Assembly (NCBI GenBank): GCA_028715725.1
Contig: JAQURG010000016.1
Span: forward strand, 1-64,000
Origin: Methylococcales bacterium
Lineage (GTDB): Bacteria > Pseudomonadota > Gammaproteobacteria > Methylococcales > Methylomonadaceae
Length of the DNA: 64,000 nt
Direction: 5' to 3'
In this document: in pieces, positions 1-64,000 of the stretch
Layout: each line of letters begins with the position of its first letter
Position numbering within the stretch: the first letter of the stretch is position 1
The notes under the pieces: model-generated
Told to the model about the DNA's origin: nothing
Databases searched by the model: none
Seen by the model: only the letters and a program-made list of their open reading frames with translations
Translations under genes and position numbers: made by a program

Positions 1-257
1 ACACTGCCGTCAATCACCCACACCAGCGGCGGATGGGCCAAGCCACTCAACACCATGAGAATAAACGGCAAATAATAGACGGTGTAATCCAGGGCCTCAT
101 TCGCCAGTAACCGGCGTAATTGCATAAGCCGGCTTGCTTCTTTTCCCGCCTTCGGCGATTCGCCTGCCACGGCTGAGAGTTTGACTGGATGGCTTTGGAT
201 GATCCCATACACGAAGCCTGCCAGTGTATTTAGATACCTTGCCTGATTACCCGTCAA
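1..257 (-). mobile_element. N-terminal part of an IS4-like transposase, cut by the window edge
   Basis: Manual minus-strand translation gives LTGNQARYLNTLAGFVYGIIQSHPVKLSAVAGESPKAGKEASRLMQLRRLLANEALDYTVYYLPFILMVLSGLAHPPLVWVIDGS, which reads like a transposase N-terminus ending at a DDE-type V-I-D-G-S segment. Start codon (TTG at 257) uncertain. Confidence 0.5.
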
Positions 258-490
258 ATGGTTGGGTAAGCTTTTTTTAAACGGGTGTGAATTTGTTTAT
301 ACAGTCTCATCGGCTAGTCTATGAATTAACAAAATCCAGCATCCTACTCGATACAACTCATCTTTGTGAAGTGCACAAGTACTCTTTCAAAAAGTGTACG
401 GTAGTGAAATGAATTTAATTAATAGTAATCATTTGCATCTTTATATTTGTTTGCGCTAAAATTAATAAATTATTCCTACGAGGATGTATA

Positions 491-1954
491 ATGAAAATCA
501 AAAATAAACAATTAATTAAGGACGGAGTACTGGCAATACTGGTAGCGTTAAGTCCGTCTGTTAGCGCTTTGGAAAAACCGCAAACGATGGAAGATATGTG
601 GAAAATTATCCAGGCACAGCAAAAGCAAATTGATGAGATGAAGGCTGGTATTGCAACCGCACCCGCTAAGACGACTGTGCAAAATCCAAGTAATAAGGTT
701 GCTGCCAGTAGTGTGCAGAACTCAGGGAACGCTGCACCCAGCGATGTAAAAAACCTGGAGCGCAAAACCAACATTCTGAGTCAGGAAGTAGAGAAATTAC
801 GTACTAATCTGGCTATTCCTGAAGAGAAGCAACTTAAAAGTGCTTATGGCATGGGTCCTGCTGCATCAAAGGTATATCAAGTGGGAAAAGGTCTGTCTAT
901 TGGCGGTTATGGCGAGGCTTTTTACCAGAATTTTGTTAGCGATAAAGGTGAGGCAAAAGACAATGCCGATCTTGAGCGCATGGTTCTGTATGTGGGTTAT
1001 AAATTTACCGACAAAATTCTTTTCAATAGTGAGCTTGAATTCGAACATGCCACTACTGGCGAAGGGTCGGAAGAAAAGGGCGAAGTTTCTGTCGAATTTG
1101 CGTCTCTGGATTTCTTTATTGATCCGATGGTTAATGCTCGAGCCGGCTTGATGCTAATGCCGATGGGTTTTATCAACCGGATTCATGAACCGCTATTTTA
1201 CTTCGGCAACCATCGTCCTGTAGTTGAGCAAAAAATAATTCCTACAACCTGGAGAGAAATGGGGGTCGGCCTATTCGGCGCTATAACACCTAGCTTGACT
1301 TATACTGCTTATGTGGTGAATGGTTTAAATGCCCAAGGGTTCCAGTCTGATAGTATTCGCGAAGGCAGAGGGGGCGGTAGTCAAGGATTGGCGCAAAACT
1401 TCGGTTATGTCGCACAAGTTAATTATGAACCAAGCGCCTTGCCAGGAGTCACTGTTGGCGGTTCCGGATATTTAGGTAATTCCGGCCAAGATGAGGAATA
1501 TAATGGCCAAAAGCCTAATGTCTTCACCCAACTCTATGAAGCGCATGTGCAATGGAAATATCGTGGATTGGAATTCCGGACTCTAGGCTCATGGGGACAT
1601 ATTAATGATGCTGGCATCCTTAGCGCTAACAAAGCAGCTCAAGGCAACCCTGAAACTATAGGTTCACAAAACTACGGTTGGTACACTGAAATTGGCTATG
1701 ATGTATTGCCTCTGTTATTCAAAGATACGCCACAATATCTTGCTCCTTTCTTTCGCTATGAAAAACTGAATACTATTGCCAAAGCACCTGAAGGATTCTC
1801 TGGTGATCCGACTCAAAATCAGCGAATTTTTCAGGTAGGCCTGCAATATAAACCTATTCCACAGGTCGTAATCAAGGCTGATTATCGTAATTTCAGTGCA
1901 GCCGAAGGCAATCTTCCGGATGATGTCAATTTAGGCTTTGGTTTTATTTTCTAG
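491..1954 (+). CDS. Outer-membrane porin-like beta-barrel protein with N-terminal signal and coiled-coil
   Basis: Signal peptide, heptad-like stretch (MEDMWKIIQAQQKQIDEM), alternating amphipathic strands and a C-terminal aromatic residue (GFGFIF). Confidence 0.7.
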   Translation: MKIKNKQLIKDGVLAILVALSPSVSALEKPQTMEDMWKIIQAQQKQIDEMKAGIATAPAKTTVQNPSNKVAASSVQNSGNAAPSDVKNLERKTNILSQEVEKLRTNLAIPEEKQLKSAYGMGPAASKVYQVGKGLSIGGYGEAFYQNFVSDKGEAKDNADLERMVLYVGYKFTDKILFNSELEFEHATTGEGSEEKGEVSVEFASLDFFIDPMVNARAGLMLMPMGFINRIHEPLFYFGNHRPVVEQKIIPTTWREMGVGLFGAITPSLTYTAYVVNGLNAQGFQSDSIREGRGGGSQGLAQNFGYVAQVNYEPSALPGVTVGGSGYLGNSGQDEEYNGQKPNVFTQLYEAHVQWKYRGLEFRTLGSWGHINDAGILSANKAAQGNPETIGSQNYGWYTEIGYDVLPLLFKDTPQYLAPFFRYEKLNTIAKAPEGFSGDPTQNQRIFQVGLQYKPIPQVVIKADYRNFSAAEGNLPDDVNLGFGFIF

Positions 1955-2143
1955 TCCCAAGAAATTTTTCCATTCATATAGTATGATATTAGTAAGCCTG
2001 CTATCTATGTACTGTTTTCATTAAAAATATTTGTGGTTCAATCGCCAGACAGATACTTCATAATAATGAAATGCCTGTCTGGCGGTCTGGTTTATAGCAA
2101 ATACCAACATACAAAACTGTTGGGCTGATAATGGATACTCATC

Positions 2144-2686
2144 ATGAAAACAATAAGATTAATGCTCCTTTTATTACTGCTGACTCCGGCAAGCTTCAGC
2201 TTAGCTGAAATCTTTTACAGCAAAAACGAGGCGATGGAATTGGCGTTTGGCAAAGGCGCACAAGTCGAACAGTTACCGTTATTTCCTGATGATAACCAAG
2301 CGGCAAAAATTCAGCAAGATGCCAAAGTTAAACTGGACTCAGGCTTATTTACTTTCTATATCGGAAAAAATCAAGGCAAGATATTGGGTTATGCCGCAAT
2401 TGAAACAAACACAGTCAGAACCAAACCAGAGACATTGATGATTGTATTAACACCCAATGGCGAATTGCGCAACGTTTATACCCTCGCCTTTCATGAACCC
2501 CCCGAATATCAGCCTTCTGAACGCTGGTTTGAACAACTTTATAAACGTCCGCTAGCTGAAATGGATTTTAATAAAGGCGTTGACGGCATAAGCGGTGCAA
2601 CTCTCAGTACACGATCCGCGCTTAGCAGTATTCGTAAAGTCATGTCGTTTTATGAGGTTATGGTCAAAAACAAGAGTACAAACTGA
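2144..2686 (+). CDS. Secreted FMN-binding domain protein (RnfG/NosR-type FMN-bind)
   Basis: Signal peptide; DGISGATLSTRS matches the ApbE flavinylation motif (DxxSGAT) of FMN-bind domains; stop overlaps next start (TGATG). Confidence 0.8.
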   Translation: MKTIRLMLLLLLLTPASFSLAEIFYSKNEAMELAFGKGAQVEQLPLFPDDNQAAKIQQDAKVKLDSGLFTFYIGKNQGKILGYAAIETNTVRTKPETLMIVLTPNGELRNVYTLAFHEPPEYQPSERWFEQLYKRPLAEMDFNKGVDGISGATLSTRSALSSIRKVMSFYEVMVKNKSTN

Positions 2687-3192
2687 TGCGTTATTTTGTT
2701 ACCGGTGAACAACAGCGTAAATCTTTGCTAAATGCTTTGGTATTAATGTTTCTGGGTTATATTGCGCTGTTATGGTTCAGCAATGGCATGATGTTTTTTC
2801 ATCATATGGATTTAACACCTGACTCAGTCATTGCCTATTATCTTGGCTCTGAAGAGCAATTTACCCAACCCAGAAGTTATCAGGGAATGCTGGAAGTCTC
2901 ACATTTTCATTTATTCTCGATGGGTATCTTAATAGTGACCTTAACGCATTTAATGCTAATGACTGAATTTTCAGTACGACTGAAAATCCGGCTAAGTAGT
3001 TTAACCTACCTGTCAGCATTGGCGGATGAAGCGGGCGGTTGGTTAGTCCGCTTCGTTGATCCTATATTTGCGTGGTTTAAAATCACCGCTTTTTTATTGC
3101 TGGAATTTTCATTGGCTGCGTTATTGGTTGTCGTTATCGCTGCGCTAATACGCGCCAGAATTCAGATGCGACAACAAAGTAAGTCCTCGTAA
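2686..3192 (+). CDS. Small multi-TM membrane protein with conserved VSHxHxF motif
   Basis: About four hydrophobic segments; VSHFHLF and AD..GGWLV..DPIFAW motifs shared with the 25931..26836 protein; coupled to the FMN-binding gene. Confidence 0.7.
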   Translation: MRYFVTGEQQRKSLLNALVLMFLGYIALLWFSNGMMFFHHMDLTPDSVIAYYLGSEEQFTQPRSYQGMLEVSHFHLFSMGILIVTLTHLMLMTEFSVRLKIRLSSLTYLSALADEAGGWLVRFVDPIFAWFKITAFLLLEFSLAALLVVVIAALIRARIQMRQQSKSS

Positions 3193-3276
3193 TCTGTTCC
3201 TGCTCCCGAAGCGCATAGGATTTTAAATACTTATAATCGACATCCAGGTGGATTAACTTTCGCAGCAAATCCACTT

Positions 3277-3822
3277 TTACCAGTATGGCCCAAAAAATCC
3301 TCCCCTATAGAAAGGATAATAGCCATAATACCCATAGTAAGGATACCCATAAGGATAGCCGTAACCAAAACTACCATAACCATAATAATTAGGCGCATAA
3401 TCGGGCCACAGATGAATTACAGTAGCTGAAATCATTGGCAAGCGGAGATATTTCTTGCCGACTGCGCGTTCAACATCACCTTTAAGCCTTCCTGCAACGG
3501 TAATTTCCGAATTTTTGGTATAAACAGCCGGATCCAGGAACTCTGGACTTTTAATGACGAAGCGTCCACCGTTGGGATTGTCTAACTGTGGCCGTCCATA
3601 ACTGTTAAGAGGATAATACAGCACTTGTATAAGACTGAAGTTTTGTTCGTTTTCCACGTCAATAACAGTACCACCCCAACGCACAGGCGCCTCTTTATAG
3701 CGGGCAATATTCTGAATTGCCTCGTTATAGGAAAGGTCATACAGCGGAGGATCTTCAATTGCAGGAGGAAGATTCGAGCACGCAGCCAATAATAAATACA
3801 TAGCAAGTAAATAAAGTTTCAT
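3277..3822 (-). CDS. Slp-family outer membrane lipoprotein with Tyr/Gly-rich C-terminal tail
   Basis: Lipobox LLAAC; RWGGTVIDVENEQNFSLIQVLYYPLNSYGRPQLD..GRFVIKSPEFLDPAVY is typical of Slp. Confidence 0.85.
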   Translation of the reverse strand: MKLYLLAMYLLLAACSNLPPAIEDPPLYDLSYNEAIQNIARYKEAPVRWGGTVIDVENEQNFSLIQVLYYPLNSYGRPQLDNPNGGRFVIKSPEFLDPAVYTKNSEITVAGRLKGDVERAVGKKYLRLPMISATVIHLWPDYAPNYYGYGSFGYGYPYGYPYYGYYGYYPFYRGGFFGPYW

Positions 3823-4337
3823 AACGCCCTCCCTACAAAAGATTGCTGAAATTATGCTTAGAATCTTTTACAACAAGTTTACGAATTTAACCTTAAAGAA
3901 AATGATTTAACTGAAACCTTGACAATTAAAACAAACTTAAGACAAGTTTTAATACTATTAATTCCAGCACTTAAGATAAATCCATACAACAAAGATATCT
4001 TTGCTATCTTATCCATTAACTGATGACATTCATTTTTAACTCTTCCCAATTATTTTGCTATGATGTTGCGCATGGCTTCGCCGACTTACAGAACAAAAAG
4101 GCAGAGCTCAGGTATAACGCTTCTTTGCAAGGTAAATACAATCCGCTTACCAATGGCTTAGTTCTCTTCAATAAATCCATAAATTCTATGAAAATTTTGC
4201 TTATGAGCAAGTCTTTGTTAAAGAAAGGACTTTAATAAAACAAGGGTAGACAACCTTTTGCTGCCTGCCTCTTTACTCTCCATTATGGGTGAGCAAAACC
4301 ACCTGCCACCTACAAATCACCTCTTCAGGAATTCGAT

Positions 4338-6905
4338 ATGCTAGAACAATACCGTAAACATGTAGAAGAACGTGCCGCTGACGGCATTGCGCCTAAACCG
4401 CTTGATGCCGAGCAAATGGCTGCTTTGGTTGAGCTAATTAAACGGCCTCCTGCAGGTGAAGAAGAATTTATTTTAGACTTGCTCGTTAACCGCGTTCCGG
4501 CAGGCGTTGATGAAGCGGCTTATATCAAAGCCGGGTTTTTGGCTGCAATAGCAAAAAGGGAAATAAATTCACCTATTTTAAATGCTGCCGACGCCACAGA
4601 ATTACTAGGCACCATGCTGGGCGGCTATAATATTAATCCTTTAATAGACCTGCTGGATTACGATGCACTGGCTCCAATTGCGGCAAAAGCGCTTTCCCAT
4701 ATTTTGCTGGTCTTTGATGCCTTCCACGATGTACAACAAAAAGCCGAAGCAGGAAATTCTTTTGCCAGGCAGGTTATTGAGTCCTGGGCCGCTGCTGAAT
4801 GGTTTACCAGCAGGCCGGATGTGCCTGAAAAGCTGACCGTTACGGTTTTTAAAGTAACGGGTGAAACTAATACGGATGATTTGTCGCCCGCACCTGATGC
4901 CTGGTCCCGACCCGATATTCCACTTCACGCCAAAGCTATGCTAAAAATGCCGCGTGAGGGCATCACCGATGCGGAAGAGCAAATAAACGACTTGAAAGAT
5001 AAAGGCTTCCCTGTCGCCTACGTTGGCGACGTGGTAGGAACGGGATCCTCGCGAAAATCAGCAACCAATTCTGTTTTATGGCATATCGGCAATGATATTC
5101 CATTTATCCCTAACAAGCGCGAAGGCGGAGTCTGCATTGGCGGTAAAATTGCGCCTATTTTCTTCAATACGATGGAAGATTCAGGTGCGTTACCTTTTGA
5201 ATGTGATGTTACAGCCATGACAATGGGGGATGTAATCGATATCTATGTTTATGACGGTGTTATCAAGCGTCATAACAGCGATGAAGTGATCTGTAAATTC
5301 GAATTAAAAACCGACGTTATTCTTGATGAAGTCCGGGCAGGAGGCCGCATTCCTTTGATAATTGGACGGGGCTTAACAGACCGCGCGCGTACCGCATTAG
5401 GCATGCCCGCCTCGACGATTTTCCGCCGCCCCATCAATGCCAAAGACAGCGGTAAAGGCTATACGCTGGCCCAAAAAATGGTTGGAAAGGCATGTGGTGT
5501 GGCGGGTATAAGACCGTATACTTATTGTGAGCCGCACATGACGACTGTCGGCTCTCAGGATACCACCGGACCTATGACCCGAGACGAACTAAAAGATCTG
5601 GCCTGTTTGGGTTTTTCAGCTGACTTGGTATTGCAATCTTTCTGTCATACCGCAGCCTATCCTAAGCCGGTTGATGTCACTATGCAGCATACCCTGCCGG
5701 ATTTTATTATGAATCGTGGCGGAGTCTCGCTACGACCTGGTGACGGCATTATTCACTCATGGTTAAACCGCATGTTGCTGCCCGATACAGTTGGTACAGG
5801 CGGCGATTCACATACCCGCTTCCCTATCGGTATTTCTTTTCCGGCAGGTTCCGGATTAGTTGCTTTTGCAGCCGCGACAGGAGTCATGCCATTGGATATG
5901 CCGGAATCCGTATTAGTACGTTTTAAAGGCGAAATGCAGCCTGGCATCACATTACGAGATATGGTCAATGCTATTCCTTATGCAGCCCTGAAACGAGATT
6001 TGTTAACTCTTGATAAAAAAGGCAAAAAAAATGTGTTTTCAGGCCGTATTCTGGAAATCGAAGGTTTGCCTGACCTGAAAGTCGAACAGGCATTTGAATT
6101 ATCGGATGCATCAGCCGAACGTTCAGCAGGCGGCTGTACGATTCTTTTAAATGAAGCGCCAATACGTGAATATTTAAATTCAAATATCACATTGCTGAAA
6201 TGGATGATTGCCGAAGGTTATGGCGATGAACGCACGCTTGAGCGCCGAATTAAGAGTATGCAAGAGTGGCTGGCTAATCCGGTACTGCTTGAACCTGATG
6301 CCGATGCCGAATACTTTGAAGTTATCGAAATTGATATGAGTGAAATCAAGGAACCACTGCTGGCATGTCCTAATGACCCTGATGATATAAAAACTCTTTC
6401 AGAAGTCGCCGGGACTAAAATTGACGAGGTATTCTTAGGTTCCTGCATGACCAATATTGGTCATTTCCGGGCCGCAGGTAAATTGCTGGAGCAACAAAAA
6501 GATGAATTACCGACACGCTTATGGATTGCTCCCCCCACTAAAATGGACCAGAATCAATTAACCGAAGAAGGGTATTACAATACATTCGGTAAAGCCGGAG
6601 CCAGAATGGAAATACCAGGATGTTCTTTATGTATGGGTAATCAGGCGCGCGTGGCAGAAAATTCTACCGTGGTTTCCACCTCAACCCGCAATTTTCCCAA
6701 CCGTCTGGGTAACGGAGCGAATGTGTTTTTATGCTCTGCCGAACTGGCGGCGGTATGCTCAATTATGGGTAAAATTCCGACCTTTGATGAATATATAAAG
6801 CATGCAGGTCAGCTTGGCGAAACAGCCGAAGATACCTATCGTTATCTGAACTTTAATCAGATAGACAGTTATCAACAAAAAGCTGATAACGTAGTGCCTG
6901 CTTAA
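4338..6905 (+). CDS. acnB: Aconitate hydratase B
   Basis: 855 aa full-length AcnB signature ([73 protein letters not shown]). Confidence 0.97.
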
Positions 6906-7020
6906 GCAGGATTAACTGCAAAGAGTATGAAGGACGCGAAGTTTTTAAAGTCTTTCTTCACGACCTTTATGCCCTCTTCGCAGAAATTATGTTTAAAAAG
7001 ATTTTTTCCTGTTAGCGCTT

Positions 7021-7482
7021 ATGCTCCAAAAACCACCCGCATTTAAAACATCTCTAACCTTCCAAAACTGTACAATAGCTTATTTTTATAGCCAGATTGA
7101 GCAGCAGAAACGGATTTTGCAACGTATTCGGGAGGTTTTACCTGAATCATTAGCAAAGCAAGTTCGGCACTGTCTGGTCAAAGAAAAAAAACTGCTGATT
7201 TATACGGATTCTGCCGCATGGGCGTCACAAGTGCGTTTTTATAATAACGCAATTCTTGCCGCCATCGCGCCATTAACCAGATCATCAATAGAGCTAATGC
7301 AGATCAAGATAAGCGCTGAATGGACAGGTTTTGCCTTAAGGCCTCTACGAAAAGCAAAATTACCCTCTGTAGAAAAAATAGAGATTATCCGTAACGACAT
7401 TCTGAATATTACAGATGATCAATTGAAACAGGCGCTTTTAAAGCTGAGCGCAACACTGGAACGGTTATCCTGTAACACCTGA
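7021..7482 (+). CDS. dciA: DUF721 / DciA-like protein
   Basis: Size, DUF721-like core and position next to lpxC, where this gene sits in many gammaproteobacteria. Confidence 0.65.
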   Translation: MLQKPPAFKTSLTFQNCTIAYFYSQIEQQKRILQRIREVLPESLAKQVRHCLVKEKKLLIYTDSAAWASQVRFYNNAILAAIAPLTRSSIELMQIKISAEWTGFALRPLRKAKLPSVEKIEIIRNDILNITDDQLKQALLKLSATLERLSCNT

Positions 7483-7485
7483 AAG

Positions 7486-8409
7486 CTATTCAGCTGATCT
7501 TGGGCTCTGTGCGGAACGCATAAAGGAAATCGGGGCCTCATCCTCATCAGAAAAAGAAACCATTTCCCACGCACCTCTATCATTCAGTAAAGTGCGAAGC
7601 AGTTTATTATTTAAGCCATGCCCGGATTTGTAACCTGTAAATGCACCTATCAGACTATGCCCTAACAGATACAAGTCGCCAATCGCATCAAGAATTTTGT
7701 GTTTGACAAACTCATCTACGCAACGTAACCCGTCTTCATTAAGAATTTTATCATCATCCACTACAATGGCATTATCGAGGCTTCCACCTAAAGCGAGATT
7801 ATTCTGCCGCAGCATTTCGATATCTTTCATAAAACCAAAAGTTCTGGCTCGACTGACTTCCTTTACAAAAGTGGTCGATGAAAAATCCATCGTTGCTGTT
7901 TTTACATGCTCCTGGAAGGCGGGGTGTTCAAAATCGATTGTAAAAGTAACTTTAAAACCCTCGAACGGGTCAAAAGCTGCCCATTTATCCCCCTCTTCTA
8001 CTCTAATACTGCGTTTTATGCGGATATACTGTTTTGGGCTATCCTGCTCCTCGACCCCGGCAGATTGTAGTAAAAATACAAAAGGCCCGGCGCTACCGTC
8101 CATGATAGGAACTTCTGCAGCACTAACATCAATAATGGCGTTATCTATGCCTAATCCGGCAAAAGCGGAAAGCAGATGCTCTACAGTTGAAATTTTAACA
8201 TCGCCTGCAACCAGTGTTGTGGATAGCACGGTTTCGCCCACATTATCAGGCCTTGCCTTAATGGTAACCGGTTCATCTAGATCGATTCGGCGGAATCTGA
8301 TTCCCGTGTTTGGCTCAGCCGGACGCAAAGTTAAAAATATGTTATCCCCTGTATGTAAACCTACACCTGTAGCTCTGATGGTATTTTTTAAAGTTCGCTG
8401 CTTGATCAT
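7486..8409 (-). CDS. lpxC: UDP-3-O-acyl-N-acetylglucosamine deacetylase
   Basis: [67 protein letters not shown]. Confidence 0.97.
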
Positions 8410-8679
8410 AAATAACGCCGAAGATAGGAAATCGCAAAAACATCCAATGGTAACACAAGATGGCTCAAAAACAGAGATTCAATCGAATTTTGTATTATCG
8501 TAATAAACCGAATTAAAACTCACTAATATGTTTACATCAAAAACTCGCGGATAGTTTAAAATAGGAAACCCATCCGGTCAGGCCAGCATTTAATGTACAG
8601 TTATTTAAAATTGCTATCTTTTCCAATTTGAACACAAACATGTAGAAATTTAAGCTGTAGTCATTCTTTCCAAACAAAT

Positions 8680-9882
8680 ATGCTAAAAAAGTTTTTTCGA
8701 CACTCGGGTGCAACATCATCCAGAAAGTCTCTTGATGATATTGCACCCGGGTTACTGGAAAAAAGCTATAGTCAAAAGGTGGCGCAAAATCATATACGTC
8801 ACGATCATGCACAATGGCTGGCTTTACAGCACTTACAGACACTTTTGGATAAAGTAATAACAACCAGTAATTACGAGAAAAAATCAGCAGGGTACAAATT
8901 ACTCACTGCTCAACCGGAAAAATGTCAAAGTTTGTATATTTTTGGTGATGTCGGGAGGGGAAAATCGATGTTGATGGAATTATTTTATGAAGCTTGCCCT
9001 GTGACACAAAAGCGGCGGGTACATTTTCATGTCTTCATGCTGGAAGTTCATGCCTTTATCCATCAATGGCGACAACGAAACAGTACCGATGCAATTTCTG
9101 CTTTTGCAAAAAAAATCAGAAAATCATATCTCATTCTTTGTTTTGACGAGTTTCAAGTTACTGATATCGCGGATGCCATGATTCTGGGGCGCTTATTCAG
9201 TAAACTGTTTGAATTAGGCATTATTATTGTAATAACATCAAATCGTCACCCTGATGATTTATACCGGGGCGGCTTGCAAAGAGAACAATTTCTGGTTTTT
9301 ACCCGGCTTTTACAAAGTACAACGGAAGTCATCGAACTTGCAGCCAAAGAAGATTATCGATTAAAACACCTGCACACGCTGGAAACTACCTATTATTTTC
9401 CTCTGGACACACATGCAGGCGAGTTTGTCTTGCAAAGCTATAATAAACTGACCAATTTTGCAGTTATGCGGCCAAGCTGCATAAAGGTATTGGGAAGAAA
9501 AATAATATTAACCGCGATACACGGAGATATCGCCTTCACTTCCTTTAATGAACTCTGTGTACAACCTTTGGGCTCAGCAGATTATATAGAGATTGCCAGA
9601 ACATTCAGCACCTTGATTATGGCTGAAATTCCAAAATTAACCGCTGAAGAACACAATGAAGCAAAACGATTTATGACTTTTATTGATGTGCTTTACGAGC
9701 ATAAAGTAAAGCTGATATGTACAGCTGAAGTACCTGTTCAAGATATTTATACTGAAGGTGATGGCGCGTTTGAGTTTAGACGAACGGTATCAAGATTAAT
9801 GGAAATGCAATCAGAAGCCTATTTACACAGCCAACATATATCAGGCGCCAATATCAGATTACTGTCTGATTACCTGACATAA
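8680..9882 (+). CDS. zapE: AFG1-family ATPase (ZapE-like)
   Basis: Walker A LYIFGDVGRGKSMLMELFY, Walker B LCFDEFQVTDIADAMILGRLF, ITSNRHPDDLYRGGLQRE. Confidence 0.88.
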   Translation: MLKKFFRHSGATSSRKSLDDIAPGLLEKSYSQKVAQNHIRHDHAQWLALQHLQTLLDKVITTSNYEKKSAGYKLLTAQPEKCQSLYIFGDVGRGKSMLMELFYEACPVTQKRRVHFHVFMLEVHAFIHQWRQRNSTDAISAFAKKIRKSYLILCFDEFQVTDIADAMILGRLFSKLFELGIIIVITSNRHPDDLYRGGLQREQFLVFTRLLQSTTEVIELAAKEDYRLKHLHTLETTYYFPLDTHAGEFVLQSYNKLTNFAVMRPSCIKVLGRKIILTAIHGDIAFTSFNELCVQPLGSADYIEIARTFSTLIMAEIPKLTAEEHNEAKRFMTFIDVLYEHKVKLICTAEVPVQDIYTEGDGAFEFRRTVSRLMEMQSEAYLHSQHISGANIRLLSDYLT

Positions 9883-10039
9883 TTTGAGCGAAGGGGTAAA
9901 ACCAAAGTATAAAAGTACAGAAAAAATAAGCGTTTACTTATTTCCTGAGATTGAGTTGATCTGTATGCGCTTATGCAAGATTCTTTTTTATAGATAATAG
10001 AGTGATGGATTTTATTTCTTATTCTTTCTGGCTCATTAA

Positions 10040-11452
<1,413 letters not shown>

Positions 11453-11484
11453 AGCTAACTCCATTCATATCCGATTTTCATCAC

Positions 11485-11823
11485 TTAGCCCGGCGGCCAG
11501 CTCATTTGACGGCCGCCTAATAAATGCATATGTAAGTGGTAAACAGCCTGTCCGCCATGTTTATTGCAATTGAAGACGGTTCTATAACCGTCTTCCGACA
11601 GACCTTCCTGTTCAGCCAGATTGACCGCGACTTTTAATAGTTGTGCTGAAATTTCGGGATCATCCAAATCATTCAGGGTTGCAATATGGCGCTTTGGAAT
11701 GATCAGAATGTGTACGGGCGCCTGCGGATTAATATCTCTAAATGCCAGAACGTTATCATTTTCAAATACGGTATCCGGCTTAATCTCTCCGCTGACCATT
11801 TTGCAAAATAAACAATTTGTCAT
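11485..11823 (-). CDS. HIT-family purine nucleoside phosphoramidase (HinT-like)
   Basis: CLFCKMVSGEI; HIT motif HLHMHLLGGRQM. Confidence 0.92.
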   Translation of the reverse strand: MTNCLFCKMVSGEIKPDTVFENDNVLAFRDINPQAPVHILIIPKRHIATLNDLDDPEISAQLLKVAVNLAEQEGLSEDGYRTVFNCNKHGGQAVYHLHMHLLGGRQMSWPPG

Positions 11824-11897
11824 ATTTTAACCTTAAGCTATTTATGTGATCGGGCTGGATACCGGATCCATACCGTATTTCAGGTTGAAAGGGCTCT

Positions 11898-12494
11898 TTA
11901 AACTTCTTTTCGTCCATTAAACGCATGCGATAAAGTGCCGCTATCAATAAACTCCAATTCACCTCCCATCGGAACGCCATGCGCTATTCTGCTCGCTAAA
12001 ACTTGGTGTTTTCCAGCCAACTCGCCGATAAAATAAGCCGTAGCCTCGCCTTCTACCGTTGAATTGGTGGCCAGAATAAGTTCTTTTATGGCACCTGTCC
12101 TCAGGCGTTGTTCCAGCAAATCCAGGCCGAGTTCATCAGGCCCGATACCACCAAGAGGGGATAATCGCCCATGCAGTACAAAATAATGTCCTTTAAAAAT
12201 GGCTGCCTGTTCAATAACCCAGGCATCAGCAGGACTTTCTACTATGCAAACAACAGAACTGTCTCTTGAGCTGTCGGCGCAGATATCGCACAGACTGTCC
12301 TCGGTGAGCGTGCGGCATTGCCGGCAATAACCAATCTTATCAATAGCCTGCAGCAGGGTTTCGGCCAGCAATTTTGCGCCATTGCGGTCACGCTGAAACA
12401 AATGAAACGCCATGCGTTGGGCTGTTTTAGGCCCAACACCGGGCAAGCAACATAAATTCTGTATTAATTGCCCTAACAAGCCCTTCTTTTGCAT
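11898..12494 (-). CDS. recR: Recombination mediator RecR
   Basis: [34 protein letters not shown] zinc finger; Toprim domain [14 protein letters not shown]; downstream of dnaX-ybaB. Confidence 0.96.
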
Positions 12495-12495
12495 A

Positions 12496-12819
12496 TTAGA
12501 AAGGCATTTGAAATCCGGGGGGTAACGGGATTCCGGCAGTAATATCAGACATTTTTTCTTTTTTCATTTTAGCGACTTTATTAACGGCATCGTTAATAGC
12601 AGAAGCGACCAGATCTTCGAGCATGTCCTTATCTTCAGCCAGTAACGAATCATCGATGGATACTTTTCTGGCTTCACGCTTACCGGTCATTACGATAGTC
12701 ACCAGACCGCCTCCGGACTCACCCACTACTTGCATCAGAGCCAGTTCTTCCTGTGCTTTTTTCAGATTCTCCTGCATTTTTTGGGCCTGTTGCATAATAT
12801 TGCCTAATGCATTTTTCAT
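12496..12819 (-). CDS. ybaB: YbaB/EbfC nucleoid-associated protein
   Basis: [27 protein letters not shown]; dnaX-ybaB-recR gene order. Confidence 0.95.
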
Positions 12820-12838
12820 TTCTTTCTCCTCTCTGGTT

Positions 12839-14431
12839 TTATACTGGCTCTATGGTACCGGGCATAACCCGCGCATCAAAATGATCTTTTAAAGCTTGAA
12901 TATTTTCGTCTGTATTTATAGCATCAACAGCGGCTTGTTGCTTGTCCTCGCGTTCTTTTGCCAATTGCACGGCCGGTGTATCATGCGTGGTTTTTTTAGC
13001 ATTAATGACCAGCTTTAGCGACGTACCTCTGTAAGCCTGCAATGCTTTTTGCAAGGTTTCTTCTGCACGCGCGCCCCTGATATAATCGGGGTCTACTATT
13101 AATGTGCAGACTGTATCATTAATACTTTCCAGTACGCAATTATTGGCAAACTCCCTGGTCGGGCCAATAATATTCATGGCAGCAATCATTTCTGCCCAAC
13201 TCTCATCGCTTTGCGGATTAACTGTTTCCCGGGTATTATTTTTGGCAATGCTAGCGATGCGCCCCTTTTCTGCCGGTTTACCAATAGTTTGCGCTTCCTT
13301 GTTCATCGCCTGACGAATTTGAACCGGGACTTTCGGCACAGCATGGATGGCTGCCGGCTTGAAAGTCAACATACGTAACATGACCATTTCGAAACCACTG
13401 CGTGGATCCGGAGCTAAATCCAGGTCTCTCTGGCCGACTAAACCGATTTGATAATAAAGCTGAACATCTTCAGGAGTTAACTGGGATGACAAGGAGGCAA
13501 TGCTATCGCCATCAAAATCCTGGTCGATTAAGCCAGGCACCTGTTGAATCAACGCAATACGATGCAGCACTTGCAATATCTGCTGCAATACATCGCTAAA
13601 ATCGGATTGTTTACTGGCGATTTCACTTATTTCAGCCATCATTGCGGCCGCATCGCTTTGAGCTAAAGCGCTTAAAATATCTTCAACAGGTTTTTGCGCA
13701 ACGATGCCTAGCATTGCCCTAACCTCTTCCGCAGCTACTTTGCCATTGCCAAATACAATGCCCTGATCCAGCAAGCTTAAACCGTCACGCATACTGCCAT
13801 CAGCGGCGCGTGACAATAATTTCAAGGCGGCAGCTTCAAATTCAATCTGTTCCTGCTCAAGTATGAATTGCATTTGATTGAAAATCTGACCGGGCAGCAA
13901 TTGCTTTAAATTGAATTGCAAGCAACGGGACAGCACGGTAACCGGAATTTTATGCGGGTCTGTTGTGGCCAAAAGGAATTTTACATGCGGGGGTGGCTCT
14001 TCCAGAGTCTTTAATAAGGCGTTAAAACTATGGCCGGATAACATGTGGACTTCATCGATCAGATAGACTTTATAGCGGCCATGATTGGGCGCATATTGCG
14101 TGTTATCAAGCAAATCGCGAGTGTCTTCAACCTTGGTGCGTGATGCTGCATCGACCTCAATTAAATCCAGAAACCGACCTTCATCCAGATCGCGGCACAC
14201 GCTGCATACGCCGCAAGGATTATAATCCTGGAGATTTTCGCAATTGATGGCTTTGGCTAAAATACGGGCAATGGTGGTTTTGCCTACGCCGCGCGTTCCC
14301 GTAAACAAATAGGCATGGTGAAGGCGATCATGCTGCAAAGCGTTCATTAACGATTTGACGACATGCTCTTGTCCAACAACTTGGGTGAAATTAGAGGGGC
14401 GCCACTTTCTGGCGAGAACCTGATAATTCAT
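12839..14431 (-). CDS. dnaX: DNA polymerase III subunit gamma/tau
   Basis: [49 protein letters not shown]; zinc-binding CGVCSVC. Confidence 0.97.
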
Positions 14432-14480
14432 TGCAGGCTCACAAGGTAGCGATCAAGTCAAGTGATCAATTAAACTGGGC

Positions 14481-14590
<110 letters not shown>

Positions 14591-14750
14591 ATTATGTTTT
14601 AGCGGTACTGGCTAAAGAAGAACTATTATGGCTGAATAAGCTTAATAAAACAAGACGGGATGAGATATTTTTTAAATTAAAAACCAATGATCCCCCGCAA
14701 TAAGATTCAATGATCAATCCGAGTCTCAAAAGTTACTTTTAGAGTGCCCT

Positions 14751-15851
14751 CTAACCCGGCCTGATAATCACCGCTGTTCGCAAGCGGTTTTTACCAAAAC
14801 ACGACATTCGGTCGAAATCCTCGCAAGCGATAGGAATAAACTGGCAATCCAGTTCGCTCTGCCGTATTTCTTCGGGGTCCGGATCGTGCATATACAGGCA
14901 GTCATCGTCGAAACCGCTCATAACCACCCAGTGCGGTGCTTTTTTTCTATCCATCTGAAAAGTACTAATCAGAATCAACGGTATGGCTCCTTCTTTGAAA
15001 GCATTGATCAGATCATCTTGGCTGATATTGGCGTAATGTATTTCGATGTCTTGCTGTTGCGCCTCGCGCTTGAAACTGTTATCGACTAATTCTACAACTC
15101 GTTTCTTTTTTTCACTGCGGACCCCGTCTATAAATAGCGTTCCGGTCTGGTTAACCCAAACCTCAACCGCAAACTGCCGCCGCTTTGCCGCCAACGCCAA
15201 ACCTATCGGATGGCACCCGCCGTGTCCGGAAGTCATAAAAATAGTTGTCGCTTCACGCCACAGAGCGATCTCTTCCTCCTGAGAGGGCTGATAAGCTCTG
15301 TTTAAACCGTACATAGCCATCATCAGCGATGCGGGACCACAGGTAAACGGCGTGGTTTGCCTGAGCCAATGCACGGACCTGTGCTGGAAAGTGCCGTGAT
15401 AGCGGCGAATCAGTTTCTGGTAACGTAATGCGTCTTTATGGTCTTGATAGTAATCGCGGTAGATACCGAATTTCTGATAGCCCAGCCATTCATAAAGCTT
15501 TATCGCCGAGTTATTGTCGACGCTGACTTCAAGGCGCAGATACAGTCTGCCGGCATCACTCGCGGCCTGTTCCCCCGCCGTCATCAGCAATTTGGCAATA
15601 CCTTTGCCTCTATGCTGAGGCTTAACGCCCAGCGAATAAACTCTGGCAAGCCGGGTACCGGGGTGATAAATAATCAGAATATAGCCAACGACAGTGCCTT
15701 CCATATCTGCAACCAGCAAAGCGCGATGTTGTGTGCTTATCCAGTGCTTGAAGCTGCGACGGCTTAATTGATCGGTGTCGAAACAGCTTTCCTCAAGCGC
15801 CACCAGCTGATTAAGATCGGTTAACAAGGCCGGGCGTATTATGATGCTCAA
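14751..15851 (-). CDS. GNAT acetyltransferase fused to C39-like peptidase domain
   Basis: N-terminal GNAT fold (VYSLGVKPQHRGKGIAKLLMTAGEQAA); C-terminal papain-like/C39 motifs TPFTCGPASLMMAM and APHWVVMSGFDDDCLYMHDPD. Proposed start TTG at 15851, overlapping the upstream stop. Confidence 0.85.
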   Translation of the reverse strand: MSIIIRPALLTDLNQLVALEESCFDTDQLSRRSFKHWISTQHRALLVADMEGTVVGYILIIYHPGTRLARVYSLGVKPQHRGKGIAKLLMTAGEQAASDAGRLYLRLEVSVDNNSAIKLYEWLGYQKFGIYRDYYQDHKDALRYQKLIRRYHGTFQHRSVHWLRQTTPFTCGPASLMMAMYGLNRAYQPSQEEEIALWREATTIFMTSGHGGCHPIGLALAAKRRQFAVEVWVNQTGTLFIDGVRSEKKKRVVELVDNSFKREAQQQDIEIHYANISQDDLINAFKEGAIPLILISTFQMDRKKAPHWVVMSGFDDDCLYMHDPDPEEIRQSELDCQFIPIACEDFDRMSCFGKNRLRTAVIIRPG

Positions 15852-17017
15852 AAAGACACTCCCTGCAAACCTTGAGTAATGACTTGCCTGGCGCGGAACA
15901 ATACCATTTCCTGCCAAGCCTGATCATCAGGGCAGAAATGCCGCCGCATCAGCTTACTATGCTGTAAACGATCCGGATCATTACCGGCTCGCGCCCAAAG
16001 CTGGTGATCACGTAATAATACTTCAAATAATTGATCGGTGCTGAAAGTGCCGAATTCCAGCGTAATATAACAACTGCGTTCATTCATAATGGCGTGCCAG
16101 GCATAATCCAGTAAACCTGTTTTAGGAACTGAACTGGAAGTACCCTGCAACGGCAAGGTTACCGAATCACCATACCAGTGCTGAGCTACATTTGCTCCCG
16201 GACTATTCGGTTCATGATCGCATATAATTTCACCGTAGCCGTAAGAGCCCAGGCCTGTATGCAAATCGATGACGGCCAAATCCCGTTGTTGCAGAGAATA
16301 TTTACTGATAAGGTCATCAACAACCATTCGGCCATGCGCAGGAAACTTACCGCCATAAAAAGGGCCAGCCGGATCGCTATATTGTCCGGCGCTTATTGCT
16401 TTTTCCAGCGCGACACGACCATGCCGCTGTTCAAATTCTGCAAAAATGCTATGTATTTGCGAAGCATCCGCTAAGAATAATGCGGGTCTGAGTAATTCAT
16501 AAGCAGCGTTTTCGGGTAATGCCCGCCCAAAATCAACTACATTACGATTAAGATCAATCCCATCGGCATCACAACGGCGGCACCAGGCATACCCCCATGG
16601 CGTTAAAGCATGTATCATCAATACCGCTGTATTAGCCGGAATGACGATATGTCCTTCAGCGATCAGATGCAGAATATCGAGCTCTATCGCACTGCCCGCA
16701 AAACCTTCTATGCCATGCGTTCCAGCGATTAAAACCAATACCTTATGGGCATCTTCGGAACCAATCCAGACAGTATCAGTAAATAGCGCCCGGTCGTCAG
16801 GACCCTTGCCCGCACAAGGGTAGGAGCAGAGACGCATAGCCATGCCCAGAGCAGCCAGCCAACGCTGCCGGGCAATTTCATAACTTTGGGAAAACAAGGC
16901 CGTATCAATGGCGGCAAGAGGAAGGCAAGAAGACATAATGGAATACCGGTGATAATTTATTAACCAATCCTTCTTGTACCCAAACCATGGCTTGAAACGC
17001 CATAGAAACAGGCGCAA
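15848..17017 (-). CDS. DUF2817 (M14-like zinc carboxypeptidase family) protein
   Basis: LVLIAGTHGIEGFAGSAIELDIL; HALTPWGYAWCRRCDADGIDLNRNVVDF; AVIDLHTGLGSYGYGEIICDHEP. True start may be MSSCLPLAAIDTALFSQ (about 16936). Confidence 0.85.
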   Translation of the reverse strand: MRLFLWRFKPWFGYKKDWLINYHRYSIMSSCLPLAAIDTALFSQSYEIARQRWLAALGMAMRLCSYPCAGKGPDDRALFTDTVWIGSEDAHKVLVLIAGTHGIEGFAGSAIELDILHLIAEGHIVIPANTAVLMIHALTPWGYAWCRRCDADGIDLNRNVVDFGRALPENAAYELLRPALFLADASQIHSIFAEFEQRHGRVALEKAISAGQYSDPAGPFYGGKFPAHGRMVVDDLISKYSLQQRDLAVIDLHTGLGSYGYGEIICDHEPNSPGANVAQHWYGDSVTLPLQGTSSSVPKTGLLDYAWHAIMNERSCYITLEFGTFSTDQLFEVLLRDHQLWARAGNDPDRLQHSKLMRRHFCPDDQAWQEMVLFRARQVITQGLQGVSF

Positions 17018-17081
17018 TACCTTAATTGCACCGACAAATAAGCTGTGAATAATTTACCGACGGGACTCAGCAGGCGCCGCA

Positions 17082-18218
17082 CTAGTTCACTGCCAGCATA
17101 TTCTCCAAGGCCTTCTTTGCCAACCGGGCATTTTCGGCCGGAACTGAAATTTGATTAATCACCTGCCCGGCCGCCAGATTCTCCAGCACCCAAGCTAAAT
17201 GTTGCGGATCAGTTCTGAACATGGTTGAACACATGCATAATGTCGGCGACATAAAATGTACATTTTTACCTTGCGCCTTGCATTCTTCGTGTAAACGATT
17301 AACCAGATTCAGTTCTGTCGCAACCAGCCAGCGGGTATTGGGCTCGGCTTCACGAACTGTCTTAAGAATATACTCGGTAGAACCCACATAATCAGCTTTC
17401 TGACATACTTCAAAACAGGCTTCAGGGTGAGCTATTACCTTGGTTTCGGGGTAACGGACCAAAAAGTTATCAATTTGCTCAGGCTTAAAAACCTGATGCA
17501 CTGAACAATGGCCATTCCACAGGATGATTTTAGCGTTCCGGATTTGCTCTTTCGTCAAGCCGCCCATCGGTTTGGTAAAATCCCAGATCACCATTTCTTC
17601 CAATGGGATACCCATGCGGTAACCGGTACTACGCCCTAAATGCTGATCAGGAAAAAACAGCACTTTTGGACGCTTGGCGAAGCTCCATTCCAGTATTTTT
17701 CGGGCATTGGATGATGTGCAAACAATGCCGTCATGCTTGCCGCAGAAGGCTTTCAGGTCGGCAGCGGAATTTATATAGGTAACAGGAGTCACTTCATTTT
17801 CCACGGCGATAACTTCTGCCAGTTCCTGCCAGCACTTTTGTACTTTTGACAGATTTGCCATATCCGCCATTGAACAACCGGCGGCCAAATCCGGCAAAAT
17901 GGCAATTTGCTCAGGACGGGATAATATATCCGCAACTTCTGCCATAAAATGCACACCGCAAAATACGATATATTCGGCATCCGATTGTGCCGCATCCCTG
18001 GATAATTTTAGGGAGTCGCCAGTGAAATCGGCATGTTTAAAAACCTCGTCACGCTGATAATGGTGCCCTAGAATGACACAACGTTTATCAAGCTTCTCTT
18101 TAGCAGCAAGGATACGGGCATCGCATTCTTCATCGGTTAGTAATGCGTAATCTTGAATGGGTAAAGTCATTTTAATAAGGCTCATAATCAAAAGTTTAGG
18201 TTGGACGACAACCTTCAT
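17082..18218 (-). CDS. nadA: Quinolinate synthase
   Basis: VILGHHYQRDEVFKHADFTGDSLKLSRDAA; HPEACFEVCQKADYVGSTEYIL; CMCSTMFRTDPQHLAWVLE. Confidence 0.96.
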   Translation of the reverse strand: MKVVVQPKLLIMSLIKMTLPIQDYALLTDEECDARILAAKEKLDKRCVILGHHYQRDEVFKHADFTGDSLKLSRDAAQSDAEYIVFCGVHFMAEVADILSRPEQIAILPDLAAGCSMADMANLSKVQKCWQELAEVIAVENEVTPVTYINSAADLKAFCGKHDGIVCTSSNARKILEWSFAKRPKVLFFPDQHLGRSTGYRMGIPLEEMVIWDFTKPMGGLTKEQIRNAKIILWNGHCSVHQVFKPEQIDNFLVRYPETKVIAHPEACFEVCQKADYVGSTEYILKTVREAEPNTRWLVATELNLVNRLHEECKAQGKNVHFMSPTLCMCSTMFRTDPQHLAWVLENLAAGQVINQISVPAENARLAKKALENMLAVN

Positions 18219-18431
18219 AAAAGAACATTAAGCTCACAACAGGCAAAACAGGAATATTGCGACACTCTTTTTAATTACCGGCCCTTAAGGTGCATTACAA
18301 TCCTAAGTTTTCTATAGATTATATAATTTGTATTTTTAAAGCTTTCTAATCAAAAAATTAGACCGCATCAATAAGCTTTTTATCCCAATACACTGATCAG
18401 CAGATGGCAAATATAGCCTCCACAAGCTCAA

Positions 18432-19523
18432 TTATTTAGAAGAGTATCCTCTTAGTTCCATAAAACCTTGTCCGGTATTGGAGCCTTTTACCTTAACTGC
18501 CCCTTCCCAATATGCGTCATAAGTTGTCATTGCTGCATCGAACTCGCTGTTATCGATAACACTACGAACTATTACATCAATATTTTTTTTGGGGATTTTA
18601 ATAGTCCACTCTATAGGATAAGCAGAACCAGTCCTGGTGCTCTTCCATTTTTCTCCGGGAACGAGGGTAAAATCATCAGCCGCCAGCGCTTCAGTCAAGC
18701 CATTTTGTGTAAAACTAGCCGTGGCATGCTTGGTATGATTGGCCTTGTTCCGCAAATTATAAATCATGATTTCGGCGCCATTATCCAATTGCAGGCTGAA
18801 CCTTTCCCAAGCCAACTTGCCTGTCAAAAAGTCCCCCCATTGATGGTCGAACCAGCCGACGCCTTGTACGGTTTCAAGTTTTTTGCCGGTTTTCACCCAA
18901 CCCGAAATCGGCATGCGCGTCCGTGAGTAATAATAACCGCTATCGGCTAAACTCATTTTAATGAGGCCATTATCGCCATGAAAAACAGGTTCTAAATTAC
19001 TGGTCAGGTTTAAATTAAAGCCGAAATCCTTGCTCGTGACCTTTAATTCATCGTCTCCATTCTGCCTTTTCATAATCCAGTTGCCCAATACAAACCCGAA
19101 ACCATTAGCCGTATTCATTGACGAATTACCGTCAGATTTGCGCTGATCGGTATAATGAAGCCCTGTTTGAAGGTCGCTTAGGGAAACATGGCCGATAATC
19201 TGAGTTTTCAAGCCAGACACCACAAACAGGGCATAGTGAAAACTGAATTTTTTGCCGGATTCGGAGGTTAAATGGCCGTTGTAACTCCACCATTCCATTT
19301 TGGATTGATGCCAGGCGTCGTCTTTGGGTACTGATAATTTATTACCGGCAGAAGCTTTCGTGTCGTACCATACTTCAGCAGGCTTTAAATAAGACACTTC
19401 ATGAAAAAGCCAGGCGCCTAATCCACATAACAATAAAAATAAAACCGCGAGAATAAAATATCTTTTGGAAATTCGGTGTTTCTTATACCTGCGCCGGCTC
19501 TTTTTAATATTGCTCATGAACAA
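18432..19523 (-). CDS. Lipocalin-like / carotenoid 1,2-hydratase (AttH/CrtC) family protein
   Basis: N-terminal TM anchor; KMEWWSYNGHLTSESGKKFSFHYALF and GVGWFDHQWGDF are family motifs. Confidence 0.75.
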   Translation of the reverse strand: MFMSNIKKSRRRYKKHRISKRYFILAVLFLLLCGLGAWLFHEVSYLKPAEVWYDTKASAGNKLSVPKDDAWHQSKMEWWSYNGHLTSESGKKFSFHYALFVVSGLKTQIIGHVSLSDLQTGLHYTDQRKSDGNSSMNTANGFGFVLGNWIMKRQNGDDELKVTSKDFGFNLNLTSNLEPVFHGDNGLIKMSLADSGYYYSRTRMPISGWVKTGKKLETVQGVGWFDHQWGDFLTGKLAWERFSLQLDNGAEIMIYNLRNKANHTKHATASFTQNGLTEALAADDFTLVPGEKWKSTRTGSAYPIEWTIKIPKKNIDVIVRSVIDNSEFDAAMTTYDAYWEGAVKVKGSNTGQGFMELRGYSSK

Positions 19524-19677
19524 AGTGACTCTTAGCCAAACCGTTGATCAAGCGGCCGAACAACTGCAAAACGAACGCTCTGAATAATTTAAGACTCTTA
19601 AAATGAGTGAGAATTAAAACGACTGGAGTTATAGGGATTTTTTAGACTCATTATCTATTAGATTATGCCCATTGATA

Positions 19678-19767
19678 TGGCGGAGAAGCAGGGATTCGAA
19701 CCCTGGGAGGGGATCAACCCTCAACGGTTTTCAAGACCGCCGCTTTCGACCGCTCAGCCACCTCTCC
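19678..19767 (-). tRNA. tRNA-Ser (anticodon UGA)
   Basis: Reverse complement GGAGAGGTGGCTGAGCGGTCGAAAGCGGCGGTCTTGAAAACCGTTGAGGGTTGATCCCCTCCCAGGGTTCGAATCCCTGCTTCTCCGCCA: acceptor stem, long variable arm, TTCGAAT T-loop, encoded CCA. Confidence 0.95.
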
Positions 19768-20195
19768 GCAAGCCCCATATAATAACCTACCGGTTTTAAA
19801 AATCAATTTTTTTATTAACTTATTGCCTGATTCGTTTATTTCAAACTCTTTTTAATCATATTTTATTCAGTCTGATATTCTGAAACGGGCTGAAACATTA
19901 TTAAAACACCGCTTAATTATCTCCTGACCGTCTAAAAGCTATTAACTGCCTCTACAAGCTTACGATGCGTATTAAACCCAAATTTATATGTCTTGCAATA
20001 TCGTAACACCTCAGAAGAGGCTTATTCTCGGCTCTGTTTTGGTCAAAGCCCAAGATCAAGCTGTGTTATTAAGCCATGAAGAAAACTCCGCGCCGCGCTT
20101 AATGATCAAAATTTGTATTCGACTCCACAATACTAGAGCGAATGCTTTATTATTAGCCTATTAAACCAACAAGCCTGAAGATCAAAATAAAAATA

Positions 20196-22427
20196 ATGAA
20201 CCACCCTTTAGAAGTAAAAACCGACCGAAGCTTATCCCTGATAGTATTATTTGCTGGAACCTTATTCATCAGCGCATCACTGATGTTTGTTCTGCAACCC
20301 CTGTTCGGGAAGATCTTATTACCTTTGCTTGGCGGCTCTCCGGCGGTTTGGAATACTTGTATGGTGTTTTATCAAAGTATTCTGTTTCTGGGTTATCTTT
20401 ATGCGCATACTATTTCGACACGGTTTAGCCAACACCATCAAATTCAGATACATGCAATCATTATTCTTATAAGTTTTCTTGCGTTGCCTGTCGCCTTGCC
20501 TGAAAACAGCATTCCACCGACTGACAGCAACCCGACAGCATGGTTATTATGGACATTATTTCTTGCTATTGGCCTACCCTATTTTGTCGTATCAACTACC
20601 GCGCCGCTCATTCAAAAATGGTTTGCCAATGCCGGTCACCATACCAGCCATGATCCATACTATCTATATGCTGCCAGCAATACGGGCAGCCTGATTGCTT
20701 TACTGAGCTATCCTTTTCTGCTTGAACCCGCTATTGGACTGGCTAATCAAAAAGCCTACTGGAGCGTTGGCTACCTGATATTGTCTCTGTTCATAGCAGG
20801 TTGTGCTTTAGTGCTGTGGAAAACCCGGGGAAATACGATTAGCGCTCAAGACAGCGATCTTAAGGAAAATATCAGTCCTAAACGAAAGCTGCAATGGCTG
20901 GCTTTGGCTTTCGTTCCATCCAGCCTATTGTTAGGCTTGACCAATTTTATCAGCACCGATATTGCTTCGGTGCCATTGTTGTGGATTATCCCGTTAACCC
21001 TGTATTTACTGTCTTTTATTATCGTATTTTCCAAATGGAATGACAAAATACATCCGTTAATGGTCAAGTTACAGCCTATCGTATTATTGCCATTTATAGC
21101 TTATGCGTTCATAAACCCGGCGGATTTGCCTTATTGGGCTTATCTTGTCCTGCACCTGCTGGCTTTTTTCTTTGCAATAATGGTGTGCCACGGTGAACTT
21201 GCCAAGGATAGACCTCATACCCATTATTTAACAACCTTTTATCTGATCATGTCTTTTGCGGGCATGCTGGGAGGTATGTTCAATACCTTTGTCGCACCCT
21301 TCATTTTCAATGGTATCTATGAATATCCGATCATGATAGTGGCGGCGCTATTACTGCGTCCGGGAACCATTGCATCACTTAATAAAGGGTTGCTGCTACA
21401 AATAATAGCCCCTGCCCTGCTGATCATTACCGGCTTCATTCTATATGCGAATATCGATAATTTACTCGAGTATTTTGACGCTTGCGTTATCAGTTTAATT
21501 ATCCTGACCTTTTTGACGTTCCTGCTCAGATCCCGGCCTGTCGCTTACGCCTTATTAACAGGCGCCATCATTTTTCTTAGCTTGGGACTGCATGGACTGT
21601 CTTCTCATACGCTTTACCAGGAACGCACATTTTTTGGTGTTCTGGCCGTGCGTGAAAGTGTGCTGACCAATGAACACAACCAGCCTGAAAAGTACCATGA
21701 GCTCTTTCACGGCACAACCAAACATGGCGCACAGCGCCTGGCTGCAAATCTAGCCAAAACTCCCTTAACCTATTACAGTCGCCCTGGACCGATGGGACAG
21801 CTGTTTAAAGAATTCGACAACACCAACCAAAACTGGACGATTGGAGTAGTCGGACTCGGTGCAGGCGCTTTAGCCTGCTATGCCAAGGATCAGCAAAACT
21901 GGACGCTCTACGAAATAGATCCTCTGGTTATCGATATTGCCAGTAATGCCAATTATTTCAATTATCTGAAGCTATGCTCTTATAACACCACAATGCGCGT
22001 CGGGGATGCCCGCTTATCATTGGAAAAAGAGCCTGATCAAAAATTTGATTTGTTAGTGATGGACGCTTTCAGTTCGGATTCTGTGCCTACACATTTACTG
22101 ACCCGGGAAGCATTACAGCTCTATTTTAAAAAGCTGAAACCTAACGGCATCCTGGCTTTTCACATTACCAACCGCCATTTGCTGCTAAAGAAGGTCTTAT
22201 CAATTCATGCCGAGCATTTACATTTCGCGGCACTGATACAGGAGTTCAAACCGCAGCAAGACATCCCGCTGGTAGTAGCGACAGACTGGGTGGTTATGGC
22301 GAACAATACGCAAACCCTGACGCCACTCAGTCTAAGCCGTCTAGGTAACTGGCAGAAAATGCCGTTATACTTTGATATGAAACCCTGGACCGATGACTTC
22401 ACCAATATTGTCAGCATCTGGAAATAA
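20196..22427 (+). CDS. Membrane-fused spermidine synthase-like protein
   Basis: Large multi-TM N-terminal region, then a spermidine-synthase-type Rossmann domain (GVVGLGAGALACYAKDQQNWTLYEIDPLVIDIA; DLLVMDAFSSDSVPTHLLTREALQLYF). Confidence 0.85.
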   Translation: MNHPLEVKTDRSLSLIVLFAGTLFISASLMFVLQPLFGKILLPLLGGSPAVWNTCMVFYQSILFLGYLYAHTISTRFSQHHQIQIHAIIILISFLALPVALPENSIPPTDSNPTAWLLWTLFLAIGLPYFVVSTTAPLIQKWFANAGHHTSHDPYYLYAASNTGSLIALLSYPFLLEPAIGLANQKAYWSVGYLILSLFIAGCALVLWKTRGNTISAQDSDLKENISPKRKLQWLALAFVPSSLLLGLTNFISTDIASVPLLWIIPLTLYLLSFIIVFSKWNDKIHPLMVKLQPIVLLPFIAYAFINPADLPYWAYLVLHLLAFFFAIMVCHGELAKDRPHTHYLTTFYLIMSFAGMLGGMFNTFVAPFIFNGIYEYPIMIVAALLLRPGTIASLNKGLLLQIIAPALLIITGFILYANIDNLLEYFDACVISLIILTFLTFLLRSRPVAYALLTGAIIFLSLGLHGLSSHTLYQERTFFGVLAVRESVLTNEHNQPEKYHELFHGTTKHGAQRLAANLAKTPLTYYSRPGPMGQLFKEFDNTNQNWTIGVVGLGAGALACYAKDQQNWTLYEIDPLVIDIASNANYFNYLKLCSYNTTMRVGDARLSLEKEPDQKFDLLVMDAFSSDSVPTHLLTREALQLYFKKLKPNGILAFHITNRHLLLKKVLSIHAEHLHFAALIQEFKPQQDIPLVVATDWVVMANNTQTLTPLSLSRLGNWQKMPLYFDMKPWTDDFTNIVSIWK

Positions 22428-22609
22428 AGATGCAACTTGACTGATAAGCGCCTTGTATTAAAGTTTCGATGGCTAAACCGGGGATTAGCTATTATAATGG
22501 GCTCACTAATGGATAGTACTACGCTCTACAATGCGAGGCTTCTATATAGTTTTGCATGTTAATCAGCACTTTTCAGAAATTCCATCCGTCTTTTCCTTCT
22601 TGTGTCCGG

Positions 22610-22631
22610 TTTGATTTGCAATCAAATATTT
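22610..22631 (+). terminator. Terminator/attenuator-like hairpin upstream of the csp RBS
   Basis: Perfect 7-bp stem TTTGATT-TGC-AATCAAA followed by TATTTTT, about 16 nt before AGGAGG. Confidence 0.4.
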
Positions 22632-22656
22632 TTCATTGATTTATTGAGGAGGTTAT

Positions 22657-22863
22657 ATGGCAACGGGTACTGTTAAATGGTTTAACGAGTCTAAAGGTTT
22701 TGGTTTTATATCTCCTGCCGATGGCAGTGCGGATGTATTTGTGCACTTCTCCGGTATCACAAGCGATGGCGGTTACCGCACTCTAGCTGAAGGCCAGGCT
22801 GTCAAATATGAAGTAGAATCAGGCCCTAAAGGTCCACAAGCTTCAAATGTAACCGCGGCTTAA
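22657..22863 (+). CDS. CspA-family cold shock protein
   Basis: [41 protein letters not shown]. Confidence 0.97.
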
Positions 22864-22967
22864 GCTCCGGTTACTTTCTAATCTCCGGCTCCGCATTATA
22901 TTGTGCGGAGTTGTGACATAACCGGATTATCCGGCCAATCTCAACCCCCAAATTTAGGACATGTCTT

Positions 22968-23234
22968 TTGAAACGACTTTTTGTAGGAAATTTACCTAGC
23001 GACGCCACTGAAGAATCCGTTCAGGCTTTATTTTCGGAATATGGCAAAGTGCGCTCAATTCAACTTATTGCTGACATATTCAGCGGCAAATGCCGTGGTT
23101 TTGGCTTTATTGGAATGGAAGGCCATGAAGCCCGGGCTGCTATAGCAGCACTTGATGGCAACTTGTATCACGGGAAGCCTTTAAAAGTTAAATTTGAAGA
23201 GCCCGCAGCTGGAAAAAATGGCAGACGCCATTAA
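22968..23234 (+). CDS. RRM-domain RNA-binding protein
   Basis: RNP2 RLFVGNLP and RNP1 KCRGFGFIGM. Track start at 22968 is TTG. Confidence 0.93.
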   Translation: MKRLFVGNLPSDATEESVQALFSEYGKVRSIQLIADIFSGKCRGFGFIGMEGHEARAAIAALDGNLYHGKPLKVKFEEPAAGKNGRRH

Positions 23235-23350
23235 TTTTTCGACCTTCAGCCTATCCAACCCAACAACAGAGATGCAAAGTGTTCAAGACATTGAACTTTA
23301 AACTTATGTCTGTGGTGAAAATACTCTTCAGGAATTCTTTCACTCTCTGA

Positions 23351-23390
23351 TAGCGTAACCCAACATTTTAAAGGCTGTTGGGTTACGCTA
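23351..23390. repeat. Perfect inverted repeat TAGCGTAACCCAACA-n10-TGTTGGGTTACGCTA
   Basis: 15-bp arms 23351-23365 and 23376-23390, intergenic. Confidence 0.8.
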
Positions 23391-23424
23391 ACTGTATTAT
23401 TTACAGCAATTTAAAGCTGTACTA

Positions 23425-23460
23425 TCAAAAAGACGAAAAGCCGTTTTCCAACTTTTCGTC
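23425..23460 (-). terminator. Rho-independent terminator of the phosphomannomutase gene
   Basis: Minus strand GACGAAAAG-loop-CTTTTCGTC followed by TTTTT, just after the stop at 23525. Confidence 0.75.
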
Positions 23461-23524
23461 GATACAGCAAACTGCTGACGTTACCTGACAGAGTCAAGAT
23501 GATTAAGACCGGCAATATAAGCCT

Positions 23525-24913
23525 TTAACTCGCCAACAACGCCAGCAATTCTTCAGTTTTCTTCTGCATTAAGGCTTCGTCACCTCTTGACTCCACGTTT
23601 AACCTAACCAGCGGCTCGGTATTAGAGCAGCGTAAATTAAACCGCCAATCGGTAAACTCCATACTTAAGCCATCCGTAAAATCAACACGTTGCGCATCCT
23701 GCTGATAATGTTTTCGCACTAATTCAATGGCCGCCTCAGGTTGAGCAATGGTTCGATTGATCTCTCCGCTGGCGGGAAAAAGCAACATTCTTTCATCGAC
23801 CAGCTGAGACAGTTTTTTGCCGGCCTTACTCATTAACTCAATGACCAGCAACCAGGGAATCATACCGCTGTCACAATAGGAAAAATCTCTAAAATAATGA
23901 TGAGCGCTCATTTCGCCGCCATAAACCGCATCTTCCTTGCGCATCCTTTCCTTGATGAAGGCATGGCCGGTTTTACTTTGCACAGGTATTCCTGACAGAC
24001 TATTGACAATATCGATAGTATTCCAGGTCAATCTTGGATCGTGGACTATTTTAGCGCCCGGATGTTGCTTAAGGAAAGCTTCAGCCAGCAAACCGACAAT
24101 ATAATAACCTTCGATAAAACGGCCTGTTTCATCAAATAGAAAACAGCGGTCAAAATCACCATCCCAGGCAATGCCTAAATCCGCACCCTGTTCTTTGATA
24201 GCCGAAATGGTGCTGTCGCGATTTTCCGGTAATAGCGGATTAGGAATTCCGTTCGGAAAGTGACCGTCCGGCTCATGATGTATTTTAATAAACTCCACTG
24301 CTTGCGGGACGGTTTGCTTTAAAGCAGCTTCCAGCCAGTCTATAACATGACCCGCCGCTCCATTGCCTGCATTGACGACTATCTTCAAGGGCTTTAATGC
24401 CTTCGGGTCGACATAGCCTAATAAGTGCCGGGTATAGTCTGCGGCAATTGAAACAGGCTTAATGCTGCCGCGATTCAATACCGGCGCGGCGAAGTTGTTT
24501 GCTTCAGCCAGTCGTTTGATATCGTTTAAACCGGTATCGCCGCTAATGGGCTTGCTCTGTTCTCGCACCAGCTTCATGCCATTGTAATCTTTCGGATTAT
24601 GGCTCGCGGTTACCATAATGCCGCCATCCATTGCATTGCCTGCATCCTGATAGGCAAAAGTCGCGAAATAAACCTCTTCTGTGCCGCATAAGCCAATATC
24701 ATAAACATTAACTCCGGCATCCTGTAAACCTTCTATGACGGCGGCCACCATTTCATCGCTGGACAGCCTTATATCACGTCCGACAATTATGTTGTCCGGT
24801 TTAATGCTTTCTGCATAGGCTCTGCCTATACGATAAGCAACATCTGTATTGAGTTCATCGGGAATGCGTCCACGAATATCGTATGCTTTAAAGCAGCTTA
24901 ATGGTTTGATCAT
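23525..24913 (-). CDS. Phosphomannomutase (CpsG/ManB type)
   Basis: [27 protein letters not shown]; active-site [48 protein letters not shown]. Confidence 0.92.
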
Positions 24914-25075
24914 GAAATTAATTAAAATTGAAATTATATAAAGTCTATCGAAAGTGATTTATTAGTATAAGTGAGTAAGGTTTTCAGGCCAATTATTTTA
25001 ATGCGCCGCCTTTGCTATAGACATATAGCGACATAGACTCTATCTTATTCATTTTTTAAAGGATTATTGTCATAT

Positions 25076-25858
25076 ATGGCCAATTTTAACACTCACTTAT
25101 CCATCGCAGCCGCTGCCAGTACCGGCGCTGCGCTTCTTTCCGTTGACGCAAACGTGATTACGGTCAACGATATGCCCTGGCTTGTCTTTGTAGGCACATT
25201 GGGCGGAATACTTCCCGACATTGATGCGAGCAACTCAAGACCTGTAAAGCTGCTGTTTAATGTATTGGCCTTAATGGGCGTCGCGGCTGCGCTACAGGTA
25301 TTTGAAGGTAAATATGTTTCCTACCTGATATTGGCAATAGCCGCGGTCACCTATCTGGCCATCCGGTATGGCGTATTCGCCTTGTTCAATAAACTGACTG
25401 TTCATCGCGGGGTTTTCCATTCGATATTGGCGGCGGTCTTTTTTGCGCTTTTGATGGTCAGTATCAGTTATTATCTGGTTCATTGGGATGTCTTGCATTC
25501 CTGGTTAAACGGTTTATTCATTAGTCTGGGATTTATTGTTCACTTGCTTCTGGATGAATTTTACAGCGTTGATCTGCTCAATAAGAGGATGAAAAAATCT
25601 TTCGGTACAGCTCTTAAATTTTTCAGCTATAGCAATATGACCGCATCTGCATTAATGACTGTCTGCACACTGGCTCTTTACTGGATCACACCGCCACCTC
25701 TGCCTCTGGTTAAGGTGTTAAAAGGGGTTCATTGGGATAATTATTTAAAACCCGTCAGATTCTTCCAGAATCATAATCAGGCGTTTGCTTTCAGCCATCT
25801 GATACCATCGTCAATGCTTGGGGAGAATTGTGATTCCAAGCAGGGGCATTCGAAATAA
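25076..25858 (+). CDS. YdjM-like inner membrane metal-dependent hydrolase family protein
   Basis: MANFNTHLSIAAAASTGAAL; GTLGGILPDIDASNSRPVK; HRGVFHSILAA; multiple TM segments. Confidence 0.82.
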   Translation: MANFNTHLSIAAAASTGAALLSVDANVITVNDMPWLVFVGTLGGILPDIDASNSRPVKLLFNVLALMGVAAALQVFEGKYVSYLILAIAAVTYLAIRYGVFALFNKLTVHRGVFHSILAAVFFALLMVSISYYLVHWDVLHSWLNGLFISLGFIVHLLLDEFYSVDLLNKRMKKSFGTALKFFSYSNMTASALMTVCTLALYWITPPPLPLVKVLKGVHWDNYLKPVRFFQNHNQAFAFSHLIPSSMLGENCDSKQGHSK

Positions 25859-25870
25859 GGCTTAAGACCT

Positions 25871-25910
25871 GCCCGGACTGGAGCCAAGCACTGTCCGGGG
25901 CAATATTTTA
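25871..25910. terminator. Hairpin between convergent genes (possible bidirectional terminator)
   Basis: GCCCGGAC ... GTCCGGGG followed by an A/T-rich tract. Confidence 0.45.
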
Positions 25911-25930
25911 TAGCGCCATTTGATGCGTGA

Positions 25931-26836
25931 CTACTTTTTAAACCAACTCTTAATGATTGGCCAACCGTGGTTTAGCCATTGCTTTACAACATAATCGGAG
26001 GCCGGTTTAACCTGACTCGCAAGCGTCTTTATAATTGCCCATATTCTGTCTGCAACCGATGCTTCAGGGCTATCGCGCCATTCCAGATAGCGAGAACCAA
26101 AGCCATCAATGAATACCGGCTTGAACAGCCACATTTCCAGAATCGAGGTAACCCACATAAACAAAAATGAAACCCCCATGCCCATACCGGCAAAGATAAC
26201 CAGCCAGGCAAACCACGGATGAATTTTAGTCAACCACCATGACATAATATCCGCGACCAGGAAGAAATAAGGCATGCCGATAGCGATACATTTATATTGG
26301 GTTGTGGTTGTTTCCGCGAAACTGAAGATCAGGCCGACAAACATAAAAATAAAACTGATGCCGAACATATGAACATGGGAAACCCGGGTTAATGACGCGA
26401 AGGTAGCTCCTTCATCCTGGGCAATATAGGGTTTCAATCCTTCAAACTCGGTAAAGCTGGGAATACCGGAAGCTTCCTTGTTATGACACATAACGCAACG
26501 GGTCTGGATTATTTTCTCTATCCCGTCATCTTTATAATCATCTTTATCTGCGCCCGCTCTGACCCATTCCATAATCTTGAAACGTTCCTGTTCCGGTGCA
26601 TTGTTTTTCATAGATCCGTTCAGCTTTTGCTCCAGAACGGTACCTGAACGGTTGCCGTAATAACTGTAAACAATATCATCGATAGACAAGCCGAATTTGC
26701 CGTCGGCCATGCCATGCGTAAACAATATCTGAATGAGCGCAAAGACATAGCCCAAACCTACGGTACAAAGATAACCCGTAAATAATACTTTGATAGGTGT
26801 ATCAAGATCTTTTAAAGGAGCGAATTTTGAAATCAT
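25931..26836 (-). CDS. Multi-TM membrane protein with inserted monohaem c-type cytochrome segment
   Basis: CVMCH haem motif in a periplasmic segment; VSHVHMF and AD..SWWLTKIHPWFAW motifs shared with 2686..3192. Confidence 0.75.
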   Translation of the reverse strand: MISKFAPLKDLDTPIKVLFTGYLCTVGLGYVFALIQILFTHGMADGKFGLSIDDIVYSYYGNRSGTVLEQKLNGSMKNNAPEQERFKIMEWVRAGADKDDYKDDGIEKIIQTRCVMCHNKEASGIPSFTEFEGLKPYIAQDEGATFASLTRVSHVHMFGISFIFMFVGLIFSFAETTTTQYKCIAIGMPYFFLVADIMSWWLTKIHPWFAWLVIFAGMGMGVSFLFMWVTSILEMWLFKPVFIDGFGSRYLEWRDSPEASVADRIWAIIKTLASQVKPASDYVVKQWLNHGWPIIKSWFKK

Positions 26837-27529
26837 AATCTCATATAATTCAGGTAAAGTGGACTCGTCTTGAATCCATAATTTTAGATAGAGTACCTGG
26901 CAGAACTTATCGCCCTGGTACTAATTAATTTAACTTGCCTTGATTACGCTTCCGGTTCACGTCGCTTAATCGCCCTGCGGCCTAAAGGCATCGAAGGCAA
27001 AGCAGTGCGGCCGCAATGATAATTCGGCGATCTAACAGATATTTTTAACTTTACTCAAACATTTGTTTATCAGCAAAGGATACTTATGAAGGTTGTACGC
27101 ATCTTTCAAATATATTTTGTATGGCCTTAAATAAACCCTGACAGCGACACAAGATTTATAAGCAATTTCCACTCCAATATAAAAACCCACTTGCCAAATA
27201 ATTATTCAGGGCTTGTTAAATTAAACCAGTTCCTGGAAAACATGCAAGATTTACATTGCCGGCGTCATCAAAATACTTGAACCTAAAAATCAGACACGGC
27301 CATAAAACATCTAGGCCATTGAAATAATATAGATTATATTTTTATCGTTCACGATAACAGCAAAAATATAAATTGCTGCCTGATGGTTGAAAATAAATTT
27401 TAATCGGCGAAGTTCAGGCTGACGACAAGAGCGTATTCATTAAGGTTTATTCTGGTGCAATATGCGCCAAAAGAGAAAGAGAATTGTTGATTAGAAGCAA
27501 ATTACATTCCCAAGATGCGCAAGGATTTT

Positions 27530-27667
27530 ATGACACAGAAAATGCTTATACGTCTTTCCGGACCGCAGCCTTTACAGCGCTTGGCGTTTCATCAGTATCA
27601 GGTTAGCGAAAAAGTTGTTCACTTGAACAGACTGCTTCCCGGCCAGACAAGTAAGTATTTGTACTAA
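27530..27667 (+). CDS. Candidate 45-aa small ORF
   Basis: AAGGA 4 nt before ATG; translates MTQKMLIRLSGPQPLQRLAFHQYQVSEKVVHLNRLLPGQTSKYLY; below the length cutoff of the supplied track. Confidence 0.25.
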   Translation: MTQKMLIRLSGPQPLQRLAFHQYQVSEKVVHLNRLLPGQTSKYLY

Positions 27668-27946
27668 TATCTTTTTTTAAATTTTTATGCTGTAATGTTT
27701 TATGTTTGGTTTCTGATGTGCCTTTTTAAGGCTCAAGCCATTCAAATAATCACTTGATTTAACCAAAGTGAGTTGGATAACGGCCACAACCGTTAAAATA
27801 TAATAAATTCATATCCTATGGAGGTCTAAGAGAGAGTAATAAGTAAAGAAAGGAAAAATGAGCATATCTAGGCGGTGCAACCGGGTCCCGATAGGCTGGC
27901 CTGCGGCAATAGCTGCTCTTAAATAGTATTTTTACTGGAGATTAAT

Positions 27947-28264
27947 ATGAAACTTACGAACGTGAAACTCAGCGGATTATGGGCGGGCATTATTTTGGCA
28001 TTCTGCTCGTTTTATTCTTATGCCGGAGAAAGCCATATTGCTCAAGCACTTAAGCATGCGGAGGCCGCCTCCAAAGCTGACACTGGAAAGGCAGTCGCCG
28101 AACATGCGGAACAAGCAAAAAAACATGCGACAACTGCCGATGAACACCTGGATGCAGGAGTCAAAAGTCTGGATAGCGCTATTGAACATGGCAATATGGG
28201 ACATGCCGATGTAGCGAAAAAATCCGCTGAAGAAGCTGTAAAACACTTGAAAGAAGCACAATAA
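27947..28264 (+). CDS. Small metal-binding protein, SmbP-like
   Basis: Signal peptide then His/Glu/Lys-rich helical repeats (AQALKHAEAAS, AEHAEQAKKHATTADEHLDAGVKSLDSAIEHGNMGHADVAKKSAEEAVKHLKEAQ) with the SmbP pattern. Confidence 0.8.
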   Translation: MKLTNVKLSGLWAGIILAFCSFYSYAGESHIAQALKHAEAASKADTGKAVAEHAEQAKKHATTADEHLDAGVKSLDSAIEHGNMGHADVAKKSAEEAVKHLKEAQ

Positions 28265-28430
28265 AAGCCTATCGGCTTCAGCATCTAAAGCACGGCGGCT
28301 GAATAATCCGTCGTGTTTTATAGTCCTCCTCGAATCACGCAACAATGCCTTGGCCATGCCGCTTGCCGGTGCTTTATTCTAATGCCGGTATTCCCTTCGC
28401 GAAGCTTTTCTTGATGCCCTTCAATTCAGC

Positions 28431-29570
28431 CTATTTTATGCCATGCAATTTTTCAAACGGCATTAAGTGTATGCCTTCTGCGAGTAATGAAACAGTCACT
28501 TCTTCACCGTAACTCAGCTCATTACGTCTTGCAACATATACCGGCACTGTCAGGGTAATGGCTATTTTTAAGTGCCTGTCGACTTCTACGCGCGCACTGA
28601 CATAATCGCCCAGCACCATGTATTCAATTATCGTACCTGATAACGGATTTTCGCGATGACCGTTGGATTCCCGGTGACGGCGGTGCAACAGGACTTGCGA
28701 CGACTGTATCATCCAGCAAACTCTTGCGCCAGACGCATAGTCAGGCTGGTAATGCGCTTCCAGAAAAAGCCCGCGCCAGCGTAATAATGTTTTTTGAGCC
28801 AGCTGATCATGACTGACAATTTGCGCGGTAAATAAATTTTGCTGATCCATTAATCTGGCAACTGTGGCGCTGACAGGGTGAGCTGCCACCTCAAGCGGCG
28901 GGCCGGATTGCAGGGTAACGCCCCTGTGCAGGATACACAGCCGGTCAGACAGCATCGTTGCTTCCTCCAGATCATGCGTAACCAATATGATAGGCATGGA
29001 TAACGAGCGGCGTAATTCATTAAGTTCACGATACAAACGCCTCCGGGTAACCTGATCGACAGCTGAAAAAGGCTCATCCAGCAACAATACTTTGGGTTCT
29101 CTCGCCAATGCTCTGGCGACAGCTACGCGTTGTTGCTGCCCCCCGGATAATGCTTTTGGATAACGATTTCCTAACCCATCCAGATGGACGCGTCTTAATA
29201 GTTCTTCGGCACGCTCTTTACGAACTGCTTGAGGCAAATGCGCCATGGCTTCCAGTACATTACCCAACGCAGTAAAGTGGGGAAACAGGGCATAATGCTG
29301 AAATACCAGACCGACAGCCCGTTGATGTGCAGGCAAATAAAATTGCATGGCGCTATCCTGCCAGATTTCACCCTGACACTTGATCGCCCCGTTTTCAGCA
29401 TGATGCAGGCCTGCGATAGCTCGCAATACTGTGGTTTTGCCGCTGCCCGAAGGTCCGGCTATCGCCAGTACTTCTCCCGGTTGACAATACAAATCGACAG
29501 CCAGCGGTATAGGTACGGCTTGTATCAACCTGACTCGTATGCCCTGCGCGATTTGCACTTCATCAGCCAT
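28431..29570 (-). CDS. modC: Molybdate ABC transporter ATPase with C-terminal TOBE/Mop region
   Basis: Walker A GPSGSGKTT, signature LSGGQQQR, adjacent modB and modA. Confidence 0.92.
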   Translation of the reverse strand: MADEVQIAQGIRVRLIQAVPIPLAVDLYCQPGEVLAIAGPSGSGKTTVLRAIAGLHHAENGAIKCQGEIWQDSAMQFYLPAHQRAVGLVFQHYALFPHFTALGNVLEAMAHLPQAVRKERAEELLRRVHLDGLGNRYPKALSGGQQQRVAVARALAREPKVLLLDEPFSAVDQVTRRRLYRELNELRRSLSMPIILVTHDLEEATMLSDRLCILHRGVTLQSGPPLEVAAHPVSATVARLMDQQNLFTAQIVSHDQLAQKTLLRWRGLFLEAHYQPDYASGARVCWMIQSSQVLLHRRHRESNGHRENPLSGTIIEYMVLGDYVSARVEVDRHLKIAITLTVPVYVARRNELSYGEEVTVSLLAEGIHLMPFEKLHGIK

Positions 29571-30231
29571 AAGTATTTTTGTTGCGATCGGTAATCAAAT
29601 AAGTAAAGGCTATGGCCATCATCGAAAATGCCAGCAGGAAAGCAGACATCACGGCAGCGGAATTATTATCAAACGCCTGTACCCGATCATAAATGGCGAT
29701 GGCAATGGTTTTGGTTTCTCCTGGAATATTGCCGCCTACCATTAATACCACGCCAAACTCACCCAATGTATGAGCAAAGGTCATGGTGATAGCCGAAACT
29801 ATTCCGGTCCAGGCTAACGGTAATTCTATCCGCCACAAAACCTTGGTCGGCTTCATGCCGCAACAGGCCGCAGCTTCCCTGATTTCTCTGGGGATGGCCT
29901 CAAAAGCACGCTGTATAGGCTGTATCGCAAAGGGCAGATTGAAAATGATGGATGCAATCACCAGACCTTCAAAATTAAACACCAGAGTATGCCCGAACAG
30001 CCTTTCCAAAATTTTTCCCAATGCTGAGCCTCCACCGAGTGATACCAGCAAATAATAGCCCAGGACAGTAGGAGGCAAGACCAGTGGAATGGCCAGAAAA
30101 GCCTGCACCATGCTTCTGCCGTAAAATTGACTATAAGCCAGCCAGCGGCCGGTAATGACGCCGACAGGCAACAAAAACAGCACTGTCAAAGCGCTGAGTT
30201 TTACCGACAATAATAAAGCTTCCCAATCCAT
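29563..30231 (-). CDS. modB: Molybdate ABC transporter permease
   Basis: Multi-TM permease; AHTLGEFGVVLMVGGNIPGETKTIAIAIYDRVQ is typical of ModB. Confidence 0.95.
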   Translation of the reverse strand: MDWEALLLSVKLSALTVLFLLPVGVITGRWLAYSQFYGRSMVQAFLAIPLVLPPTVLGYYLLVSLGGGSALGKILERLFGHTLVFNFEGLVIASIIFNLPFAIQPIQRAFEAIPREIREAAACCGMKPTKVLWRIELPLAWTGIVSAITMTFAHTLGEFGVVLMVGGNIPGETKTIAIAIYDRVQAFDNNSAAVMSAFLLAFSMMAIAFTYLITDRNKNTYG

Positions 30232-30236
30232 GCCGT

Positions 30237-31013
30237 TTATTGAGGCAATGTAAAGCCGTAATGTTCAAAAACAGTGCGGGCTTCAGGTTTCAGCAAATAG
30301 GCGTAGTATGCCTTGGCCGTTTCACCTGCCTGTTTTAGAAGCACCATTCTCTGCCTTAGCGGCTTATGTGATTTTTCAGGTAATAAAACGAAACTCCCCT
30401 GTTCTTTTATCTTCGGCGAAAGCGCCAGAGAATAAGCAATAATACCGCCCTGAGTTGAACCTGAAACAGTAAATTGGGCAGCTTGCGCAACTGTTTCACC
30501 CAACACCAGCTTACTCTGCATAACACCCCATAATCCGGCGGCAATCAGAACCTCTTTGGCCGCGCGTCCATAAGGCGCATATTCCGGGTTAGCGATGGCA
30601 AAACGCTTTATCCTGCCCTTTTGCAGCATATCGCAGAGCCCCTTCAATTCCGGATCGGCGACCATCGGTGAACCTTCAGGTGCAAATAGAGCCAGCCGGC
30701 CAACGGCATACAGACTGCCTTGATCAATCGTCAGGCCTTGTTTGGCCAGATCAAAAACATACTGCTCATCCGCCGACATAAACAGTTCAAATGGAGCATT
30801 CTGACTGATCTGCCGGAAAAAATTACCTGAAGAACCAAAGCTAAGCTTGACGGTGCGTCCGGTTTCTCTGGTAAATTGCGTGGTAATATCTTCGAGGGCG
30901 AATTTAAGATCCGATGCCGCAGCGATGACCGGTATTTCCGCCGCCATCGCCGGTATTAAAGCAGAGGAGATTAACAGGAATAAGCGCAAAACCGTTCTAT
31001 AGAGTTTTTTCAT
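30237..31013 (-). CDS. modA: Molybdate-binding periplasmic protein
   Basis: Signal peptide, IPVIAAASDLKFALEDITTQF, KLSFGSSGNFFRQI, FELFMSADEQYV. Confidence 0.95.
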   Translation of the reverse strand: MKKLYRTVLRLFLLISSALIPAMAAEIPVIAAASDLKFALEDITTQFTRETGRTVKLSFGSSGNFFRQISQNAPFELFMSADEQYVFDLAKQGLTIDQGSLYAVGRLALFAPEGSPMVADPELKGLCDMLQKGRIKRFAIANPEYAPYGRAAKEVLIAAGLWGVMQSKLVLGETVAQAAQFTVSGSTQGGIIAYSLALSPKIKEQGSFVLLPEKSHKPLRQRMVLLKQAGETAKAYYAYLLKPEARTVFEHYGFTLPQ

Positions 31014-31123
31014 TTTATAGTTTCTTTAAAGCTAAAATCAAAATAAGCATTAAATACGCCAGAACGCGGACATTTAACACACTTTCAAAAATAAACCGGC
31101 TGCAAGGATCGACAGTTTCTGAT

Positions 31124-31140
31124 AAAAGCCGGAGGGCTTT
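31124..31140 (-). terminator. Probable terminator of the two-component operon
   Basis: Minus strand AAAGCC-CTCC-GGCTTTT, downstream of the histidine kinase stop (31260). Confidence 0.55.
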
Positions 31141-31259
31141 GTGCGAATGCAAGGAATATCTATAGGCAGCAACTCTAATCTTTGTGTCTTCCTCTCAGGG
31201 AGCCTATCCAAAGTCTGAATAAAAACAACAAACAGTCTGCTCAATTCCAAATCGATCTG

Positions 31260-32882
31260 CTACCTGGCGGCTGAACTATTTTTTCTAAGCGTAAAAAAAC
31301 TTAGTTTCTTCTGCCATGAAGTATCAATCGGCCTGATGGGTAACGGAAACAAGACGGTTACTTTTAAACCGCCTAATTGAGACACGCCTAAAATCAGGTC
31401 GGCATTATGAATAGCGGCAATTCTCTGCACGATAGAAAAGCCCAGCCCTGTACCCTTTACGGTATTGGCCGTCTCAACACAGCGATGAAAACGTTCCAGA
31501 GATTTTTCATATTGATCCGGCGCGATACCCGGTCCTGAATCTTCAACACAAAGCTGCAAGTATCTTTCTTGCCCCGTCACGGTTATTAACACATTGCCTT
31601 TCACCGGCGTATATTTAATCGCATTATCAACAATATTGCGGATCAAAATAGCCACTAAAGGTCCGCTAACAAAAACCGGTACAGGGTTGTCTTCTACAAA
31701 TTCCATAATTATCTGTTTTTTATGCGCTTCCGGTTCCAGGTCGGCGATAACATGGATGACCTCACGATTCACCATCGTATTCTGTCTGGTTATAAACTCC
31801 GTATTGGACTCGATGCGCGAAAAGGTCAGCAATTGCTGCACCATATATGACATTCTGTTGACACCTTGTTTAATACGCGAAAGGGCCTGTTTACGCACCT
31901 CTTCATCGGTTGTCCTCAAAGCAACATGGGCCTGTGTCAGCAACCCCGCTAAAGGCGTTCTTAATTCATGCGACGCATCCGCAGTAAAACGGCGCTCATG
32001 TTCAAAAGCCCGCTCAAGCTGGACAAAGAGATTGTTGATTTCATTAACTACCGGCACTATTTCATTGGGGAGTTTTTTGATGGACAACGGCTTAAGGTAG
32101 CTGGCTTCGCGCTTTGACAGCGCTCTTTCCAGGCGGTTAATGGGTTTTAAGGCAAGACCCACGATAAACCAGATAACAATCCCTAAAAAAGGCAGACCAA
32201 TAAGAAACTGGGTCACCAATTGTGAAGATATTTCATCCGTTAATTCTGCCCGAATATCTTCTCTTTGCCCTACATGGATGATGTATTCACCCGTTGAATT
32301 GGAAATGCTGTAGACATGCCAGATATGATTATCGATATTGGTTTCGCTAAAGCCAAAAGTTGAAAAAGAAAAAGCAAACTTTGGCGCACTATCGGAACGC
32401 AGCAATAATCCATATTTTTTGGACCATAACTGAAAAGCAATTTTTCTTTCATATTTATGCCCTAATGCACTCACTTGTAACAGATCATCAAAAACAGGCC
32501 ATAACTGCTTATCGACATTAGGTTTATTGAAACCATGAACTGTAAACTTCGCCGCATTTTCTGCACGAAGCAACAAGCCGTTATCCTCAGACCATAGCTG
32601 AAAAGTATTTTTTCGTGGAAATTTGTGTTTTAAATGATACGTATGCAAAAGCTCATCAGCTTTTTCCTGCTCCTGATTCCAATGACCAGACAAGGCTCCT
32701 TCGCGCAGCAAACTTTCTACAAAAGCATTAAGCACTTTTGCCGATTGAGCAAGCTCCGCATCAAACAGATTGGCGACTTCACCGCGCGTTACTTTATAGC
32801 TGACGTAAGCTGCAATTCCCCATATCAGCATCGATGCAGACAGCAGACTCACCAGCAGTAATTGCCGAAGAGAATAATTCAT
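31260..32882 (-). CDS. QseC-like sensor histidine kinase with duplicated sensor segment
   Basis: H-box FTADASHELRTPLAGL, N-box NIVDNAIKYTP, G-boxes DSGPGIAP and GTGLGFSIVQ; downstream of its response regulator. Confidence 0.93.
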   Translation of the reverse strand: MNYSLRQLLLVSLLSASMLIWGIAAYVSYKVTRGEVANLFDAELAQSAKVLNAFVESLLREGALSGHWNQEQEKADELLHTYHLKHKFPRKNTFQLWSEDNGLLLRAENAAKFTVHGFNKPNVDKQLWPVFDDLLQVSALGHKYERKIAFQLWSKKYGLLLRSDSAPKFAFSFSTFGFSETNIDNHIWHVYSISNSTGEYIIHVGQREDIRAELTDEISSQLVTQFLIGLPFLGIVIWFIVGLALKPINRLERALSKREASYLKPLSIKKLPNEIVPVVNEINNLFVQLERAFEHERRFTADASHELRTPLAGLLTQAHVALRTTDEEVRKQALSRIKQGVNRMSYMVQQLLTFSRIESNTEFITRQNTMVNREVIHVIADLEPEAHKKQIIMEFVEDNPVPVFVSGPLVAILIRNIVDNAIKYTPVKGNVLITVTGQERYLQLCVEDSGPGIAPDQYEKSLERFHRCVETANTVKGTGLGFSIVQRIAAIHNADLILGVSQLGGLKVTVLFPLPIRPIDTSWQKKLSFFTLRKNSSAAR

Positions 32883-33547
32883 AATTCGTCGTCATTATCA
32901 ATAATATAACCTACGCCTCTGACTGTGCGGATAAGCGATGAGTCGAGTTTTTTCCTCAAATAGTGGATATGAACCTCGACCGTGTTGCTTTCAACATCCG
33001 AGTCCCATGAGTAAAGGCTTTCTTCAAGCCTGGAACGCGATACAACCTTGCCCATGTTGCTCATCAGGAAACTCAATATTTCAAATTCCTTTTGCGACAG
33101 TTCTATCTTTTCATTGTTGTATGAAACCTGATGAGAAGCAGGATCCAGAACCACACCTTTATACTCAATAGTCGGTGCGCTTCTACCTTCGCTCCTCCTT
33201 GCCAACGCCCTTAACCGGGCGCAAACTTCATCCAGCTCAAACGGTTTGATAACAAAATCATCTGCGCCGCTATCCAAACCCTGTACCCTGTCAGGAATCG
33301 TATCCTTGGCCGTTAGCACCATCACGGGGGTTTCATCTTTACGGCTTCTCAAGTCCCGCAATATAGACATGCCATCCATATCAGGCAAATTCAGATCCAA
33401 TACAATCAGTTCATAACTATTAAGTTTCAAGGCCTCATTGGCAAGCTTGCCATTGGTTAGCCAGTCAACTGCATAACCTTCCATTTTTAAACCCGCAACC
33501 AGGCCGTCGCCCAGTATTTCATCATCTTCAACCAGCAAAAGTCTCAT
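32879..33547 (-). CDS. OmpR/QseB-family response regulator
   Basis: MRLLLVEDDEILGDGLVAGL; LDLNLPDMDGM; winged-helix output with VEVHIHYLRKKL..IRTVRGVGYII. Confidence 0.96.
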   Translation of the reverse strand: MRLLLVEDDEILGDGLVAGLKMEGYAVDWLTNGKLANEALKLNSYELIVLDLNLPDMDGMSILRDLRSRKDETPVMVLTAKDTIPDRVQGLDSGADDFVIKPFELDEVCARLRALARRSEGRSAPTIEYKGVVLDPASHQVSYNNEKIELSQKEFEILSFLMSNMGKVVSRSRLEESLYSWDSDVESNTVEVHIHYLRKKLDSSLIRTVRGVGYIIDNDDEL

Positions 33548-33643
33548 TTCAATACCATAAAATTAAAGAGAATTTCTAAAAATCAAACACCCTTTATGGT
33601 GAAGAGACCATTTTTAGCAATTCCCTGAATATAAACCTAATTA

Positions 33644-35200
33644 TTAAGTGCAATCCTGCACAGTCTGAACCGTTAAATGCCGTAACCTTAAGCCCGTCAG
33701 AGCCAAGGTTACCGTATAAACCGCCATTCCTATGACAATCCACTTGAGCAAATTAATCACCCGTTCTCCTGAGCTCCACTGATTCCACCAACTCGCATCA
33801 ACCAGCCAGTACAGGGCGGCCGCCATAGCCGCGCCTGCCAATAACACACGCATAAAAAAAACCGGCCATCCACTGGCAGGTTGATACACTTTTTCCTTGA
33901 GTAATTTTTGTAGCAGTAAAGCGGCATTAAAAAAAGCCCCCAGAGAAGTCGCCAAAGCCAGGCCGGCATGAGCCAAAGGAAAAACCAAAACCAGATTCAA
34001 GCCTAAACTGGCTATCATCGCATAAAAACCATAGCGAACCGGCGTTTTCATATCCTGACGCGAAGTAAAACCCGATACCAAAACCTTAATCAGTATATAC
34101 CCCAACAAACCGATCGAGTAAGCTCTAAGACTCAGTCCTGCCGAATGTACATCGCTAATGCTGAATTCATTATACTGAAACAAGGTTGACAACATCGGTT
34201 CGGCTAATAACAGCAAGCCGATAGTCGCCGGCATACCGACCAGAAGCACCAGCCGCAAACCCCAATCCAGCGCATAAGAAAAAGCCGCCGAATCTTCCGC
34301 CGCATGACATTTAGCCAGGCCCGGCAAAATGACCGTTCCCAGGGCCAGTCCTAAAATACCCACCGGAAATTCCACCAGCCGATCAGAATAATAAAGCCAG
34401 GACACACTGCCAACGGTTAAAAAAGAAGCAATCAAGGTGTCCAGCAGCAAATTGATCTGAGTCACTGAAACGCTGAAAATTGCCGGCAGCATGAGGCCGA
34501 TAATCTTGTTAACGCCGGAATCGTTAAATCCCAGCTTTAATTTCGGCATCAGGCCCAAACGGATCAAGGGCGGAATCTGAAACAACAACTGCACAATACC
34601 TGCGGCGAAAACACCCCAGGCTAACGCCACAACGGGTTCATCCATTAAAGGGGCAAGCCGGATGCTGGCGGCAATCATGCAGATATTGAGAAAGACCGGC
34701 GTTAACGCAGGGACGGCAAATTTGCCATGAGCATTCAAGATGCCGCCGGCAAAAGCAACCAGGCCGATAAAAAGCAGATAAGGCAAGGTTATCCGCAACA
34801 AGAGCACAGCCAGTTCATGTTGCGAGCCTTGCCATGCAAAGCCCGGAGCCAATAACATAATCAATACCGGCGCGATGACAATACCCATGACGGTAATCAG
34901 CATTAAAATTAACGCTAATGTTCCGGCTGTTCTATCGATGAACTGTTGTAACGCAGCTTTAGTACCCTGCGTCTTGTAATCCGCCAGAACCGGAACGAAA
35001 GCATGGGCAAACGCTCCTTCGGCAAATAAGCGGCGCAGGAAGTTGGGAATTTTGAACGCCACAAAAAAGGCGTCAGTCGCTATATCGACACCGAAAATAC
35101 GAGCAATCAACATATCCCGCACAAATCCCAGAATACGTGAAATCAGCGTCATACCGCTTACAACTACAGTTGCCTTGAAGAGTCTTTCGCTCAAAGTCAC
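33644..35200 (-). CDS. murJ: Lipid II flippase MurJ (MviN)
   Basis: SGMTLISRILGFVRDMLIARIFGV; FFVAFKIPNFLRRLFAEGAFAHAFVPVLADYK. Confidence 0.96.
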   Translation of the reverse strand: MTLSERLFKATVVVSGMTLISRILGFVRDMLIARIFGVDIATDAFFVAFKIPNFLRRLFAEGAFAHAFVPVLADYKTQGTKAALQQFIDRTAGTLALILMLITVMGIVIAPVLIMLLAPGFAWQGSQHELAVLLLRITLPYLLFIGLVAFAGGILNAHGKFAVPALTPVFLNICMIAASIRLAPLMDEPVVALAWGVFAAGIVQLLFQIPPLIRLGLMPKLKLGFNDSGVNKIIGLMLPAIFSVSVTQINLLLDTLIASFLTVGSVSWLYYSDRLVEFPVGILGLALGTVILPGLAKCHAAEDSAAFSYALDWGLRLVLLVGMPATIGLLLLAEPMLSTLFQYNEFSISDVHSAGLSLRAYSIGLLGYILIKVLVSGFTSRQDMKTPVRYGFYAMIASLGLNLVLVFPLAHAGLALATSLGAFFNAALLLQKLLKEKVYQPASGWPVFFMRVLLAGAAMAAALYWLVDASWWNQWSSGERVINLLKWIVIGMAVYTVTLALTGLRLRHLTVQTVQDCT

Positions 35201-35338
35201 CTCCTTATTGGAACATAATTATTTAGAAAATAGGTGATATTGTATAATAATCAGTCACCAGGCATATAAGCATCCTGTGCAGTATGCGTTATATAAGAAA
35301 TCAATCCCAGCAAGAGGAACAAGAACATCCGAAACGCA

Positions 35339-36595
35339 TTGACGAGTTTATCAGACAGCAGTGCGTCGCCAGCGGTCGCGATTATTGGAGGCGGTCCGGC
35401 CGGATTAATGGCTGCCGAAGTTTTAAGTCAGGCGGGGGTGCAGGTTGATCTTTTTGACGCCATGCCCTCGGTAGGACGAAAATTTTTGATGGCAGGCAAA
35501 GGCGGCATGAATATATCCCACTCTGAGCCATTCGATCAATTTTTGTCACGTTACGGCGCGCGCCGCTCCAATATCGAACCGATGCTTAGGCATTTTATGC
35601 CTGAGGACTTACAGACATGGGCGCAAGGTCTTGGCATCAATACGTTCATTGGTTCATCAGGGCGAATTTTTCCAGTTGATATGAAAGCGGCACCTTTATT
35701 ACGCGCCTGGCTGCACAGGTTACGCGGAAACGGCGTCAATTTTCATATGCGCAACCAATGGCTGGGCTGGACGGATAATAAAAACAATTTTCTCCGTTTT
35801 AAAACGCCGACAGGTGAGCGCCAAATAGAAGCTGATGCGACAGTACTTGCCTTGGGAGGCGGCAGTTGGCCGAAGCTGGGTTCAACGGGGGCCTGGGTAT
35901 CACTGTTAACTGAAAGAGGAGTTCCGGTTGAACCCTTGCAACCTTCAAACTGCGGGTTTGATGTCCGCTGGAGTAAACATTTTCGAGACCGGTTTGCAGG
36001 ACAGCCCTTGAAACCTGTATGCCTGTCCTTTAGCAATTCAGAAGGCATTAAATTTTCGAGGCAGGGTGAATTAGTTATTACCGAAACCGGCATTGAAGGC
36101 AGTCTGGTTTATGCCCTGTCTGCGCCATTGCGTGAAGAAATTACTGGAACAGGGTCCGCGCTTATCCATCTGGATTTGGCACCCGACAAGGACTTGCCGT
36201 TTCTTGTTGAAAGAGCTTCACAAGGGCTGGGCAAAAATTCGATGGCAAACCATCTTCGGAAACGCATAGGCATTAATAAAGTCAAAACCGGCCTGCTTAG
36301 AGAATTGATGTCCGCTTCAGACTTTCGCGACCCTGTGCAACTTTGTACTACTATTAAAGCCTTACCTCTTACACTGATTGCGGCCAGACCTCTTGAGGAG
36401 GCTATCAGCAGTGCCGGCGGCATTGCCTTTGAAGCGCTCGATCCGCAGTTAATGATCCGCGCCATGCCAGGCGTGTTCTGTGCCGGAGAAATGCTGGATT
36501 GGGAGGCTCCAACCGGCGGATACTTGCTAACTGCCTGTTTTGCGAGTGGGCGTACCGCAGGCTTGGGAGTATTAAACTGGTTAACCTGCCATTAA
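35339..36595 (+). CDS. BaiN/HI0933-type flavoprotein (TIGR03862-like)
   Basis: FAD Rossmann AIIGGGPAGLMAAEVLSQAG; KFLMAGKGGMNISHSE; FCAGEMLDWEAPTGGYLLTACFASGRTAG. Confidence 0.9.
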   Translation: MTSLSDSSASPAVAIIGGGPAGLMAAEVLSQAGVQVDLFDAMPSVGRKFLMAGKGGMNISHSEPFDQFLSRYGARRSNIEPMLRHFMPEDLQTWAQGLGINTFIGSSGRIFPVDMKAAPLLRAWLHRLRGNGVNFHMRNQWLGWTDNKNNFLRFKTPTGERQIEADATVLALGGGSWPKLGSTGAWVSLLTERGVPVEPLQPSNCGFDVRWSKHFRDRFAGQPLKPVCLSFSNSEGIKFSRQGELVITETGIEGSLVYALSAPLREEITGTGSALIHLDLAPDKDLPFLVERASQGLGKNSMANHLRKRIGINKVKTGLLRELMSASDFRDPVQLCTTIKALPLTLIAARPLEEAISSAGGIAFEALDPQLMIRAMPGVFCAGEMLDWEAPTGGYLLTACFASGRTAGLGVLNWLTCH

Positions 36596-36801
36596 TCCTG
36601 AAAAAAACGTAAGACAATCGAGCCCAAACGTAACACATTGACTCATCACCAACGACTGCGTGCCGAAGCCAATAAATTGATTTAAAAATTATAGAAAAAA
36701 GTTAAATATGATTAAAAGAAACCCCTTATCCATCCCTTTTGTTAAAAAAAGATTTTTACTGTTTTCAACTTTTTCCAGAGCAGTTTGAAAAGGAGACGAT
36801 A

Positions 36802-37644
36802 ATGAAAACGCCAAAAAGTCTCGAACCTCTGGTACATGACGGTCTCGTCGATGAAGTTTTGCGGCCCTTAAAAAGCGGCAAGGAGGCTGCGGTCTATGTA
36901 GTACTCTCCGAAGGTGAAATCCGCTGCGCCAAAGTCTATAAAGAAGCCAACAAGCGCGGCTTCCATAAGCAGGCCTTATATCAGGAAGGCCGCAAGGTGC
37001 GCAATAGCCGCCAGGCTCGCGCCATGGAAAAAAACACCCGTTTCGGCAGGAAGCAACAGGAAGAAGTATGGCAAAATGCTGAAGTCGATGCTTTATATCG
37101 GCTGGCCGCCGCCGGAGTACGTGTTCCAAAGCCTTATAATTTTGTCGAAGGCGTGTTGCTCATGGAACTGGTCACTGATGAACACGGAGAAGCCGCGCCA
37201 AGACTTAATGATTTACAATTAACCGATGAGCAAGCACTGGAATATCACAGCATCCTGATTAAAGAAGTGGTCAAGATGCTCTGCGCGGGAATTATCCATG
37301 GCGATCTGTCTGAATACAACATACTGATCGACGAGCAGGGCCCGGTTATCATTGATTTGCCGCAGGCTGTTGATGCGGCGGCCAACAATAACGCTGCGAG
37401 AATGCTGGAGCGGGACGTCAATAATCTGGCGGATTATTTCGGCCGTTTTGCACCTCAATTGCTGACTACCCGCTATGGTAAAGAAATCTGGAAGCTGTAC
37501 GAAAGCGGCAATTTGACTCCTGACATCAAGCTGACCGGCCATTTCAAAAGCAGCTCCAAAGTGGCCGACGTAAAAAGTATTATGAGAGAAATCAAGGATG
37601 CAAGAGAGGATGCCATAAAACATAAATACGAGCGGGACAACTAA
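36802..37644 (+). CDS. RIO1-type serine kinase (PA4780-like)
   Basis: PLKSGKEAAVYVVLSEGEIRCAKVYK; HGDLSEYNILID; VIIDLPQAVDA. AGGAG RBS precedes the ATG at 36802; the track start 36739 is less likely. Confidence 0.9.
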   Translation: MKTPKSLEPLVHDGLVDEVLRPLKSGKEAAVYVVLSEGEIRCAKVYKEANKRGFHKQALYQEGRKVRNSRQARAMEKNTRFGRKQQEEVWQNAEVDALYRLAAAGVRVPKPYNFVEGVLLMELVTDEHGEAAPRLNDLQLTDEQALEYHSILIKEVVKMLCAGIIHGDLSEYNILIDEQGPVIIDLPQAVDAAANNNAARMLERDVNNLADYFGRFAPQLLTTRYGKEIWKLYESGNLTPDIKLTGHFKSSSKVADVKSIMREIKDAREDAIKHKYERDN

Positions 37645-37699
37645 TAAAATGATCAACATCAGCAATAATGCTTGAACTTTATTACTACCAGGATTTTTT

Positions 37700-37927
37700 A
37701 TGAGTGATAAACAAACCGGAAATCCTCTGCACAGGGTTACCCTGGAAATGATATTGAACCAATTGGTTATGGATTATGGGTGGACTGAACTGGGTAAATT
37801 GATCAACATCCGATGCTTTAATCATGAACCGAGCATAAAATCCAGCCTGAAGTTCCTGAGAAAAACCCCGTGGGCAAGAACCCGGGTTGAAGAGCTGTTT
37901 TTATCACAAAAAGCAAATCAGCGATAA
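37700..37927 (+). CDS. VF530/DUF2132 family protein
   Basis: [60 protein letters not shown]. Confidence 0.9.
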
Positions 37928-38056
37928 ATGACGCCCTATTGCAACCGATTTGAAAAATAAGTATTCGTAAACAAAGATGAAAGAGAGATGTAAATAAACG
38001 CATAGCAGCGCAGTTGTTGATAGGCTTCAAATAACCTCAAACAGAAGGAAAACAGG

Positions 38057-39577
38057 ATGGCTAATAAAATTGTCGTAGTATTTGTGCATGGCTGGAGCGT
38101 CACTAATACGGATACTTACGGCGGATTACCCGCCCGCCTGAGCGCTGAAGCTAGAGCCTTGGGGATCGATATTCAACTTGAAGAAATTTATCTGGGCCGC
38201 TATATCAGCTTTCATGATGAAGTACGCGTCAGTGATATCTCAAGGGCATTTAGCACAGCGGTTGAAGATCAGCTATCTGATATCTTAAAAGCCGGAAACC
38301 GTTTCATATGCATAACGCACTCAACCGGCGGTCCGGTCATTCGCGATTGGTGGCATCGCTATTATCAGACAGACCCGAAAAACGGCATCTGTCCCATGAG
38401 CCATCTTATTATGCTGGCGCCAGCCAACTTCGGTTCCACGTTAGCCCAATTGGGCAAAAGCCGGATAAGCAGAATCAAGTCCTGGTTCGCAGGAGTTGAA
38501 CCCGGCCAGGGAGTACTCGACTGGCTCGAGCTAGGCAGCTCAGAAGCATGGGATCTGAACGTCGACTGGATAAACAGTAGTGACGCGAGTCAGGTTGATC
38601 CTGACAGAGTCTTTCTTTTTGTGCTTACAGGTCAATCGATCGATCGCACGCTTTACGATAATCTGAATTCCTATACGGGAGAGCTGGGTTCAGATGGCAT
38701 TGTGCGCGTTGCAGCGGCAAATCTTAACAGCACATATATCAAACTGGAGCAGGAGACTCCAAAACCCGGCAAAAAAGGCGTATTTATAGCTAACGAACTG
38801 AAGGTCAAAACTATCAAGCAGGCGCCGAATACCGCCATGCGAATAATAAGCGGCAAGTCCCACTCCGGCAAGGATATGGGCATCATACGCAGCGTCAAGG
38901 AAACGTTGAACGATCCCAAAAGCAAGGAAACTGTTGATGCGGTTCTTGCGTGTATCCAGGTTCAAACGAATGATCAGTATATGGCGTTAAGCGGCCGGTT
39001 CATGTCTGAAACCGAAACGGTCCAGAAAAATGAATTAATTGAAGTTGAAACACACTTGCTCAAGTCGGACACCTACTTCATCCACGACCGGTTCTCGATG
39101 GTCATCTTTCGGGTGCAGGACGACAAAGGTCATCCGGTTACTGATTATGACCTGATTCTTACCGCCGGCCCGGATGCCGATCCCAACCATCTTCCGGTCG
39201 GTTTCTTCATGGACCGCCAGCGCAACCATGTCAATCCTGAAGTCATCACTTATTACTTCAACCGCGACATCATGAAGGGGACGAAAGCTGCCAAAATCAA
39301 AAACGGCATGACTCTAAGAGAAGGAACAACGGGCGCCGAAATGTTGGGTTTTCAATTAAAAGCCAGGCCAAATACCGGGTTTGTGCATTATCTGCCCTGT
39401 GAAATTAAAGCTTCCCAGGAAATGCTTGAAACTGCGATACACGGCAATAGCACTACACTGATCGACATCTGTCTGCGGCGTGTGGTTCGTAAAAATGTAT
39501 TCCGCCTCGATAAATTAACAAGCCCGGTCAAGCCGGATTTCAAAAATACCAAGCCAGGTGACGAAATCGTTGAATAA
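38057..39577 (+). CDS. Alpha/beta-hydrolase (lipase/phospholipase-like) with C-terminal extension
   Basis: VVVFVHGWSVTNTDTYGGLP oxyanion segment, nucleophile elbow ITHSTGGPVIRDW, long C-terminal domain. Confidence 0.7.
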   Translation: MANKIVVVFVHGWSVTNTDTYGGLPARLSAEARALGIDIQLEEIYLGRYISFHDEVRVSDISRAFSTAVEDQLSDILKAGNRFICITHSTGGPVIRDWWHRYYQTDPKNGICPMSHLIMLAPANFGSTLAQLGKSRISRIKSWFAGVEPGQGVLDWLELGSSEAWDLNVDWINSSDASQVDPDRVFLFVLTGQSIDRTLYDNLNSYTGELGSDGIVRVAAANLNSTYIKLEQETPKPGKKGVFIANELKVKTIKQAPNTAMRIISGKSHSGKDMGIIRSVKETLNDPKSKETVDAVLACIQVQTNDQYMALSGRFMSETETVQKNELIEVETHLLKSDTYFIHDRFSMVIFRVQDDKGHPVTDYDLILTAGPDADPNHLPVGFFMDRQRNHVNPEVITYYFNRDIMKGTKAAKIKNGMTLREGTTGAEMLGFQLKARPNTGFVHYLPCEIKASQEMLETAIHGNSTTLIDICLRRVVRKNVFRLDKLTSPVKPDFKNTKPGDEIVE

Positions 39578-39601
39578 TCGGTTGAGGATGTCAAATCACT
39601 C

Positions 39602-39625
39602 AGGAGCCTGGAAAGCCAGGCTCCT
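39602..39625. terminator. Hairpin between convergent hydrolase and HAD genes
   Basis: Perfect 10-bp stem AGGAGCCTGG-AAAG-CCAGGCTCCT; no strong T-run. Confidence 0.45.
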
Positions 39626-39661
39626 CCGAAAGCCGCATGGCGAACCCAGGGTCCGAATGTC

Positions 39662-40420
39662 CTATTCGGCCAAAGCCAGCGATTTAAACAACTGCGTATT
39701 TTTTGGAATCAAGGCATAATCACACAGGGCCATAAATGGCGCATCGGTTTTACTGTCACCTGCACCAAAGGTCAATAATTCCGGATGCTGCTGTTTGTAA
39801 CTGTCGATCAAGTAACTGACGGCGCTTTCTTTATTAATGATTTTCGGCAATACGGCAAGATTGTTGCCGTTCAGATGCCAGTATAAACTGCCGTCAGCTA
39901 TATGCGGATGTGCTTTAATAATGCTGTCCAGTAACGTTCTTAAAACTGTTTCAGTTCCGTCAATATGCTTGATCACGCCATACCAGGTTATCTCGAAATC
40001 ATGTATCAGCCGGGATTTAAAGCCATTATAACGCTTGCAATACGCCTCAACCTCTGTCCATACATCCAGCAATTTTGCATGATAAACGGGTAAGGCTTCT
40101 AACATTCCATTCATCCATACGTTATCGATATTGCGCTGCTTATCCAGAATAACTGCGCCATGATTCAATATTACTTCCTCCTGAAAAGGCAGCATTACGC
40201 GTTCGAAAGCGTGCCCATCACGCCCGGTGACCGGCACGATTTTGAAACCTTGGGCCAGCCAATGCCACAGCCATTGTTGCTTATGGGTAGCGTAGGAATT
40301 AGGCGTGCCGTCAGGTAAACAGGCCCGCACTTGTAACCTGGGATCATCAGCACCCAAGGCGCATTTTCTTAAAGTTTGAAAAAGCGTGTCATCAAGGTCT
40401 AAAAAAATATAGCTTTGCAT
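39662..40420 (-). CDS. HAD-superfamily phosphatase in Ter-like operon
   Basis: DxD motif FLDLDDTLFQ; VTGRD; GAGDSKTDAPFMALCDYALIP. Start proposed at MQSYIF. Confidence 0.85.
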   Translation of the reverse strand: MQSYIFLDLDDTLFQTLRKCALGADDPRLQVRACLPDGTPNSYATHKQQWLWHWLAQGFKIVPVTGRDGHAFERVMLPFQEEVILNHGAVILDKQRNIDNVWMNGMLEALPVYHAKLLDVWTEVEAYCKRYNGFKSRLIHDFEITWYGVIKHIDGTETVLRTLLDSIIKAHPHIADGSLYWHLNGNNLAVLPKIINKESAVSYLIDSYKQQHPELLTFGAGDSKTDAPFMALCDYALIPKNTQLFKSLALAE

Positions 40421-41585
40421 GATTTGAGTTTTGCGGTTGAAGTTCAAATCGTGCACTGACCGCTTGCCAAGCGTGCAATCGGTCGGTTAGCGGTTTATCG
40501 AGGGGCGTTTCATGGCACACGATAATTTCGCGATAATCGTCAGACTTCAAATTGTAAATAAAATTTGGAATGCCGTCTTCGTAGTTGTCTTCAAATCGGC
40601 ATACCGAAGCAATATCATTGCCCTGATGAATCGGCGAACGCGTCGTGCTTTGCACTTTTACTTTAAAGCCTCCGGATTCCAGTTCCCGCCCCAGTAAATA
40701 AGCCGGAGCATTACATTCGCCGGTACCCAGCACCAGAATGGGTAGGTGAGCACCGGAATCGCTAAAGACACTCCTGCATTGTTCCACAACATCCGGTTCC
40801 AGACTGATCGGGGCATCGATGCCCAACCGTCCCGGCCAAGCCAGCAAATGCTTTTTACACTGGCCGTTACCCGATACATTAACAGTAATATTATCAATGT
40901 CCGTATTTTGACTGTCCTCAAAACGCAAGAGGCCCTGCCTGAAACAAACCCATTCCACCACAACTCCTGCCTGGGATTCCAGAGCAGCACGGTCTTCAGA
41001 GTTAGCAAAATTTACCAGGCTAACAATAAATACTTTACGCAGCTCTGGATTAATCTTTTGATAGGCTTTGATGAGGCGTAAGAATGTTTTCCCGGTGCTG
41101 ATTTCATCGTCGATCAATACCAGGGTTTCCGCCTGTAAAAACTGCTTTCTATAATCCGGATGCTCAGGATAATACAGGAAAAAGTCAGTAGCATGACTGT
41201 GTGCTTCTTCAAACTCAAGCCGCTCAATGCTATCCAGATGATAACGGGTAGTCTGCATGAATAAAGCGTTTTTTATCCCGGTATTGCAAGCCGCCTCAAA
41301 AACTCCATAACCCAGGCCGGTTGCAGTTTCCGCCATACCTATCCACAATGAGCCCTCCCCCGCCCCGTTTTGTATCGCGGCTCTGGCCAATCCACGATAA
41401 GACCAGCTCATGGTTTTCGGCGATACCGGGTAATGTTTACCCAATACCTTGCTGACCAGTAAAAACTTGCGTTTACTGCTTACCCGTGCCGCAAAACCCA
41501 GCAAACGCCTGAGCGGAATATGCCCAGGCTCCACATCGAGCTGAAGTGTTCCGGTATCTAATTTAATCGTTACTGTTTTTTGCAT
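40392..41585 (-). CDS. Phosphoribosyltransferase-domain protein of Ter-like operon
   Basis: PRPP-loop-like LVLIDDEISTGKTFLRLI; GLARAAIQNGAGEGSLWIGMAETATGLG; C-terminal LVLGTGECNAPAYLLGRELE; overlaps the HAD start. Confidence 0.82.
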   Translation of the reverse strand: MQKTVTIKLDTGTLQLDVEPGHIPLRRLLGFAARVSSKRKFLLVSKVLGKHYPVSPKTMSWSYRGLARAAIQNGAGEGSLWIGMAETATGLGYGVFEAACNTGIKNALFMQTTRYHLDSIERLEFEEAHSHATDFFLYYPEHPDYRKQFLQAETLVLIDDEISTGKTFLRLIKAYQKINPELRKVFIVSLVNFANSEDRAALESQAGVVVEWVCFRQGLLRFEDSQNTDIDNITVNVSGNGQCKKHLLAWPGRLGIDAPISLEPDVVEQCRSVFSDSGAHLPILVLGTGECNAPAYLLGRELESGGFKVKVQSTTRSPIHQGNDIASVCRFEDNYEDGIPNFIYNLKSDDYREIIVCHETPLDKPLTDRLHAWQAVSARFELQPQNSNHAKLYFFRP

Positions 41586-41614
41586 GGTCTGCTAAGTTGA
41601 AGCGTTTCGGATTA

Positions 41615-41944
41615 TTAGCTGAAAAGTGTGGCGCACTGAATCAGGAAATGCAGCCCGGCAGCTTTAATATCCAGAAACGATAAAGCGCTGGCTCTGAACA
41701 TTCCCACGACCCCCACCATAATCCAGAAGACGTTCAGCAAGGTATAAGCGTTGTCATTTTTAAGAATGGAACACCAGGAAAGTATCACCGCATCCGTTGT
41801 ATTAAAAGCCCAAACAAACATAAACGGACTTTCTGCGCCCATCCAGCTGACCAGCGAAAAACTGAAAATACGCATCAGCACGCCGACCATTTCGATGAAA
41901 CGGATATAGGTATAAACGAATGAATTTATTTTATTGAAGGACAT
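41615..41944 (-). CDS. Small multi-TM protein in Ter-like operon
   Basis: 109 aa, about three hydrophobic segments, embedded co-directionally between PRTase and ATP-grasp genes. Confidence 0.65.
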   Translation of the reverse strand: MSFNKINSFVYTYIRFIEMVGVLMRIFSFSLVSWMGAESPFMFVWAFNTTDAVILSWCSILKNDNAYTLLNVFWIMVGVVGMFRASALSFLDIKAAGLHFLIQCATLFS

Positions 41945-42004
41945 AGTTAAGGCTGACTCATGCTAATTGCATGAATTATCAGAGCAAAAGCTCATTATAA
42001 TTAA

Positions 42005-43018
42005 TTATTGCAAAATCACAGGCGTATTAATTTCAGTCACCTTAAGCCCATAATTAATAACCGGCTGCTGAAAGGTTTCACCTTTAATGCCCTGCAGGGC
42101 GATATGCGCCAAATTTGCACCTGATAAGCATGCCATCCCGAAACCTCCGGAAGGCCTCGGATTAATTTCCAATAACCGCGGCCCATTCACACCGTCCTTG
42201 AACTGGATATTGAACAAACCATTAAGCCGGAAGTGTGTGGTTAACCGGATCACCATGCCACCGATTTCTGCATTGTTGTCTATGAGCTGCCCGTGGCCTG
42301 CCAATTGCGATTTCTTTCGCTGCACGGCGCATAATAAATCTCCATGCCGTCCTGCACAATCGACACTCCATTCATGTCCTGCCAGGTGTTCCATAACCAG
42401 CAGCGTGTCGAATTTCGGGGTATTACTCATGCCTTGCCGCAACTCTTGCAGCGGAATCTGGTACTCGACATCCTTGAGTAAGTGGGTAATACTGTCGCGC
42501 TGCGTGTCTAAAATTCGAAAACCCAGACCATAGACCGAAACCGCGGGTTTAACGCACAGCCTTTCATGTTTTGCCGATAATTCTTTAACTGCACTGTCAA
42601 ACTCGTCGCCGTTATTGACTGCAAAAAAATCCATGGTTTGCGCTACATCCGGGCTCAAGCCTGCATAAAAGTCCGCCTTGTTGTGAAGTAAGTTGAGTGT
42701 GTCATGATCGGCGACTGACACCACTTGCGTGCCCATTGCCTGAAACGGTTCATGATATTGACTGATGAGAGCCGCTTCCTTGCCTGGCCAAAATAGCTGA
42801 ATGTCATGCCGGTGACAAAAATCCACACACCATTCAACATAGTCTCGTCCCGTCAATTCGGCAGGCTCAAGGTAGTTTTCGTCAGCCGATAAAAATGCCG
42901 CCGCGGTTGTGTGCGTGTGTGTGCAAATCAGAGTGATCCCGCCAGCCGGAGCTGACTGGCGAAGATTTTTAAAAACGGAGCCGATAGTTGAAAACGTTTT
43001 GTTAAACCAGACCCTCAT
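42005..43018 (-). CDS. ATP-grasp enzyme of Ter-like operon
   Basis: LCVKPAVSVYGLGFRIL, VMEHLAGHEWSVDC, NGLFNIQFKDGVNGPRLLEINPRPSGG; start overlaps the upstream TerD stop (TAATG). Confidence 0.88.
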   Translation of the reverse strand: MRVWFNKTFSTIGSVFKNLRQSAPAGGITLICTHTHTTAAAFLSADENYLEPAELTGRDYVEWCVDFCHRHDIQLFWPGKEAALISQYHEPFQAMGTQVVSVADHDTLNLLHNKADFYAGLSPDVAQTMDFFAVNNGDEFDSAVKELSAKHERLCVKPAVSVYGLGFRILDTQRDSITHLLKDVEYQIPLQELRQGMSNTPKFDTLLVMEHLAGHEWSVDCAGRHGDLLCAVQRKKSQLAGHGQLIDNNAEIGGMVIRLTTHFRLNGLFNIQFKDGVNGPRLLEINPRPSGGFGMACLSGANLAHIALQGIKGETFQQPVINYGLKVTEINTPVILQ

Positions 43019-43611
43019 TACAAGTGAACAATAATTTGCGGCAGCAAGTTATCAATGGTTCGGCCGGTGCCATTTTCACCAATCGCATGCATTTTCCATT
43101 CGCCGCCATGGCGGTATAGTTTGGCCATGATTTGCGCCGTATGCGAACCTTGCGCACTTAAAGTGTATCGGGCAATTTCATTTTTATTGCTGTTATCGAC
43201 AAGGCGGCAATAGGCATTTTCAACCGTATTAAAAGTTTGGCCGGTATAAGAACTGACGGTAAATACCAGCGCTTTAACAGTCGCCGGAATTTTGTCCAGA
43301 TCAACGATGATTTGTTCGTCATCACCATCGCCGTCACCGGTACGGTTATCGCCTGTATGCACAATACTGCCGTCACGGCTTTTTAATTGCCCGAAATAGA
43401 CGATATCAACCGGCTTGTTCTGATCGTCGAATAATACGCAGGATGCGTCAAGATCAATAGAATCGCTGCTTCCGCCGCCGAACATGCCTTTCAACAAGCC
43501 GCTGCCGGTTTTTTTGGCATCCCAACCCAAGCCCATGATAACTTTACTTAATGCACCGCCGGATTCTTTGGATAGCGATATTTTTTGTCCCTTTTGTAAA
43601 TTAATAGCCAT
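43018..43611 (-). CDS. TerD-family protein (TerZ-like, with glycine-rich insertion)
   Basis: [63 protein letters not shown]. Confidence 0.92.
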   Translation of the reverse strand: MAINLQKGQKISLSKESGGALSKVIMGLGWDAKKTGSGLLKGMFGGGSSDSIDLDASCVLFDDQNKPVDIVYFGQLKSRDGSIVHTGDNRTGDGDGDDEQIIVDLDKIPATVKALVFTVSSYTGQTFNTVENAYCRLVDNSNKNEIARYTLSAQGSHTAQIMAKLYRHGGEWKMHAIGENGTGRTIDNLLPQIIVHL

Positions 43612-43815
43612 AAATCGTATTGCTCCTGTATTTAAACAATGTAAGGATTCACCGGCGTCCACCTGATAAATCGAGTTTTCCGGCCTGGGGTTATGGCATA
43701 CGTAGTTGCAGGATAGCCATAACCCAACCCAGAAAGTGTTTTATTAAAAATTGTATTCGGCAGCTTTGCTGACTATCAATAAGTGATACGCGCAGAAGCG
43801 TGGAATGTTGCCGGC

Positions 43816-44391
43816 TTAAACATTCACGCCGAAAGAAGTAGCCAAAGGCCCAAGACCGCCTGCGAAACCTTGCCCGACAGCTTTAAATTTCCAGTCTGAG
43901 CCAATGCGATAGATTTCGCCGAAGATCATCGCTGTTTCGACTGAGGCATCTTCGCTCAGATCATAACGGGCAATTTCCTGTCCATTTTCTTCATTGATAA
44001 CCCGGATATAAGCATGGTTAACCTGGCCAAAATTCTGTTTACGGGTTTCAGCTTCATGAATGGTCACAGCAAAAACGACCTTGTCCAAATCAGCAGGAAT
44101 TTTAGCCAGTTCGACCTTAACAGTTTCATCGTCACCCTCGCCCGCACCTGTCAAATTATCACCTGCATGTTGAACAGCTCCATCGGCAACGATTTTATTA
44201 TTGTAAAAGCAAAAATCGTTATCTGATCGGACTTTGCCATCCAGTTTGACTAAAAATGCACTGGCATCCAGATCGAATGCCGCACCATCGGTTGCACGTG
44301 CATCCCAACCCAGACCAATCACGATTTTATTCAATCCCGGCGCTTCTTTGCTTAAGTTAACGTTGCCGCCTTTACTAAGTGATATTGCCAT
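43816..44391 (-). CDS. TerD-family protein
   Basis: [62 protein letters not shown]. Confidence 0.95.
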
Positions 44392-44422
44392 CAGTGTCCC
44401 CTGTTATTATTAAGTTTTATAG

Positions 44423-44998
44423 TTAAATATTTATTCCGTATTGACGCGCTAAAGCGGCCAATCCGCCGGCATAACCTTGTCCTACGGCTTTAAATTTCCA
44501 TTCACCGCTGTGCCGGTAAATTTCGCCGAAGATCATCGCTGTTTCAATGGATGCATCCTCGCTTAAATCGTACCGGGCAACTTCATTGTTAGAGTCCTTG
44601 TTAACCACCCTGACATACGCATGATTTACCTGGCCGAAGTTCTGTTTGCGCATGTCCGCGTTATATATGGTGACGCAAAAAACAACCTTTTGAATATCCG
44701 CGGGCACCTTATCGAGCAGGACTATAACCGCCTCGTCATCGCCATCGCCCGCACCTGTACGGTTGTCGCCGGTGTGTTCGACTGAACCACAACCGGATTT
44801 GGTCTGATTGTAGAAAATGAAATCACTGTCTGACCTGACTTTGCCATCTTCCTTGACCATAAATGCGCTCGCATCCAGATCAAAATCCGCACCATCAGTA
44901 GGTCTTGCATCCCAACCCAAACCCACAATCACATTTTTTAAACCGGGATCTGTTTTGGACAAACTGACATTGCCGCCTTTATTTAATGAAATACCCAT
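44423..44998 (-). CDS. TerD-family protein
   Basis: [62 protein letters not shown]. Confidence 0.95.
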
Positions 44999-45209
44999 AA
45001 ATCAATCTCCGTTAGTATCGTTGTGGTGGCAGATATACCCTTTCCATTTATTTCTATGGATAGAGGAAAAAGACGATTCCGCCAATCGTCCATAATTCCA
45101 TGGAAGGCTTTGATGCAAGTTAGTTTTATATGATAACCGCTAATACTCTCATTGCCTAGTCAACGCCATATACCATAAAAATTGAATATTGGTAAATTAT
45201 CAAGGGCTA

Positions 45210-45845
45210 TCAAGGTTTTTTTGGAGCAAGCCTTTCGGCATTACGTTTGGCTAAATCATCAATCACAGCGCTTAATGAACCTTTATTTTGAATCTCGCTG
45301 TTAAAGGTTGAACGGTAGTTAGTCACCAGACTTACGCCATCAATTATAATATCGTAGACTTTCCAGTCGCCCTGGTTCAGATACATTCGGTAATTTACAT
45401 TAACCGGATTTTGACTAGGTTGAAGAACTTGTGTTTTAACAATGACTTTTGAAGCTCCATCGGGCAATTCAAGAGGCAGAAAATGAATTGTCCAGTCGTT
45501 ATACTCCACAAACGCCCGGGAATAGGTTCTAATCAACAGGGTCTGAAATTCACGGGTAAAGCGCTCCTGCTCTTCAGGCGTTGCTGTTTTCCAGTGTTTT
45601 CCCAGAACTAATGGCGCAATTTTGCGAAAATCCGTATGTGGATTAATCACTCCATTCACAAACTGGGTCACTCTTGCAAAATCCTGAGTAAATGATTTAT
45701 CCTTCAGCCTTTCCTGTAACTGTGCCGAAACACCCTCTATAATTTGTTGGGGGCGTAATAATTCACCTGCAATGGCTTCCATAACGAACATAAAGCCGAG
45801 TAATGCGGCAAATAAACCGAATACTGTATATTTTTTTGTATTCAT
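45210..45845 (-). CDS. MlaC/Ttg2D-family phospholipid-binding protein
   Basis: Signal peptide; HWKTATPEEQERFTREFQTLLIRTYSRAFVEY; QGDWKVYDIIIDGVSLVTNYRSTFNSEI. Confidence 0.92.
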   Translation of the reverse strand: MNTKKYTVFGLFAALLGFMFVMEAIAGELLRPQQIIEGVSAQLQERLKDKSFTQDFARVTQFVNGVINPHTDFRKIAPLVLGKHWKTATPEEQERFTREFQTLLIRTYSRAFVEYNDWTIHFLPLELPDGASKVIVKTQVLQPSQNPVNVNYRMYLNQGDWKVYDIIIDGVSLVTNYRSTFNSEIQNKGSLSAVIDDLAKRNAERLAPKKP

Positions 45846-46296
45846 AAATCCCTCCAAACTCAATTAGCGAATGATTCAAACCCAGGCCAAATCTGCTAGT
45901 ATTCGAATACTGATATTAATACATTTAAATGAATAAATCTTGAGCATCATCACATACTTTCTCCAGCTACAGCAATAGCCAAACTCCATTACTTATTTTT
46001 TTACCCGGCAAAGTCTGAACTTTAAAAGCTGGTGACTATAAGCTCAACGGCACGGCTAATCCCGAAGCTCCTTTAATGCCTCCAAGGTAGAAAAAGCTGA
46101 CACTTAAACCTTTGGCGCCAAGTCAAAAAACTATTAATTCAGCGCTTGCATCATGTCCGCAATAGCATCAACTTCAACCTCCTGTGCAGAATTGAATTTT
46201 CCGTCATTCTGCCGTTCGAAGTACAACTACGATTGACTTTCAAAGTATGTGTATTTTACTAATCAAAGCAAGTATTAAATTAAGCGGACAAAACCA

Positions 46297-47019
46297 ATGA
46301 CAACGATCGGCTACCTCATCTCCATGAGTAAACAACCGGGCTTACTATTCATTTTCTTTATAATGTTGACTGCCTCAAACGCCTATGCTCAAAATGCTGA
46401 AGATGACGGCGGTCTGCTTGAACAGATACAGTCACTGCAAAGCAGTCTGAATATCCAGATCAACGGACTGGAAGAAGTTCAAAATGAAGAAAAAGTCATT
46501 ACAAGCGGCAGTCAAGAGCAACAAATTGAGCAGCTTTTGGCTTCCTTCAATCACATCATCAGCCGAAATGCTAAAGGGAAGATTGAGCGCATCGTCATCA
46601 TCAATAAAAAACAAAAACCTGAAGTCAATCGCATCGTTTTGCCAATCCGTTTCCAGGGCAACCATTTTGTGGTCTCGGTTGCTATTTCGGGTAATGGTAA
46701 AATCTGGCAAACTCTCGATATGATCGTCGACACAGGAGCAGACCTAGTTGTTTTGCCGGAATCAATGATAGATCAATTAGGCCTTGCGGACAGTGCCTTT
46801 ACCAGACAGCAGATGCAGACCGCCAATGGCATGGCCGAAGCAAAAATGAGTCTATTGAAGGAATTGAAGATTGCCGGAGAAACCGTTGAAAATGTACAAG
46901 CGGCCTTCGTTGCAGATGATCTTTTAGGAAAAAACAGCTTGTTGGGGATGAGTGTTTTAGGGCGCTATCAAATTAATATTGATGATAAAACCCAATTGAT
47001 TACACTGTTTAAAAAATAA
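46297..47019 (+). CDS. Retropepsin-like (clan AA) aspartic protease, secreted
   Basis: Signal-like N-terminus (possible start at 46321), coiled-coil region, catalytic MIVDTGADLVVLPESMIDQLGL, LLGMSVLGRYQINID. Confidence 0.85.
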   Translation: MTTIGYLISMSKQPGLLFIFFIMLTASNAYAQNAEDDGGLLEQIQSLQSSLNIQINGLEEVQNEEKVITSGSQEQQIEQLLASFNHIISRNAKGKIERIVIINKKQKPEVNRIVLPIRFQGNHFVVSVAISGNGKIWQTLDMIVDTGADLVVLPESMIDQLGLADSAFTRQQMQTANGMAEAKMSLLKELKIAGETVENVQAAFVADDLLGKNSLLGMSVLGRYQINIDDKTQLITLFKK

Positions 47020-47656
47020 TTAGCCTCCTGGCAAAACCGTAATTGCTTATTTTGTCTCGAGCACCACGACTGCATGGATATTCTACAGGTACAGCCCGAC
47101 TCTCGCTATAAATGCCGGCCACTCTGCCTGGATACTGGATATAATTGAACACTTTGGTTGACTTTATAAATCCGTTTTACGATAAAACAAAAATTCTCAT
47201 ATAACCCTAAGGTACGAGTATTAGTGCACTTTTATCAAGGATATAGATCAGCAGGCAATCTGAAATAAAGAAGATTATTGTCCTAAATTGTACTGGTTTA
47301 CTCTTCAAAATCAAATTCACCTTTTGGTAAAATTCAAATATCGCGTATCATGCAAACCTTGTTCTATCTCTTCATTAATTTATTTTGTAAAGTAGAACTG
47401 CCAATAGATTGTCTTAAAATTGATGGCTTATTTGTTTAAGATATGTTAAATCATAAAGCCGATATCGCCATGGTGAAATTAAATTGATGAAGTCACATGC
47501 TTTATGGATAAAAAAATTGTTGCAGAATTTATAGAAAGTGAGCGGATCTTTAACTTGCTCAAAAAGCCGGGCATCTACTATATACAAAATTATCTTACTG
47601 ATGGCCCGCACCATCAGATGAGCTTACACATATGAACCTGTTGTCGGGATGTTGAA

Positions 47657-49843
47657 ATGAAAGTCACCTTTCTTCAGCTGACTAAATACGTGACGTTGTT
47701 TCTTTCCTTCAGCTCAGCGGTTGCAAAGGCTGAAGCAAGGGCCGAAGATTTAATGGATCTGTCTCTTGAAGAATTGGGGGCTATTCCTGTTACGACTATT
47801 GCGACAGGAACGTCAAAACCGATTTATCAGTCTGCTGCAGTGACCAGTGTCATTACCGCCGAGCAAATCAAATCCATGGGCGCAACCGAACTGCATGAGG
47901 TTCTGGAAACAGTGCCGGGGGTTCATGCCAGTCTCCAGCCTAATTCCTATGATTATAATTACAGCATACGCGGTATCCGTAATGTGCAAAATTCTCAGGT
48001 TTTGATACTGTTAAACGGCACTCGCGTTACCACGCCTTTCAGTGGCACATTACCGACAGGTACGGAGTTACCTATCGAGGCCATTCAGCAAGTGGAGGTG
48101 ATCCGGGGGCCGGGCTCTGCGTTATATGGCGCCGATGCGTTCGCTGGCGTTATCAATATCATTACAAAATCTGCAAAAGACATCAATGGCAAGACTCTGG
48201 GCGTGCGCGCAGGCGATCATGGCACTCAAAGTGGATGGGGACAGTATGGCGCTGAATGGGCTGGCTGGGAGGTGGCAACGAGCCTGCAATATCAGCATAC
48301 CGACGGCGATAATGGGCGTATTGTTCATGCCGATGCTCAAACTATTAATGATAATTTGTTTGGAACACATGCCTCCCATGCTCCAGGCCCAATGAATACA
48401 AATTATGAAACCATCAACGGGCATCTTAATCTGAAGCGCAAGCATTGGGATATTGGTTTCTGGGCATTTAATAGTAACGGGGGAACCCGAGCGGGTGTTG
48501 CAGGCGCATTGGATCCAAAAGGTTCCGGCAATGGTGAGCAATATTTAGGAGATATACGTTTTTCTACGGAAGACTGGCTAGATAATTGGGAATTGACCGC
48601 TCATGCCAGCTATCTGGAGACTGATTTCCTGGTACAAACACAGATTTTCCCTAATAACGCCATTTTACCTATAGGCTCTAATTTACCTATAGGCGCTAAC
48701 GGCAATATAACTTCCTCCCTTAGTAATAGTTCATTGGTTTATTTTCCCAATGGTGTCAATGATAATTTAGGCCGAATTGAGAGAATCCCCTCAATTGAAT
48801 TAAGCTCAATCTATAAAGGATTAAGCAATCATATAATGCGCTTTAGTGCCGGTTTTCGATATGAAGGAATTACCACCAGTGATAGTAAAAATTTTGGCTA
48901 TGGTGAGCCGCTCCCTCCTGTGGTTGGTGATACTTTAACAAACGTTACGGATACACGTTATGCCTATTTGCCGGATACTCATCGAACAATCTGGTCATTG
49001 GTAGCGCAGGATGAATGGCAAATCGCTAAAGATTGGCAATTCACCGCCGGTCTACGTTATGACAACTATTCTGATTTTGGCAACACCTTCAATCCGCGTG
49101 TTGCTTTGGTTTGGGATATCAATGAAAAAATTACCAGCAAGCTTTTATATGGAAAAGCATTTAGAGCTCCTAATTTTGCAGAGCAGTTTACCCAGAATAA
49201 TCCGGTAATAATTGGCAATAAAAACTTGAAGCCCGAAACCATCAATACCTATGAATGGGCTTTAAATTACCGGCCATCTTCAACACTGAACACCGCTGTC
49301 AATGTGTTTTATTATCAAATACGTGATCTTATATCGCTAGTGCCTGACCCAAGTTTAACAACAAACACCTATAAGAATAGCGGAAATCAAAACGGCTATG
49401 GTACTGAACTGGAAGGGAACTGGCAAATCACTGAACAATGGAGTATAAAAGGAAATTATGCTTGGCAACATTCAACCAATGAGATAACCAACAATAGTGT
49501 GACAGGGGTGCCCGAGCATCATGTCTTTGTAGCGTTCGACTGGCAGTTTTTGCCTCAGTGGCAATTACAGCCTCAGCTTAACTGGATAGGCGGTAGGACC
49601 CCTCTATTAAGCGCTAATCCGGCGTTGAACGATTTATTAGGCGATAACAGAAAGTTGAGAAATTACGAAACAGTAGACTTTACGCTACGAGGTAAAAAGC
49701 TGTTCGGCCATCTCAATCTTGCCGCCTCCTTACGCAATGCCTTCGATACAAAATATTATGAACCGGCCGCCCTTCAAGTAGCGCCTCAGACCCTTCCTAT
49801 GCAGGGAAGAAGTTTTTATCTTGAGGCATCGGTTAATTTTTGA
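47657..49843 (+). CDS. TonB-dependent outer membrane receptor
   Basis: Plug domain (SVITAEQIKSMGATELHEVLETVPGVHASL; IRGPGSALYGADAFAGVINIITK) and C-terminal barrel. Confidence 0.94.
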   Translation: MKVTFLQLTKYVTLFLSFSSAVAKAEARAEDLMDLSLEELGAIPVTTIATGTSKPIYQSAAVTSVITAEQIKSMGATELHEVLETVPGVHASLQPNSYDYNYSIRGIRNVQNSQVLILLNGTRVTTPFSGTLPTGTELPIEAIQQVEVIRGPGSALYGADAFAGVINIITKSAKDINGKTLGVRAGDHGTQSGWGQYGAEWAGWEVATSLQYQHTDGDNGRIVHADAQTINDNLFGTHASHAPGPMNTNYETINGHLNLKRKHWDIGFWAFNSNGGTRAGVAGALDPKGSGNGEQYLGDIRFSTEDWLDNWELTAHASYLETDFLVQTQIFPNNAILPIGSNLPIGANGNITSSLSNSSLVYFPNGVNDNLGRIERIPSIELSSIYKGLSNHIMRFSAGFRYEGITTSDSKNFGYGEPLPPVVGDTLTNVTDTRYAYLPDTHRTIWSLVAQDEWQIAKDWQFTAGLRYDNYSDFGNTFNPRVALVWDINEKITSKLLYGKAFRAPNFAEQFTQNNPVIIGNKNLKPETINTYEWALNYRPSSTLNTAVNVFYYQIRDLISLVPDPSLTTNTYKNSGNQNGYGTELEGNWQITEQWSIKGNYAWQHSTNEITNNSVTGVPEHHVFVAFDWQFLPQWQLQPQLNWIGGRTPLLSANPALNDLLGDNRKLRNYETVDFTLRGKKLFGHLNLAASLRNAFDTKYYEPAALQVAPQTLPMQGRSFYLEASVNF

Positions 49844-49878
49844 AGTTAATATTTCCTTGAGCGCTTTTCTCAATAGGT

Positions 49879-50616
49879 CTAGCCAGCCAAAAAATTCCCT
49901 TCATTAGTAAGTAAATTCCATAAATCCAGGTTTTTTTCAGCTATGCAATCAAGCATATCCGCTATTTTTATAACAGAGGGCCATCGATCCCCATGATAAT
50001 CTGCCACTGGACCAATTTTTATTAAATTGATGCCGAATATAGATACAAATCGTGATAACGATTGTTCTGTAGCGGCATATAGATAGTGAACATTATTTTC
50101 ATAGCTTGCCTTAATGCAACAAGCGAATAAACCAAGAGTAATATGAGGAAAAGTCCGCCTCTCACTGTGCGTAAAATAATCCTGAACATTAGGGTTGATA
50201 GCCGTCAGGGTATGCCCTTCATTTTTTCTTTTCTTAAATGCTTTTGATACACAAAACCTTGAAATCTCACCCAAGTGTTCTCGATCAATAGCTTGCATCA
50301 CTGCAAAATTATCAATCTTGCAATATAGTTCAAGTGGAAGTAATTTTTCCGGATTATTGACCTCAGGAAGAATCAGACGGGTTGTCGCTGCATAATCTCC
50401 AGACTTACGGTGTCGAATCAGGTAATGAACTGACTGCTGGTCATAGTCGTCAATTTCCAGATTATCGGGGTAGTCTTCCGAGTTTAAAAACGCATTCTCA
50501 ACGCAATACACTTGATAACGGAGTTTATACACCTCATTTTTAAGCTCATCGGAAACTGCAGGTACCATTTCAAAATATTGATTAAAAGCATCAATAAGAT
50601 TATTGTAATTAGCCAA
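49879..50616 (-). CDS. PEP-CTERM/exosortase-associated acyltransferase family protein
   Basis: YKLRYQVYCVENAFLNSEDYPDNLEIDDYDQQSVHYLIRHRKSGDYAATTRLILP; SRFCVSKAFKKRK; FGINLIKIGPVADYHGDRWP. Confidence 0.8.
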   Translation of the reverse strand: MANYNNLIDAFNQYFEMVPAVSDELKNEVYKLRYQVYCVENAFLNSEDYPDNLEIDDYDQQSVHYLIRHRKSGDYAATTRLILPEVNNPEKLLPLELYCKIDNFAVMQAIDREHLGEISRFCVSKAFKKRKNEGHTLTAINPNVQDYFTHSERRTFPHITLGLFACCIKASYENNVHYLYAATEQSLSRFVSIFGINLIKIGPVADYHGDRWPSVIKIADMLDCIAEKNLDLWNLLTNEGNFLAG

Positions 50617-51194
50617 GTGATTGTCTCTTGTTAAGTCAGTGCGGTATGCAATATGCCTTTTAATTTAAAAAAATTTCTTGGATGGCTCGGAGCTATTGAA
50701 AAGAAAATAGTTGCGCATTTACAATCTGAAATTCTTCAATTTTCCATCAATCAGAGAAAGTTGGTATCGAGGGAGAAAAAATCACTCTCGGAAATCACTG
50801 CTAATTTTCATTTTATGAAATTTTTTATGAGCATAATTCTAACAGCAAAAACCATGGGCTTGAGACTATGACTTTGTAATCTCTAATCAACAAAGAATGA
50901 TACCACGCAGAACCCATGAACAAAAACCAAAGTTTCATTTGCTTAGATTTAGACATGAACTTGTTGTTGAAACTTGCAGGCCAAACTATACTTCTTGCGC
51001 TGCCATTAAGCTATGAACAAGACTATAGCTTTGGCTTTAGCTCCGACATTCCCTATCTTGGCCGATAATACCTCTTCTCTCCGAGTGAAAGGATTTGATG
51101 AGCGATAAACGTTTCGTTACCTGAAGTAAAGATTTCTATTGTTGAACATCTTGAAAGCAAACTCAACATCACGCACAAACTGCAAGGATAAATA

Positions 51195-51977
51195 ATGTCA
51201 CAACCTAAAGGCTATGTAGACCCGGAATATCTCCGTATTATGGGTGATCATCTTAATCACATCAAGCGACGCTCTTACGGCCTGATGCAAATTCAGCCTG
51301 GCCAAAAAGTGCTGGATTTGGGCTGTGGTCCAGGCACTGACACGATTTCTTTAGCGCCATTGGTTGGGGTTAATGGACAAGTCATTGGCGCAGATTACGA
51401 TGAGACCATGATTTTCGAAGCGGAAAAACACGCTAAGCAGGCAGGAGTAGATACCTGGGTTAATCATCAGTGCGTTGATGCCATGTTGCTTCCCTTTGAA
51501 AGGGATTACTTTAATTCCTGCCGGAGTGAGCGATTGTTTCAGCATTTATCCACCCCCGCACAAGCTTTATCTGAAATGACCAGAGTAACAAAATCAGGCG
51601 GATGGGTGGTTGTTTTGGATACCGATTGGGGTAGCTTGTCAATAGACAGCGATGAAACTGATATTGAGCGCCGTTTGGCTCGCTTTCTGGCCGAATTTTC
51701 CTTGAATAACGGCTATTCAGGACGAAAATTGTACCGCTTATTTAAACAACAAAATCTGGCGGATATTTCATTTGAAGTATTTCCTATTACTACTCCCAAC
51801 TATACCTTGGCACGCATGGGAACGCAGGCAGAAAAAGTCGAGCAGGAGGCTCTTAAGGCAGGCGTCATTACCAGAGAAGAGCTGAACCGTTGGCAAGCTG
51901 GACTTGAACAAGCGGACATAGAAGATAGGTATTTTTGCAGTGTCAATCTCATGCTGTTTGCAGGACGCAAGAATTGA
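51195..51977 (+). CDS. SAM-dependent methyltransferase
   Basis: Motif I VLDLGCGPGTDTISLAPLV; MTRVTKSGGWVVVLDTDWGSL. Confidence 0.88.
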   Translation: MSQPKGYVDPEYLRIMGDHLNHIKRRSYGLMQIQPGQKVLDLGCGPGTDTISLAPLVGVNGQVIGADYDETMIFEAEKHAKQAGVDTWVNHQCVDAMLLPFERDYFNSCRSERLFQHLSTPAQALSEMTRVTKSGGWVVVLDTDWGSLSIDSDETDIERRLARFLAEFSLNNGYSGRKLYRLFKQQNLADISFEVFPITTPNYTLARMGTQAEKVEQEALKAGVITREELNRWQAGLEQADIEDRYFCSVNLMLFAGRKN

Positions 51978-52177
51978 ATTTGCTGTTGAGGCTATCTTGA
52001 CGTCCATACAGATTAGTGGAAGCCGCCAGTTAAAATTGCTGAGCTGAATAGTATTCTCCGTAAGGTTATGGAACAGATTGACTGATCAACACTTCGGACA
52101 GTTTTAATGGAGTAGAACCATGAGCTAACGCTGGGATAATACGGTTTCTGACATCGAACAACCCCAAAAATCAGCTC

Positions 52178-52885
52178 ATGGAAGCGATAGTAAACTCAGT
52201 TTTAGCCGCAATGTCCAGCGTAAAAAAGCCCCAAAGACTTTTTCTGATAGGGTTGTTTCCAGTGTTAAAACTGTTTCAAGGCAAGGCGAGTTTTCGTAAT
52301 CCAAGGCGCTACAGCAAAATGTCTGAAAAACGTTTTCCGCGTGGGTACCCAGGCAGGCAACGCTGAAAAAGGCCTGGAGATTTCGCTTATTTCGCGCATG
52401 GCTTTGAATGCCAACACAGGCTATGCCATTGATGCCGGGCAAACCGTGGAGGTTGAAGACAACAGCCGAGTGGATCTCTATGCCCGGCATAGGTTGCTCC
52501 GGCCTTGAAAAAGGCTTCCGTACGCTATCCGGCAGCCGACCGCTATTAAAGCAAGGTTAAATTTATTGCTGCGGTTTGCGAACAAGCGTTTGACTTGGCA
52601 GGTAATACGGATCGATGCGGATTGGTACCCGCTTTACCCAGGTGACTATAAAGGCTGTGGACGCCCGAAAAAAATACGACAGAAAAGTCGACATTGTGTC
52701 CGGGAAAGTGCGTTTTGACTATCTCCTCACACGGGAGAACGGTGTCGACCTGTACCGCCAGGTGGTCTGTTGCAAACGCTTTAAGCGAAACATCCGGTCG
52801 GTCATACTGTCTGCCGGGCAAAAACACAAAGCAGGGCATGCGCTTTTGTTCTCGACGGATGCGGCTCTGGATCCTGTCATCCAAA
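52178..52885 (+). pseudogene. Degenerate IS4-like transposase
   Basis: Transposase-like pieces in several frames: MEAIVNSVLAAMSSVKKPQRLFLIGLF..FRNPRRYSKMSEKRF; AEKGLEISLISRMALNANTGYAIDAGQT; VRYPAADRY*; YPGDYKGCGRPKK / KKYDRKVD; GVDLYRQVVCCKRFKRNIRSVIL; HALLFSTDAALDP. Confidence 0.75.
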
Positions 52886-53104
52886 ACCGCGCTCAATGTC
52901 TACACTGTTCATCTGGCGCATGAACTACGCGGTACCCCTGTCAAGATAAATTCAGCCCATCCGGGTTGGGTTAAGACCGAGCTTGGCGGACCTGAAGCTC
53001 CTATGGTATTGGTCGATGGCGGCAAAAGGAGTGTGCTTTTAGCTACGCTAGACAATAGCGGCGCAAGCGGCGGATTCTTTCATCAAGGCGAGCCTTTACC
53101 GTGA
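52874..53104 (+). pseudogene. 3' remnant of a short-chain dehydrogenase/reductase
   Basis: SKTALNVYTVHLAHELRGTPVKINSAHPGWVKTELGGPEAPMVLVDGGKRSVLLATLDNSGASGGFFHQGEPLP is a typical SDR C-terminus lacking the NAD(P)-binding half. Confidence 0.8.
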
Positions 53105-53164
53105 TAATGAAGGCACTATCCCTCAACCAATAGATTTGTAAGATATAGATAAGAGGAGATAAAA

Positions 53165-53884
53165 ATGCACGACCTACTTAAATTAGCAATTAAATCTCAT
53201 GGTGGACTGAAACGCTGGGACGCACTTAAAACAGTATCCGCACAACTTACAAACGGAGGTGTTTTGTGGGCGTTGAAAGGGCAAAAAGAATTTCTTCAGC
53301 CCTCGCGAGTGACCGTCAGTCTTCATCAACAAAAAGCCTCGCATGAGCCATTTTTAAATCCCACCCACAGGACGTCGGTTGAGCCAAACCGCGTGGCGAT
53401 TGAGACTTTAGAGGGTAAGGTCATAGAAGAGCGGATGAACCCGAGGGCTTCGTTTCAGGGACACGTTCTTGAGACCCCATGGGACCGAGTCCAACTGGCG
53501 TACTTTACCGGCTATGCAATGTGGACCTATTTAACGAGCCCTTTTTCATTTGTAACGCCTGGATTTGAAACTGACGAGATAGATCCGTGGCTCGAGAACA
53601 GCGAAGAGTGGCGCAGGCTAAAAGTAAAGTTTCCGAAATCAATTGCGACCCATTCATCTGAACAGATTTTCTATTTTAATAAAGACGGTTTTTTAACAAG
53701 GCATGACTACGACGTCGAAGTTGCAAAAGGCGCCAAGGGTGCCCACTATGTTTATGACTATCAAGAATTTGACGGTATCATGGTTCCAACTAGGCGCCGG
53801 GTTTACCTGCCTGGAGCTGACGGAAAACCGATGGCGGAGCCGATCCTTGTTTCAATTGACCTGAGTGAGGTGAAATTTCAATAA
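53165..53884 (+). CDS. Conserved hypothetical protein
   Basis: Uninterrupted 239-aa ORF with AGAGGAG-like RBS; no confidently recognised family. Confidence 0.7.
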   Translation: MHDLLKLAIKSHGGLKRWDALKTVSAQLTNGGVLWALKGQKEFLQPSRVTVSLHQQKASHEPFLNPTHRTSVEPNRVAIETLEGKVIEERMNPRASFQGHVLETPWDRVQLAYFTGYAMWTYLTSPFSFVTPGFETDEIDPWLENSEEWRRLKVKFPKSIATHSSEQIFYFNKDGFLTRHDYDVEVAKGAKGAHYVYDYQEFDGIMVPTRRRVYLPGADGKPMAEPILVSIDLSEVKFQ

Positions 53885-53950
53885 ATGAACTCAATTCAGA
53901 AAGGTAAATTAAAAGCAACAGTTTTTACATTTTAAATCAAGGAGTCCACC

Positions 53951-54370
53951 ATGAGCCAACCCGAAAAAGTTCTGTACACAGCCAAAGTCCACACCACGGG
54001 CGGCCGTGACGGCGGCGCCTCCCACAGCGATGACGGCCGCCTGGACATCAAACATTCTGTTCCCGGCGGCCCGGGTACCGGCACCAATCCTGAGCAACTG
54101 TTCGCCGCCGGTTGGTCGGCCTGCTTCGAAGGGGCGATGGAACTTGCGGCCCGCAAAATGAAAATCACGCTTCCGGCTGAGACGGCCATCGACGCGGAAG
54201 TGGATCTTTGCCTAATCGACAGCGCTTACTTTCTGCAGGCTCGCCTCAACGTCAGCCTGCCGGGTTTGCAGCGCGAAGTCGCCCAGGCCGTGGTGGATGC
54301 CGCACACCAGACATGTCCGTATTCCAAAGCCACGCGGGGCAACATCGACGTCGTGATTAACCTGGTCTAA
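53951..54370 (+). CDS. ohr: Ohr-type organic hydroperoxide resistance protein (OsmC family)
   Basis: KVLYTAKVHTTGGRDGGASHSDDGRLDIK; redox cysteines in SACFEGAM and HQTCPYSKATRGNI. Confidence 0.93.
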   Translation: MSQPEKVLYTAKVHTTGGRDGGASHSDDGRLDIKHSVPGGPGTGTNPEQLFAAGWSACFEGAMELAARKMKITLPAETAIDAEVDLCLIDSAYFLQARLNVSLPGLQREVAQAVVDAAHQTCPYSKATRGNIDVVINLV

Positions 54371-54429
54371 AACAGGTCTTTCGCCGATCTGGCCTGCCCG
54401 TGTTTAGCGGGCAGGCAACCTCTCGGTAA

Positions 54430-54746
54430 GCCGCCTGAAGCTGCCCTTGGAACACAGTGAACAGGCAATTTATCTTAACGATGGCGCTTTGCGGATCGGT
54501 AATACAAATAGCGCACCCAAAACAATGACGGTGCTTGTGCAGGGAGAAACCAGCATTTTGGAAGCCGAAATGCCATCAATTCTCGTGTTGCTGGGCGGCG
54601 AACCGTTAGCCGAGCCGCGCTTTATTGAGTGGAAGTTGGTATCCGGTTCCGTGGATCGTATCGAGCAAGCGAAAAAAGACTGGAAAGAAGGCGGTTTTGG
54701 CAAAGTGCCGGGCGACAAAAATGAGTTTATTCCATTGCCGGAGTGA
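54430..54746 (+). pseudogene. C-terminal remnant of a pirin-family protein
   Basis: LPLEHSEQAIYLNDGALRI..LVLLGGEPLAEPRFIEWKLVSGSVDRIEQAKKDWKEGGFGKVPGDKNEFIPLPE matches a pirin C-terminal cupin; no N-terminal cupin upstream. Confidence 0.75.
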
Positions 54747-54749
54747 AGT

Positions 54750-56558
54750 GTGGAGAACAGTCTTTTCAATGTATTTGTGTTCCTGGCGGCTGCCTGCCTG
54801 GTAGTGCCGCTTGCCAGCCGTTTCAAGCTAGGCTCGGTACTCGGCTATCTTACGGCAGGCATCGTAATTGGCCCTTTCGGACTAGCGCTGATTGGCGACG
54901 CTGAGAAAATCATGCATTTTGCCGAATTCGGCGTGGTGATGATGCTGTTTCTCATTGGCCTGGAGTTGGAGCCTGCCTTGCTGTGGCGTTTACGTAAATC
55001 GATTCTAGGACTGGGCGGTTTGCAAGTGATACTGACCAGTTCGGCATTTATGCTCATTGGTTTGGCGCTAGGCTACTCATGGCAGATGAGCCTGGCGGCA
55101 GGCATGGCGCTTTCGCTTTCCTCCACGGCACTGGTTTTGCAAATGTTGCAGGAAACCCACCTGATGAACACCCCCATGGGTGAAACTTCATTTTCAGTGT
55201 TGTTGTTTCAGGATATTGCCGTCATCCCTATTCTGGTCATCCTGCCTTTGCTGGCGACTCATAGTCTCCAAGATCCGCAAGCCCATGCCAGCATGATTTC
55301 TACCTTACCGGGATGGGCGCAAGCATTGATAGTGGCATGCGTCATTGCAGCGGTGATTGCGGCGGGCCGTTATCTGTCGTACTACCTGTTCCGGGCGATT
55401 GCCAGAACCCATTTGCGGGAAGTGTTTACGGCGCTTTCGCTCGCTGTCGTGGTTGGGATTACGCTATTGATGCAACTGGTTGGTGTGTCGCCGGCCATAG
55501 GAACGTTTGTCGCCGGTGTTGTGCTGGCAAATTCCGAATATCGCCATACGCTCGAAACCGACATCGAGCCGTTCAAAGGTTTGCTGCTAGGCCTATTTTT
55601 CATTTCGGTAGGCATGGGCATGGATTTTCATTTATTCGCCGAATCGCCGCTGCGTTTAGTGCTGGCCGTCACGGCGCTGATTATCCTCAAGGCGTTGATA
55701 TTGTTCATGCTCGGCAGATTTTTTGGACTCAATGCCCTGCATAACTCCGGTTTTGCGCTTGCCCTTGCCCAAGGCGGTGAATTTGCTTTTGTATTGTTCC
55801 AGTTTGCGGGAACATTAAATATTCTGCCTCAGGCGCAGGAAAAGTTTTTAACCCTGGCGGTAGCCACTTCAATTGCCGTAACTCCATTGCTCATAGCGCT
55901 TTACAATCGGTTGATCGTACCTAAATTCTTAAGCATATTGCCTCAACGCTCCTTTGACAGAATTGACGAAGAAAACCCTGTCATTCTCGCTGGGTTTGGT
56001 CGTTTCGGTCAGGTGATCGGTCGCTTCCTCACTGCTCAAGGCGTTAAAACGACCGTATTGGAAAAAGACCCGGATCAGATCGAGCTGCTCAGGAAATTCG
56101 GCTTCAAAGGCTATTTCGGTGATGCCTCTCGACTGGATTTGCTACATAATGCCGGTGCAGCCAAAGCCAAACTGCTTATTGTCGCCGTGGATGATCCGGA
56201 TACATGTCTGAAAATCGTGAAGCTTGCAAAAGAAGAATTTCCTCATTTGAAAATTTTCGCCCGCGCCCATAACCGTCGTCATGCCTATGAGCTTTCTAAA
56301 GCAGGCGTGGATTACTATAAACGCGAGGTATTCGATTCATCCCTTGATATGGCCCAACACATTATGTTGTCCTTGGGAAAAAACGAATCCGATATACATT
56401 TCAAGGCCATAAAGTTCAAGGAGCATGATGAGGCGACGCTTAAGGCTTCTTTTGATTTCTTTAATGATGAACCGGAACTGGTGAATTTCATGCGCACGCA
56501 GCGGACAGAACTGGAACGCATCCTACAAAACGATATATCTGGAGATTCTGATAGCTAA
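54750..56558 (+). CDS. KefB/KefC-like CPA2 cation:proton antiporter with TrkA-N domain
   Basis: Multi-TM exchanger region (FGVVMMLFLIGLELEPALLW) plus ILAGFGRFGQVIGRFLTAQGVKTTVLEKDPDQIELLRKFGFKGYFGDASR. Confidence 0.93.
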   Translation: MENSLFNVFVFLAAACLVVPLASRFKLGSVLGYLTAGIVIGPFGLALIGDAEKIMHFAEFGVVMMLFLIGLELEPALLWRLRKSILGLGGLQVILTSSAFMLIGLALGYSWQMSLAAGMALSLSSTALVLQMLQETHLMNTPMGETSFSVLLFQDIAVIPILVILPLLATHSLQDPQAHASMISTLPGWAQALIVACVIAAVIAAGRYLSYYLFRAIARTHLREVFTALSLAVVVGITLLMQLVGVSPAIGTFVAGVVLANSEYRHTLETDIEPFKGLLLGLFFISVGMGMDFHLFAESPLRLVLAVTALIILKALILFMLGRFFGLNALHNSGFALALAQGGEFAFVLFQFAGTLNILPQAQEKFLTLAVATSIAVTPLLIALYNRLIVPKFLSILPQRSFDRIDEENPVILAGFGRFGQVIGRFLTAQGVKTTVLEKDPDQIELLRKFGFKGYFGDASRLDLLHNAGAAKAKLLIVAVDDPDTCLKIVKLAKEEFPHLKIFARAHNRRHAYELSKAGVDYYKREVFDSSLDMAQHIMLSLGKNESDIHFKAIKFKEHDEATLKASFDFFNDEPELVNFMRTQRTELERILQNDISGDSDS

Positions 56559-56899
56559 TAGGGATTTATGCCCTAACCGTTGATTTCGACGACAGCTTGG
56601 CAAAATTTTTCTTTTCAAGTCAAGCTAACAGAAGAGCGCGCTGCTCCAGCGCTGAACGCTTCCACCGATAGCAGACGCTTGCGTGACGAGATTGCTTAGG
56701 AGGTCATTCACATCCTCACAATGAGAAAGACTAGCGCTTTGCCCAGCCTACAGCGGTAGAAGTTCGCTATGTCCGGTCTTCTCAGCAGGAATAGATAGAT
56801 GACGAACCAGATATCGTTGAAGCGGATAGGGAAGTATCTCCGCGTCATTTTTGTTCATATCTGACCCGTTAGCTTTGTACATACAGGTAAGGAGGTTTC

Positions 56900-57352
56900 A
56901 TGTCAGAAAGAATCAATTTGGGTAAATCCGCTCCAGCGCTTTACCAAGCGGTCATTGGTCTTGAGAAGCTGGCGGTTGAGGCCGTTGCTTCCGCAAACAT
57001 CCCGGTTGGCTTTGCACATCTAATGCGCCTTCGTGCATCCCAACTCAACCAGTGCGCATACTGTCTCAGGATGCATACTCAAGATGCCCTAGCCAGTGGC
57101 GAGTCAAACGATCGTATAAGTGTCTTGGCGGCTTGGCGAGAAACCGAGTATTTCACCGAAAAGGAACGCTCATCATTGGCACTGGTAGAAGCAATTACAC
57201 TGATCTCTGACGGGCAAGTGCCAGATGCCATCTATGAGCAAGCAGCAGCCAATTTGTCAAAAGAGGAAATAGCGGCTGTCGAGTGGCTTTTAGTAGTCAT
57301 CAATGCGTGGAATCGCATTGCTACTTCCAGCCGTTATCCTGTGAAGGCGTGA
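56900..57352 (+). CDS. Carboxymuconolactone decarboxylase/AhpD-like protein
   Basis: LMRLRASQLNQCAYCLRMHTQDA CxxC..H motif; AGGAGG RBS. Confidence 0.92.
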   Translation: MSERINLGKSAPALYQAVIGLEKLAVEAVASANIPVGFAHLMRLRASQLNQCAYCLRMHTQDALASGESNDRISVLAAWRETEYFTEKERSSLALVEAITLISDGQVPDAIYEQAAANLSKEEIAAVEWLLVVINAWNRIATSSRYPVKA

Positions 57353-57476
57353 GCATGGCTAACACTTCATTCAAGCCGAAGCCTTTCGGCACGATTGTCG
57401 GTTCTCACCTATAAGAGGAAGCATGAGCACTTAAATCACGGAAAACCATACCTACATTAGCCTTAATAATTGATCA

Positions 57477-60400
57477 CTACCTTAGTTTATTACGGCGGCT
57501 AGCCCAAGCTCCCCATCGCTGCGTTATAACGTAGAGCACCGGCACGAACGGTATGGCTAAAAGCGTTGAAGACAGCATGCCGCCAAAAACCACGGTGCCG
57601 ATAGCCTGCTGGCTGGCCGCGCCTGCTTGCGATGCGCCTAGCAAAGGCGCCACTCCCAGAATAAAGGCGAACGAGGTCATAACGATCGGCCGGAACCGCC
57701 GGCGGGTGGCTTCCACCGCCGCCTCCGTCGCGGACATTCCTTCAGTCTGCAGGTGCCTTGCGAACTCGACGATGAGAATGGCGTTTTTACAGGCCAGCCC
57801 GATCATTAAAATCAGCCCCACCTGCGTATAAAGATTATTGTCAAACCCGCGCAGCATCAGCGCTAACAGCACGCCCACCAGCGCCATTGGAACAACCAGC
57901 ACGATCGCCAGAGGACTGGTCCAGCTTTCATATAAAGCCGCCAGCACCATGAACACCAACGTAATCGACAGCGCATAAATGAAATAAGCCTGGCTGCCTA
58001 CCTGCTTTTCCTGGAAAGACGTTGCCGTCCAGTCGAAGCTTATTCCCTTGGGCAGTATATTTTTGGATATCTGCTCCATCAGATTCAGCGCCTGCCCTGA
58101 ACTGAATCCGGGGGCGGCCGCCCCGTATATTTGCGCGGAAGGATAGAGATTGTAGCGCGTCACCAGCTCGGAGCCCAAAATTTGCTTAACCTCAAGCAAA
58201 GTGCCCAGCGGCACCATTTCGCCCAACTCATTACGGACATACAGGTTTTTAATATCCGCCGGCTGCAGGCGGAAAGGCGCATCAGCCTGAACATAAACCT
58301 GAAAGACCTGATTGAACTTGTTGAACAGGTTAACAAACGAGGAGCCCAGATAAGTCTGGAGCGTGGAAAACACATTGTTCAGCGGAATATTCAGCGACTC
58401 CACCTTGGTTCTGTCTATGTCCAGGAAAAGCTGCGGACTGCGGGCGCTGAACGTACTGGTCAGATTGCGCAAACCGGACTGGGCGCCGCCCGCGCGTATG
58501 ACTTCGTTGACGGCTTTCTGCAGCTCGGCAAGACCCAGGCTCTGGCGGTCCTCCACCATCATCTGGAAGCCGCCGCCCTGGCCCAGCCCGCGAATGGGCG
58601 GGGGCACCAGCACAATTGATAGGGACTCTTCTATCGAAGCCAGTTCGCGGCGCAGGTTGCCGGTAAGCTTGTCCTGCGCCAGCTCGGGGCCGCGCTTGCT
58701 CCAGTCTTCATACACGACGAAAGTGGTGAAAATATTGGAAACATTCGCGCCATCCAATACAGACAGTCCGCCTATGGTCACCCACGCGTCCACTCCCCGG
58801 GTTTTCTTAAGGATCTCATCCACTTTTCTGGCCACCTTAACCATTCGCGGTTGCGACGCGGCATCCGGCAGCTTGGTGACAATGATGGCGTAGCCCTGAT
58901 CCTCAGTGGGTAAAAACCCGGTGGGATGATAAGCAAACCGCCAGCCGGTGATGACAATGATCAGCATGAACAGAATAGCCATGAGTCCTGCCCGCCCCAC
59001 CATCCAGACAACCAGCCGCATATAGGAATTCTCGATCCAGGCGTAAACCTTGTTGAAATTCCGGAAGAACCAGTTGATTTCCTTTTTTTCGACCGGACGC
59101 AGCCACAACGCGCACTGGGCAGGCTTGAGCGTCAAGGCGTTAATGGCGCTGATAATGGCGGTGGCGGCAATGACCAATGCGAACTGGCGGAACAATTGTC
59201 CGGTGATTCCCGGCAAAAACGCGGCCGGCAGAAACACCGAGGTCAGCACCAGGGTAATGCCGATGATCGGGCCGGTGATTTCCTGCATAGCCTTGATTGT
59301 AGCTTCTTTGGGCGTCATGCCTTTCTCGATATGAAACGAGGCGTTTTCCACAATAACGATGGCGTCGTCGACGACAATGCCGACCGCCAGAATCAACGCG
59401 AACAGCGTCAACAGGTTAATGCCGAATCCGAGCATGGACATGGCCGCGAACGCGCCGATCAGCGTCACCGGAACGGTCGTCGCCGGCACCAGCATGGCCC
59501 GCCAATTCTGTAAAAACACCACGATGACGACGAGCACCAGGATACCGGCTTCGAACAATGTCTTGTAGACGTCGTGAATCGCGCTGCGGACAAATTTCGT
59601 GGTGTCGTAGCGAATCTCATAGCTCAGCCCCGGCGGAAATTCCTTGCTCATGGACGCCATGGCTTTTTTAATCTCCTCCGCCACATTAAGCGCGTTGGCG
59701 CCGGGCAAGGTAAACACCGGCATCACCGTGGCCTTGTGGCCCCTGGATACGGAAAAGTTGCTGTAGCTCTGGCGGCTCAGATCGACGCGCGCGACATCGC
59801 GAATCCGCACGATTTGCGCCGACTCGCCACGCGCGCTCTTGATGACGATATTCTCGAATTGCTTCACATCGGCCAAACGGCCAATGGCGTTGACGGTGAA
59901 CTGGAAAGTCTGATTCGCGGGAACGGGAGGTCCGCCCAATTGCCCTGCCGCCACCTGCAGGTTTTGGCTTTGAATGGCGTTGACCACGTCGGTGGTAGTC
60001 AAACTGAAATAACGAAGCTTTTCCGGGTTCAGCCACACCCGCATGCTGTAAGGCCCGGCGCCCCGAACCGCAATCTGGCCGACCCCCGGCAAACGCGCCA
60101 ATGGATTCTGCAGGTTGATCACCGCATAGTTCGAGAGATAGGTTTCATCATACCGGTCGTCTTCCGCGAACAGCGCCACCACCAGCAGGATATCCGTGGA
60201 CACCTTTTTTACCGTGACGCCTTGCGGCTGCACCGATCCCGGCAGCTGCGGCAGGGCGCTGTTGACCAGGTTCTGCACCAGCGCCGTGGAGGTATTCAGA
60301 TCAGTCCCTACGTTGAAAGTAATCGTTAAGGTGTAGCTGCCGTCGCTGGAGCTGGTCGACGACATGTATAAGGAATTTTCCACTCCGTTGACGGCCTGCT

Positions 60401-60599
60401 CAATGGGAATGCCTATCGTATTCGCCACCACTTCTGCGCTTGCGCCCGGATAGCGGGCGGTCACCTGGATAGTCGGAGGCACAATGGGTGGATATTGCGC
60501 GACGGGCAGATTGATAAAGCAGACCACGCCTAAAATCACCGTGATAATCGCGATGACATTGGCGAATATGGGTCTTTCAATGAAATATTGGGAAATCAT
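57477..60599 (-). CDS. RND (HAE1/AcrB-type) multidrug efflux permease
   Basis: 1040 aa; MISQYFIERPIFANVIAIITVILGVVCFINLPVAQYPPIVPPTIQVTARYPGASAEVV; GIVVDDAIVIVENA. Confidence 0.96.
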   Translation of the reverse strand: MISQYFIERPIFANVIAIITVILGVVCFINLPVAQYPPIVPPTIQVTARYPGASAEVVANTIGIPIEQAVNGVENSLYMSSTSSSDGSYTLTITFNVGTDLNTSTALVQNLVNSALPQLPGSVQPQGVTVKKVSTDILLVVALFAEDDRYDETYLSNYAVINLQNPLARLPGVGQIAVRGAGPYSMRVWLNPEKLRYFSLTTTDVVNAIQSQNLQVAAGQLGGPPVPANQTFQFTVNAIGRLADVKQFENIVIKSARGESAQIVRIRDVARVDLSRQSYSNFSVSRGHKATVMPVFTLPGANALNVAEEIKKAMASMSKEFPPGLSYEIRYDTTKFVRSAIHDVYKTLFEAGILVLVVIVVFLQNWRAMLVPATTVPVTLIGAFAAMSMLGFGINLLTLFALILAVGIVVDDAIVIVENASFHIEKGMTPKEATIKAMQEITGPIIGITLVLTSVFLPAAFLPGITGQLFRQFALVIAATAIISAINALTLKPAQCALWLRPVEKKEINWFFRNFNKVYAWIENSYMRLVVWMVGRAGLMAILFMLIIVITGWRFAYHPTGFLPTEDQGYAIIVTKLPDAASQPRMVKVARKVDEILKKTRGVDAWVTIGGLSVLDGANVSNIFTTFVVYEDWSKRGPELAQDKLTGNLRRELASIEESLSIVLVPPPIRGLGQGGGFQMMVEDRQSLGLAELQKAVNEVIRAGGAQSGLRNLTSTFSARSPQLFLDIDRTKVESLNIPLNNVFSTLQTYLGSSFVNLFNKFNQVFQVYVQADAPFRLQPADIKNLYVRNELGEMVPLGTLLEVKQILGSELVTRYNLYPSAQIYGAAAPGFSSGQALNLMEQISKNILPKGISFDWTATSFQEKQVGSQAYFIYALSITLVFMVLAALYESWTSPLAIVLVVPMALVGVLLALMLRGFDNNLYTQVGLILMIGLACKNAILIVEFARHLQTEGMSATEAAVEATRRRFRPIVMTSFAFILGVAPLLGASQAGAASQQAIGTVVFGGMLSSTLLAIPFVPVLYVITQRWGAWASRRNKLR

Positions 60600-61783
60600 G
60601 ACGCGGACTTTCCTGGTTCAGGCGAGGCGGGAGCAGCGGCCGGCTGGCTTTGTTCAGCGGTCAACGGTTTTTTCACGGACTTCACCTTATTCCCCGGAAT
60701 GGCGCGAAGCAGCCCGGTCAAAATTACCCAGTCCTGATCATTGAGCCCCTTCTCGACCACGCGGCTATCGCCTGCCTGCCTGCCCAGCTTGACCGGCCTG
60801 CGCTCGACGGTGTCGTCTTTGTCCACTATGAGCAAATAAGAGCCGAGCTGGTCGTAGCCAATGGCGGATTCAGGCACCAGAAGCGCCATCTTTTCCGAAT
60901 TAACCACCAGCACCCGCACGCGGGCAAACAGCCCCGGCAGAATGGAGCCGTCGGCATTCGGATAACTGGCGCGCAACAGCAGCGTGCCTGTCGTCGGCGT
61001 CACGGAAATGGCCGAGAAATCCAGGAATCCGGCATGCGGATAGCCGGTTTCATCGGACAGCGCGAGTTCCGCCGGTATCTTTAATTTTTGGGCTTCGCCC
61101 GGCCCGACGCTGGTTTGTTTGACCACTTTCAGCAGGTCTGTCTCGCTGATGGTGAAATAGACATAGATGGGATCGATCTGGTTGATCTGGGCCAACGGAG
61201 TAAACTCGCCAGCGCCGACCACGTTGCCGGGGTCTTTGAGCCGGCGGTCTATGCGGCCGTCAAAAGGCGCGACAACTTTCGTGTAATTCAGGTTTAACTG
61301 GGCCAGATCCCGGTTGGCCTCGGCTGCCACCACGGCCGCTCGCGCGTTGTCGCGCTCGAATCTCCACTTGTCCACATCCGTCTGGGCGGCCGCATGCTGA
61401 CGCACCAGCCCGCTAAACCGGTCCAGTTCGGTTTGCGCATGGCTGAGGCTGGCTTTTTGCTGAAGCACTTGAGCCTCCACCTGTTTCAACCGGGCCTGAT
61501 AAGTGTCCTGCTGAATCAAAAACAGCGGCTGGCCTTTCCTGACCAGATCGCCGTCATGAAAAAATACTTTATCCAGATAACCTTCCACGCGCGCGACCAG
61601 CTGGACGGTGTTAACAGCTTGCGTATTGCCGGTAAATTCCAGATAGTCGCTGACCTGCCGATGAACAGGCTGGCTTACGGTCACCTGCGGAGGCGGGGGC
61701 GGCACATAAGCGTTCTTTTGTTCGCACCCTGCGGCAGAAACAATTACCATCCATATCAACCCGGCAATATTACGCTTCATCAT
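60596..61783 (-). CDS. RND efflux periplasmic adaptor (MFP)
   Basis: Lipobox-like SAAGC; VEGYLDKVFFHDGDLVRKGQPLFLIQQDTYQA; overlaps the permease start by 4 nt. Confidence 0.95.
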   Translation of the reverse strand: MMKRNIAGLIWMVIVSAAGCEQKNAYVPPPPPQVTVSQPVHRQVSDYLEFTGNTQAVNTVQLVARVEGYLDKVFFHDGDLVRKGQPLFLIQQDTYQARLKQVEAQVLQQKASLSHAQTELDRFSGLVRQHAAAQTDVDKWRFERDNARAAVVAAEANRDLAQLNLNYTKVVAPFDGRIDRRLKDPGNVVGAGEFTPLAQINQIDPIYVYFTISETDLLKVVKQTSVGPGEAQKLKIPAELALSDETGYPHAGFLDFSAISVTPTTGTLLLRASYPNADGSILPGLFARVRVLVVNSEKMALLVPESAIGYDQLGSYLLIVDKDDTVERRPVKLGRQAGDSRVVEKGLNDQDWVILTGLLRAIPGNKVKSVKKPLTAEQSQPAAAPASPEPGKSAS

Positions 61784-61800
61784 AGCTGTTCGTATCCTCT

Positions 61801-63381
61801 TCACCATCGGGGCCAACTGATGCCCGACGGGGTTTTAGTATCCGGCGACGGCTGGGCGGCAGGCTTCAGCAGGTCGCCCCAGTCGGTACGCTTGGCCATC
61901 TGCTCCTTGACCGCATCAGGCACGACATCCTTGCCTTCCCGGATTTGCCAGCCGCCGCCCAAAGCCCGGTATACGCTCACCAGATTGTTGGAGATCTCTC
62001 CCAGAGTGTTGGCGAGGCTGTCCTGTTCGTTTAGCAGCGCCTGCTGGGCGGTCAGGACGGTAGTAAAATCGGTAATGCCCTGCCGATACTGCAGCATCGC
62101 CAGATTCAGCGAGCGCTGCGCGGCGGCGGTGCTGTCCCCCAAATACCGCGCGCGCTCCTGCGAGCGCAGAAACGCCACAAGATTGTCTTCGACTTCCCGC
62201 TGGGCGGTAAGGACGGTGTTTTGATAACTCACCAGCAGGCCCTGCAGCCGCGCGTCCTGCACCCTGACCTGATTGGTGATTTGGCCATAGTTTAAGATGT
62301 TCCACTGCAACGCCGGGCCAAAGTTGGCGGTGCGGCTTTTCCACATAAAGATGTCGCCGAGAGCGAACGAGCCGACATCGGATGACAGCAAGCCGAAAGT
62401 GCCGGTCAGCGAGAAAGCAGGATAAAGAGCGGCCTTGGTGACGCCGATGCTGGCGGATTGCGCTGCCGCCTGCAACTCCGCGCGGAGCACGTCGGGACGC
62501 CTCCGCAGAAGCTCCGCCGGTATGCCTACCGAAACCTGCGCGGGCGGCGCGGGAATCTGCGCGGTGCCGGCCAGCAAACCGCTCACCTTGCCGGGCGGCA
62601 TGCCCAGCAGAACGCTTAAAGCATTCTGCTGCTGGCGCAGCCCGGTCTCAAGCGAAGGAATGGAAGCCTGCGTGTTTGCCAGTACTGTCCGGGCCTGTTC
62701 GACGTCGCGTTCGGAAGTTGTGCCGCCGTTATAGCGAATTTCCGCGATATTGAGATTTTCCTTTTGCGTATCAACATTCTGCCGCGCGATTCCCAAGCGT
62801 TTTTCCAGCGTGCGGATAGTGATATAGGCATGGGCCACATCGGCGGTAAGACTGACCAGCGCATTGTTATAATCGGCTACGGTGGCCTGAAAATCGGCAT
62901 CCGCTGATTCAATGGCGCGGCGGAACCTGCCCCAGAAATCAATTTCCCAGCTGGCGGTCAAGCCCAGCTGGGTCTGAGCATAATCAAAGATGCGCGAAAA
63001 AGCGGCCTGCGGGGCGCGCTGGCTAAGATGCACCTTGGTCAGCGAACCGGCAAGCTGCTGGTTTTGCGGATAGAAATTGCCGATGGCGATGCCCAGTTGG
63101 GCGCGGGCTTCGAGCACGCGCACGCCCGCCACGCGTATGCTGAGATTTTGCTGGTAAGCGCGGTTGATTAATTGATCAAGAATCGGGTCGTTGAAGGCTT
63201 TCCACCACTGCCGGTCATTGCCGGAACCCGTTTTAAGCCGCTTGTCGCCGGCTTCCAGCCACTGGTCAGCCGTATCGGCAGGCGGGCTTACAAAATCCGG
63301 CCCCACCATGCAGCCTGAAAGCAGCAGAGAAGCCGATAAACAAAACACGCAAAATTCGGTAAGTTTAATTTCACACCGCAT
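61801..63381 (-). CDS. RND efflux outer membrane factor lipoprotein (NodT/OprM family)
   Basis: Lipobox LLLSGC; VGPDFVSPPADTADQW; TADVAHAYITIRTLEKRLGIA; RRRPDVLRAELQAAAQSASIGVTKAALYPAFSLTG. Confidence 0.94.
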   Translation of the reverse strand: MRCEIKLTEFCVFCLSASLLLSGCMVGPDFVSPPADTADQWLEAGDKRLKTGSGNDRQWWKAFNDPILDQLINRAYQQNLSIRVAGVRVLEARAQLGIAIGNFYPQNQQLAGSLTKVHLSQRAPQAAFSRIFDYAQTQLGLTASWEIDFWGRFRRAIESADADFQATVADYNNALVSLTADVAHAYITIRTLEKRLGIARQNVDTQKENLNIAEIRYNGGTTSERDVEQARTVLANTQASIPSLETGLRQQQNALSVLLGMPPGKVSGLLAGTAQIPAPPAQVSVGIPAELLRRRPDVLRAELQAAAQSASIGVTKAALYPAFSLTGTFGLLSSDVGSFALGDIFMWKSRTANFGPALQWNILNYGQITNQVRVQDARLQGLLVSYQNTVLTAQREVEDNLVAFLRSQERARYLGDSTAAAQRSLNLAMLQYRQGITDFTTVLTAQQALLNEQDSLANTLGEISNNLVSVYRALGGGWQIREGKDVVPDAVKEQMAKRTDWGDLLKPAAQPSPDTKTPSGISWPRW

Positions 63382-64000
63382 CACTAGCTTTCTCTTAAAT
63401 GCTTGGGTTGCATTTACCATCGCGGGTTCCAGCTGAAATAAATTTTGTTTCGTTTATGGTTGTTGTTTTCATATCTAAAAAAGCGTTAAAAACGAAGAGC
63501 CGGGCGGCAGGAATGGATAAAGTTCCCCCAGACAAACAATAATCACCTGCTGGCCCGCTCGTCTCTTCAGAAACTCGTCGCTGTCGTAAACCCGGCCGCA
63601 GAGGATATCGTTGGACTTCTGGGCAACCACACCCAAAATCGTATAACCATTTCGCCCGAAATCTGGCTGAAGAGGTGAAACGCAAGCGTAGAGGGAGGGC
63701 GGAGATGCCGAGTCCATCCGCATGCGGAGGTTAAAGTATGGGTCGGTACAGGAAACGGCTGGTTGTAATGATTCTTCGTGCTCTAGGCGGACATCTTGAA
63801 CAACAGATAGATGATCGACTCGGCAAAAAAACCATGGGTTCAGCCTCGGAGATATCATCATGACCTTATCCTTCCTCTAATGAGTCAAACTAGTTTAATC
63901 CAAATTGCATGAATTCTTCAAACGTTTATTAGGAAGCAGTCAGAGCCAAACTTTTAAAGTGACGGAAAAAATGTGTTTTCCGTATGGTCTTCCGTTAAGT

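Follow-up and report, generated by a model that had tools for sequence, protein, structure and literature searches.

A run of Ter-type genes in a 64-kb stretch of DNA (64,000 nucleotides, hereafter the window) from a Methylococcales bacterium raises the question of whether a Ter system can work with TerD proteins and a few enzymes, lacking an aldolase, TerB and a TerC-type membrane protein, or whether the window holds one part of a larger gene set. According to two articles that quote Anantharaman et al. 2012 (PMC7824862, PMC8115787), the Ter enzymes probably produce a signal resembling a nucleoside, and TerB and TerD may detect it close to a membrane protein of the TerC kind. The preliminary description, made from the window, had proposed a minimal version of this system in which the enzymatic and TerD arms may work without the membrane hub. 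Here the locus is compared with the rest of its genome (G000, a 3.7 Mb draft of 128 contigs, 99.98% complete) and with other genomes; a literature search for methanotroph Ter loci returned no paper to the point.

The ORF list and a Pfam scan of the window gave seven co-directional genes at 39662-44998 on the minus strand, in the order TerD1-TerD2-TerD3-ATP-grasp-(small membrane protein)-PRTase/TRSP-HAD:

44423-44998, minus strand: TerD1, 191 aa, Pfam TerD 295 bits, its position shared by an ortholog in relatives
43816-44391, minus strand: TerD2, 191 aa, Pfam TerD 279 bits
43018-43611, minus strand: TerD3, Pfam TerD 195 bits over ORF residues 18-204
42005-43018, minus strand: ATPgrasp_Ter, 337 aa, PF15632 137 bits (cut-off 29)
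41615-41944, minus strand: small hydrophobic protein, 109 aa, about 4 predicted helices, at the ATP-grasp/PRTase junction
40392-41585, minus strand: PRTase_2 with a C-terminal TRSP domain, 397 aa, PF15609 200 bits and PF12500 61 bits
39662-40420, minus strand: HAD phosphatase, 252 aa, PF08282 (Hydrolase_3) 28 bits (cut-off 21)

The gene direction and the overlaps are in the sequence as the preliminary description gave them: the start of the ATP-grasp gene overlaps the TerD3 stop in TAATG at 43018, and the HAD ATG at 40420 lies inside the PRTase frame, giving a 29-base overlap (40392-40420). The assignment to a Ter biosynthetic operon also holds, the genes belonging to the Pfam families specific to Ter. 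Comparison with relatives places the TerD3 start at the conserved ATG at 43611 rather than at the GTG at 43662 that opens the ORF, and the HAD start at 40420 rather than at the upstream GTG at 40456. The TerD3 domain carries an insert past about residue 35. The conserved blocks of the ATP-grasp are intact, judged by motif conservation across relatives, as are the PRPP-binding motif of the PRTase, LVLIDDEISTGKT (DDEISTGKT), of which DDEISTG is invariant in 29 genomes, and the DLDDT and GDSxxD motifs of the HAD, which are conserved among relatives. A promoter and terminator scan of the locus gave nothing above shuffled background.

The 109-aa protein matches no curated family above cut-off and none in Pfam; its sole lead, a sub-threshold match to the NCBIfam family CBU_0592, led us to reject its placement in a known family. 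Its AlphaFold model is all-helical and of low confidence (pLDDT 54). The gene occupies the same place in three relatives (G002, G006 and G040, 71-84% identity), and its dN/dS against the relatives' copies is 0.10-0.16; since it is conserved in position and constrained in this way, we regard it as a real gene.

As had been noted from the letters, no TerC, TelA or aldolase lies in the window, where both the ORF list and the genome searches place none. The rest of the genome, in which the preliminary description had proposed looking for terC and terB, holds both. A second block on contig C8 (C8:42561-45106, minus strand) encodes StiP-PELOTA, a C-C bond lyase and TerB, in that order, just upstream of rsmG, which is followed by a ParA-type ATPase gene. 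The lyase (C8:43119-43985) is of the Ter type, an HpcH/CitE-like aldolase matching PF15617 with 310 bits, and it stands next to StiP-PELOTA (327 bits for StiP, 97 for PELOTA) and to TerB (69 bits against a cut-off of 24). A DUF475/TerC membrane protein is encoded on contig C34 (DUF475 382 bits; TerC 69 bits, cut-off 28), and the TelA on contig C77 (380 bits) is, from its sequence, a candidate Ter member. Genome-wide, the biosynthetic-module members TerD, ATP-grasp, PRTase_2-TRSP, HAD, StiP-PELOTA, lyase, TerC-family protein, TerB and TelA are all present; the contiguous ATP-grasp-PRTase-HAD-StiP-lyase order, which is usual and not defining, is broken in G000 between HAD and StiP. The search of the whole genome turned up neither TerA nor TerF, a call made because the TerD model matches only three places genome-wide, all of them in the window. 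Both are accessory and variable in the Ter family, so that this result is not decisive; Pfam identifies both in the relative G006.

StiP-PELOTA, a Ter component, was not among the genes that the preliminary description listed as missing. The Pfam name of StiP implies a cysteine protease, an identity that we consider doubtful given a weak match to a phosphoribosyltransferase-like fold. Several of its low-rmsd structural neighbours are HGPRT-type phosphoribosyltransferases (probability 0.9-1.00, about 125 residues superposed at an rmsd of 3.2-5 A, with weak E-values of 0.003-0.02), the top matches by E-value being unrelated PLP enzymes with an rmsd near 20 A, and the PDB, searched by profile, yielded nothing beyond weak L7Ae-like matches to the C-terminal domain. 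The homolog in Acinetobacter phage vB_AbaM_ME3 is annotated as a phosphoribosyltransferase. The resemblance of StiP to phosphoribosyltransferases in fold is a weak one.

To describe how these genes are arranged elsewhere, the loci of 29 genomes were mapped with the G000 proteins and every adjacency was tabulated. The full cluster reads (DUF475)-TerD1-TerD2-(TerF)-TerD3-ATPgrasp-PRTase-HAD-StiP-lyase-(TerA)-TerB, and this order, common to tens of genomes, excludes chance as the cause of the arrangement. The neighbourhood survey of homologs, also proposed in the preliminary description, found the lyase contiguous with the ATP-grasp cluster in relatives and the DUF475 gene beside TerD1 in five of them (G009, G030, G035, G055 and G057); the DUF475 protein itself occurs in 18 of the 18 searched genomes with a completeness of at least 90%. 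An unsplit twin of the locus is found in G040, where TerD1-TerD2-TerD3-ATPg-smTM-PRT-HAD-StiP-lyase-TerB form a single stretch with 71-90% identity to the G000 proteins. The contiguous ATPgrasp-PRTase-HAD-StiP-lyase core is shared by G005, G006, G017, G025, G028, G029, G030, G032, G050, G052 and G055, a few of which carry junction insertions, by the betaproteobacteria Uliginosibacterium and Massilia, and by an Enterobacter plasmid. Since both outgroups and relatives (placed by named records in the Methylococcaceae, Methylobacter and others) have it, the unsplit arrangement is most likely the ancestral state, from which the split one arose.

Where the enzyme core breaks, it does so mainly at the ATP-grasp/PRTase and HAD/StiP junctions (11 of the 29 genomes, in six genera), the former being split in 7 genomes and the latter in 5; these counts include the divergent lineage G027/G051, whose ATP-grasp is 31-32% identical and may be a non-ortholog. 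A split was counted only if each gene was about 1 kb or more from the end of its contig, or if the two were inverted on one contig, and further splits in G001, G009 and G037, which touch contig ends, were left out. HAD/StiP is the break point in G000 and in G001 and G002, which belong to the same genus, and split organisation also occurs in other genera of the family. The remaining junctions are stable: TerD3 and ATP-grasp stay 2-30 bp apart, G001 with its broken ATP-grasp being the exception; the PRTase/HAD overlap is kept in nearly all genomes, but is interrupted by a contig end in G009 and gives way to small gaps, or in one case a long gap, in the most distant relatives (G036, G051 and G090); and the spacing of StiP and lyase ranges from -8 to 47 bp, with a contig-end break in G001. 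The ATP-grasp/PRTase junction also takes up other genes, namely the 109-aa gene (G000, G002, G006 and G040, with a remnant in G001), the candidate anti-phage pair HEC-01 (G001, G006, G025 and G050) and an AIM24 gene (G017). An assembly gap or fault as the source of the split in G000 was rejected, since the blocks sit well inside their contigs, with 28 and 44 kb left to the ends, and their flanks recur in the G001 and G002 assemblies, the C8-side flank being shared by G000, G001 and G002 and the window-side neighbours at 33644-37644 recurring in G001.

The two halves also share a history. Trees of ATP-grasp, PRTase and HAD and of StiP and lyase give the same well-supported groups, and G000, G002 and G040 group together in both (bootstrap 91 and 99). 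Acquisition of the halves from different sources is not supported, the front and back trees agreeing wherever they are supported. The dN/dS values of the Ter genes of both halves are 0.03-0.14 between G000 and G002, both split, and about 0.02-0.14 against G002, G040 and G006, dS being near saturation in several, so that only the low ratio matters; all parts of both halves are under purifying selection. Among 101 relatives, StiP is present in 29 of the 29 genomes with a strong PRTase_2 (Fisher 2e-24, uncorrected for shared ancestry), and in a class sample of 274 genomes it is present in 7 of the 7 PRTase_2 genomes outside the order (Fisher 5e-14, likewise uncorrected for shared ancestry), with the two genes within about 2 kb of each other in all seven. 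From this co-occurrence and ancestry we infer that the two blocks work together.

Taken together, these data lead us to the following reading, to which we give a probability of roughly 0.85: the window carries one half of a canonical Ter cluster, which came apart in the ancestor of the genus to which G000 belongs within the Methylococcaceae, the other half lies on C8, and the enzymes of the two halves most likely form one pathway acting in trans. The system is a scattered, near-complete version of the known Ter system, not a stripped-down one. A genuinely reduced operon, working without aldolase, TerB and TerC, agrees with the fact that none of these genes lies within the 64-kb window, and with neither TerA nor TerF having been found in the genome; however, aldolase, StiP, TerB, DUF475/TerC and TelA are all present at three other places of the same genome, and purifying selection acts on StiP, lyase and TerB. 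We reject it on gene content, as a very improbable reading. The reduced appearance arose because the 64-kb view cut a split cluster, which removes the attractive claim of a TerC- and aldolase-free Ter system as a product of that view alone; independence of the two arms from a membrane hub finds no support either.

The stability of some junctions could also mean that the sub-operons (TerD with ATP-grasp; PRTase with HAD; StiP with lyase and TerB) are separate modules with distinct substrates, and that their clustering elsewhere reflects co-regulation. In agreement with this, StiP/lyase and PRTase/HAD are joined by overlaps or gaps below 60 bp in the 29 genomes, save for contig-end breaks and G090, the TerD3/ATP-grasp pair has gaps of 2-30 bp outside G001, the breaks and insertions being confined to the two remaining junctions, and some relatives, such as G036, hold PRT-HAD-StiP-lyase together with no TerD/ATP-grasp module next to it. 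The near-perfect co-occurrence of PRTase and StiP and the identical gene order in distant bacteria favour one pathway instead, and we consider separate modules improbable. Within the single-pathway reading, the ATP-grasp may not be strictly needed, because G036, G058, G090 and G010 keep PRTase or StiP and have no strong Ter-type ATP-grasp. A broader and rather unlikely proposal, which we put forward tentatively, is that the Ter cluster consists of three stable, scatterable sub-operons whose seams gather other genes (among them HEC-01 and, in G000, the new small membrane protein), so that Ter would be a trans-acting signalling pathway and a docking site for defence genes. Useful PADLOC matches for the Ter genes were not obtained, and no direct anti-phage assignment follows from them.

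The product of the Ter biosynthetic arm is a prediction even in known systems, and the following order of steps is put forward as a likely route. The enzymes of both blocks would act in trans in one pathway: the PRTase, perhaps with the PRTase-like StiP, would join a phosphoribosyl group to some base, the lyase would form or cleave a C-C bond of a side group, to which a carboxylate or amino acid would be ligated by the ATP-grasp, and the HAD would remove a phosphate. The resulting diffusible nucleoside-like product would then most likely be sensed by TerD and TerB near the TerC-type membrane protein, presumably in a stress response. The comparison adds that these enzymes do not have to share a locus, in keeping with an intermediate and a product that are soluble, and the naturally split clusters fit Ter enzymes that feed one diffusible product. 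Since terZ-F alone is enough for tellurite resistance in E. coli (PMC8115787), the biosynthetic arm found here should not be assumed to be tellurite-related. The gene pairs that are hardly ever separated mark which Ter genes belong together biochemically, and non-pathogenic methanotrophs, such as cultured Methylobacter relatives, are potential hosts for probing the product of the pathway.

The closest general model is the Ter-dependent stress-response system with a biosynthetic module that Anantharaman, Iyer and Aravind reportedly described in 2012. G000 shares with it TerD, ATPgrasp_Ter, PRTase_2-TRSP, HAD, StiP-PELOTA, C-C_Bond_Lyase, TerB, TelA and a member of the TerC superfamily; it differs in that its genes are spread over four contigs, neither TerA nor TerF was found, the membrane part is a DUF475-type TerC and the operon contains the additional 109-aa membrane gene. 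The Enterobacter mori plasmid NZ_OQ821056.1 has ATP-grasp-PRTase-HAD-StiP-HpcH lyase in the same order, with TerD, TerB, TerC, TerA-like and TerF-like proteins alongside; in contrast to G000, all are contiguous, the biosynthetic operon diverges from the TerD/TerC operon and the TerC is canonical, and its biosynthetic proteins are 25-44% identical to those of G000. In the Ter region of Acinetobacter phage vB_AbaM_ME3, PRTase, HAD and StiP follow one another as in the full cluster, and a membrane protein of the DUF475 family (312 bits) is encoded as well; the region differs in belonging to a jumbo phage, with 27-46% identity, and neither an ATP-grasp nor a lyase matched in its Ter stretch at E 1e-4. 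G040 and L151 (Methylococcales AMbin140) are near relatives whose clusters are contiguous, unlike the split one of G000, and G040 has the 109-aa membrane gene in common with it.

In the source genome, rsmG and a ParA-type gene lie approximately 80 bp downstream of the StiP-lyase-TerB block, on the same strand, and this arrangement is kept in three genomes of the genus. The block is possibly co-transcribed with chromosome-partition genes. The features concerned here are:

L087 (G000:C8:40964-43013), rsmG and ParA-type gene side of the block, all same strand
L087:9007-10107, StiP, motifs RAGTPxGVLLK and VDGWTxKG
38057-39577 (window), alpha/beta-hydrolase-like protein, 506 aa, convergent with the Ter operon end
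L090 (G006) 6079-8089, HEC-01 pair (AAA_21 ATPase and DUF4276)
L110 (G001:C11:18609-19049), ATP-grasp gene, apparently in several fragments, adjoining a HEC-01 insertion
L088 (G000:C34:25445-26449), TerC-type protein, DUF475 subfamily

Both StiP motifs resemble phosphoribosyltransferase loops, and its Pfam name, "cysteine protease", may be misleading. For the 506-aa protein, the Pfam scan gave weak family matches, all below cut-off.

HEC-01, a candidate defence pair, is inserted at the ATP-grasp/PRTase junction of the Ter cluster in G006, and likewise in G001:C11, G025 and G050. The adjacent ATP-grasp gene of G001 appears broken, in a 77%-complete assembly.

The TerC-type protein of the relatives is also of the DUF475 subfamily, its gene directly preceding TerD1 in G009, G030, G035, G055 and G057, and Acinetobacter phage vB_AbaM_ME3 encodes a member of the same subfamily.
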